Shown here: positions 1 through 39,108 of the stretch, in pieces
How positions within the stretch are numbered: the first letter of the stretch is position 1
Layout of the letters: each line of letters starts with the position of its first letter
Source: Nitrosovibrio sp. Nv4
GTDB lineage: Bacteria > Pseudomonadota > Alphaproteobacteria > Acetobacterales > Acetobacteraceae
Assembly (NCBI GenBank): GCA_943330455.2
Contig: CALQHT020000020.1
Coordinates: 1-39,108, forward strand
DNA: 39,108 nucleotides
Reading direction: 5' to 3'
Notes under the pieces: model-generated
What the model was told of the DNA's origin: nothing
What the model saw: only the letters and a program-made list of their open reading frames with translations
Databases searched by the model: none
Position numbers and translations under genes: made by a program

Positions 1-204
1 AGGATGGCCTCCCAGTCGGAGTCGCCAGGGGATGTTGCATTATACATCTGCCCTACGAATCGTACTCCGCCGCGTCGCTCCAAATGGTTTTTTCGCAATG
101 TGAGAGATTTTTTCTCCCCGTTGTCGCTATCCTAACGCCAATGGGGTCTCGCCCCGCCCTTCCAAACCTTGACGCCTCCCCCACCTCCCCGTCATCTGTC
201 CCCC
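1..204. other. Left-edge region without a recognised gene
   Basis: No convincing coding region is visible before soxB. A frame beginning TTG at 169 is in phase with soxB and would add 12 mostly proline residues; it has no ribosome binding site and is unlike the family's N-terminus, so it was not used. Short T-rich stretches lie around 88-118. The soxB promoter should be here, but no confident -35/-10 pair can be named. Confidence 0.4.
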
Positions 205-1467
205 ATGCCACCCGGCCCAACCCAGACCTTCTCCCTCACCACCCTGATCCGACGCGCCTTCTCCGGCACGTGGGACGAACAATGGCGCTCGCCCGAGCCC
301 AAGCCCGCCTACGACGTGATCATCGTCGGCGCCGGCGGGCACGGCCTGGCCACGGCCTACTACCTCGCCAGCGAGCACGGCATCCGCAACATCGCCGTCC
401 TCGACAAGGGCTGGCTCGGCGGAGGCAACACCGGGCGCAACACCACCATCATCCGATCCAACTACCTGTGGGACGAGAGCGTCGCCATCTACGAGCATTC
501 CGTCAAACTCTGGGAAACCCTGTCGCAGGCGCTGAACTACAACGTCATGTACAGCCCGCGCGGCGTGATGATGCTGGCCCACAATGTCCACGACGTGCAG
601 GTGTTCAAGCGCCACGTCCATGCCAACCGCCTGCAGGGCATCGACAATGAGTGGCTGTCGCCGGACGAAGCCCAAGCCTTCTGCCCACCGCTGAACATCG
701 ACCCCGGGATGCGCTACCCGGTCCTCGGCGCCGCCCTGCAACGCCGCGGCGGCATCGCGCGCCATGACGCCGTCGCCTGGGGCTACGCCCGCGCCGCCTC
801 GGCCCTTGGCGTCGACATCATCCAGAACTGCGAGGTCACCGGGATCGCCCGCGCCCCCTCCGGCGAGGTCACCGGAGTCGAAACCTCCCGCGGCCCCATC
901 GCCGCCGCCCGGATCGGCGTGGTCGCGGCCGGCCATACCAGCGTGCTGATGGACATGGCCGGGGTGCGCATGCCGCTGGAATCCTTCCCGCTGCAAGCCC
1001 TGGTCAGCGAGCCGGTCAAACCGGTGATGCCCTGCGTGGTCATGTCGAACACCGTGCACGCCTACATCTCCCAATCAGATAAAGGAGAGCTGGTGATCGG
1101 TGCCGGTACGGACGTCTATACGTCCTACAGCCAGGCCGGCGGGCTGCACATCGCCAGCCACACCCTGGACGCAATCTGTGAGCTGTTTCCGACCTTCCGC
1201 CGCCTGCGCATGCTGCGCAACTGGGGCGGCATCGTCGATTGTACCCCGGACCGCTCGCCCATCATCGGCAAGACCCCGGTGCCCGGCCTGTTCGTCAATT
1301 GCGGCTGGGGCACCGGCGGCTTCAAGGCCACCCCCGGCTCCGGCCATGTATTCGCCGCCACCATCGCCCGCGATGAGCCACACCCGATCTCGGCCCCGTT
1401 CTCCCTGGAACGGTTCCGCACCGGACGGTTGATCGATGAGGCCGCGGCCGCCGCGGTGTCGCACTGA
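205..1467 (+). CDS. soxB: Sarcosine oxidase beta subunit
   Basis: Beta subunit of heterotetrameric sarcosine oxidase, the flavoprotein that oxidatively demethylates sarcosine to glycine and passes the one-carbon unit to tetrahydrofolate. The dinucleotide-binding motif [17 protein letters not shown] sits near residues 38-54 and the family stretch [17 protein letters not shown] near residues 182-198. The C-terminus carries the FAD-binding [15 protein letters not shown] segment. The ATG at 205 gives 420 residues, close to the roughly 405-420 usual for SoxB; the in-frame TTG at 169 would add a proline tail. No Shine-Dalgarno sequence is visible, so the exact start is not certain. The stop overlaps the soxD start by one base (TGATG), which marks an operon ordered B-D-AG. 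Confidence 0.95.
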
Positions 1468-1739
1468 TGCTGCTGATCCCATGCCCCTGGTGCGGCAAGC
1501 GCCCGGAAAACGAGTTCCACCATGCCGGCCAGGCCCATATCGCTCGACCGGAAGATCCGTCGGCCACCACTGACGAAGCCTGGGCGGATTTCCTGTATAT
1601 CCGCACCAACACGAAGGGTCGGCTGGCGGAACGCTGGCGCCACCAGCATGGCTGCGGCCGGTTTTTCAACGCCATCCGCGACAGCGTGACCGACCGCATT
1701 GCCGCGACCTACAAGCCCAACGAGCCGCCGCCGGCATGA
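1467..1739 (+). CDS. soxD: Sarcosine oxidase delta subunit
   Basis: Small zinc-binding subunit of heterotetrameric sarcosine oxidase. The 90-residue length is typical. The zinc ligands are recognisable: CPWCG at residues 6-10, then a histidine-rich stretch and GCGRFF near residues 62-67, with the family pattern ENEFHHAGQAHIARP between them. It overlaps soxB by one base upstream and the alpha-gamma fusion gene by four bases (ATGA) downstream, so translation of the three genes is probably coupled. The assignment rests on both sequence and the B-D-A gene order. Confidence 0.95.
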   Translation: MLLIPCPWCGKRPENEFHHAGQAHIARPEDPSATTDEAWADFLYIRTNTKGRLAERWRHQHGCGRFFNAIRDSVTDRIAATYKPNEPPPA

Positions 1740-4700
1740 CCCAACCATTCCGGACGCATGACACCGGTCGCATCCACCGCGACCAGCCGCTCCGCTTCAC
1801 CTTCGACGGGCGGACGTTGACCGGGTTCGCGGGTGATACCTTGGCCTCCGCCCTGCTGGCGAACGATGTCCACCTGGTCGGCCGGTCGTTCAAATACCAT
1901 CGGCCGCGCGGCATCCTCGCCGCCGGGTCGGAGGAACCGAACGCTCTGGTCACCATCGATCGGGGCGGCGGGCGGATCACGCCGAACCTGCGCGCCACCC
2001 AGGTCGAGCTGTATGACGGGCTGCGCGCCACCAGCCAGAACCGTTTCCCCTCATTGAGCTTCGACCTGGGCGCAGCCGCCGGGTGGGCGGCGCCGCTGCT
2101 GTCGGCCGGGTTCTACTACAAGACCTTCATGTGGCCGCCGTCCTTCTGGGCGCGCCTGTATGAGCCCGCGATCCGCGCCGCCGCTGGCCTGGGCCGAGCG
2201 CCGACGGAGGCCGATCCCGACCGCTATCTGCACCAATACGCCCATTGCGACGTGCTGGTGATCGGCGCGGGTCCGGCCGGCCTCGCCGCCGCGCTGGGGG
2301 CGATGGCGACCGGCGCGCGCGTGATCCTGTGCGACGAGCAGGCGGAATTCGGCGGCTCCCTGCTGGCCGAACCCGCCGCCACCATCGACCAATGGCCCGC
2401 CGCCGCCTGGGTGGTGGAGGCTGTTTCCACCCTTGCGACCTCCGTGACCCTGTTGCCGCGCACCACCGCGTTCGGCTGGTATCCGGACAATCTGATCGGC
2501 CTGGTGGAACGGGTCACCGACCACCTCGCCGACCCGAACCCCCACGCCCCGCGGGAGCGTCTTTGGCAGGTGCGCGCCCGCCACGTGATCATCGCCACCG
2601 GCGCCATCGAGCGGCCCTTGGTTTTCCCGCATAACGACCGTCCCGGCATCATGCTCTCCGGTTCGGCCCGCACCTGGCTCCATCGCTATGGCGTCAGGCT
2701 CGGCGCGCGCTCCGTCGTCGCCACCAACGACGACAGCGCCTACCTGACGGCACTCGATCTGCACCACGCCGGAGTCGCCATCGCCGGCATCGTCGATACG
2801 CGACCGGACCCGACCGAGGACTTGGTCGAAGCCGCTCGGAGCGCCGGCATCTCGGTGCATCCGGGTCAGACCATCGCCCGCACCGAGGGGCGCATGCGGG
2901 TGCATTCCGCGATCCTGTCGGGCGGCACCCAGGTGATCCCATGCGACAGCGTGCTCATGAGCGGCGGTTGGACGCCATCCGTGCATCTGTTCTCGCAATC
3001 GCGCGGCAAGCTGCGCTTCGACCCGGCCACCGGCGTGTTCCTGCCCGGCGAGTCGGCGGCGCAGGAGGTCTCGGTCGGTGCCTGTGCCGGCGTGTTCGAT
3101 CTTTCCGTGTGCCTGTCGGACGGGTACGCAGCCGGCGGCGGCGGTGTCCGGCATTTTGCCGTGGACGGTATCCCGACGCTGGCTCCGTCGCTTGTGGCGG
3201 CGCCCGGTACGCCTCACCCCAAGGCCTTCGTTGATTTTCAGAACGACATCACCACCGCCGATCTGGCATTGGCGACACGCGAGGGCTTCCGCTCCATCGA
3301 GCATGTGAAACGCTACACCACCACCGGCATGGCGACGGACCAGGGCAAGACGTCCAATCTCAACGCGCTCGCCACCGTCGCCGGTCTGCTGGGCGCCACC
3401 ATGCCGGAAATCGGGCTGACCACGTTCCGCCCGCCCTACACGCCGGTGACATTCGGCAGCCTCGCGGGCGCCTCCCGAGGGGCGTTGTTCGACCCGGTCC
3501 GATGCGCGCCGATGCACGATTGGGCGATGGCGCGCGGCGCGGTGTTCGAGGATGTCGGCACCTGGAAACGCGCCCGCTTCTTCCCCCTGGGACGCGAAGA
3601 CATGCACGCGGCCGTCGCACGGGAGTGCCTGGCGGTGCGCCGCTCCGCCGGCCTGTTCGATGCCAGCACCCTGGGCAAGATCGAGGTCGTCGGGCCCGAC
3701 GCCGGCATTTTCCTGGATCGGCTCTACACCGGCACCTTCTCTCGCCTGGCCGTCGGCCGCTGCCGCTATGGTGTGCTGTTGGGCGAGGACGGGTTCATCC
3801 GCGACGACGGCGTCATCGGCCGCCTGGCCGAGGACCGGTTTCACGTCACCACCACCACCGGCGGAGCGGCGTCCGTCCTGCACCACATGGAAGACTATCT
3901 CCAGACCGAGTTTTTCGACCTTCAGGTCTGGCTGACCTCCACAACCGAGCATTTCGGCGTGATCGCCATCCAGGGGCCTCGTTCCGCCACCATCCTGGCC
4001 GGCTTGGTCGAGGGCATCGCCCTGAGCGACATGCCGCCGATGAGCGTGCAATCGTGCCGTATCCTCGGCCTGCCCGCGCGCCTGTTTCGCGTCAGTTTCA
4101 CCGGGGCGGACGGGTTCGAGATCAACGTCCCGGCCGGCGACGCCCAAACCGTATGGGACGCGGTGATGGCGGCAGGCGAGCGATACGGCATCACGCCCTA
4201 TGGCACCGAGGCCATGCACGTCCTGCGCGCCGAGGCCGGGTTCATCATCGTCGGCCAGGAAACCGACGGCACGGTGATCCCGGACGATCTGGGCCTGGGC
4301 TGGACGATCGGCAAAGCCAAACCCGATTTCGTCGGCAAACGGTCCCTGACGCGTCCGGACATGGTGCGGGACGGCCGGCCGCAACTGGTCGGGCTGCTGA
4401 CCAAAGATCCTGCCCTGGTTTTGGAAGAGGGCGCGCAGATCGTCACCCTGACCGACGGCGCGGGACCGAGCCTGGGGCATGTCACGTCGTCGTATCATAG
4501 CGCGATTTTGGGGCGGTCGATCGCGCTGGCCCTGGTCGCGGACGGACGGGCGCGAATCGGGGGTTCGGCGTTCGTGCCGATGCCTGACGGCGTGGTCGAG
4601 GTCGCGGTGGTGCGGCCCAAGTTTCTGGAGGCCGGAGCCGAGGCAAATACGGGGGCTCCCCCTGCCATTGGTTCCGTGTCGGCTGCCGCGGCAGGGCGTC

Positions 4701-5368
4701 CTCGATTGGCTGAGGCGACGCCCCGGACCATGTCGCGTGAGGCCACACCCGCCGTGGCCGCAGACCACGACGGTTCGGATGTCCCCAACGTCGGCACCTC
4801 CAGACCGCCTGTCCGTTCGGCCGAACCACGACCTTCGATGAAGCTCTCCGGCTTTCCCGCCAGTCCCGACGTTCATGCCACCGCTCTGGCCCCGACATCC
4901 CGCCTGATCGTGCGCGCCAGCAACGCAGCGGCGACCGCCATCGGCGCGAGTATCGGGGTGATGCTCGGTTCGGTACCCTGCCGCGGCATCGTGTCCCGCG
5001 ACCGCGCGGCGCTTTGGCTGGGGCCGGATGAGTGGCTGGTCCTGGCGCCGGAGGCCGAATTTTCGCTCCTGGAGCAGGCCATTGCCGCCGCCGGCGACAT
5101 ACCGGCCAGCGTGGTGGATGTGTCCGACCGCAACCACTCGATCGAGATCACCGGCTCACGCGCCGCCTGGTGTCTGAACACGTTCTGCGCCCTCGACCTC
5201 GATCCCACCGCCTTCCCGATCGGCATGTGCACCCGCACCCTGCTCGGCAAGGCGGAGATCGTGCTGTGGCGCCTGGGGGCCGAGACGTTCCATATCGAGG
5301 TCGCACGCTCCTTCGCCCCCTATGTCTGGGATTGCCTGGCCGAAGCGGCGCGGGAGTTCGGTTCCTAG
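1736..5368 (+). CDS. soxAG: Sarcosine oxidase alpha-gamma fusion
   Basis: This 1210-residue protein contains two normally separate subunits. Residues 1 to about 968 are SoxA: an N-terminal ferredoxin-like domain (FAGDTLASALLAND, SFKYHRPRGI) without its cluster cysteines, a nucleotide-binding motif VLVIGAGPAGLAAALGA near residue 174, and a C-terminal GcvT-like folate domain (residues about 590-960). A Pro/Ala/Arg-rich linker of some 65 residues follows. Residues about 1035-1210 match the gamma subunit SoxG (LWLGPDEWLVLAPE, VVDVSDRNHSIEITG, ARSFAPYVWDCL). There is no in-frame stop, and the internal ATG at 4838 has no ribosome binding site, so one polypeptide is expected. The start overlaps soxD by ATGA. 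soxA and soxG are usually adjacent separate genes; a fused pair is uncommon in my experience. Confidence 0.93.
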   Translation: MTQPFRTHDTGRIHRDQPLRFTFDGRTLTGFAGDTLASALLANDVHLVGRSFKYHRPRGILAAGSEEPNALVTIDRGGGRITPNLRATQVELYDGLRATSQNRFPSLSFDLGAAAGWAAPLLSAGFYYKTFMWPPSFWARLYEPAIRAAAGLGRAPTEADPDRYLHQYAHCDVLVIGAGPAGLAAALGAMATGARVILCDEQAEFGGSLLAEPAATIDQWPAAAWVVEAVSTLATSVTLLPRTTAFGWYPDNLIGLVERVTDHLADPNPHAPRERLWQVRARHVIIATGAIERPLVFPHNDRPGIMLSGSARTWLHRYGVRLGARSVVATNDDSAYLTALDLHHAGVAIAGIVDTRPDPTEDLVEAARSAGISVHPGQTIARTEGRMRVHSAILSGGTQVIPCDSVLMSGGWTPSVHLFSQSRGKLRFDPATGVFLPGESAAQEVSVGACAGVFDLSVCLSDGYAAGGGGVRHFAVDGIPTLAPSLVAAPGTPHPKAFVDFQNDITTADLALATREGFRSIEHVKRYTTTGMATDQGKTSNLNALATVAGLLGATMPEIGLTTFRPPYTPVTFGSLAGASRGALFDPVRCAPMHDWAMARGAVFEDVGTWKRARFFPLGREDMHAAVARECLAVRRSAGLFDASTLGKIEVVGPDAGIFLDRLYTGTFSRLAVGRCRYGVLLGEDGFIRDDGVIGRLAEDRFHVTTTTGGAASVLHHMEDYLQTEFFDLQVWLTSTTEHFGVIAIQGPRSATILAGLVEGIALSDMPPMSVQSCRILGLPARLFRVSFTGADGFEINVPAGDAQTVWDAVMAAGERYGITPYGTEAMHVLRAEAGFIIVGQETDGTVIPDDLGLGWTIGKAKPDFVGKRSLTRPDMVRDGRPQLVGLLTKDPALVLEEGAQIVTLTDGAGPSLGHVTSSYHSAILGRSIALALVADGRARIGGSAFVPMPDGVVEVAVVRPKFLEAGAEANTGAPPAIGSVSAAAAGRPRLAEATPRTMSREATPAVAADHDGSDVPNVGTSRPPVRSAEPRPSMKLSGFPASPDVHATALAPTSRLIVRASNAAATAIGASIGVMLGSVPCRGIVSRDRAALWLGPDEWLVLAPEAEFSLLEQAIAAAGDIPASVVDVSDRNHSIEITGSRAAWCLNTFCALDLDPTAFPIGMCTRTLLGKAEIVLWRLGAETFHIEVARSFAPYVWDCLAEAAREFGS

Positions 5369-5434
5369 GGTTAGACGACGCGCAAGAACAACTGCGTCAT
5401 CTGGAGGGGCAGTCGGGTGAGGGAAAGAAAGCCT

Positions 5435-5661
5435 CGGGGCTCCGCCCCGAACCCCGCGAGGGCTTCGCCCTTCGAACCCACCAGGGGCACGGCCCCTGGA
5501 CCGCGATCAGTTGGGTTTGGGAGGAAAGGGGGCCAACCGTGGCGTTTCAACGTCCGGGTCGGCCCCCTTTCCTCCCAAACCCAATAGACGGCATCCAAGG
5601 CCCAGCCTTGGTGGGGGTCGAGGGGGCAACGCCCCTCGTGGGGTTTGGGGCAGAGCCCCAA
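5435..5661. repeat. Family III multi-hairpin cassette, copy A
   Basis: A chain of hairpins between the convergent soxAG and amidase genes: CGGGGCTCCGCCCCG (5435-5449), an imperfect CGAGGGC/GCCCTTCG stem (5457-5474), CCAGGGGCACGGCCCCTGG (5481-5499), a large stem with perfect 24-bp arms (5511-5534 with 5561-5584), CCAAGG/CCTTGG (5595-5611), CGAGGGG/CCCCTCG (5619-5638) and TTGGGGC/GCCCCAA (5645-5661). Hairpin types mirror each other around the central stem. The central loop carries CGTTTCA, which is TGAAACG on the other strand, in inverted orientation relative to copy B at 11818-12045. Confidence 0.9.
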
Positions 5662-5673
5662 GCTTTCTATCCC

Positions 5674-7125
5674 TCACCCACCCAACCCCGGCGGCGGCTT
5701 GAAGGCGAGCCATGCCTGCTCCAGCAATCCGGCCACCGCGATCGTGGTGCGATCGCCATGGATCGGGCCGACAATCTGCACCCCCAAAGGCAGCCCGCCT
5801 TGGGTCATGCCCAGGGGCGCGATGGTGGAGGGGAGGTGACAGCCGGCGGGAAGGCCCGGCCAGAACAGTAGGTCGTTGTAGGGAATGTCCCGGCCATCGA
5901 CGCGCGCATGCCGCTCCCAGGTCGGGCCGTCCTGCATATGCGGCAATGCGGCGCCGGCGATGGTGGGCATCAGCACCACGTCCCAATCCTGGAAGAACGC
6001 GGTCCAGGCGCGCCGGAACTTGTGCCGTTGCTCGTTCAGGCCCAGCCAGGCGCGATGCGGCATGTCCACCGATCGGGCCATGATGGCGTCGGCGCTGGTG
6101 TCCTCTGGTGGTAGGTTGGCCTTGGCGTGGCGCTTCAGGTTGAGCAGTTCCTCGGAATTGCGGGCACTCCAGGCCGCGTCGAGCAGGCGGAGATACAGAT
6201 GGAACGCTTCGGTCGCGTCGAAGGACGGGCGCGCGGTGAGACTGACGGTGGCACCGGCGCGTTCGAGGAAGGTGGCAAGTGCGTGCAGCGCCGTGGTGGT
6301 GTCCGCGTCGGTTACCTGCCCAGGCTGTTCGGCCCAGACGGCGATGCGCAGATCGCGCAGGTTGGCGGCGCGGGGGGCGGGCAGGGCGATGGTCAGGCCG
6401 GTTTCGGCCGGGTCCGGGGCCGTCAGCAGGTCCAGCGCGGTTGCCAGATCGGCCGCCGACCGCGCCATGGGCCCGATCACCGCGATATCTGTGGGAGAGG
6501 CGGCGCTGGTGGCCGGGTCACCGAAATTCGGCAGCAACGCCCAGGTCGGCTTGTGGCCGAACACGCCGCAATAATGCGCCGGCACACGGATCGAACCGCC
6601 GATATCGCTGCCGATTTCCAACGCCGACAACCCCGCCGCCAGAGCCGCCGCCGATCCGCCTGAAGAGCCTCCCGGCGTATGCGCCAGATTCCAGGGATTG
6701 GAGGTCGTGCCGTAGACCGGGTTGTAGCTTTGCCAGTCGGCCAGATCGACTGGGACATTGGTCTTGCCGAAGATCACCGCGCCGGCTGCCTCCAGCCGCT
6801 GTATCGCCAGGCCAGAGACCGTGGCGCGATGATCCTTGTTGGCGACGTGCCCGCGGGTGGAGGCAAGACCGGCGACGTCGAAGCTTTCCTTCACCGTCAT
6901 TGGAATGCCGAACAGCGGTCCATTGCGGTTCTTCGATGAGTCCAATTGGCGCGCGCGGTCACGGGCGCGATCGAAGTCCCGGACCACGACGGCGTTGATC
7001 GGTCCATCGAGCCGTTCGACCCGATCGACGAAATGGTCCAGCACTTCGACACAACCGATCCGTCTGGACCGGACCAATTCGGCCAGGGTCGTGGCGGACA
7101 GAAAACTCAGATCCATGGTCGGCAC
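5674..7125 (-). CDS. Amidase (amidase signature family)
   Basis: Amidase-signature hydrolase of 483 residues, a normal length for the family. The Ser-cisSer-Lys catalytic set is visible: Lys79 in MTVKESFD, Ser154/155 in PGGSSGGSAAALAAG, and the nucleophile Ser178 in SDIGGSIRVPA. Family members hydrolyse carboxamides, and the substrate cannot be read from sequence. The related GatA subunit is less likely because no gatB or gatC is nearby. The first ATG (7125) and an internal ATG three codons later are both possible starts. It is transcribed in the same direction as the hydrolase gene upstream of it, 146 bases away, and its 3' end abuts repeat cassette A. Confidence 0.88.
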   Translation of the reverse strand: MPTMDLSFLSATTLAELVRSRRIGCVEVLDHFVDRVERLDGPINAVVVRDFDRARDRARQLDSSKNRNGPLFGIPMTVKESFDVAGLASTRGHVANKDHRATVSGLAIQRLEAAGAVIFGKTNVPVDLADWQSYNPVYGTTSNPWNLAHTPGGSSGGSAAALAAGLSALEIGSDIGGSIRVPAHYCGVFGHKPTWALLPNFGDPATSAASPTDIAVIGPMARSAADLATALDLLTAPDPAETGLTIALPAPRAANLRDLRIAVWAEQPGQVTDADTTTALHALATFLERAGATVSLTARPSFDATEAFHLYLRLLDAAWSARNSEELLNLKRHAKANLPPEDTSADAIMARSVDMPHRAWLGLNEQRHKFRRAWTAFFQDWDVVLMPTIAGAALPHMQDGPTWERHARVDGRDIPYNDLLFWPGLPAGCHLPSTIAPLGMTQGGLPLGVQIVGPIHGDRTTIAVAGLLEQAWLAFKPPPGLGG

Positions 7126-7271
7126 CCCTTAAAGCGCGGTCACGCGGGCCAGAAACCGACGGTGCGCGTTACCATCCCCGCCTGCACCATCTCCGACCGA
7201 TCCCACGGCTCCGTGTCCATGGTCGACCGGGGACACGATCATCGGCATGTGCGACGTGCGGAACTCATCCC

Positions 7272-8240
7272 CTATGTCATCAGCCCCCGCCGGTCCATCC
7301 AGGCCTGCACCAAACCCGCCACATGGTCGGAATTGCGGTCCATCATCGGAAAATGTGAGTTCCCGGCGATCCCCTCCGCCGGCAGGTCCAGCGTGTCCGC
7401 GATGCCACCCTGGCGTTCCAGCGCCGCCCGGTAGCGCTCCACATTCGGCTGCAGCCCCTGCCAGAACGGGTCGTCGCGCAGATAATCGCCCCAGACCACC
7501 AGATGCGGCACGTTCTTCAGATCCCCCAGAGCGACGGTTTCCTGGCTCGGGGCGCCGGATGGCTCGATCGCGATGACCGCCTTCACCAGATCCGGCGCAT
7601 GCAGGGCCGCGTTGAAGCCGAAATTGCCACCCTGGCTGTGGGTGACGATCACGCAAGGACCTATTTTCTGAACCAGCGCGTCATAGGCGGCCTGGGTCGG
7701 CCCGTCGTTGCTGGCCCAGCGCGGGACCACTTGTTTGGAGAATTGGTCCAATGCTTCGACCGGAAATAACTGCCCCGGATGAGGCCGCCTGAGCGCCGGA
7801 TCGGTGGCATAGGAGCCGAGCGGGCCGAAGCGGAACAGGCTCCAGGATTCGCGCTTGGAGCGGAAATGCGGCTCATCCGCGTAAATCTCCGGATAGCGAG
7901 ACCAGGACGCCCGCCCGCGCTCCACCGCGTCCGAGACATAGACGTCATAGCCGGCATTCAGGAAAAACGACTGCCAGCCCGGGCGGCCATCCGGGGTGGT
8001 TTCCCAGGTCACGCCGGTCATCCCGCCGCCATGCCATAGCAGCAATGGATAGCGCGCCTTGGGTTCGGCCAGGCGCACGTATTGGACATACATCTGCCCG
8101 GTCTCGAAATCGCCATCGGTGGGAAACTCCCGGACGGGCGCTCCGGCGGTCAGCACCAGGCGCCGCGGCGGCAGGCCGGACAGGGTCACGGCTCGCCCGC
8201 CAATGTGGAAACTGCCGATATCGGCCACGGAAATTGCCAT
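7272..8240 (-). CDS. Alpha/beta hydrolase, esterase-like
   Basis: Probable serine hydrolase of 322 residues. The start at 8240 is chosen over a longer frame (8363) because GGGGGGAGG lies seven bases upstream and the N-terminus MAISVADIGSFHIGG reads as protein. An HGGG oxyanion-type motif (LLWHGGGMTG) precedes the nucleophile elbow VTHSQGGNFGF, and a late histidine lies in AGNSHFPMMDRNSDH, consistent with a Ser-Asp/Glu-His triad. No signal peptide is seen. It is divergent from the SDR gene at 8404 with a 163-base shared upstream region. Substrate unknown; esterase or lipase-like activity is the most that can be said. Confidence 0.85.
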   Translation of the reverse strand: MAISVADIGSFHIGGRAVTLSGLPPRRLVLTAGAPVREFPTDGDFETGQMYVQYVRLAEPKARYPLLLWHGGGMTGVTWETTPDGRPGWQSFFLNAGYDVYVSDAVERGRASWSRYPEIYADEPHFRSKRESWSLFRFGPLGSYATDPALRRPHPGQLFPVEALDQFSKQVVPRWASNDGPTQAAYDALVQKIGPCVIVTHSQGGNFGFNAALHAPDLVKAVIAIEPSGAPSQETVALGDLKNVPHLVVWGDYLRDDPFWQGLQPNVERYRAALERQGGIADTLDLPAEGIAGNSHFPMMDRNSDHVAGLVQAWMDRRGLMT

Positions 8241-8282
8241 TCTGCCTCCCCCCGATGACATGCGGCACCGGCAGGCCGGGAT

Positions 8283-8372
8283 GCTAGAGCGGGTTCGTCC
8301 AGACTGGAAACCGCGCACGCCCGGGTGCCCGCAAACCGGCACGGTTTCGCTTCCCGCGATCATGCTCTAAGC
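8283..8372. repeat. Short inverted-repeat element in divergent promoter region
   Basis: The shared upstream region of the divergent hydrolase and SDR genes contains TAGAGCGGGTT on one side and CATGCTCTAAG on the other, with GGAAACCG and CGGTTTCG pairing inside. The edges AGAGC/GCTCT resemble short dispersed palindromic elements seen in other alphaproteobacteria (from memory). A role as operator or transcript end cannot be judged here. Confidence 0.4.
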
Positions 8373-8403
8373 CCGGACGCCATACGCAACGGAGGAAGCC
8401 TCG

Positions 8404-9213
8404 ATGGGCAAACTGGATGGAAAAGTCGCAATCGTCACCGGCGCCGGCCGTGGACTGGGACGCGCCTATGCGCGAAGGCTGGCCGGGCTGGGCGCGAAGA
8501 TCGCCGTCACCGACCTGAACCTGAAATCCTATGAGGAGTTCGAGGCCGAGGCGAAGGAGATGACCGCCGACAGCACCGTAGACGAGATCAACGCCGGCGG
8601 CGGCGAGGCCATCGGCATCGAGATGGATGTCCGCGACGAGGCCTCGGTCCAGGCCATGGTCAAGCAGGTCGTGGACAAATGGGGCCGCATCGACATCCTG
8701 GTCGCCAATGCCGGTGGGGGCCGAGGCCGGCCGCTGGACACCAAGGCCAGCACCTTGGAGACGTCTCTGCTGCACCTGGTGACCGAGATGAACTATTACG
8801 GCACCGTCTACTGCGTGAACGCGGTGGCGCCGATCATGAAGGCGCAGCGGTCCGGCAAGATCGTGACCGTCAGCTCGGTCGCGGGGCTGAACCCGTCGTT
8901 GGATGGCGGTTACGCACATTACGGCGCGGCGAAGGCGGCAATCCTGCACTACACGCGGTATCTTGCGCAGGACCTCGGGCCGTTCGGCATCAACGCCAAC
9001 TGCATCGCGCCCGGTACGATCACGACTGGACGCATCGTCGCTAGCGTCATGCCCAACCGCGCCGGCGCCAACAACGACCAGACCGAGCGGGTCGCGCTGC
9101 GGCGCCTCGGCGGGGTGGACGATTGCGCGAAGGTGATTGAATTCCTGTGCACGGACCTGTCGGATTACGTGACGGGGCAGTGCATCGCGATCGATGGCGG
9201 GCTGATGCGATAG
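8404..9213 (+). CDS. Short-chain dehydrogenase/reductase
   Basis: Classical SDR, 269 residues. The cofactor motif TGAGRGLG lies at residues 13-20, NAG in LVANAGGG near residue 102, the catalytic Ser in VTVSSVAG, and Tyr-x3-Lys in HYGAAKAA. An acidic residue in VTDLN after the second strand suggests NAD preference. The C-terminal YVTGQCIAIDGG is typical of FabG-like members. An insertion of about 15 residues (EEFEAEAKEMTADST) sits after the second strand, as in carveol/mycofactocin-type SDRs. A strong GGAGG lies nine bases before the ATG. The substrate cannot be predicted; no operon partner lies downstream. Confidence 0.9.
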   Translation: MGKLDGKVAIVTGAGRGLGRAYARRLAGLGAKIAVTDLNLKSYEEFEAEAKEMTADSTVDEINAGGGEAIGIEMDVRDEASVQAMVKQVVDKWGRIDILVANAGGGRGRPLDTKASTLETSLLHLVTEMNYYGTVYCVNAVAPIMKAQRSGKIVTVSSVAGLNPSLDGGYAHYGAAKAAILHYTRYLAQDLGPFGINANCIAPGTITTGRIVASVMPNRAGANNDQTERVALRRLGGVDDCAKVIEFLCTDLSDYVTGQCIAIDGGLMR

Positions 9214-9220
9214 GCTGAAC

Positions 9221-9242
9221 GCGGGGGCGTTCCGGCCCCTGC
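9221..9242 (+). terminator. Possible terminator after the SDR gene
   Basis: A GC-rich stem, GCGGGGGC paired imperfectly with GCCCCTGC across a six-base loop, begins seven bases after the SDR stop. It is followed by ATTCATATA rather than a run of T, so an intrinsic terminator is only possible. Confidence 0.35.
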
Positions 9243-9257
9243 ATTCATATATCGCAG

Positions 9258-9382
9258 AAATGGAGAAAGTTCTCCCCCGTCCCTTGCGGGGGGGGGGCTG
9301 CGGGGAGGGGTATTACGCAATATTCGTGCGGCTTTCCCCTCCCCCCAACCCCCACCCACAAGGGGTGGGGGAGAATTTCCCC
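9258..9382. repeat. Family II GC-rich inverted repeat, copy 1
   Basis: Starts with ATGGAGAAAGTTCTCCCCC and ends with GGGGGAGAATTTCCCCC. The arms consist of C-rich/G-rich blocks (CCCGTCCCTTGCGGGGG and its partner) around a short AT-richer centre, GTATTACGCAATATTCG. The same edge sequence and layout recur at 16385-16507. It fills the space between the SDR gene and the CoxG-like gene. Confidence 0.85.
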
Positions 9383-9393
9383 CGGGCCGTCCG

Positions 9394-10071
9394 TTAGCGC
9401 ACCAAACCCAGCCAACGCCCCAGCCGAACGAACTGCGACTTGATGACCGCCCACAGCAACGTGTGAGCCGCCAACGGGACAGGTTCGGCTGCCCGTGGCG
9501 GTGGAGCGGCCGGGCGCGGCGGTGGTGGAGCCGCCATCCGCATCGTCGGCTCGGTGGATGGGTCGAGCGGCGTTGCAGCCACGGGTTCGACTACCACCGG
9601 TTCCGCCGGGACTTCGTCCTTGGAGAACTCCTCGGCCGCCCGACGCGCGAAATCCGCCATGATCACGTTGGCCACCGCCGTCCCGCCCGCCCGTGCGAAA
9701 TCGGCCAGAACCCCGCCCAATTCCGCGTCGGACACGATCTTCACGATCGTCGTGGGCGAGGACGCCGCCGGATCGTCGCGCAGGGCAAACGACACCTTCA
9801 CCCCGATCCGAGCCGCGCGCATGTCCGCGGTGCCGCGGCCATGCACGCTGCCGGTCAGCGCATCGAAGTCGAACTCACAGGTCGCCCGCCCCTTGAAGTT
9901 GACCTTCTTGGGGCCGAACGTGACCCTCATCGCGCCGGGCCAGGAGCCATCTTCGGCCTGGGGTTCCAGCACCGCGCCTGGCATGCACCCGGACATGCGC
10001 GGCACGTCGGCAAAACGCCGGATCACATCCGACGCCTTGCCTGGAACCTTGAACTCGCCTTCGAAATGCAT
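9394..10071 (-). CDS. CoxG-like SRPBCC protein with C-terminal tail
   Basis: A 225-residue protein whose first about 150 residues match the CoxG/SRPBCC family (MHFEGEFKVPG, ADVPRMSGCMPGA, GKGRA-like FKGRATCEF, and the late GGTAVANVIMADFARR helix). A Pro/Ala-rich linker (about residues 160-200) leads to a tail, LLWAVIKSQFVRLGRWLG, that could act as a membrane-binding helix. CoxG proteins are known from CO-dehydrogenase clusters, where they help membrane attachment or quinone delivery, but no coxMSL gene is present here. It begins six bases after the stop of the ThDP-enzyme gene, which implies co-transcription and possibly a shared function. Confidence 0.82.
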   Translation of the reverse strand: MHFEGEFKVPGKASDVIRRFADVPRMSGCMPGAVLEPQAEDGSWPGAMRVTFGPKKVNFKGRATCEFDFDALTGSVHGRGTADMRAARIGVKVSFALRDDPAASSPTTIVKIVSDAELGGVLADFARAGGTAVANVIMADFARRAAEEFSKDEVPAEPVVVEPVAATPLDPSTEPTMRMAAPPPPRPAAPPPRAAEPVPLAAHTLLWAVIKSQFVRLGRWLGLVR

Positions 10072-10077
10072 GGGGCG

Positions 10078-11748
10078 TTACGCGACCGGACGCAGCAGCG
10101 GCGCCTTGCTCTCCGTGCCGAAGTACACCTTTGCATACGGCTCGGTCGGGGTGGACGGGGACACGCGGGCGTCGATCAGATACAGCCCGCCCTTGCGCAG
10201 GCCCTCGGCCACCGCGGCGCCGACTTCCGACGCGTCCTTCAGCAGCACGCCGTCGCCACCGAACGCCTTGGCCAGAGCCACGAAGTTGGGCGAATCCCAT
10301 TGCGCCAGCTTCTCATCGAAGCCCTTGGCGACCAGCTTGTGGACTTCGGCGCCGTAGCCGGCGTCGTTCCACACGATCAGGACCATGCTCAGGCCGTGGC
10401 GGACGACGGTTTCCAGCTCCTGGATGTTGAACATCAGGCTGCCATCTCCCTCGATCGCCACGTGCTGGCGGCCGGGGTTGCCGGCGCCGGTGCCGATCGC
10501 GACGCCGATGCCCTGACCGACCGCGCCGAAGCCGTAGGAGTATTGGATTTCGGCCCCTTCCGGCAGCGGCGTGTACATCGCGGGCCAGGTGAAGAAATGC
10601 CCGGCGCCCAGGGTCAACAGCACGTTCTTCGGCAGTGCGGCGCCCAGATGCCCGGCCAGCGCGCGCGGGTCGAGACCGTCGGTCGGCGGCGTAAACTGGT
10701 GCGGCGGTTCGTCCAGCACGGCCTTGGTTTCGGCCGTGCGCAGGCCTTCCTTGCGGACCTGGCGTGCTTCCATCGCCTCATTGATTGCCGCAACGGCACG
10801 ACGCGCGTCGCCTTGGACATACAGACCGGGAATGACGCCGATTTCCTCGGGCATCGGTTTGATGTCAATGCGCGCGACCTCGGCGGACGGGAACAGCAGC
10901 CCGCCTTCCGTCGTGTAGTAGCCAAGCTCCGCGCCCACACCCAGGACGAAATCGGCCTCGGCCAGAAGCTTCTCCGACGGGGCCGAGGCGAACGCACCGG
11001 CGATTCCGACGTCCCACGGGTGGCCGGCGAAGAAGCCCTTCCCCTGCAAGGAGGTTGCCAGTAGCGCGCCGACCCGGTCGGCCAGCTTGATGATCTCGTC
11101 CTTCGCGCCCGAGGCCTGGGCGCCGCGGCCGGCGATGATGACAGGGCGTTTGGCGGCGATCAGTTTCTCGATCACCGGAGCCAGCAGATCGGGGCTGGGG
11201 GTTTCCATGCGCGGCGGCAGGAAATCGGTGGAGGGGCGGTATTCGTAGTCCCAGTCGATCTCCATCTCCTGCAGGTCCATCGGCAGGTTCAGCACGACGG
11301 GGCCGCGATGCAGGCGGGCGGCATAGAACGCCTCGGCGATTTCTTCGGCCATGTTGTCGAGGCTGGTAACCGTGTGGAACCGCGCGCTGGAGGCTTCGAC
11401 CCAGCGGCGCTGGTCCATCGACTGGGTGCGATTCTTGGCGCCCTGCTGGATTTCACCGGCGATCAGCACCACCGGTGTCTTGCCGCGATAGGCCGCGATC
11501 AGGGAGGTGGCGCACTGGGTCAGGCCGGGGCCGCAGGTGACCATGCACACGCCGACCTTGCCGGTGGTGCGGGCATAGCCGTCAGCCATCGAGACCGACA
11601 TGGATTCGTGACGGGCGTTGTAGGGCTTGACCTTGGGATCGCGGCAGAGCGCGCCCCAGAGCCACATGTTGCCATCGCCCATCAGGCCAAAAAAGTCGGT
11701 CACGCCCTCGGCGAGGAGGGATTGGGCGATTGCTTCGTAGGCTTTCAT
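10078..11748 (-). CDS. Thiamine diphosphate-dependent enzyme, acetolactate synthase-like
   Basis: ThDP-dependent enzyme of 556 residues with the three domains of the acetolactate synthase/benzoylformate decarboxylase group. The activating glutamate is Glu48 in NARHESMSVSMADGYAR, the central domain begins near residue 190, and the ThDP/Mg motif GDGSLMFN...VWND lies around residues 431-460. The start at 11748 is preferred to a longer frame because AGGGGAAGAA lies just upstream. The substrate is unknown: 2-oxo acid decarboxylase, carboligase, or a sulfo/oxalyl-type relative are all possible. No regulatory subunit (ilvH) is next to it, which argues against biosynthetic acetolactate synthase. It is followed at once by the CoxG-like gene. 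Confidence 0.88.
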   Translation of the reverse strand: MKAYEAIAQSLLAEGVTDFFGLMGDGNMWLWGALCRDPKVKPYNARHESMSVSMADGYARTTGKVGVCMVTCGPGLTQCATSLIAAYRGKTPVVLIAGEIQQGAKNRTQSMDQRRWVEASSARFHTVTSLDNMAEEIAEAFYAARLHRGPVVLNLPMDLQEMEIDWDYEYRPSTDFLPPRMETPSPDLLAPVIEKLIAAKRPVIIAGRGAQASGAKDEIIKLADRVGALLATSLQGKGFFAGHPWDVGIAGAFASAPSEKLLAEADFVLGVGAELGYYTTEGGLLFPSAEVARIDIKPMPEEIGVIPGLYVQGDARRAVAAINEAMEARQVRKEGLRTAETKAVLDEPPHQFTPPTDGLDPRALAGHLGAALPKNVLLTLGAGHFFTWPAMYTPLPEGAEIQYSYGFGAVGQGIGVAIGTGAGNPGRQHVAIEGDGSLMFNIQELETVVRHGLSMVLIVWNDAGYGAEVHKLVAKGFDEKLAQWDSPNFVALAKAFGGDGVLLKDASEVGAAVAEGLRKGGLYLIDARVSPSTPTEPYAKVYFGTESKAPLLRPVA

Positions 11749-11817
11749 CGTGGTTCTTCCCCTGGGTTTGTCGTCTCTGTGCAGCGTTGTCCCGCCGAGC
11801 GGGTGTTGTGGCAAGGG

Positions 11818-12045
11818 CGGGGCTTTGCCCCGTGACCCCACCAGGGGGCTTTGCCCCCTGGACCCCCACCAAGGCCGACGGGCCTTGGAACCGGAACATT
11901 GGAGTTTGAAGAGGGGGCCGACCGAGTCGGTGAAACGTCCGTGTCGGCCCCCTCTTCAAACTCCAATAAATCGCATTCCAAAGGCCGTCGCCTTTGGCGG
12001 GGTCCAGGGGCAGAGCCCCTGGCGGGGTCTCGGGGCGGAGCCCCG
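11818..12045. repeat. Family III multi-hairpin cassette, copy B
   Basis: Seven stems in mirror order: CGGGGC/GCCCCG (11818-11832), CCAGGGGG/CCCCCTGG (11841-11861), CCAAGGCC/GGCCTTGG (11869-11888), a large stem with perfect 25-bp arms (11898-11922 with 11943-11967), CCAAAGG/CCTTTGG (11978-11997), CCAGGGG/CCCCTGG (12004-12022) and CGGGGC/GCCCCG (12031-12045). The last stem ends two bases before the stop codon of the 2OG oxygenase gene. The total length matches copy A at 5435-5661 almost exactly. The arms of the large stem differ from copy A but remain fully complementary to each other. Confidence 0.92.
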
Positions 12046-12047
12046 CC

Positions 12048-13094
12048 CTACTCCGCCGCAATCAGCTTCGCAGCCTCCGACTGGTGTCCTTTCTGATGAA
12101 AGTAGTTCTTCCGGTAGAATTCCAGCACCAGATCCCGATACACCGCCGGCGGATACCGGGGCGGATTGTCGGCCGACACGCAGCTTGGCAGGCACGCGAT
12201 CGTGCTGGCCGGATCGGGGCTGTGGAAATACGCGATCGAATACCGATCCGTGCCGGATTCGTTGATCACCCCGTGCGGCGTCGACAGGAAGCGGTCGTTC
12301 GACCAGCGCCGCATGATGTTGCCCAGGTTGATCAGGAATGTGCCCGGGATCAGCGGTGGCGCGAACCATTCGCCGGATTGCAGCCGCACCGCCAGACCCG
12401 GCACCTCGGTGCGAGCCAGCGCCGTCATGAAGCTGTTGTCCGTGTGTGGCGCGGCGCCGAAGGTGTTCTCGCTCATGTCCTCCTGCGGCGGATAATGCAG
12501 GAAGCGCAGATTGGCATGACCCTCATTGGCGAAGAACTGCGCGAAATGGTCCGCCGGCATGCCCAGCGCCACCGCGAATGGTGGCAGCATCCGGTCGCAC
12601 ATGGCGCCCAACGCCCCGAAATACGCCATCATGTCGTCCCGGAGGCCGGGCATATCGTCCGGCCACTGGTTGCGGCCACGCAGGGGCAAGCCCGTCAGCA
12701 CATCCGGATGGTCCGCCCCGCGGTCGTGGCTGACGAAGAAGCTCTCGTTCTGGTTTGGCTTGGTCGCCTGGTGCACGGTCGAGGCGCCCTGCACCGACGC
12801 GTTCATCGCCATGTAGCCGATATTGTTCTCGTTCAGCCGCAGGGCGAGTTTCTGCTCCAGCGGCATGGCGTGGAAGCGGCGTGACGCGGCAAAAGCGCGA
12901 TCAATCACGGCCTCCGGCACGCCGTGGTTCAGCGCGTAAAGAAAGCCAACATTCTCACAGGCGTGGCGCACCTGTTCGACCAGCGCCTCCAACGCGCCTG
13001 GCTCCCCAGCGAAATAGGGGCCGTAGTCGATGACCGGGATCAGCGCGGAGATTTCCGCGACATTCTTCACCGCACGTTGCTTGAACAGGTGCAT
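12048..13094 (-). CDS. 2OG-Fe(II) oxygenase, isopenicillin N synthase-like
   Basis: A 348-residue member of the isopenicillin N synthase-like dioxygenases, which use Fe(II) and usually 2-oxoglutarate. The DIOX_N part is at residues about 18-130 (LIPVIDYGPYF, NVGFLYALNHGV). The iron triad is visible as His-x-Asp in APHTDNSF (about residues 217-219) and a distal His in STPHGVIN (about 273), with the 2OG-binding Arg in DRYSIAYF (about 283). The start at 13094 is set by GGGAGAGG just upstream; a longer frame to 13154 lacks this. Soluble, no signal peptide. The substrate cannot be assigned. The gene stands alone, with cassette B at its 3' end. Confidence 0.9.
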   Translation of the reverse strand: MHLFKQRAVKNVAEISALIPVIDYGPYFAGEPGALEALVEQVRHACENVGFLYALNHGVPEAVIDRAFAASRRFHAMPLEQKLALRLNENNIGYMAMNASVQGASTVHQATKPNQNESFFVSHDRGADHPDVLTGLPLRGRNQWPDDMPGLRDDMMAYFGALGAMCDRMLPPFAVALGMPADHFAQFFANEGHANLRFLHYPPQEDMSENTFGAAPHTDNSFMTALARTEVPGLAVRLQSGEWFAPPLIPGTFLINLGNIMRRWSNDRFLSTPHGVINESGTDRYSIAYFHSPDPASTIACLPSCVSADNPPRYPPAVYRDLVLEFYRKNYFHQKGHQSEAAKLIAAE

Positions 13095-13203
13095 CCGCCC
13101 TCTCCCGTCGCAAACCGACGCGACAGTATAGTGCAGGGAGGGCGTGGGGACCAAATCCCGTCAGATCAGGTCCCAGTCCGCGACGCGCCAGAGGGCGTTA
13201 GAC

Positions 13204-14049
13204 TCAGTGCGACAACAGCACCGGCACGGTCATTTGTTCCATCAGGGTCCGCGTGACCCCACCGAACACCATCTCGCGCGCCCGGGAATGGCCGTATCCG
13301 CCGGCCACGATCAGGTCCGCACCGATATCGGACGCATAGGACAGCAGCGCGTCACCATCGGAGATGTCGTTGGCGATCGTATGAGACGCCTCGGCTCGCA
13401 CACCATGGCGCGCCAGATGCAAGGCGATATCCGCGGCCGGGACGTCGCCGTGGCCTTGGACGCCTCGCCTGGGGTTGATGGCCAGAATCGTTACCTTCGA
13501 CGCTTTTTCCAGCAGAGGCAGCGCATCATGCACCGCCCGCGTCGCCTCCTTGCTGGCATTCCAGGCCACCAGCACATGGTCGCCGATCTGCTCGAACGAG
13601 CCGGCATACGGCACCACCAACACCGGCCGCCCCGCCGACATCAGCGGTCCCACCACAATCTCCTCCGCTCGGCTGCCACTATCGGGCCCGGGCTGGCCGA
13701 CCACGGTGAGATCGGCGTAGCGCGCATGCAGGGAGAGCAGGACGGGCGTCTCGCCCTCCGCCACGCGCCATTCGCCTTCCAGGCCCTCCCGCCGCACGGC
13801 TTCGCGGAATTTCGCTTCCACGCGTTTCGCACCGTCCATCAGGTCGGCACGCGTCTGAGCGACCAGATCGGGGCCGCCGCTGGCATAGGGCATGGCCCCG
13901 CCGTAGAAAAACGCCGATTCCGGAATGTCCAAGACAAACAGCGCGGTCAGATGCGCATCGTGCCGTCGCGCAAGCGCGATCGCCGCGGCAAGCTTCGCAT
14001 CGCACCGATTTCCGGTATCGAGCTGAACGACAATGTCCTTCAGGGCCAT
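13204..14049 (-). CDS. Universal stress protein with tandem UspA domains
   Basis: A 281-residue protein with two UspA domains. The first spans about residues 1-140 (MALKDIVVQLDTG..., ending GRPVLVVPYAG) and the second about residues 150-281 (DHVLVAWNASKEATRAVHDALPLL...). The second domain has the ATP-binding signature region GADLIVAGGYGHSRAREMVFGGVTRTLM. GGAGG lies before the ATG at 14049. Family members respond to starvation, redox or respiratory stress. No regulatory site is evident. It lies 95 bases downstream of the YggS-type gene, transcribed in the same direction. Confidence 0.92.
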   Translation of the reverse strand: MALKDIVVQLDTGNRCDAKLAAAIALARRHDAHLTALFVLDIPESAFFYGGAMPYASGGPDLVAQTRADLMDGAKRVEAKFREAVRREGLEGEWRVAEGETPVLLSLHARYADLTVVGQPGPDSGSRAEEIVVGPLMSAGRPVLVVPYAGSFEQIGDHVLVAWNASKEATRAVHDALPLLEKASKVTILAINPRRGVQGHGDVPAADIALHLARHGVRAEASHTIANDISDGDALLSYASDIGADLIVAGGYGHSRAREMVFGGVTRTLMEQMTVPVLLSH

Positions 14050-14144
14050 GATTCCGGCCTCCTCTATCGTGATGGACAAGGAGTGTCGTGCCGGTCGCGG
14101 CCATCCGCATTGATCTGCGTCATCCGAGCGGAGGTCGTGGGGAT

Positions 14145-14822
14145 CTATCGAGACCCGAAAATCGCGCTCCCCACCCGGACCAGGGTGGCACCGCAGGCAA
14201 TTGCGATCTCGTAATCCGCCGACATGCCCATGGACACGGTGGAAAGCCCATGGCGCGCGGCACATTCCGCCAGCCAGGCGAAATGCGGCCGAGGGTCCTC
14301 GTCATGCGGCGGAATGCACATCAGGCCCGTCAGCGCGGCGCCGAAACGGCCCTTGCAGTCATCGATGAAACCGTCGGCATCCGTCCGGGCGATGCCGGAC
14401 TTCTGTTCCTCGGACCCGGTGTTCACCTCGATCAACAGGTTGGGGGTGCGGCCTTCCTTCTGCATCGCCGCCGCGATCGCATCGGCGAGCTTGGGACGGT
14501 CCAGAGTCTCGATCACATCGGCGAGGCGCACCGCGTCGCGGGCCTTGTTGGTCTGCAATCCGCCGATGATATGCAGGCTGAAGCGGTGATCGGCGCGAAG
14601 CTGGGGGAATTTGCCGGCCGCTTCCTGGACCCGGTTTTCCCCGAACACGGTCTGCCCGGCGGCCATGGCGGCGAGAACCGCCTCCACCGGCCTGGTCTTC
14701 GACACGGCGACCAGGGTCACGTCCTCTGGCCGGCGTCCCGCGCCGATGGCGGCGTTGGCGATCCGCTCCCGCACGCGGGCGAGGTTGTCGGCGATCGTCG
14801 TATCCGTCGTAACCGCATCCAT
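14145..14822 (-). CDS. YggS/YBL036C family PLP homeostasis protein
   Basis: PLP-binding protein of 225 residues, fold type III alanine-racemase barrel without racemase partner domain. The cofactor Lys is in LVAVSKTRP near residue 40. Further family motifs are FGENRVQEA, SLHIIGGLQTNKAR and GLSTVSMGMSADYEIAIACGATLVRVG, the last binding the PLP phosphate. The start at 14822 has GGAGG seven bases upstream; an ATG nine codons earlier lacks one. Known relatives keep PLP levels and amino-acid pools balanced. The family I palindromic element begins 50 bases upstream of the start. Confidence 0.94.
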   Translation of the reverse strand: MDAVTTDTTIADNLARVRERIANAAIGAGRRPEDVTLVAVSKTRPVEAVLAAMAAGQTVFGENRVQEAAGKFPQLRADHRFSLHIIGGLQTNKARDAVRLADVIETLDRPKLADAIAAAMQKEGRTPNLLIEVNTGSEEQKSGIARTDADGFIDDCKGRFGAALTGLMCIPPHDEDPRPHFAWLAECAARHGLSTVSMGMSADYEIAIACGATLVRVGSAIFGSR

Positions 14823-14869
14823 GGTCGCCTCCATTTGTCCGGTCGGCACTTCGTTTCGTCGTGCAGCTT

Positions 14870-15053
14870 ATACCAACCGTCCGAACCTTGGACCGATACA
14901 CCGCCCCCCTTACCGTCATTGCCGGGCTCGACCCGGCAACCCGCGCTTCGGCGGCGGGGGGCGGGTTGCCGGGTCGAGCCCGGCAATGACGAAGAGGGCA
15001 ATGACGGTAAGGCGGGCGGTGTATCGGTCAATGATTAGGTGCCGTTGGTATCA
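14870..15053. repeat. Family I palindromic element, copy 1 (fullest)
   Basis: An inverted repeat of about 180 bp. From outside in, the left arm reads TATACCAAC, then GACCGATACACCGCC, then TTACCGTCATTGCCGGGC. The right arm returns GCCCGGCAATGACG, then GGCAATGACGGTAAGG, then GGCGGTGTATCGGTC and GTTGGTATC. The inner segment also holds a nested CCGGGCTCGACCCGG palindrome and GCGGGTTGCC. It lies between the yggS-type gene start and the CoA-transferase 3' end. Confidence 0.9.
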
Positions 15054-15084
15054 CACGCTGGCACGTTCCGCACGCCGGCACGCT

Positions 15085-16242
15085 CTATCCGATCACCTTC
15101 GCTGCCCGCAATTCGTCCAGGGCCGCCGTATCATAGCCCAGAAGGCGGCCCAGGACCTCATTGGTGTGCTGCCCCGGCGTGGGAACGGGGCCGAGTTGGC
15201 CGGGGGTGGCGGACATTTTAACGGTGACGCCGGGGGCGTAGATTTCACCGGCGACGGGGTCGTCTATTTTCACCAGCATTTCCCGCGCCCACAGATGAGG
15301 GTCCTCGGCCACCTGCGGAATGGTCTTCACCGGGGCGACAGGCACGCCGATATCCAGCAGCTTGGTGCAGATCTCATCCACCGTGCGATCGGCGCACCAG
15401 GCATCCAGCTTGCGGCGCCTTTCGTCCGGACCACCGGCGGCGCCGACGCCGGAGGTGATCGGGCCGGCGTCGGTCGCATCGCCGGACACCAGGCCCATCA
15501 GGCGGCCGGCCATGTCTCGGCCGACGGCGGCGATCACGACCCAACCGTCCTTGGCGCGATAGGGGGGACGGCCGCCCTCGCCGCCCATTTCGCCGGTGGA
15601 GAGGTAATAGGAGGTCGGGATTTCCACCATCGTCAGCGCCGAATCGAGCAAGCAGACATCGACGACTTGGCCCTCGCCGGTGCGGTCGCGGTGACGCAGG
15701 GCCGCCAGGGCGCCGATCGTCGCGTGCAGTGCGGTGTAGCGATCCACGACCGAGGACGCGGTGCCCAGCGGTTGCCCCACCGGTTGGCCGGTCAGCGACA
15801 TCAGGCCGCTCATGGCCTGGCCGAGCGGGTCGAAGGCGGGGCGGTCGCGATAGGGACCTTGCTGGCCGAAACCGGAGACGGAGACCAGGATAATGCCGGG
15901 ATTGATGGCCTTGAGCTGCTCATAACCGAAGCCCATCGTGTCCATGGTGCCGGGGCGGAAATTCTCCAGCACGATGTCGGCGGTCTTGACCAGGTCGGCG
16001 AAGATCGCCTTGCCTCGGTCATTGCGCATGTCCAGGCAGATGCTTTTCTTGCCGCGGTTGTAGACGGTGAAATAGATGCTCTGGCCGCGCACCATGGGTG
16101 GGTTGTTGCGCGTTTCCTCGCCGCCGAGGCGCTCGATCTTGATCACTTCGGCGCCGAGATCCGACATGATCATGCCGCCACGCGGGCCGGCCTGATATCT
16201 TGCCAGTTCCAGCACACGCACGCCGTCCAGACTCAGGCTCAT
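15085..16242 (-). CDS. CaiB/BaiF family (family III) CoA-transferase
   Basis: A 385-residue family III CoA-transferase. It moves CoA between an acyl-CoA donor and a carboxylic acid through an aspartyl-CoA thioester; the likely catalytic Asp is in TASSVVDRYTALHA (about residue 165). Other family marks are VLELARYQAGPRGGMIMSDLGAEVIKIE at the N-terminus (read in parts: DLGAEVIKIE), NRGKKSICLDM, ENFRPGTM and SVSGFGQQGPY. GGGGGAAA precedes the start. The acid substrate is not predictable, and no linked acyl-CoA dehydrogenase or hydratase gene is adjacent. The nearest related enzymes in the window are an HSD10-like SDR and PrpE, 15 kb away. Confidence 0.93.
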   Translation of the reverse strand: MSLSLDGVRVLELARYQAGPRGGMIMSDLGAEVIKIERLGGEETRNNPPMVRGQSIYFTVYNRGKKSICLDMRNDRGKAIFADLVKTADIVLENFRPGTMDTMGFGYEQLKAINPGIILVSVSGFGQQGPYRDRPAFDPLGQAMSGLMSLTGQPVGQPLGTASSVVDRYTALHATIGALAALRHRDRTGEGQVVDVCLLDSALTMVEIPTSYYLSTGEMGGEGGRPPYRAKDGWVVIAAVGRDMAGRLMGLVSGDATDAGPITSGVGAAGGPDERRRKLDAWCADRTVDEICTKLLDIGVPVAPVKTIPQVAEDPHLWAREMLVKIDDPVAGEIYAPGVTVKMSATPGQLGPVPTPGQHTNEVLGRLLGYDTAALDELRAAKVIG

Positions 16243-16384
16243 GGCGATTTCCCCCGGTTATGTCGGTGGCACGGAACCAAGCGGGGGGCTGGCTGTCAAA
16301 TGGGGGGATGGGCGGGCGGTTGGGATGCCGGTTACCGGGTCCGCCCCCTGGGCTGCAGACCCACGGCGTTCACAAATCTGCACA

Positions 16385-16507
16385 ATGGAGAAAATTCTCC
16401 CCCTCCCCTTGCGGGAGGGGGTTGGGGGGAGGGGTATATCCGCGCGGATGTTGCTTAAAACCCCTCCCCCCGGCCCCCTCCCGCAGGGGGAGGGGGAGAA
16501 TTTTCCT
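16385..16507. repeat. Family II GC-rich inverted repeat, copy 2
   Basis: Near-perfect 45-base arms (16390-16434 and 16461-16505) built of C/G blocks, edged by GAAAATTCTCC and GGAGAATTTTC, with a 26-base centre. The left edge, ATGGAGAAAATTCTCCCCC, matches copy 1 at 9258. It sits between the start of the CoA-transferase gene and the 3' end of metH, so it could act as a transcript end for metH. Confidence 0.92.
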
Positions 16508-16540
16508 CGGTTCCGTGGATGTGCAAACGCGGTATAGCCG

Positions 16541-19500
16541 CTAAACCGAGAAATACTTCGCGTGCGGGTTCAACACCACGATCGCACTGGTCGACTGTTC
16601 CGGGTGCAACTGGAACTCATCCGACAAATCCACCCCAATCCGCTCGGCGCCCAACAGCTTCAGGATCGGCGCCTGGTCTTCCAGACGCGGGCAGGCCGGG
16701 TAGCCGAAACTGTAGCGGCTGCCGCGATAGGATTGGCCGAGCATCTTCTCCATGTCGCGGTCGTCTTCGGCGGAGAAGCCGAGTTCGGCGCGGATCCGCT
16801 TGTGAACGTATTCCGCCATGGCTTCCGCCATCTCGACCGACAGACCGTGCAGATAGAGGTAATCCTGGTAGCGGTTCTCCTCGAACCATTCCCGCGCCAC
16901 GTCGGACGCTTTCTGGCCCACCGTCACGATCTGCAAGCCGATCACGTCGCGCTGAGCGTCGTCCACATCGCGGAAGAAATCGGCGATGCACTCGCCATCC
17001 TCCTTCGGCTGGCGCGGCAGGGTGAAGCGGGTCAGTTCCGTCGTGCCGTCCCGATCGAAGATGATCAGATCGTTGCCTTGCCCGGCCGCCTGCCAGTAGC
17101 CGTAGGCGGCCTGGGGCTTCAGGATGTCGCGTTCCTCGCACAGCGACAGCATGCGCCGCATCACGGGACGCAACTCCTGCTTCGCCCAACCCAGGAAATC
17201 TTCCAGGGTGCGGCCCTGTTTCCGGAAGCCCCACTGGAACTGATACAGGCTGCGTTCATTGACGAAGGGCACGATGGCTTTCGGCGCCGCCTCGATAATG
17301 CGAGCCCCCCAGAACGGCGGTTCGACGACGGGGACATCGCTTGTCAGACGCCGCCGGCGGGCCTGAACGGTCAGCACATCGACAGGCTGAAAGGCGCGGG
17401 CGTCGGCCTGGCCCAGGGTGCGCGACGTATTGCGCGCCTTGCCGGAGCGTTTGGACTGCACCGCCGCCAAATAGTCGTCGAAGCCGTTGCCAGTGACCCG
17501 GTCCATCAGATGCAGCCCGTCGAACGCATCCCGCGCATAGGCGACACGACCGGAGGCATAGGCGCGGACGCAGTCATCCTCCACGTAGTTGCGAGTCAGC
17601 GCGGCGCCACCCAGCAGAACCGGGATTTCCAGGCCCTGGCGAGACATTTCCTCCAGGTTTTCGCGCATCACGACGGTGGATTTCACCAGCAACCCCGACA
17701 TGCCGATGGCATGGGCATGATTGTCCTGGACCGCCTGGATCATATCGGCCAGAGGCACCTTGATGCCCAGATTGACCACCCGGTAGCCGTTATTGGTCAG
17801 GATAATATCGACGAGGTTCTTGCCGATATCGTGCACGTCGCCCCTCACGGTCGCCAGCACGATGGTGCCTTTTTCCTGGCCTGCCACCCGTTCCATATGC
17901 GGTTCCAGATGGGCGACGGCGGCCTTCATCGTCTCGGCGCTTTGCAGCACGAACGGAAGCTGCATTTTGCCGGAGCCGAATAGTTCGCCCACCACCTTCA
18001 TGCCGTCCAGCAGGACGTTGTTGATGATGTCCAGCGGCGGCATGATCTTCAGCGCGTCGTCCAGCTCGTCCTGCAGGCCCTTGCGATCGCCATCGACGAT
18101 GCGGTCCTTCAGGCGGCCCTGGACGGTTTCGGCGCGTTTCTTCACGACAGCATCGGCCAGTTTGCGGCCGGAAAAGATTTCCAGCAGCTTTTGCAGCGGA
18201 TCGTAGCCCTCGGACCGGCGGTCGAAGATCAGGTCTTCGGCGACCTTCACTTCCTCCGGCGCGATCAGGTGGATCGGCCGAATCTTCGAGACGTGGATGA
18301 TCGCGCCGCTCATGCCGGCGCGCTGGGCATAGTCCAGGAACACCGAGTTCAGCACCGCCCGCGCCGCCGGATTCAGCCCGAAGCTGACATTCGACAGGCC
18401 GAGGATGATCTGGATGTCCGGAAATTCCGCGCGGATGGCGGCGATGCCCTCCAGGGTCCATTGCGCCAGCTTGCGATCGTCCTCGTTGCCGGTGGCGACG
18501 GTGAAGGTCAGCGGATCGATCAGCAGGTCCGATTGCGGCAGGCCGTGCTGGTTGCAGGCGAAATCGACTAGCCTTCGGGTGATGCGCAGCTTGTCTTCCA
18601 CCGTCTTCGCCATCCCGACCTCATCGATGGTCAGGGCGATCACGGCGGCGCCGAACTGCTTGGCCAGCTTCAGGCGGTCGGCGGCGGCTTTCTCCCCATC
18701 CTCGAAATTGATCGAGTTGATGATGGCCTTGCCGCCATGCAGCTTCAGCGCGGCCTCGATCACCGGGGTTTCGGTGCTGTCGATCACCAGCGGGCTGTTC
18801 ACCGAGGCGGTGAAGCGGCGAATCACCTCGGTCATTTCGGCGTTTTCGTCGCGGCCGACAAAGGCGGTGCAGATGTCCAGCGCGTGGGAGCCTTCGCCGA
18901 TCTGCTCGCGGCCCATGGACACGCAGCCGTCCCAGTCGCCTTTTTCCTGCGCCTCCCGCCATTTCTTGGAGCCGTTGGCGTTGCAGCGCTCCCCGATCGC
19001 AAAAAGAGCGTTTTCCTGGCGCAATGGCACCGCCTGATACAGGCTGGCGACGCTCGGCACCCAGATCGGCTTTCGCGGCGCCGGGGTGGGGCGGAAGCTG
19101 CTCCGCTTGCGCAGCATCGCGTCCAGCGCCTGGATATGCGGGATCGACGTGCCGCAGCAGCCGCCGATCAGGTTGACTCCGTCCTCGGCGACAAACCGCT
19201 CCATCCAACTGGCCAGTTCGGCTGCGCCGAGGGGATAGCGGGTCTGGCCGTCAACGAGCTCGGGGAGGCCGGCATTGGGCTGGACGGACAGCAGGCCGGG
19301 CCAGTTCTTGGTCAGCCAGCCCAAATGTTCGGCCATTTCCTGCGGCCCGGTGGCGCAGTTCAGCCCGATCAGCGGCACGTCCAGCGCGTGGATGACGGTG
19401 GCGGCCGAAGCGATGTCGGGTCCAACCAGCAGAGTGCCCGTGGTTTCCACCGTGACCTGCACGAAGATCGGCGTGTCAGTACCGGCGGCCAAACGAGCGA

Positions 19501-20026
19501 TCTTGGCACCGTTGACCGCGGCCTTGATCTGCAAGGTGTCCTGACAGGTCTCGATCAGGATCGCGTCTACGCCGCCGGCGATCAGGCCGCGGCATTGTTC
19601 GGCCAGAGCCGCCTGCAACGGGTCATAGGCGATGTTCCCCAGGCTGGGCAGCTTGGTGCCCGGCCCGATGCTGCCGATCACCCAGCGATGCCGACCGTCG
19701 GAAAAGGTCTCCGCCGCTTCCCGGGCCAGTTCCCCGGCGATCTTGTTGATCTCGAACGCACGGTCGGCCAGATCGAATTCGGCCAGGGTCACCGGGGAGG
19801 CGCCGAACGTGTTGGTTTCCACCATGTCGGCCCCGGCCTCGAAATAGCCGCGGTGGATTTCGCGGACCAGGTCCGGCCGGGACAGCACCAGCACGTCGGT
19901 GCAGTTCTCCCGCCCCCAGTAGTCCTTCTCGACGTCCAGGGTCAGAGCCTGGACTCGGCTGCCCATGCCGCCATCGCACAGCAGAACGGTGTCGCGCAGG
20001 CTATCGAGGAGATGAGGACGGCTCAT
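16541..20026 (-). CDS. metH: Cobalamin-dependent methionine synthase
   Basis: MetH transfers a methyl group from 5-methyltetrahydrofolate to homocysteine through cobalamin. All four modules are present in 1161 residues. The homocysteine domain (about 1-320) has zinc cysteines in GLNCATGP (about 223) and GGCCGTS (about 290-291). The pterin domain spans about 345-620 (NALFAIGERCNANGSKKWRE in parts, IDSTETPVIEAAL, DPLTFTVATG). The cobalamin domain carries GDVHDIGKNLV with the lower-ligand His. The activation domain is at about 890-1161 (RGSRYSFGYPACP). The gene starts 15 bases after the ArsR-methyltransferase stop, forming an operon. No riboswitch was recognised upstream of the pair. Confidence 0.98.
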   Translation of the reverse strand: MSRPHLLDSLRDTVLLCDGGMGSRVQALTLDVEKDYWGRENCTDVLVLSRPDLVREIHRGYFEAGADMVETNTFGASPVTLAEFDLADRAFEINKIAGELAREAAETFSDGRHRWVIGSIGPGTKLPSLGNIAYDPLQAALAEQCRGLIAGGVDAILIETCQDTLQIKAAVNGAKIARLAAGTDTPIFVQVTVETTGTLLVGPDIASAATVIHALDVPLIGLNCATGPQEMAEHLGWLTKNWPGLLSVQPNAGLPELVDGQTRYPLGAAELASWMERFVAEDGVNLIGGCCGTSIPHIQALDAMLRKRSSFRPTPAPRKPIWVPSVASLYQAVPLRQENALFAIGERCNANGSKKWREAQEKGDWDGCVSMGREQIGEGSHALDICTAFVGRDENAEMTEVIRRFTASVNSPLVIDSTETPVIEAALKLHGGKAIINSINFEDGEKAAADRLKLAKQFGAAVIALTIDEVGMAKTVEDKLRITRRLVDFACNQHGLPQSDLLIDPLTFTVATGNEDDRKLAQWTLEGIAAIRAEFPDIQIILGLSNVSFGLNPAARAVLNSVFLDYAQRAGMSGAIIHVSKIRPIHLIAPEEVKVAEDLIFDRRSEGYDPLQKLLEIFSGRKLADAVVKKRAETVQGRLKDRIVDGDRKGLQDELDDALKIMPPLDIINNVLLDGMKVVGELFGSGKMQLPFVLQSAETMKAAVAHLEPHMERVAGQEKGTIVLATVRGDVHDIGKNLVDIILTNNGYRVVNLGIKVPLADMIQAVQDNHAHAIGMSGLLVKSTVVMRENLEEMSRQGLEIPVLLGGAALTRNYVEDDCVRAYASGRVAYARDAFDGLHLMDRVTGNGFDDYLAAVQSKRSGKARNTSRTLGQADARAFQPVDVLTVQARRRRLTSDVPVVEPPFWGARIIEAAPKAIVPFVNERSLYQFQWGFRKQGRTLEDFLGWAKQELRPVMRRMLSLCEERDILKPQAAYGYWQAAGQGNDLIIFDRDGTTELTRFTLPRQPKEDGECIADFFRDVDDAQRDVIGLQIVTVGQKASDVAREWFEENRYQDYLYLHGLSVEMAEAMAEYVHKRIRAELGFSAEDDRDMEKMLGQSYRGSRYSFGYPACPRLEDQAPILKLLGAERIGVDLSDEFQLHPEQSTSAIVVLNPHAKYFSV

Positions 20027-20041
20027 GGCGTGGGGCTTCTT

Positions 20042-21001
20042 TCAAACGGCGAGAGCGTGGTGGTCGGCGGCAGGCACGGTCGCAAGGCGGACGGCGGACC
20101 ACAGCCGCACATCCAGGGGGCCAGGGATGGTGACACCGGTGGCGCATTCCAACCCGGCACCGGTTAACAGCGCGTGCATGCCGGCATCGGTGAACCCCGG
20201 CCAGCGATGCGCGAGGCGGCTGAGGACGTCGGTCCGCCGATGTTCGGCGAGGTCGATGACGATCATGCGCCCGCCTGGTCGCAGGACGCGCGCGGCCTCG
20301 GTCAGCACACCGGCGGGATCTTCCGCATAGTGCAGGATCATCTGCAGCACGGCCGTATCGAAGGAGGCATCGGCGAGCGGCAGCCGATACATGTCGGCCA
20401 GGCGGACGGTGCAGTGGGAGAAGGCGGCGCTGGACAGACGCGCCCGCGCCAAAGCAAGCATCGCCTTGGAGGCATCGATCCCCACCGCGCGTCGGACACG
20501 GGGGCCGAGAAGTTCGAGGACCCGGCCGGTGCCGGTGCCGATATCCAGCAGACGTTCAGTATCGACGGTGGCCAGCAGATCGAGCAGGGCCGTTTCCACC
20601 GCCTGAGCCGGCAGCTCCAGGGCCCGCATTTCGTCCCAGTCGGCGCCGCGGCGGCGGAAACTGTCGGAGGCGATGCGGGCGCGTTCGGCCAGCACGCGGG
20701 CGGCCTGGCGACGATCCGCCTCCAGGATCGGGTCGTCGGCCGGCAGGCGGGCGATCAGGTCGCGGGCCAGGGCGCCGTTGTCGTCATCCGGGAGGGTGAA
20801 CCAGACATTGGCGCCTTCCCGATCCCGCGCCAGGAGACCGCATTCGCACAGCAGTTTCAGATGGCGCGACAGGCGCGGCTGCGACTGGCCGAGGATTTCG
20901 CCGAATTCCATCACGCAGAAGGCCCCCCGCGCGGCGAGCGTCAGCAGACGCAGTCGGGTCGGTTCGGCAGCGGCGCGCAGGTTGTTCAGCAGGGACTGCA
21001 T
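20042..21001 (-). CDS. ArsR-family regulator fused to a SAM methyltransferase
   Basis: A 319-residue two-part protein. Residues 1-90 form an ArsR winged helix (AAAEPTRLRLLTLAARGAF..., recognition region LGQSQPRLSRHLKLLCECGL). Residues about 130-300 form a class I methyltransferase with motif I in LLDIGTGTGRVLELL and a later RPGGRMIVIDL. Similar fusions sit next to metH in many alphaproteobacteria. The SahR group of ArsR proteins senses S-adenosylhomocysteine and controls methionine-cycle genes (from memory), which fits this operon with metH. No Shine-Dalgarno sequence precedes the ATG, and an AT-rich palindrome lies 13-32 bases upstream. Whether the methyltransferase part is catalytic or only binds SAM/SAH is unknown. 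Confidence 0.92.
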   Translation of the reverse strand: MQSLLNNLRAAAEPTRLRLLTLAARGAFCVMEFGEILGQSQPRLSRHLKLLCECGLLARDREGANVWFTLPDDDNGALARDLIARLPADDPILEADRRQAARVLAERARIASDSFRRRGADWDEMRALELPAQAVETALLDLLATVDTERLLDIGTGTGRVLELLGPRVRRAVGIDASKAMLALARARLSSAAFSHCTVRLADMYRLPLADASFDTAVLQMILHYAEDPAGVLTEAARVLRPGGRMIVIDLAEHRRTDVLSRLAHRWPGFTDAGMHALLTGAGLECATGVTIPGPLDVRLWSAVRLATVPAADHHALAV

Positions 21002-21013
21002 GTCGACTTAATG

Positions 21014-21033
21014 ACATAAACATGTCCTTATGT
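21014..21033 (-). promoter_or_regulatory. Candidate operator and promoter of the regulator-metH operon
   Basis: Perfect 6-bp arms ACATAA and TTATGT separated by eight bases that contain ACATGT. The site lies just upstream of the ArsR-methyltransferase start. On the coding strand a -10-like TATACAT overlaps its upstream edge, so a bound regulator would cover the promoter. AT-richness in this GC-rich context supports function; the link to this regulator is inferred. Confidence 0.6.
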
Positions 21034-21302
21034 ATAGGGGGAATGTCTGCACGGATGTGAGAGGACGTCCCTGTCTGTCTGGCGGGTCGGATAGCCCTGC
21101 CTGGACGGGCCGCGGACGGCAACGATCCGTCACCAAACGCCGGCACGCTCACGGTGCCGCGGGGGCGCGTGAACCAGGAAATGCTGGCCGATCCATGGTC
21201 GGGCCCACTGCCAGGGCACCACTCCCACCCGGCGTAACGCCCCACCCCCTTGCCCTTACTCCCCCCCGTCCGCACAATCCGCGCCAACTGACGGGGGAAA
21301 CC

Positions 21303-22574
21303 ATGCGCATCGAGATCATCTGCACCGGAGACGAGGTCCTCACCGGGAAGATCGTCAACACCAACTTCTCCTACATGGCGCAGAAGCTGGAAGATGTCGG
21401 CCTGTCGGTGCATTGGGGCACCACGGTCGGCGACGACCGCGAAAGCCTGCTGGCGGCGTTCCAACTCGCTGGCACCCGCGCCGACGCGGTTATCGTCAAT
21501 GGCGGCCTTGGCCCGACCGTCGACGATCTGTCGCAGGAAATCGCCGCCCAGGCGGCCGGGGTCGAACTGGTGCTGCATGAGGAGTGGCTCCAGACGATGG
21601 AGTCTTTCTTCTCCCGCCGCGCCCGCACCATGCCACCGAACAACGTGAAGCAGGCGATGCTGCCCTCGACGGCAGAGATGATCGACAATCCGATCGGCAC
21701 CGCCTGCGGCTTTGCGATGGATCTCGGCAAGGCACGGTTCTTCTTCACCCCCGGCGTGCCGCGGGAGCTCCGCCGGATGCTGGAAGAGCAGGTGATCCCG
21801 CGCATCCTGGCACGGTCCGGCGCGCCGGCGTCGATCCACCTGAAGCGCTTCCATTCCTACGGCATCGGCGAATCGCATGCCGACCAGTTGCTCGCCGGCA
21901 TCGAAGCCCTTGACCCCGAAGGCGGCGTCAAGCTGGGCTTTCGCGCCCATTACCCGCAGTTGGAAACCAAGCTGACCGTCCGCGGCAAGGATATGGACGA
22001 TGTCGGCCGCAAGCTGGCCCCGGTGACGGCCGCGGTGAGAGAGCGCCTGGGCAACTTCATCATGGCCGAGGACGATCAGACCCTGGAAGGTGTCACCCTG
22101 GCGGCGCTGATCGCTCAGCAATCGACCTTGACCGTGGTCGAGACCTTCACCGCCGGCCAGATCGCCGCCCGTGTCGCGCATCTGCCCAACGCCGAACATG
22201 TCTTCAAGCGCGGCGTCGTTGTGCGCCACATGATGGACCTGCACGGCGCCTTCGGCCTGACCGATGTGCACCTGGCAGGCGAGATGACGCAGGACGCCAC
22301 CGAGGCCGTCGCCCGCGCCGCGAGGGAGCAGACCGGGGCCTCGCACGCCCTAGTGGTGCTGATCGAACTGGACGAAGGACCGGACCGCATGGACTTCGGC
22401 GGCACCATCTGGATCGGCATCGCGACCGCCGACACCGTCGAATTCCGCCGCTCCCGCATTCTGGGTGGGCGCGAATGGGTCCGATTGGGCGCGGTCGAAT
22501 TGGGCCTGGATTGCCTGCGTCGGTTCCTGCAGGGATTGCCCGTCGTCGAGCGGATCGACTTCGAGAAGACCTGA
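21303..22574 (+). CDS. cinA: CinA-like protein (MoCF-binding/PncC type) with altered C-terminal motif
   Basis: A 423-residue CinA-type protein. The N-terminal COG1058/MoCF-binding domain (residues about 1-170) opens with IEIICTGDEVLTGKIVNTN and has VIVNGGLGPTVDDLSQE and FFTPGVPRELRRML. The C-terminal PncC-like domain (about 260-420) normally hydrolyses NMN to nicotinate mononucleotide. Its usual AESCTGG motif reads VETFTAG here, so the catalytic Ser is Thr and the glycine pair is altered. The start at 21303 has GGGGGAAA upstream; a frame opening at 21030 has no support. The product may keep ADP-ribose pyrophosphatase-type activity of the N-domain with weak or no deamidase activity; that is inference. 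Confidence 0.9.
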   Translation: MRIEIICTGDEVLTGKIVNTNFSYMAQKLEDVGLSVHWGTTVGDDRESLLAAFQLAGTRADAVIVNGGLGPTVDDLSQEIAAQAAGVELVLHEEWLQTMESFFSRRARTMPPNNVKQAMLPSTAEMIDNPIGTACGFAMDLGKARFFFTPGVPRELRRMLEEQVIPRILARSGAPASIHLKRFHSYGIGESHADQLLAGIEALDPEGGVKLGFRAHYPQLETKLTVRGKDMDDVGRKLAPVTAAVRERLGNFIMAEDDQTLEGVTLAALIAQQSTLTVVETFTAGQIAARVAHLPNAEHVFKRGVVVRHMMDLHGAFGLTDVHLAGEMTQDATEAVARAAREQTGASHALVVLIELDEGPDRMDFGGTIWIGIATADTVEFRRSRILGGREWVRLGAVELGLDCLRRFLQGLPVVERIDFEKT

Positions 22575-22655
22575 CCGTCCGCGCATACGCCACCGGCGCT
22601 CTCGTCGTGCGAGCGCCGTTGGCGGTTTTGCGCCAGCTCAAGGACCGCCCCACAC

Positions 22656-23882
22656 GTGCCCCAACGCGAAGTCGACTCATCGTACGCCTGGTTTCGCCTG
22701 GCGATCTCCGTCCTGCTGTCCACTATCGGTGGAGTCGGCATGTGGTCGGTCGTGGTGGCCCTGCCCGCGGTGCAGGCGGAGTTCAATGTCGCCCGCGCCG
22801 GGGCCTCTCTACCATTCACCCTGACGATGATCGGTTTTGCGATCGGGGGTGCCGTGATGGGCCGGATCGCGGACAAAGTCGGCATCATCAAGCCCATTAT
22901 CTTCGGCGCGGTGTCGCTTTCCCTGGGCTACATTCTGGCCTCTCAGGCCAACACCTTGGTGGAATTCGCCATCGCTTACGGCCTGCTGATCGGCCTCGGC
23001 ACGTCGGCCACGTTCGCGCCGCTGATCGCTGACATCTCCCATTGGTTTGAGCGGCGCCGGGGTATCGCGGTCGCGCTCTGTGCTTCGGGCAACTATGTCG
23101 GGGGCGCGATCTGGCCCACCGTGGTCGAGCATCTGATGCGCTCCCAGGGCTGGCGCATGACCCATTTCGCGATCGGCCTGTTCTGCCTGGTCGCGATGCT
23201 GCCGCTGGTGTGGTTGCTGCGCAGTCCGGCGCCGGTCCGCCCCTTCGGCGCGCCCCCGCTCGCCGGTCCGCGCCTCGGAACCCTCGGCCTGTCACCGCGC
23301 CTGCTGCAAGGGCTGCTGGCCGTGGCCGGCGTCACCTGCTGCGTGGCAATGTCGATGCCGCAGGTCCATATCGTCGCCTATTGCGGAGACCTGGGGTATG
23401 GCGTCGCGCGCGGCGCCCAGATGCTGTCGCTGATGCTGGGGTTCGGCATTATCAGCCGGGTGGCATCGGGCTTTGTCGCGGACAAGTTGGGCGGGTTGGC
23501 CACGCTGACCATCGGCTCCGCCGCGCAGATGATGGCGTTGGGCTTCTATCTTCTGTCGGACGGTTTGACCTCGCTTTATGTGATTTCGGCGCTGTTTGGG
23601 CTGTTCCAGGGCGGGTTGGTGCCGAGCTACGCGATTGTTATACGGGAGTGTTATCCGGCGAAGGAGGCGGGCGGGCGAGTCGGTCTGGTCATGATGATGA
23701 CGATTCTGGGCATGGCCCTCGGGGGCTGGATGTCCGGGGCGATCTTCGATCTGACGGGGTCGTACAGCGCCGCGTTCGCCAACGGCATGGTGTGGAACAC
23801 CGTGAACACCGCGATTGCCGTGTTTCTGCTGATGCGCAGCCGCACCATGCGTCGAGCCCAGAATGTCGGCGCATTGGCATAA
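22656..23882 (+). CDS. MFS transporter
   Basis: A 408-residue major facilitator with about 12 hydrophobic segments. The loop 2-3 signature GRIADKVGIIKPI follows the second segment, with a matching GFVADKLGGLATL in the second half. This duplicated pattern and the YnfM/oxalate-formate-antiporter-like sequence (GLGTSATFAPLIADISHWFERRRG) suggest a monocarboxylate-type carrier, but the substrate is not assigned. The start is GTG at 22656, 81 bases after cinA; an AAGGA lies upstream. It is an inner-membrane protein, possibly co-transcribed with cinA. Confidence 0.9.
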   Translation: MPQREVDSSYAWFRLAISVLLSTIGGVGMWSVVVALPAVQAEFNVARAGASLPFTLTMIGFAIGGAVMGRIADKVGIIKPIIFGAVSLSLGYILASQANTLVEFAIAYGLLIGLGTSATFAPLIADISHWFERRRGIAVALCASGNYVGGAIWPTVVEHLMRSQGWRMTHFAIGLFCLVAMLPLVWLLRSPAPVRPFGAPPLAGPRLGTLGLSPRLLQGLLAVAGVTCCVAMSMPQVHIVAYCGDLGYGVARGAQMLSLMLGFGIISRVASGFVADKLGGLATLTIGSAAQMMALGFYLLSDGLTSLYVISALFGLFQGGLVPSYAIVIRECYPAKEAGGRVGLVMMMTILGMALGGWMSGAIFDLTGSYSAAFANGMVWNTVNTAIAVFLLMRSRTMRRAQNVGALA

Positions 23883-23966
23883 TGCCAACGGCGCCGGCGG
23901 GCTTTACGTCTCCTTAACCTGCTTCGTGTTTGATCCCGGCCACACGGGATTCCAGACGAGGCGACA

Positions 23967-24557
23967 GTGCAAGAATCATCAACCAGCTCCGACCAGTTGC
24001 TGCGAGACGCGATCAGGTCGGAGATCGCACCGCTGTTCGATGACATGCACCGGTTTGTGGATCGTCGGATTGCGGAATTAAGCGCCGAGGTGCATGCGAC
24101 CGTACAATTGGTCGACTTCAGCGAAAATAATCTATCCGGCCAGTTGGCGCGTATTCACGACCAGATTGCCACGATGGTGGCGATGCCGGCCGCCGCCACG
24201 CGTAACAGCGGGATCGAGTTGGAAGCCGTGGTTCAGGCGACTGAAAGTGCCGCGAACAAGATCATGGAAGCCGCGGAAGCGATCGGCGATTGGCTGCGGG
24301 ACGGCAAGCGCGACCCCGAGTCATTGGAGGCGGTCGCCGAGAAGGTGAACACCATCTTCGAGGCCTGCACCTTCCAGGACGTCACCGGTCAACGCATCCG
24401 GCGCGCCATCGAGCATCTGCAACAGGTCGAAACCATGCTGACCGACCTTATGCCCGAAGATGCCATCGCGCCGCATGGCCAGCGTTCCGAGCAGATGATG
24501 CCGGCCGCGATCAACCCGGATCTGGTGCAGGACGACGTGGACCGCATGTTCGCCTGA
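23967..24557 (+). CDS. CheZ-like phosphatase
   Basis: A 196-residue, largely helical protein. The CheZ active-site stretch is clear: ATFQD-type CTFQDVTGQRI holds Asp138 and Gln142, the same spacing as Asp143 and Gln147 of E. coli CheZ, which place water for CheY~P hydrolysis. The C-terminal NPDLVQDDVDRMFA resembles the CheY-tethering tail of CheZ. The upstream helix ESAANKIMEAAEAIGDWL fits the four-helix bundle of the dimer. The start is GTG at 23967 after GACGAGGCGA. No other chemotaxis gene lies in the window, so its receiver partner is elsewhere, or is one of the receivers at 26.3-27.5 kb. Confidence 0.85.
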   Translation: MQESSTSSDQLLRDAIRSEIAPLFDDMHRFVDRRIAELSAEVHATVQLVDFSENNLSGQLARIHDQIATMVAMPAAATRNSGIELEAVVQATESAANKIMEAAEAIGDWLRDGKRDPESLEAVAEKVNTIFEACTFQDVTGQRIRRAIEHLQQVETMLTDLMPEDAIAPHGQRSEQMMPAAINPDLVQDDVDRMFA

Positions 24558-24589
24558 CATGCGGCCTGCGCCGAAACGCGGGTTGCCCG

Positions 24590-24765
24590 TGCGTCAATAT
24601 CAACCGGCCGGGCCATCGACTGATAGCGTCACCTTACCGTCATTGCCGGACCTGGTCCGACAGCCCGCCCTCCCGTAGTTGAAGCGCGGGTTGCTGAATC
24701 GAACCCGCCAATGACGAACGGGTCCAATGGGGCAGCGCATCGGTCAATGGCCAGGACCGCCTGTA
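24590..24765. repeat. Family I palindromic element, copy 2 (decayed)
   Basis: Contains ACCTTACCGTCATTGCCGG on the left and CCGCCAATGACG on the right, with the inner GCGCGGGTTGC block. Outer arms ATATCAACCG...CGACTGATA and ATCGGTCAATGG correspond to those of copy 1 but carry many mismatches. Lies between the convergent CheZ-like and nitroreductase genes. Confidence 0.75.
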
Positions 24766-24781
24766 GTACCGCCAGCCGGCT

Positions 24782-25342
24782 TTATCCCTGCCAGACAGCC
24801 ACATGGTCGCGCGGGGCCGGGCGCGGCGCCGGGGAAACGCCCCCGGCTCGGGTGCCGAGATAGATAAAGCCGATGATGTCGTCCTCGGCCGGCAACCCGA
24901 TGGCTTCCTTGAACCAGGGGTCGTAGGCGGGGTCACCGGTTTTCCACATGGCGCCGAAACCCGTTGCCGGTGCGGCGAGCATGATGCTCTGCACCGCGGC
25001 CGAAGCGGCGGCGAATTGCTCGACTTCCGGGATACGATGGCCTTTCTGAATCCGAGCCGAAGCGACGACGATGACCGGGGCACGCAGCGGCTTTTCACGT
25101 TCGCGCTGCAAGGCCTCCGCCGTTGCGGTTGGCTCGCGCCGCTTCATGGCATCTGCCATGAGCTCCCCGAGACGGGCCCGCCGCTCGGTCGGGATGACCA
25201 AAAACCGCCAGGGCCGCAGACGCCCATGGTCGGGGGCGCGATTGGCACTGGCAAATATCTGGTCGAGTTCTTCGTCGGTCGGGCCAGGTGACTCCAGCTT
25301 CAACGCGGAGTCCCGGCTGAGTAGCAGTTCGAGTGCGTCCAT
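24782..25342 (-). CDS. Nitroreductase family protein (YdjA-like)
   Basis: FMN-dependent nitroreductase of 186 residues, the short YdjA-like subgroup. N-terminal FMN-binding segment SRDSALKLESPGP corresponds to the RRS loop of relatives, followed by FASANRAPDHGRLRPWRFLV, the family hallmark (APDHGRLRPWRF), and the late GFGAMWKTG and GFIYLGT blocks. These proteins are homodimers that use NAD(P)H to reduce nitro or quinone compounds, with physiological substrates mostly unknown. GGAGG lies seven bases before the start. It is convergent with the CheZ-like gene and downstream of the FixK-like gene, but no FNR box precedes it. Confidence 0.92.
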   Translation of the reverse strand: MDALELLLSRDSALKLESPGPTDEELDQIFASANRAPDHGRLRPWRFLVIPTERRARLGELMADAMKRREPTATAEALQREREKPLRAPVIVVASARIQKGHRIPEVEQFAAASAAVQSIMLAAPATGFGAMWKTGDPAYDPWFKEAIGLPAEDDIIGFIYLGTRAGGVSPAPRPAPRDHVAVWQG

Positions 25343-25436
25343 GGTCGTTCCTCCATAACAAGGCAGGAGGTTAGCGCGCGGGAGATGGAACGCAACAGGC
25401 AGATGGGTCGAACGACCACCATGACCCGTGACGAAT

Positions 25437-26168
25437 TCAGCGTGTCCCCTCGTGGGCCCGTTCGTTCAAGGTTCGGCGATCGCGCAGTTCGATCCCAGTA
25501 CGGTGGATTGCCAGGGTCCCATCGCGTTTCATCTGGGCCAGGATTCGGCAGATGGTCTCCACCGTCAGGCCCAGATAATCAGCCATATCGGCCCGGTTCA
25601 TCGGCAACTCCAGGATCGCTCGGCCGCCAGCGCCGCGGCGCGCATCCATGTCCAGCAAGAAGGAGGCGATGCGTTCGGTGGCTGTCTTCCGGCCCAGCAT
25701 CAGCAACTGAGCCCGGGCCACGCGCAGATTCGTCAGCGCAAACTCCCGCAGGCGCCGGGTCAGTCCCAGGTGACTTTCCGCCAGGGCCTCCACCATGCGG
25801 CGCGGATAACGGCGCATGGTGACGTCGGTGACAGCCTCGGCGCCGAAGTCGAATGTGTCCATGTCGTCCAACCCGAAATGATCCCCGGGCAGGAAAAAGG
25901 CCCCCACCTGTCTGCGACCGTCTTCCAGCAATTTCACCGTGCGCACGCAACCGCTCACAACCCGATAGCAATATTGCGCATCATCGCCCTCGGCATGAAT
26001 TTCAGCCTCGCGGTGCAGATGGACCGTGGAGCCGAACTGCTCCAACAAATCCAAGGCATCGGGCGCATGGGCCCGGACATTCGACACGGTTCCGGACATA
26101 GCGCGGGGCACGGCTGCGTCCCGGCTGGCGACCGATGCGATCCCTGTAGAGTGGGTATACCCGTGCAT
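25437..26168 (-). CDS. Crp/Fnr-family regulator, FixK-like
   Basis: A 243-residue Crp/Fnr regulator. The cyclic-nucleotide-like sensor domain (about 40-155) has FixK-type blocks VVSGCVRTVKLLEDGRRQVG and FFLPGDHFGLD. The winged helix (about 155-235) has NRADMADYLGLTVETICRIL. Glu204 and Arg208 match the FNR residues that read TTGAT half-sites, while the FNR Ser212 position is Cys207. The N-terminal FNR cysteine cluster is absent, so direct Fe-S oxygen sensing is unlikely. The start at 26168 has GGGAGA upstream; a longer frame to 26198 does not. It is divergent from the FixJ-like gene, and FixJ-driven transcription is a reasonable inference. Confidence 0.9.
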   Translation of the reverse strand: MHGYTHSTGIASVASRDAAVPRAMSGTVSNVRAHAPDALDLLEQFGSTVHLHREAEIHAEGDDAQYCYRVVSGCVRTVKLLEDGRRQVGAFFLPGDHFGLDDMDTFDFGAEAVTDVTMRRYPRRMVEALAESHLGLTRRLREFALTNLRVARAQLLMLGRKTATERIASFLLDMDARRGAGGRAILELPMNRADMADYLGLTVETICRILAQMKRDGTLAIHRTGIELRDRRTLNERAHEGTR

Positions 26169-26286
26169 GGCTGTCTCCCTTGCGCTTTGCGCTTTCACAC
26201 AGCTATGTCGCTCGCAGCCGTCGCGAAATGCGGTTGAAGCCGTACGGGATGCTACGTATGTGCTGCGAAGTGGGGAGCAGTCAGGC

Positions 26287-26901
26287 GTGGCCGAACCAGG
26301 ATTGGTTCATGTGGTGGACGACGACCAGGCGGTCAGGGACTCGCTGGGGTTCCTGCTGGAAGCCGCGGGGTATGGAGCGCGCACCTATGCCTCGGCCACG
26401 GAATTCCTCAATGCCGCCGAAACCCTGGAATCCGGCTGCGTCCTTACCGACGTGCGTATGCCCGATATCGACGGCCTGGCCTTGCAAAAGCGGCTGGCGG
26501 CCCTGGGCTCGCACCTGCCGGTGATTGTCATGACCGGGCACGGCGACGTGCCGATTGCCGTTGAAGCGCTCAAATGCGGTGCCGCCGATTTCCTGGAAAA
26601 GCCCTTCGATGATGTCCGTCTGCTGTCAATCATCCGCGACGCGCTCCGATCCAGCGAGAAAACCCGCGAAACCGTTTCCATCCGCAATCAGGTGGCCGCG
26701 CGTCTCGACTCTCTCACCCCACGCGAACGAGAGGTCCTGGCGCGACTGGTCGATGGTCAGCCCAACAAAACGATCGCCCTCGACCTGGGGACCAGTCCCC
26801 GCACGGTTGAGGTCCAGCGCGCCCGGGTGATGGAGAAAATGGCGGCCAAGAGTTTGCCAGACCTGGTGCGCATGGTCCTCGAAACCGGCGTGTTGCGTTG
26901 A
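26287..26901 (+). CDS. FixJ-like response regulator
   Basis: A 204-residue receiver-LuxR protein. The receiver has the acidic pair in HVVDDDQAV (Asp11-12), phosphoacceptor Asp55 in VLTDVRMPDIDG, Thr in VMTGHGD and Lys in FLEKPF. The LuxR helix-turn-helix is LTPREREVLARLVDGQPNKTIALDLGTSPRTVEVQRARVMEKM (read in parts: SPRTVEVQRARV). The GTG at 26287 is chosen because GGGGAGCAG precedes it and the receiver begins at once; a frame opening at 26026 runs through the opposite-strand regulator gene. FixJ proteins are activated by the FixL oxygen-sensing kinase, but no histidine kinase gene is in the window. Confidence 0.93.
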   Translation: MAEPGLVHVVDDDQAVRDSLGFLLEAAGYGARTYASATEFLNAAETLESGCVLTDVRMPDIDGLALQKRLAALGSHLPVIVMTGHGDVPIAVEALKCGAADFLEKPFDDVRLLSIIRDALRSSEKTRETVSIRNQVAARLDSLTPREREVLARLVDGQPNKTIALDLGTSPRTVEVQRARVMEKMAAKSLPDLVRMVLETGVLR

Positions 26902-26998
26902 GCCCGACCCACGCTGGGTTCCGCCCGTCAAACAATCTCGTTCGGCACCACCGACGCAAATACGTGAATCGTCGCAGATGTGATGCCTCCCTTCCCAG

Positions 26999-27028
26999 AT
27001 CAAGCTTCGTCAGCTTGATTCAGATCAA
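26999..27028 (+). promoter_or_regulatory. FNR/FixK box nested with a second palindrome
   Basis: TTGATTCAGATCAA at 27015-27028 is a perfect TTGAT-N4-ATCAA site. It overlaps a 7-bp inverted repeat, ATCAAGC (26999-27005) with GCTTGAT (27013-27019). The box centre (27021.5) is about 81 bases before the chosen ATG at 27103. A start of transcription 41.5 bases downstream of the centre, usual for FNR-type activation, would fall near 27063. The FixK-like protein encoded at 25437 is the obvious local candidate to bind here. Confidence 0.85.
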
Positions 27029-27102
27029 CGCCGCCGTTGCCCAGGCGTGAAACTCTCCCCATGGGCTCGAAAGCCGGCCTGATGTTGAGGGCGGAGCAAG
27101 CT

Positions 27103-27474
27103 ATGGAAGACGGCGGCCGTCTGATCGTGGCGGTGATAGACGACGACGAAGCGGTACGAGATTCACTGCGGTTCCTGCTGGAAACGGCCGGGTTCGCCGT
27201 CGATACGTTCGCATCCGCCTGCCAGTTTCTCGCCGCGCCTGTTACCCATCCCTGCTTCTGCCTGCTGGTCGATCAGCACATGCCGCACCTGACGGGCCTC
27301 GATCTGCTGCGCCGCTTGCACGACAATGGCCAAATGCCGCGTGTGGCCTTGATGACCGGGTCTCCGTCCGAGGATCTGACCCGACAGGCCCTGGAACTTG
27401 GCGTCGTCGCCGTGCTGGAAAAACCCCTGGCGGAAGAATCGCTGTTCGGCTTCGTCAGTTATTTCTCCCGCTGA
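27103..27474 (+). CDS. Receiver-only response regulator, FixJ-like
   Basis: A 123-residue stand-alone receiver domain, with no output domain. The acidic residues in VIDDDEAV (13-15), phosphoacceptor Asp57 in LLVDQHMPHLTG, Thr85 in MTGS and Lys107 in LEKPL are all present, so phosphorylation should be possible. It is closest to the neighbouring FixJ receiver (shared AVRDSL-FLLE-AG block), suggesting a duplication. Three cysteines cluster at positions 40, 51 and 53, next to the phosphorylation site. The ATG at 27103 has GGCGGAG upstream; in-frame ATGs at 27061 and 27082 have none. The FNR/FixK box upstream suggests induction under low oxygen, like the FixK-dependent anti-kinase FixT of other alphaproteobacteria. 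That parallel is inference. Confidence 0.85.
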   Translation: MEDGGRLIVAVIDDDEAVRDSLRFLLETAGFAVDTFASACQFLAAPVTHPCFCLLVDQHMPHLTGLDLLRRLHDNGQMPRVALMTGSPSEDLTRQALELGVVAVLEKPLAEESLFGFVSYFSR

Positions 27475-27684
27475 TCCGATCCGGCAGAACCGAGGCAGAA
27501 CCGCGGCAGCACCGCGGCCGAACGGGCGGGCCGCCCATCGCTGCCATGCTCCGGTGTGATCTGGGCGGGTCGAGTACGCGGGTTGCCCAGCATAGGCCGG
27601 CAGACCCACCGATCGTCGGTCCCACAATCCTTGACCATTCCGCATCAAGGTCATAAGCCGTCATACCCCGTCCGGTTTCCAACC
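27475..27684. promoter_or_regulatory. Upstream region of the ECF sigma gene
   Basis: Contains a GGGCGG-G-CCGCCC palindrome near 27521, possibly a transcript end for the receiver gene. A fragment CTGGGCGGGTCGAG...GCGGGTTGCCCAG near 27557-27586 looks like a remnant of the family I element. A 22-bp palindrome CCTTGA-N10-TCAAGG lies at 27629-27650, 35 bases before the sigma start. No ribosome binding site is visible before the sigma gene. Confidence 0.45.
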
Positions 27685-28242
27685 ATGAGCGACCAGTCCA
27701 CAGATCCGCACAGCGAGCTCCTCCGAGCCGCTGCCCAAGGCGACGAACTGGCGTTTGCGGAACTGTATCGGCAAACCAGCTCCCGATTATACGGCACGGC
27801 CTACCGGATCTTGAACGGCGCTGAATTGGCCCGGGACGCCTTGCAGGAGGCGTTCGTCAAGGTTTGGACCGAGGCATCCCAGTTCGACCACGAAAAAGGT
27901 CGATCAATCCACTGGATGCTCGGCATTCAACGCAATATATGCATCGACATGCTCCGCCGCCGCTCCACCCGCCCCCTGGCCGATGTCGATTTCGAGGATC
28001 TCGATATCCCTGTTGCGGCGCAGGAAGGATCGTCTCCCGACGTTGAGCGGTGCGTTGGCCTGCTGGGGGACATGGAGGCAAGGGCCGTGATGTTGGCGGT
28101 GTACCACGGGCTTTCGCACACCGAACTGGCATCCAAGCTGAATTTGCCCCTGGGCACGATCAAATCGACAATGCGTAGAGCCTTGAGCAAACTGAGGATC
28201 TGCCTGGAACCGGAAGGATCAGATGTCGTCACATCCCACTGA
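27685..28242 (+). CDS. ECF sigma factor
   Basis: An extracytoplasmic-function sigma factor of 185 residues. Region 2 (about 20-90) has FAELYRQTSSRLYGTAYRIL, ARDALQEAFVKVW and WMLGIQRNICIDMLRRR. Region 4 (about 125-175) has VMLAVYHGLSHTELASKLNLPLGTIKSTMRRALSKLR (recognition helix LPLGTIKSTMRRAL). The pattern is closest to the SigK/RpoE-like group that pairs with RskA- or ChrR-type anti-sigma factors. The ATG at 27685 gives the standard N-terminus; a frame opening at 27556 does not. The 3' end overlaps the anti-sigma gene by 20 bases. Confidence 0.92.
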   Translation: MSDQSTDPHSELLRAAAQGDELAFAELYRQTSSRLYGTAYRILNGAELARDALQEAFVKVWTEASQFDHEKGRSIHWMLGIQRNICIDMLRRRSTRPLADVDFEDLDIPVAAQEGSSPDVERCVGLLGDMEARAVMLAVYHGLSHTELASKLNLPLGTIKSTMRRALSKLRICLEPEGSDVVTSH

Positions 28243-28783
28243 CAGCGCGGACGACGACATCGCCGGCCTGTTCGCGCTGGGTGTTCTCGACCCGGATGAA
28301 CGGGATGCGGCCCTGCGTCGTATCCCGGCCGATCCCGCGTTGCGCGCCCGGATCGACGCATGGTATCGGCGCCTGATGCCACTTGAGGATACGAGACCAT
28401 CCGTGACGGCTCCACCGGATGCCTGGGCCGCGATCCGCGACCGGATCGGATTACGCGGCGCACCAACCGCGCCAACCGTCCGGCTGCGCAATCAGGGAGT
28501 CTGGATGACGATCGCGCCAGGGGTGCGCATGCGCCTCCTTCACGTCGAGCCCGTGACAGGCGAGCGTTCCGCCATCCTGACGATGGAGGCTGGCAGCGAG
28601 GCACCGGCGCATGACCATGCGGAAGCCGAAGAGTGCTTCGTGGCTGCCGGCAACATCATAATGGACGGCGTCCATTATGATACCGGCGATCACATTGTCG
28701 CACACGCGCATACTCGCCATGAAAGCATCGTCGCCTTGGCCGATACGACGCTTCTGCTGCATTGGGCGGCCAAGCCGGCCTGA
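28223..28783 (+). CDS. Cupin-type anti-sigma factor
   Basis: A 186-residue soluble protein that overlaps the sigma gene by 20 bases and has its own GGAAGGA ribosome binding site. Residues 10-78 resemble the RskA anti-sigma-K region (IAGLFALGVLDPDERDAAL, ADPALRARIDAWYRRLMPLE, PPDAWAAIRDRI). Residues about 95-183 form a cupin. His130, His132, Glu136 and His166 have exactly the spacing (2, 4, 30) of the metal ligands His141, His143, Glu147 and His177 of Rhodobacter ChrR (numbers from memory). The HxxxCxxC zinc motif of the ChrR anti-sigma domain is absent. It likely holds the sigma factor until an oxidant or ligand reaches the cupin; function is inferred from family and position. Confidence 0.88.
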   Translation: MSSHPTDSADDDIAGLFALGVLDPDERDAALRRIPADPALRARIDAWYRRLMPLEDTRPSVTAPPDAWAAIRDRIGLRGAPTAPTVRLRNQGVWMTIAPGVRMRLLHVEPVTGERSAILTMEAGSEAPAHDHAEAEECFVAAGNIIMDGVHYDTGDHIVAHAHTRHESIVALADTTLLLHWAAKPA

Positions 28784-29002
28784 TCCACTGCGACAGGGCG
28801 TTGGTGGGGTGAGATCGCCTGCGACGTGGGCGGTCGGTGGCTCGACCTTCAGGTAACGCGCAGGCCGCACCGATCCAGCCAACGGCGCTGTCCGGACAGG
28901 ATAGCCCGATGACCAGGCCAGCTATAACCGCGACGCCTGATGCCGCCGGTTGGGCTGCCCCTTTTCTTTCATACCGGACAAGTTCAGCATCGGCTGTGGC
29001 AG
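28784..29002. other. Intergenic stretch without recognised gene
   Basis: Follows the anti-sigma stop. Short frames exist in several phases, but none has a ribosome binding site or recognisable sequence. No clear terminator hairpin with a T-run is visible. The next 150 bases are a family I palindromic element. Confidence 0.4.
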
Positions 29003-29160
29003 TTATACGAACGGCCCTAACCGTCGACCGGTCCACCGCCGCGCCTCACCGTCATTGCCTCACTTGATCCGGCAACCCGTGCTTCAGCGGCAGGTGGCGG
29101 TTTGCAGGATCAAGTGAGGCAATGACGGTGAGGGTAGGCGGTGCAAAATCCATCAGGTGC
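29003..29160. repeat. Family I palindromic element, copy 3
   Basis: Left arm TTATACGAACGG...CCACCGCC then CACCGTCATTGCCTCACTTG; the right arm returns CAAGTGAGGCAATGACGGTG and GGCGGTG. The inner 24-bp arms are perfect, although they differ from copy 1 (CTCACTTGATCC in place of GGGCTCGACC). The right edge carries CAGGTGCACCG directly before the start codon of the flavoprotein gene, aligned with TTAGGTGCCG at the edge of copy 1. Confidence 0.88.
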
Positions 29161-29164
29161 ACCG

Positions 29165-30583
29165 ATGAGCCCATCTCACGATCCCGACACCGCCGCCCGC
29201 GACGCGTTGCGCCTGATCGGCCCCGATCCCCGCAACTGGGTCATTGACCGACCCGGCATCGACCATAACGTCGTGATCGTTGGGGGCGGCCAAACCGGCT
29301 GCGGCCTGGCCTTTGCCCTGAAACGCGCGGGGATCGGCAAGGTCTCGATCATCGATGCGGCCGAGGACGAGACCAAGGCCGGCATCTGGCTGACCGCGGC
29401 CCGGATGAACCTGCTGCGCACCCCGAAAGCCCTGACCGGTCCCGAACTTGGCATCACCGCGCTGGGATTCCAGTCCTGGTACGAAGCCCGTCATGGCGCC
29501 GAGGCGTATGCCGCGATCGACCGTATTCCCCGCGTTACCTGGGCCGAATATCTGGCCTGGTTCCGGCATTTCCTGGCGATCCCTGTGCGCTATCGCACGC
29601 GCCTGGTGCGCATCGAGCCCGCGGACGGCCATTTTCGCCTGCACCTGGAAGTCGATGGCGTTGCGCGGACCGAAACTACGAGAAAAATCCTGCTCTGCAA
29701 TGGCTTCACCGGCAACGGAGGCCCCGCCGTACCAACCGTGATCAGCCAATCCCTGCCGAGACACCTGTATGCCCACACCGAGGATGCCATCGACTTCGCC
29801 GCCCTGCGCGGCAAGACGGTGGCGGTGATCGGTGCCGCCGCTTCGGCCTTCGATGCCGCTGGGGTTGCCCTGGAATCGGGAGCCGACGCGGTGCATCTCT
29901 ATGCGCGTCGGGACACGATTGCCTCGGTCCCGATTTCTCGATCGCGCGGCTATCCGGGCGCCTATGACAACTACCACGCCCTGCCCGACGATCTGCGCTG
30001 GCAGCAGGCGATCCGCTTCAAACGCGCCGGCTCCACCCCGACCATCGACGCGGTGCAGCGGGCGGCGCGGTTCCCCAATTTCCATTTGCACCTGTCGGCG
30101 CCTTGGGATGAGGCGCGCGAGGACAACGGCAAGGTCCTCGCGCGCGCCGGTGGCCGGGAGGTCCGCTGCGATTTCGTCATCGCCGGGACCGGTTATTTCG
30201 TTGACCCATCCGCTCGGCCGGAACTGGCGGATTTCGCGAGCGACATCCTGCTCTGGCGTGATCGCTATGTGCCACCGCCGGGGGACGCGGATGCCAATCT
30301 GGGCACCCATCCCTATCTGGGTGCGGGGCACGAATATCTGCCGAAACAGGCCGGATCGGCGGCGTTCCTGCGAGATATCCATGTGCAGAACCCGGCGGGC
30401 TTCGTCAGCTTCGGCCTGCCGATCGGGGATGTGCCGAGCATGAAACGGGACATTCCGATTATTGTGGCGCGGGTGAGCCAGGATTTGATGCTGGCCGACC
30501 TGGATGCGCACCGCGCCCGGATGACCGGGACTGTGCCGCCGGACTTTCAGCCATCTTTGTATGAGTCCGCCATTCGCGACTGA
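29165..30583 (+). CDS. FAD/NAD(P)-binding oxidoreductase
   Basis: A 472-residue flavoprotein with two dinucleotide folds. The FAD motif NVVIVGGGQTGCGLAFAL is at residues about 36-53 and an NAD(P)-binding motif KTVAVIGAAASAFDAAGVAL near residues 217-236. The layout is that of flavin monooxygenases and N-hydroxylases, but the FMO fingerprint (FxGxxxHxxxY/F) was not found, so a plain monooxygenase call is avoided. The ATG at 29165 follows AGGTG; a GTG at 29141 is inside the repeat hairpin and less likely. The ribosome binding site appears to come from the repeat element. The substrate is unknown; the SDR downstream is convergent and not in the same operon. Confidence 0.82.
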   Translation: MSPSHDPDTAARDALRLIGPDPRNWVIDRPGIDHNVVIVGGGQTGCGLAFALKRAGIGKVSIIDAAEDETKAGIWLTAARMNLLRTPKALTGPELGITALGFQSWYEARHGAEAYAAIDRIPRVTWAEYLAWFRHFLAIPVRYRTRLVRIEPADGHFRLHLEVDGVARTETTRKILLCNGFTGNGGPAVPTVISQSLPRHLYAHTEDAIDFAALRGKTVAVIGAAASAFDAAGVALESGADAVHLYARRDTIASVPISRSRGYPGAYDNYHALPDDLRWQQAIRFKRAGSTPTIDAVQRAARFPNFHLHLSAPWDEAREDNGKVLARAGGREVRCDFVIAGTGYFVDPSARPELADFASDILLWRDRYVPPPGDADANLGTHPYLGAGHEYLPKQAGSAAFLRDIHVQNPAGFVSFGLPIGDVPSMKRDIPIIVARVSQDLMLADLDAHRARMTGTVPPDFQPSLYESAIRD

Positions 30584-30594
30584 CTGTCGCGCCT

Positions 30595-31356
30595 CTATCG
30601 CGGCGCCATGCGCAGTGCCCCGTCCAGCCGGATCACTTCCCCGTTCAGGAATCGGTTGCCGACGATGTGTTCCACCAGCGCGGCATATTCCTCCGGCCGG
30701 CCGAGACGCGGCGGATAGGGGATGGAGGCGCCGAGACTGGCTTGCACCTCGGTCGGCAGCCCTTCCACCATCGGCGTATGGAACAGGCCGGGCGCGATGG
30801 TGACCACGCGGACGCCGGCGCGCGCCAGTTCCCTTGCCGCGGGCAGGGTCATTCCCACAACGCCGGCCTTGGACGCCGCATAGGCGGGCTGGCCGATCTG
30901 TCCCTCATAGGCGGCGATCGAGGCGGTGTTGATGATCACGCCGCGCTCGTTTTCCTCTAGCGGATCGGCCGAGCTCATTTCGGCGGCGGCGAGGCGGAGC
31001 ATGTTGAAGCTGCCGATCAGGTTGATGCGAATCACCCGCTCGAACGCGTCCAGGGATAGCGGGCCGTCGCGCCCGACGATCCGGCCGGCGGTGCCGACAC
31101 CGGCGCAATTGACCAGGACGCGCGCCGGACCATGGGCGGCTCGGGCGGCCGCCATCGCGGCTTCACCGGAGGGGCCATCCGCCACGTCGCAGGCCAGTCC
31201 CAGGCCGCCGAACCGCGCCGCGCTGCTGTCCGCGGCGGCTTTGTTGATGTCCAGGACGGCCACCTTGCAGCCTCGACTGGCCAGAAGGGCGGCCGTTGCC
31301 GCTCCCAGACCCGAGCCTCCACCCGTAACGACCGCCGCCTGTCCTTGCAGAATCAT
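30595..31356 (-). CDS. SDR, 3-hydroxyacyl-CoA dehydrogenase type (HSD10-like)
   Basis: A 253-residue SDR. TGGGSGLG at 11-18, Asp in AVLDIN for NAD preference, NCAGV near residue 90, Ser in IINTASIAAYEGQ, and Tyr-x3-Lys in AYAASKAGVVGM. The pattern ENERGVIINTASIAAYEGQIGQ (in part GVIINTASIAA) and the C-terminal NRFLNGEVIRLDGALRM is the mark of type II 3-hydroxyacyl-CoA/2-methyl-3-hydroxybutyryl-CoA dehydrogenases, which act in isoleucine and branched fatty acid breakdown. AGGATGG precedes the ATG at 31356. Isoleucine breakdown yields propionyl-CoA, the product of the nearby PrpE, so a thematic link is possible. The genes are divergent. Confidence 0.9.
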   Translation of the reverse strand: MILQGQAAVVTGGGSGLGAATAALLASRGCKVAVLDINKAAADSSAARFGGLGLACDVADGPSGEAAMAAARAAHGPARVLVNCAGVGTAGRIVGRDGPLSLDAFERVIRINLIGSFNMLRLAAAEMSSADPLEENERGVIINTASIAAYEGQIGQPAYAASKAGVVGMTLPAARELARAGVRVVTIAPGLFHTPMVEGLPTEVQASLGASIPYPPRLGRPEEYAALVEHIVGNRFLNGEVIRLDGALRMAPR

Positions 31357-31398
31357 GTCCGTGCCATCCTGTTGTCCCACGCGCCGCCGCGCGACTTC

Positions 31399-31541
31399 TA
31401 TCAACCGACTCAAACATCCACCGATGGCGTCCCCCCATCACCGTCATTGCCGGGTCGAGCCCTGCAATGACGGTGGGGAGGGATGCCATCGGTGAATGGA
31501 TACGGCTTTTCGTGGTACCCCGCACCCCGCCGCGTGACGAT
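31399..31541. repeat. Family I palindromic element, copy 4
   Basis: CACCGTCATTGC and GCAATGACGGTG enclose a 13-base centre, CGGGTCGAGCCCT. The outer arms CCACCGATGGCGTCCC and GGGATGCCATCGGTG are paired, and TATCAACCG on the left matches the outer arm of copy 2. The element fills much of the divergent region between the SDR and prpE genes. Confidence 0.82.
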
Positions 31542-31646
31542 TGCCCCCCAGAAACCATCCCGGACCTGCGTTGCGCAAGGCATCGTGCTTGACCACCCGG
31601 CGGCTCGGCGGGACAACAGGCGTAACGCGGTTGAGGGAATGCCGGC

Positions 31647-33533
31647 ATGAGCAACGCCACATCCTATGATGAAGCCTATGGGTCCTGCCTGCGCGACCCG
31701 GCCGCCTGGTGGGCCGAGGCGGCGGAGGGCATTGCCTGGACCAAACGATGGGACCGAGCCTTCGATGCCTCGTTGGGCGCGTATGGCCAATGGTTCGCGG
31801 GCGGTGAACTGAACACCTGCTACAATGCCCTCGACCGCCACGTCGAAGCCGGCCGCGGGGATCAACCCGCCCTGATCTGGGACAGCCCGATGACCGGGCG
31901 GCTCGATGTGCTGACCTACACCCAGATGCGCGACCGCACCGCGAAAGTGGCCGGTGCCCTGGCGAAGCTGGGTGTCGTGCGCGGCGACCGCGTCATCATC
32001 TACATGCCCATGGTGCCGGAAGCCGCCATCGCCATGTTGGCCTGTGCTCGCCTTGGGGCCATCCATTCCGTGGTGTTCGGTGGATTTGCCGCTGCCGAAC
32101 TGGCGACCCGCATCGCCGACGCCAAGCCGAAGGTCATTGTTTCCGCGTCGTGTGGGTTGGAGCCCGGGCGGATCGTCAAATACAAACCCCTGCTGGACGG
32201 CGCCATTGAGATGTCGCCGCACAAGCCGGATGCCTGCCTGATCTTGCAACGGGAGCAATCGCCGGCGGACCTCACCCCGGGCCGCGACCACGACCTGCTG
32301 GAGGCCGAGGCCGCTGCCCTGCCGCATGGTTGCGTGCCGGTGCTGGCGACCGACCCCCTGTATATTCTTTACACCTCGGGCACGACGGGGCGCCCCAAGG
32401 GCGTTGTGCGCGACAATGGCGGTCACGCGGTCGCGTTGTGGAACTCGATGAAGATGCTCTACGGGTGCGACACCGGCGACACCTATTGGGCGGCGTCGGA
32501 TGTCGGCTGGGTCGTGGGACACAGCTATATCGTCTACGCGCCGCTGCTGCGGGGCTGCACGTCGATCATGTATGAGGGCAAGCCGGTCGGCACGCCCGAC
32601 GCCGGTGCGTTCTGGCGGGTGTGCGCTCAGCACAAGGTGAAAGTGCTGTTCACGGCGCCGACCGCGATGCGGGCGATCAAGCAGCAGGATCCCAACGGCA
32701 AGCTGTCCGCCAACTACGATCTGTCGGGGCTGGAGGCGCTCTACCTTGCCGGGGAGCGGTGCGATCCGCCGACCGCGGTCTGGGCGGCCGAGATGCTGCA
32801 GAAGCCCGTGGTCGATCACTGGTGGCAGACCGAGACGGGCTGGGCGATCACCAGCGGCTTCCGCCAGTTCGGGCTGTTTCCGTTCAAGCCGGGGTCGGGA
32901 GGCAGGCCGAGCCCGGGGTATGATTTGCATGCGTTGGATGACGATGGGGTGGTGTTGCCGCGGGGTGCTACGGGCAATCTGTCGCTCAAACTGCCTTTGC
33001 CGCCGGCCTGCGGTCCGACGCTCTGGCAGAACGACGAGGGCTACCGGTCGTCCTATCTGGCGGATTTTCCGGGGTGGTATCGCACCGGCGATGCCGGCAT
33101 GATCGATGAGGACGGCGATGTCTGGGTCATGGGCCGCACCGACGATATCATCAATGTCGCTGGCCATCGCCTGTCCACGGGATCCATGGAGGAAGTGCTG
33201 GCGTCGCACCATGATGTCGCGGAATGCGCGGTCATCGGCGCCAAGGACGAGTTGAAGGGCCAGACCCCGGTTGGCCTGGTGGTGCTGAAATCCGGCGTGA
33301 ACCGCCCGGACATCGACATCACCACCGAGTTGGTCGCGCTGGTGCGGGAGCGGATCGGCCCCGTCGCGTCGTTCCGCGATGCACGCGTGGTCACTCGGCT
33401 GCCCAAGACCCGATCCGGGAAAATCCTGCGTGCGACGATCCGCAAGATTGCCGATGGAGAAACCGTGCCAGTTCCGCCGACGATCGAGGACCCGGCGACT
33501 TTGGACGAAATCGGGAAAGTGTTCCGTGGTTAG
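31647..33533 (+). CDS. prpE: Propionyl-CoA synthetase
   Basis: AMP-forming acyl-CoA synthetase of 628 residues, the length of PrpE (acetyl-CoA synthetases are usually about 650). The ACAS N-terminal segment SYDEAYGSCLRDPAAWWAE, the P-loop-like YILYTSGTTGRPKGVVRDNGGH (in part TSGTTGRPKG), the AMP-binding DHWWQTETGW, YRTGDAG and the C-terminal PKTRSGKILRATIRKIA, with the catalytic and acetylatable Lys, are all present. The RDNGGHAVAL stretch is characteristic of PrpE. GAGGGAA precedes the ATG. It activates propionate for the methylcitrate or methylmalonyl pathway; no prpBCD or pcc gene is in the window. Confidence 0.93.
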   Translation: MSNATSYDEAYGSCLRDPAAWWAEAAEGIAWTKRWDRAFDASLGAYGQWFAGGELNTCYNALDRHVEAGRGDQPALIWDSPMTGRLDVLTYTQMRDRTAKVAGALAKLGVVRGDRVIIYMPMVPEAAIAMLACARLGAIHSVVFGGFAAAELATRIADAKPKVIVSASCGLEPGRIVKYKPLLDGAIEMSPHKPDACLILQREQSPADLTPGRDHDLLEAEAAALPHGCVPVLATDPLYILYTSGTTGRPKGVVRDNGGHAVALWNSMKMLYGCDTGDTYWAASDVGWVVGHSYIVYAPLLRGCTSIMYEGKPVGTPDAGAFWRVCAQHKVKVLFTAPTAMRAIKQQDPNGKLSANYDLSGLEALYLAGERCDPPTAVWAAEMLQKPVVDHWWQTETGWAITSGFRQFGLFPFKPGSGGRPSPGYDLHALDDDGVVLPRGATGNLSLKLPLPPACGPTLWQNDEGYRSSYLADFPGWYRTGDAGMIDEDGDVWVMGRTDDIINVAGHRLSTGSMEEVLASHHDVAECAVIGAKDELKGQTPVGLVVLKSGVNRPDIDITTELVALVRERIGPVASFRDARVVTRLPKTRSGKILRATIRKIADGETVPVPPTIEDPATLDEIGKVFRG

Positions 33534-33682
33534 GCGAGGCGCACGAATAATCGCTACAACCGAGGCGCCCCCTCACCGTCGTTGCCGGGCTCGACCCGGC
33601 AACCCGCGCTTCAACGGTAGGGGGCGGGTGACGGTAAGGGGACGCCTCGGTTGTCGCGATTATTTGTATGCGTTGCCTTAGT
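33530..33682. repeat. Family I-related palindromic element, copy 5 (divergent arms)
   Basis: Outer arms TTAGGCGAGGCGCACGAATA (left) and the complementary TATTTGTATGCGTTGCCTTA (right) continue inward as ATCGCTACAACCGAGGCG paired with CGCCTCGGTTGTCGCGAT. The core holds CACCGTCGTTGCCGGGCTCG and GTGACGG. The left edge includes the prpE stop codon. The outer arm sequence differs from copies 1-4 but resembles the sequence following soxAG at 5372. Confidence 0.85.
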
Positions 33683-33718
33683 GCAATCCTGACCGTTTTG
33701 CAGAACTGGTAAGAACCC

Positions 33719-34477
33719 ATGGCCCGCTTGAGCGTCAACCTCAACAAGATCGCCCTGTTGCGCAATTCCCGGCGCACCGGGGTGCCCGACCTGCTGCATT
33801 TCGGCCGGCTCGCACTGGACTCCGGGGCCGAAGGCCTGACCGTGCATCCGCGCCCAGACGAGCGGCACATCCGCCGGTCGGACGTCCCGGGGCTGGCGGC
33901 GGTCCTGCACCCGTACCGCCCGAAAGCGGAGTTCAACATCGAGGGATATCCCGACGAACGCCTGATGGAGATCCTGCGGGAAACCACGCCGGAGCAATGC
34001 ACCCTGGTGCCGGACGGGCCGGACGCGTTCACCTCGGAGGAGGGGTGGAAACTGACCGGCGAGCAGATGACCTTGGCCCGGACCTCGATTGCCGCGATCA
34101 AGGCGTTGGGGTGCCGGGTGATCCTTTTCATCGACCCCGACCCCGCCGTGCTGCCGCTCGCGCGCCAGTCCGGGGCTGATGGGGTGGAGATCTACACTGG
34201 CGCCTACGCGGCCGCCTTCCGCCAGAACGACCATGCGGGAATTTTGGCCGCGATCGCCGAAACGTCTCGCCAGGCAGCGGGGCTCGGGTTGGTGGTGAAC
34301 GCGGGGCACGATCTGAACCTGGTCAATCTGCCGCCGCTGATGGAGGCGGTCCCCGACCTGGCGGAGGCCTCGATCGGTCACGAGCTGACGGCGGATGCGC
34401 TGGAGATGGGGTTCGCGGCCACGGTCTCGGCCTATGCGCGCGCGCTGGGGGCGACGGTTTCGGGCTCTCGTCGCTGA
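33719..34477 (+). CDS. pdxJ: Pyridoxine 5'-phosphate synthase
   Basis: PdxJ condenses 1-deoxyxylulose 5-phosphate with 3-amino-2-oxopropyl phosphate to pyridoxine 5'-phosphate. The protein has 252 residues, the usual size. Active-site blocks are visible: LSVNLNKIALLRNSR at the N-terminus, GLTVHPRPDERHIR with the catalytic His, EFNIEGYP with the catalytic Glu, CTLVPDGPDAFTSEEGW, and GHELTADALEMG with the second His. GGTAAGAA lies before the ATG. It stands as a single gene 185 bases after prpE, separated by palindromic copy 5. The more common neighbours acpS or recO are absent. Confidence 0.96.
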   Translation: MARLSVNLNKIALLRNSRRTGVPDLLHFGRLALDSGAEGLTVHPRPDERHIRRSDVPGLAAVLHPYRPKAEFNIEGYPDERLMEILRETTPEQCTLVPDGPDAFTSEEGWKLTGEQMTLARTSIAAIKALGCRVILFIDPDPAVLPLARQSGADGVEIYTGAYAAAFRQNDHAGILAAIAETSRQAAGLGLVVNAGHDLNLVNLPPLMEAVPDLAEASIGHELTADALEMGFAATVSAYARALGATVSGSRR

Positions 34478-34558
34478 CGGCTGCGTTCTTCTCGGTGGAG
34501 GCCCATTGATAGTGCGGAGTTCTTGCCACTCGGTCGGGACCAGTGGTAGGAACGTACC

Positions 34559-34879
34559 ATGAACGATGACAACAGCCCAGCGGGCGACGACCCGGTCGAC
34601 AACTTCATTCGGTCCAACACCATCAAGATTCCGGCCGTGCTGGCGATGGAAGGTTCTGACGCGGTGGCGGCGGTCGCCGGGATGATCACCAATCCCGTCC
34701 GGATCCCGGTGCGGATCGACTATGGTCAGTCTGGCCAGCCAGGACTGGCCGCTTCCGATGACTCGATGCGGGAGACGCAGAGGGTGGCGCCGCCCTCAAG
34801 CGCTGCGACCGAGCCGGCCGACGATGGGAGCGGTGCGGACCGCGGTGGCAGCATGGCGCCGCGCCGCCGGCGACGGTAA
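34559..34879 (+). CDS. Small protein of unknown function
   Basis: A 106-residue frame with GTAGGAACG just before its ATG. I do not recognise it. The first half (DDPVDNFIRSNTIKIPAVLAMEGSDAVAAVAGMI, in part NTIKIPAVLAMEG) has a plausible soluble, mixed composition. The second half is polar and low in complexity and ends in six arginines within seven residues (PRRRRR). No signal peptide or membrane segment is seen. Overlapping frames exist on the other strand, so coding status is uncertain. It lies 81 bases after pdxJ in the same direction. Confidence 0.45.
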   Translation: MNDDNSPAGDDPVDNFIRSNTIKIPAVLAMEGSDAVAAVAGMITNPVRIPVRIDYGQSGQPGLAASDDSMRETQRVAPPSSAATEPADDGSGADRGGSMAPRRRRR

Positions 34880-35052
34880 GCAGCCGGCACAGACCCCGCA
34901 TCGGTTGGCGGGTGCGATCGTCTTTCCGGTCGTTCGCGTGCGTCGGCAGGAAAATTAGCGAAATATTCTCCCTTTCCGCGTTACTCCTGTAACCCAAAGC
35001 AGGCTGACTGGACGGATCTATACGGAACGTCCGTCAATCGGAAGGGAAGTCC
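34880..35052 (+). promoter_or_regulatory. Upstream region of the glutamate-synthase-like gene
   Basis: Includes an AT-richer stretch (AAAATTAGCGAAATATTC, 34951-34968) that stands out from the surroundings and an inverted repeat GACGGA-N13-TCCGTC at about 35012-35036, close to the gene start. GGAAGGGAAG forms the ribosome binding site. No specific regulator site is recognised. Confidence 0.4.
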
Positions 35053-36486
35053 ATGATTGCGCTCTCGATCATCGCAGTTCTGCTGCTGGGACTGGTGGGT
35101 CTGTACATCCACGATCGCATGCAGACCACGCACACGATCCTGCGCAATTACCCGATCCTTGGCTATTTTCGCTATTTCGCCGAGACGATGGGCGAGTACA
35201 TGCGGCAGTACCAATACCTGCCGGACTGGGCCGAACGACCCTTCAACCGCCTGGAACGGGCCTGGGTCTATCGATCTGCCAAAGGCGTGTCCAACCTGAC
35301 CAGCTTCGGCAGTGAGAACGTTCCCAGCTTCGTGTTTCGCAACGCCGCCTTCCCGGTCCTGGAGGAGGAGAAGAAGCCCTTTCTCGGCAAACGGATCGGC
35401 ATCGAGGAGGGACCCGGCGCCTGCCTCCACCCCTATTTCGCCACCAGTTTGTTCAATATCAGCGGCATGAGCTACGGCGCACTGAGCCACGCCGCGGTGT
35501 CTGCCCTGTCGCGCGGCGCCAAACACGCCGGCATATGGATGGCGACCGGGGAGGGCGGCCTGTCGCCCTACCACCTGGAAGGTGGCTGCGACATCGTCAT
35601 GCAGATGGGGACCGCGAAATACGGTGTGCGCGATGAGCACGGCAATCTGTCGGAGGGTCGGTTGCGGGAGATCGCCGCCTATGACCAGGTCCGAATGTTC
35701 GAGGTGAAACTCGCGCAGGGGGCGAAACCCGGCAAAGGCGGTATCCTGCCTGGCATCAAGGTCACGGCGGAAATCGCCGCCATCCGAGGCATCCCCGTCG
35801 GTCAGGACAGTATCAGCCCCAACCGTCACCTCGACATCGGCAACATCCGGGAACTTGGCGCGTTTGTGGATCGGGTTCGCACGATCGGTGGCAAGCCGGT
35901 CGGCGTGAAATTCGTCGTCGGTGATCCGGCCTTTCTCGATGACTGGTTCACCGACTGCGTCGCGCATCCGGAGCATTGTCCGGATTACATCCAGGTCGAC
36001 GGCGGTGAAGGTGGCACGGGCGCCGCACCGGCCGCACTGATCGATTACGTCGGTCTGCCCATTACCGAGGCCCTGCGCCATGTCGTCGCGGCGCGGGAGC
36101 GTCACGGGTTGAAGGACCGCATCCGGATCGTCGCCTCCGCCAAGCTGATCACGCCGGACAAGGTGGCCTGGGCCTTGTGCATGGGGGCGGATTTCGTGTC
36201 CTCGGCGCGCGGTTTCATGTTCAGCCTCGGCTGCATCCAGGCCATGAAATGCGGGTCCGGAATGTGCCCGACCGGGGTGACGTCGTCGAAGGAGCGATTG
36301 ATCGCGGGCCTGGACCCGACCGACAAGGCGGCCCGGGTCGCGCGCTATGCCATCCGGGTGCGCGAGGAGGTCGAGGTAATCGCCCATGCCTGCGGCGTGG
36401 CGGACCCGACCGGCTTCCTGCCGCGCCATGTGACGAATATCGAGCGTGGTGTGGGCGGTTTCCGCGCGGCTCAGTCGGGGGACTGA
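35053..36486 (+). CDS. Membrane-anchored glutamate synthase-like FMN protein
   Basis: A 477-residue protein with one N-terminal hydrophobic segment (IALSIIAVLLLGLVGLYI, residues 2-19) and the FMN-binding domain of glutamate synthase large subunit (about 80-460). Visible marks are NISGMSYGALSHAAVSALSRGA (in part SGMSYGALS), GEGGLSPYH, KPGKGGILPG, VDGGEGGTGAAP, and the cysteines of a 3Fe-4S site in GCIQAMKCGSGMCPTGV. The glutaminase domain and GltD partner are missing, so it is not a complete glutamate synthase. Stand-alone relatives are widespread with unclear substrates. GGAAGGGAAG precedes the start. It is convergent with the adenylate cyclase gene, with only two bases between stops. Confidence 0.9.
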   Translation: MIALSIIAVLLLGLVGLYIHDRMQTTHTILRNYPILGYFRYFAETMGEYMRQYQYLPDWAERPFNRLERAWVYRSAKGVSNLTSFGSENVPSFVFRNAAFPVLEEEKKPFLGKRIGIEEGPGACLHPYFATSLFNISGMSYGALSHAAVSALSRGAKHAGIWMATGEGGLSPYHLEGGCDIVMQMGTAKYGVRDEHGNLSEGRLREIAAYDQVRMFEVKLAQGAKPGKGGILPGIKVTAEIAAIRGIPVGQDSISPNRHLDIGNIRELGAFVDRVRTIGGKPVGVKFVVGDPAFLDDWFTDCVAHPEHCPDYIQVDGGEGGTGAAPAALIDYVGLPITEALRHVVAARERHGLKDRIRIVASAKLITPDKVAWALCMGADFVSSARGFMFSLGCIQAMKCGSGMCPTGVTSSKERLIAGLDPTDKAARVARYAIRVREEVEVIAHACGVADPTGFLPRHVTNIERGVGGFRAAQSGD

Positions 36487-36488
36487 GC

Positions 36489-38327
36489 CTACTCGGGCAG
36501 GCCGCCGAGGCGCAGGCGTTGGGCGAATTCATCCCGCAGGGCGCCCCGCAACGGGGTATTTTTGCGGAATTTGGACACGCGGAAGTCCGGGTCCATTTCC
36601 AGCATTTGTTGGGCGAATTCCCGCGCCTCATCAAGGCGTCCCAACACGACCAGACTGGCGATCAGGGTCCGCAGATTGGAGGTCTGCGTGCCGTTATGGG
36701 CGGCGGACAGGCGGCCCCAACTGGCGGCTTCCTCGAAATTGCCGTTGATATAGTGCGCTTGCGACAGCACGTGCTCGTGCCAGTAGCAATCCGGCCCGAT
36801 CGGCGACAACCGCACCGCCTGCTGGGCTCGGACCAGCGCGGTCTCCGCATCGCCCATGAAACCGCAGGTCAGGCTGCTGAAACTCCAGGCCCAGGCGCAG
36901 CTTGGTCCGGAGGCCAGGGCCCGTTCCTGGAATTCGGTCGCGGTCCGGTAGGCCTTTTTCAGATAGGACTGGGTATGGCCGTAGACCGCGAGCGCCAGCG
37001 CGTCGTTGCCATCCCGCTCAATCGCCGCCAGCGCCGAAACCGCGGCGAGGCGCGCATCGGCTTGCGGATCGTCGGACCAGCCTTGGCCGATACAGGTGAC
37101 GTGCCAATAGGCGGTATGGCAATGCGCCGGTCCGAAGGTCGGCTCGATCTCCGTGGCCTGGCGCAACAGGTCCCGCGCCTTGAAGAACGAGGCCCGATCG
37201 GTCCGGTAAATCAGATCCAGCGCCTGCAAGGTCAGATCATAGGCGGTCAGGCTGTCCGGACGCAGGCGGCCGATCCGCAGCAACTCCCGCTCCAACACCT
37301 GCGGCGCGACGGCGGTCGCCACTTGCAGGGCGATCCGATCCTGCAGGTCGAACAGGTCCGCCATGCCACCATCGAACCGCTCCGCCCAGATCACCCGGGC
37401 GGTTTCGGCTTCGTTCAGTTCGACCGAAATCCGAAGCCGATCGCGGGAACGGCGGACGCTGCCATGCAGAACATAGCGGACGTCCAGGTCATGTCGGATG
37501 CGCCGCAAATCGACCGGCAGACGGGCGAACCCCAATGTGGCGCTGCGGGAAACGACGAGAAGGTCCTTCAGACCGCCGAGGATGCGGATGATATCGTCCA
37601 CGATTCCTTGGGAGAAATAGTCCCCTTCCTCATCGTCCTGCATCGTGCGGAACGGCAGCACGGCCAGGGATGCACGCCGATCCGTGGTGACGGCCGGCGG
37701 GACCGCGGGTCGAGCCTTTACGATGGGGGGGGTGCCACCCCAGCTCTGGCATTCTTCCGCCGAGATCGAGAAGACGACCACCGGTTCGCGCAGGTTCTTC
37801 AGTTGTGGCTCGCCGATCCTGCTGAAATTCGCCGTGACGGCCGTGCTGACCTGATCGTAGACCGCTTCGGAGAGAAAAATACTCCCTGGGGTCGCGATTT
37901 GCTCCAGCCGAGCCGCGATGTTGACGGCATTGCCGCCGGTATGGCCGCGTTGGACCAGGACTTCCCCCGCGTTGATGCCGATGCGGTATTCGATCCGCCG
38001 ATCCGCCGGCAGGGCGGCCGATCGCCTCGCGGCGTCGCTTTGCACACGGAGCGCACATCGCAGCGCTTCGACCGCGCTGGGGAATTCGGCCATCAGCCCG
38101 TCGCCGGCGAATGAGAACACGCTGCCCTGGGACTTTTCGATCTCCTGGACCAGCCTGTCCATTTCCACGCCGACGCGGCTATGGGTGGCTTCCTCATCGT
38201 CGTTCATCAAGGCGCTGTACCCCTTGATGTCAGCCGCGAGTATGGCCGCAAGTCGACGACTGACCGACCCTGATCCAGGCGATCCTTCAAGACTCGACGG
38301 TTCCGCGTCCCCTTGGAGAATGTCCAT
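36489..38327 (-). CDS. Class III adenylate/guanylate cyclase with TolB-like and TPR domains
   Basis: A 612-residue protein. The cyclase domain (about 22-195) has metal ligands Asp33 in LAADIKGYSAL and Asp76 in SFAGDGLMAEF and the transition-state region GGNAVNIAARLEQIA. A FlgO/TolB-like segment follows (about 225-360; LAVLPFRTMQDDEEGDYFSQG in part, VLHGSVRRSRDRLRISVEL). The rest (about 370-590) is TPR-like helical repeats. No membrane segment is seen, so it is likely cytoplasmic. It probably makes cAMP. Its upstream region is shared with the repeat-protein gene and holds two CRP-type sites, which suggests that its product controls that gene or its own. Start at 38327 with only a weak ribosome binding site. 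Confidence 0.9.
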   Translation of the reverse strand: MDILQGDAEPSSLEGSPGSGSVSRRLAAILAADIKGYSALMNDDEEATHSRVGVEMDRLVQEIEKSQGSVFSFAGDGLMAEFPSAVEALRCALRVQSDAARRSAALPADRRIEYRIGINAGEVLVQRGHTGGNAVNIAARLEQIATPGSIFLSEAVYDQVSTAVTANFSRIGEPQLKNLREPVVVFSISAEECQSWGGTPPIVKARPAVPPAVTTDRRASLAVLPFRTMQDDEEGDYFSQGIVDDIIRILGGLKDLLVVSRSATLGFARLPVDLRRIRHDLDVRYVLHGSVRRSRDRLRISVELNEAETARVIWAERFDGGMADLFDLQDRIALQVATAVAPQVLERELLRIGRLRPDSLTAYDLTLQALDLIYRTDRASFFKARDLLRQATEIEPTFGPAHCHTAYWHVTCIGQGWSDDPQADARLAAVSALAAIERDGNDALALAVYGHTQSYLKKAYRTATEFQERALASGPSCAWAWSFSSLTCGFMGDAETALVRAQQAVRLSPIGPDCYWHEHVLSQAHYINGNFEEAASWGRLSAAHNGTQTSNLRTLIASLVVLGRLDEAREFAQQMLEMDPDFRVSKFRKNTPLRGALRDEFAQRLRLGGLPE

Positions 38328-38584
38328 GTTCGCACTCGAGTCACAGGCGTTTGATCAGCCCACTCCGAATCAGTCCTGTCCGAAAGCAATGGAGCCCAGT
38401 CCGGGCAATCGTTATCCGGGCGTTGGCTAACAGACGTTCGATACATCTTATATCACTGGATCCCAACAGGGCAATACGGCGGGTGTTCATGCGTCGTGAG
38501 CGGGCGGGGCAGCCGATCCGGACGCTCCGTCCCCGTCCCGGGGGCCGGCGGACCACATGTTTACCGGGCAGATGACCGATGCTC

Positions 38585-38600
38585 TGTGATCCGCGTCACA
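38585..38600. promoter_or_regulatory. CRP-type site 1 (distal)
   Basis: TGTGA-TCCGCG-TCACA, a perfect match to the cAMP-CRP consensus half-sites. Centre 38592.5. It lies 265 bases upstream of the cyclase start and 212 bases upstream of the repeat gene start, so it could serve either gene. Confidence 0.8.
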
Positions 38601-38716
38601 GAAAAGCGTGAAACTGGCCGACGGCCCGAAGATCCGGGGCGACCTGTATCGCCTGAAATTGCCTCGAAAAACATATCGAAAGTAGAATGTCGAAAAAATC
38701 GCGTCAATTCTGATTG

Positions 38717-38732
38717 TGTGAAGTAAATCACA
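38717..38732 (+). promoter_or_regulatory. CRP-type site 2 (promoter-proximal)
   Basis: TGTGA-AGTAAA-TCACA, perfect half-sites, centre 38724.5. A -10-like TAGCCT at 38754-38759 would place transcription start near 38766, which is 41.5 bases from the site centre, the classical position for activation by CRP of a class II promoter. This makes the repeat-protein gene the likely target. Confidence 0.82.
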
Positions 38733-38804
38733 TCCAGAGTGAGAGATACGCCCTAGCCTCCGCCCATCGCCGAACAGCAAGTGTCGGTCTTGGAGGATCA
38801 CAAA

Positions 38805-39108
38805 ATGAAAATCTCCCTCGCTCCCATCAGCATTGTCGACAACGGCGCCGTCAAGCTCGGTTCCGGGAATATCCAGGACATGCGCGTTGCGCTGCCGACC
38901 CGCGCCATCGCTGACAAGGGCGCCGTCAAGCTCGGTTCCGGGAATATCCAGGACATGCGCATCGCGCTGCCGACCCGCGCCATCGCCGACAAGGGCGCCG
39001 TCAAGCTTGGTTCGGGCAACATCCAGGACATGCGCGTCGCGCTGCCGACCCGCGCCATCGCCGACAAGGGCGCCGTCAAGCTTGGTTCGGGCAACATCCA
39101 GGACATGC
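38805..39108 (+). CDS. Tandem 25-residue repeat protein (partial, runs off the window)
   Basis: An open frame of 101 codons without stop to the window end, with GGAGG ideally placed before ATG (TTGGAGGATCACAAA). After MKISLAPISI-V the protein is a chain of 25-residue units beginning D(K/N)GAVKLGSGNIQ and ending ALPTRAIA: units at 38838-38912, 38913-38987, 38988-39062, and a fourth from 39063. Units differ by one Lys/Asn and one Val/Ile change; other DNA differences are synonymous. No cysteine, signal peptide or membrane segment is seen. The alternating hydrophobic pattern would suit beta-strands, for example a solenoid or adhesin-like fibre, but I recognise no family. The CRP-type site upstream suggests cAMP control. 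Confidence 0.85.
   Translation, partial: MKISLAPISIVDNGAVKLGSGNIQDMRVALPTRAIADKGAVKLGSGNIQDMRIALPTRAIADKGAVKLGSGNIQDMRVALPTRAIADKGAVKLGSGNIQDM
38838..39108 (+). repeat. 75-bp coding tandem repeat array
   Basis: Three full 75-bp units and 46 bases of a fourth, continuing past the window. Units 1 and 2 share CTCGGTTCCGGGAAT while units 3 and 4 share CTTGGTTCGGGCAAC, so the array looks like two duplicated pairs, or a gradient of recent duplication. The units are directly adjacent with no spacer. Confidence 0.95.

Follow-up and report, generated by a model that had tools for sequence, protein, structure and literature searches.

Multi-core RiPP precursors, among them those of cyanobactins and graspetides, are typically encoded by small genes of near-identical cores placed just ahead of the gene for a matched partner, and a transporter gene or a peptidase gene may be found nearby. 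Proteins of the TldD/PmbA family, for example, mature microcin B17, a known RiPP. Repeated peptide modules also serve other purposes in bacteria, as with the repeat linkers that gather Rubisco, and peptides can be bound by the TPRs of RRNPP pheromone receptors. The locus described here lies at the right edge of a 39,108-nucleotide stretch of DNA, referred to as the window, and shares the layout of multi-core RiPP systems: near-identical cores are encoded in a small gene that has the matched partner gene immediately behind it, and a transporter gene or, in one clade, a gene for a TldD/PmbA peptidase lies close by. It differs from them in that no leader was seen and no known modifying enzyme was identified.

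The partner belongs to DUF6065 (PF19541), a family that to our knowledge has no known activity, and its predicted fold resembles that of dUTPases. These enzymes are trimers whose catalytic motifs are PRSG, GxIDxDY, and a C-terminal GxGSTG; we know of no dUTPase-fold enzyme that modifies peptides. A repeat peptide with a matched DUF6065 partner, often near a dedicated regulator, is apparently an undescribed bacterial gene pair. DUF6065, PF19541, and five core strings were unmentioned in the literature searched, the scope of which excluded supplements and most subscription journals; no match was found for precursor, repeat, and Acetobacteraceae together or for the regulator terms, and the pair was absent among the matches listed for wider topics.

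The repeat gene and its relatives

The preliminary description of the window had reported a good ribosome-binding site leading into near-identical 25-residue units in a frame that stays open to the end, and each of these points holds (Table 1). GGAGG stands ahead of the ATG, translation yields MKISLAPISIVDN and then GAVKLGSGNIQDMR(V/I)ALPTRAIADK units, and the frame is open through the last base, the fourth unit having begun at 39069. That base is also the end of contig C20, one of 470 contigs in a 6.48-Mb genome, and C20 ends within the fourth unit. The stop codon and downstream genes, which the preliminary description had proposed to seek by extension, are supplied by a second contig of the same genome, C404 (4588 bases), the end of which carries the same repeat on the minus strand. 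This contig gives the 3′ end of the repeat gene, with two further cores, the terminal residues ...GNIQDMRSA, and TGA; the TTG start of a 256-residue DUF6065 protein follows 2 nt past the stop, and an EamA transporter gene comes after the DUF6065 gene. The repeat gene has at least six cores if C20 and C404 abut, the true number being left uncounted because the assembly broke inside the array.

Table 1. Features of the window at and around the tandem-repeat gene
Feature	Position	Strand	Remarks
CRP/FNR-family protein	25437..26198	-	One of 8 PF13545 matches in the genome, 5 of them over the cut-off
Divergent regulator, adenylate/guanylate cyclase domain and TPRs	36489..38327	-	
CRP-type box TGTGA-N6-TCACA, perfect, distal	38585..38600	.	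Half-sites kept in sister L045, spacer changed
CRP-type box TGTGA-N6-TCACA, perfect, proximal	38717..38732	.	In a block almost unchanged in the sister
Ribosome-binding site GGAGG	38792..38796	+	Kept in sister species
Tandem-repeat gene, 5′ part	38805..39108	+	13-residue N-terminus, three full 25-residue units, fourth begun
Repeat unit 1 (GAVKLGSGNIQDMRVALPTRAIADK)	38844..38918	+	Coordinates counted from the ATG
Repeat unit 2	38919..38993	+	
Repeat unit 3	38994..39068	+	

A sister genome of the same genus (G030) carries an intact 79-residue, three-core repeat gene on a single contig, which appears to equal that of locus L045 (its record bears the label of an Asaia bogorensis MAG). The order there is regulator, repeat gene, DUF6065, EamA, and the gene order in the window's genome is inferred from it; the two DUF6065 proteins are 96% identical. 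Because the sister has the locus on one contig, the repeat is not merely an artefact of assembly, and the refutation that the preliminary description had foreseen on that ground failed. The edge of the window captures the beginning of a genuine gene, whose product is a small protein of near-identical repeats. In the sister species, a short imperfect tandem repeat was also read from the translation just 3′ of DUF6065 (L005:611-736); it was not seen in the DUF6065 copy of the window's genome.

Relatives were collected by searching an alignment of five partner proteins against 84,980 species genomes. The search yielded 257 encoding stretches, the best 80 of which were kept, and these together with the loci of further relatives gave 100 loci once recognised duplicates had been removed (L005, L009, L127, L128, L133, and L136, and the doubly retrieved entries L002, L006, and L011-L014, all taken out before counting). 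L003, the contig of which starts inside the array, and L045 were both retained. The loci are not independent, since near relatives remain in the set, and repeat ORFs without a partner are mostly missed because all loci were found via the partner or the window's repeat. In 67 of 89 loci a strongly self-repeating ORF (at least 9 of 12) precedes the subfamily gene, compared with 20 of 525 other genes from these stretches, which rules out upstream repeats by chance; the remaining 11 of the 100 loci had less than 350 nt upstream. A threshold of at least 7 of 12 is unspecific (77 of 89 loci versus 134 of 525 background genes) and is therefore not relied on.

When ORFs are taken by core motif and repeat, 77 of the 100 subfamily loci have one with at least two core matches upstream of DUF6065, a set different from the 77 that passed the looser threshold. 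Together these ORFs contain 383 core matches, with 2 to 19 in each. The family core is about (ADxG)KVRLGxxxPxL, or V-[RK]-x-G-x-x-x-P-x-[LF] with ADxG usually before it, and is separated by variable spacers; its weighted consensus is A-D(0.84)-A-G-K-V(0.86)-R(0.74)-L-G-G-x-A-P(0.59)-x-L, in which the Gly was prescribed by the pattern used for searching. The window's version is VKLGSGNIQ, present once per unit. Across the 77 ORFs the core varies less than the spacer, the best self-repeat period is 9 to 26 residues in 72 and 38 to 48 in the other five, and in 64 the last core begins no more than 14 residues before the stop.

Outside this set of 77, L046, L122, and L135 have one core each, and two loci have two cores, the second being weak in L096 and separated by a masked stretch in L115. 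In Bradyrhizobium lablabi the single-core ORF (L046:1384-1541) has 52 residues and sits directly upstream of a partner that is 62% identical to that of the window's genome, the nearest outside the genus. An EamA-like ORF lies on the opposite strand beyond the DUF6065 gene of this locus. Matches in other families of the class had a repeat ORF in four of four cases, one of which is the same locus as L102, and a Rhizobium plasmid carries three VHIANKSPxF cores, then DUF6065, then an MFS transporter gene overlapping by 4 nt. No core was found in any search at L060, L076, L079, and L131, or by reading also at L059, L077, and L111, and L065, L107, and L114 have a degenerate core only (E 1.6-2.4); L059, L076, L077, and L111 form a clade with no core detected.

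Neighbouring units of 68 related arrays differ at codon positions 1, 2, and 3 in 381, 299, and 1230 cases, respectively (5101 codon pairs), and position 3 holds most mismatches in 65 of the 68 arrays. This pattern indicates that the repeats are translated and under purifying selection, and a chance ORF is ruled out by it. With its ribosome-binding site and this codon-position pattern, the repeat gene is a short translated gene, as a RiPP precursor gene would be. NCBIfam and Pfam searches with 47 repeat relatives returned scattered matches of one to three members only, judged to be chance, and membership of a known repeat family was rejected, as the preliminary description had anticipated in assigning the repeat to none. 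Its remark that cysteines are lacking is true of the window's protein but does not extend to the family, since Cys occurs in 28 of the 77 related ORFs as called. On reading, no signal peptide was evident in the 13-residue N-terminus, and no leader was evident in the repeat peptides.

The DUF6065 partner

The preliminary description had proposed that the genes to the right would show whether a secretion or modification system accompanies the repeat. They were informative: the gene that adjoins the repeat gene codes for a DUF6065 protein and not for a secretion system. The partner matches PF19541 with 50 bits against a cut-off of 26.6, best at profile positions 77-166 of 236, and two partner proteins tested against NCBIfam gave no match. 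Its subfamily carries the repeat ORFs, whereas 26 canonical PF19541 loci (among them L025, with almost no upstream sequence) had no core match better than E 0.36.

An AlphaFold2 model of the partner, made with 95 sequences, has a mean pLDDT of 92.1, and the best 50 Foldseek and best 50 VIA-align matches of the model are all dUTPases. The best match, 3ecy_A, aligns over 119 of 119 target residues with a Z of 11.5, an rmsd of 3.2, and 15% identity; the Foldseek TM-score is 0.76 by target length and 0.38 by partner length because the dUTPase covers about half of the partner. A dUTPase-like fold is confidently predicted from this model. Compared by eye with the dUTPase of the same genome (L150), the partner has TG, PG, and Arg at the same spacing, but it reads GxxExD where dUTPases have GxIDxD, with Glu161 at the place of the catalytic Asp, and neither PRSG nor the C-terminal GxGSTG was seen by eye against 19 dUTPases. 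Profile comparison with dUTPase by hhalign was insignificant (17 columns, E 0.062, probability 0.9%), and a Pfam scan of the partner did not return PF00692 at E ≤ 1. The partner is best described as a predicted dUTPase-fold protein and not as a dUTPase, sharing the predicted fold and part of the motif spacing with PF00692 and differing in its 256-residue length and catalytic motifs. Residues E157, G158, E161, and G167 are invariant among 95 sequences, with R142, N146, D163, and W165 nearly so, and a pocket may therefore be kept. Canonical DUF6065 domains occur in unusually long open frames of 569-642 aa at L039, L040, L041, and L043, and those of L040 and L043 read as fusions with a hydroxylase domain of the Cupin_8/JmjC type, a hint that peptides or proteins may be substrates in the wider family.

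Core types follow the partner tree. On a tree of 95 partner proteins built by a quick method, the distribution of 16 core types among 73 labelled rows takes 21 changes to explain. The lowest number possible is 15; with labels shuffled the mean was 46.1, and in 200 shuffles the number never fell to 21. The window's genome alone has three pairs (window/C404, C87, and C8), with different cores and in different clades. Neighbouring genes that are co-inherited also give such congruence, so it supports a stable pair and is not proof of binding. A match to DUF6065 of either subfamily (E ≤ 0.001) is present in 144 of the 397 genomes from the window's family, and the subfamily at E ≤ 1e-30 in 5 of 385 genomes drawn from the class and 1 of 398 from the phylum, the window's own genome being counted in both. 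Four plasmid records match, two of them over most of the query, and plasmid relatives are annotated as DUF6065; no match was found in phages. The pair has so far been found mainly in Acetobacteraceae and other Alphaproteobacteria.

Neighbouring genes and regulators

Neighbouring genes were called by a simple script, and 35 co-directional downstream genes were scanned (34 of the 51 listed from the loci, and the Rhizobium plasmid gene). They include nine GDSL-type lipases, six EamA, three MFS, and two cation efflux genes, and one TauE gene. In 44 of the 95 loci with room, the first 400 nt downstream contain no gene on the same strand. No known RiPP modifying enzyme was recognised in these 35 genes or among 25 of the 56 families listed for 37 neighbour-cluster representatives. 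One of the 37 representatives matched ThiF (E1-like, E 1.2e-82), and a PALP gene, threonine-dehydratase-like, adjoins the pair in L047, L168, L169, L171, and others (a cluster of 9 loci). A TldD/PmbA-family metallopeptidase gene lies ahead of the repeat gene on the same strand in eight loci (L048, L052, L058, L061, L084, L089, L094, and L120), ending 735-1292 nt before DUF6065; the call was made by Pfam for L089:3342-5162 and by clustering for the others. Since this family matures microcin B17, its presence favours the cores being substrates. Those of the eight loci present in the tree share one clade (L094 is outside the tree), and with GCS2 and UbiA beyond DUF6065 in related loci the arrangement may be housekeeping synteny.

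The C-terminal part of the window's divergent regulator is homologous to that of the BTAD/TPR regulators beside related loci. Regulators sharing this C-terminal part are found near 40 of the 55 loci flanked by 2.5 kb or more on each side (62 of 100 overall), a frequency that is partly self-fulfilling because the HMMs were built from the neighbours themselves, and for which the eight homologues in the window's genome, itself included, are the sole baseline. They lie upstream on the opposite strand in 31 cases, downstream on the opposite strand in 17, and on the same strand downstream in 7 and upstream in 7. Seven sampled neighbours gave TPR matches in all seven, BTAD in five, weak Trans_reg_C in five, and weak TolB_N in two, the Trans_reg_C and TolB_N matches all being below Pfam cut-offs. 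They thereby recall regulators of the BTAD/SARP type, whereas the window's copy has a cyclase domain in place of BTAD. A TPR protein encoded near a peptide gene, as in RRNPP-like systems, is thus the situation at those 40 loci.

Both perfect TGTGA-N6-TCACA boxes of the window, where 0.01 would be expected, sit in the 477 nt that separate the cyclase gene from the repeat gene. Only three perfect boxes exist in the whole assembly, the third being at C30:25721, and among 166 loci a perfect box is found only in the copies of the window and its sister. The third box (G000:C30:25721-25736, L174:3022-3037) lies just upstream of an ORF read as nitroreductase-like. Two conserved boxes in the cyclase-repeat gap make control of the operon by cAMP-CRP likely in the window's species.

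Possible functions of the pair

The explanation preferred here, to which we give a probability of roughly 45%, is that the cores are multi-copy substrates of the DUF6065 partner and give rise to a small peptide-derived product. The short core of each unit would be recognised by the DUF6065-subfamily protein encoded next door, which would bind and most likely modify the cores. Small peptide-derived products would then be set free, a step that the neighbouring TldD/PmbA peptidase may perform in one clade, and some lineages would export them through the adjoining EamA, MFS, or other transporter. Copy number would set the dose, and one core could suffice. In the window's species the operon would be read divergently from the cyclase-TPR regulator and probably switched by cAMP-CRP. 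Self-repeat ORFs at 67 of 89 loci and core ORFs at 77 of 100, with no core detected at the 26 canonical loci, the congruence of cores and partners, the predicted fold and conserved residues of the partner, the transporters, and TldD/PmbA in eight loci all speak for cores as substrates; against it stand the lack of a known activity for DUF6065 and of an evident leader, the low TM-score by partner length, the minority of loci with transporters and the 44 of 95 loci without a close downstream gene on the same strand, the restriction of TldD/PmbA to one clade, the clade without a detected core, and the fact that congruence could be plain co-inheritance. More tentatively, the whole could form an undescribed peptide system, with precursors of one to many cores, a dUTPase-fold partner that binds or modifies peptides, and a small product whose synthesis would be under the gate of dedicated TPR regulators, here a local cyclase acting via CRP boxes.

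Alternatives assign the peptide to other tasks. Were the cores signals read by the neighbouring BTAD-TPR or cyclase-TPR regulator, with DUF6065 as a maturation or carrier protein, the regulator's presence at 40 of 55 well-flanked loci in four arrangements, yet with only eight homologues in the window's genome, would be explained, as would TPR matches in the window's copy and all seven sampled neighbours; RRNPP receptors offer a loose parallel. We consider such signalling unlikely, as regulators of this kind also control ordinary biosynthetic operons, and 15 of the 55 loci, including those of Sneathiella and Bradyrhizobium jicamae, are without one, which weighs against an obligatory pair of signal and receptor. 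It is similarly doubtful that the repeat is a docking scaffold, a string of linear motifs gathering many DUF6065 proteins, possibly as trimers. A short conserved core with variable spacers and no evident leader, an adjacent partner, and core-partner congruence would suit this arrangement, but the single-core ORFs of three loci, such as that of Bradyrhizobium lablabi, weigh against an obligatory scaffold, and transporter genes beside some pairs are not readily accommodated by it.

The predicted fold, together with the similarity by eye of TG..PG..R and GxxExD spacing to the genome's dUTPase, could mean that DUF6065, like the dUTPases to which it would be related, works on nucleotides and has the repeat peptide as its inhibitor or regulator; given the insignificant profile comparison, the Glu in place of the catalytic Asp, the two unseen motifs, and the ordinary dUTPase already present in the genome, this is decidedly improbable. 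A structural protein, such as the beta-solenoid, surface fibre, or structural scaffold entertained in the preliminary description, is very improbable indeed and found no support. The AF2 model of the repeat protein does show short beta-strands at the unit period, but its mean pLDDT is 63.8 and Foldseek returned no PDB match at E ≤ 0.001 (best E 1.1); the poor model and variable unit length, with most self-repeat periods at 9-26 residues around a short core, weigh against a solenoid, and the versions with two cores or, at three loci, one core, the N-terminus without an evident signal peptide, and the DUF6065 gene in place of a secretion system next door count against a structural protein in general.

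Should the cores prove to be substrates of the partner, DUF6065 would gain a substrate, peptide biochemistry would be added to the roles of the dUTPase fold, and peptide-derived products of a new class could be found by the simple rule of a core-repeat ORF together with DUF6065. Even if the substrate reading is wrong, the pairing gives the DUF6065 family a directly testable partner.
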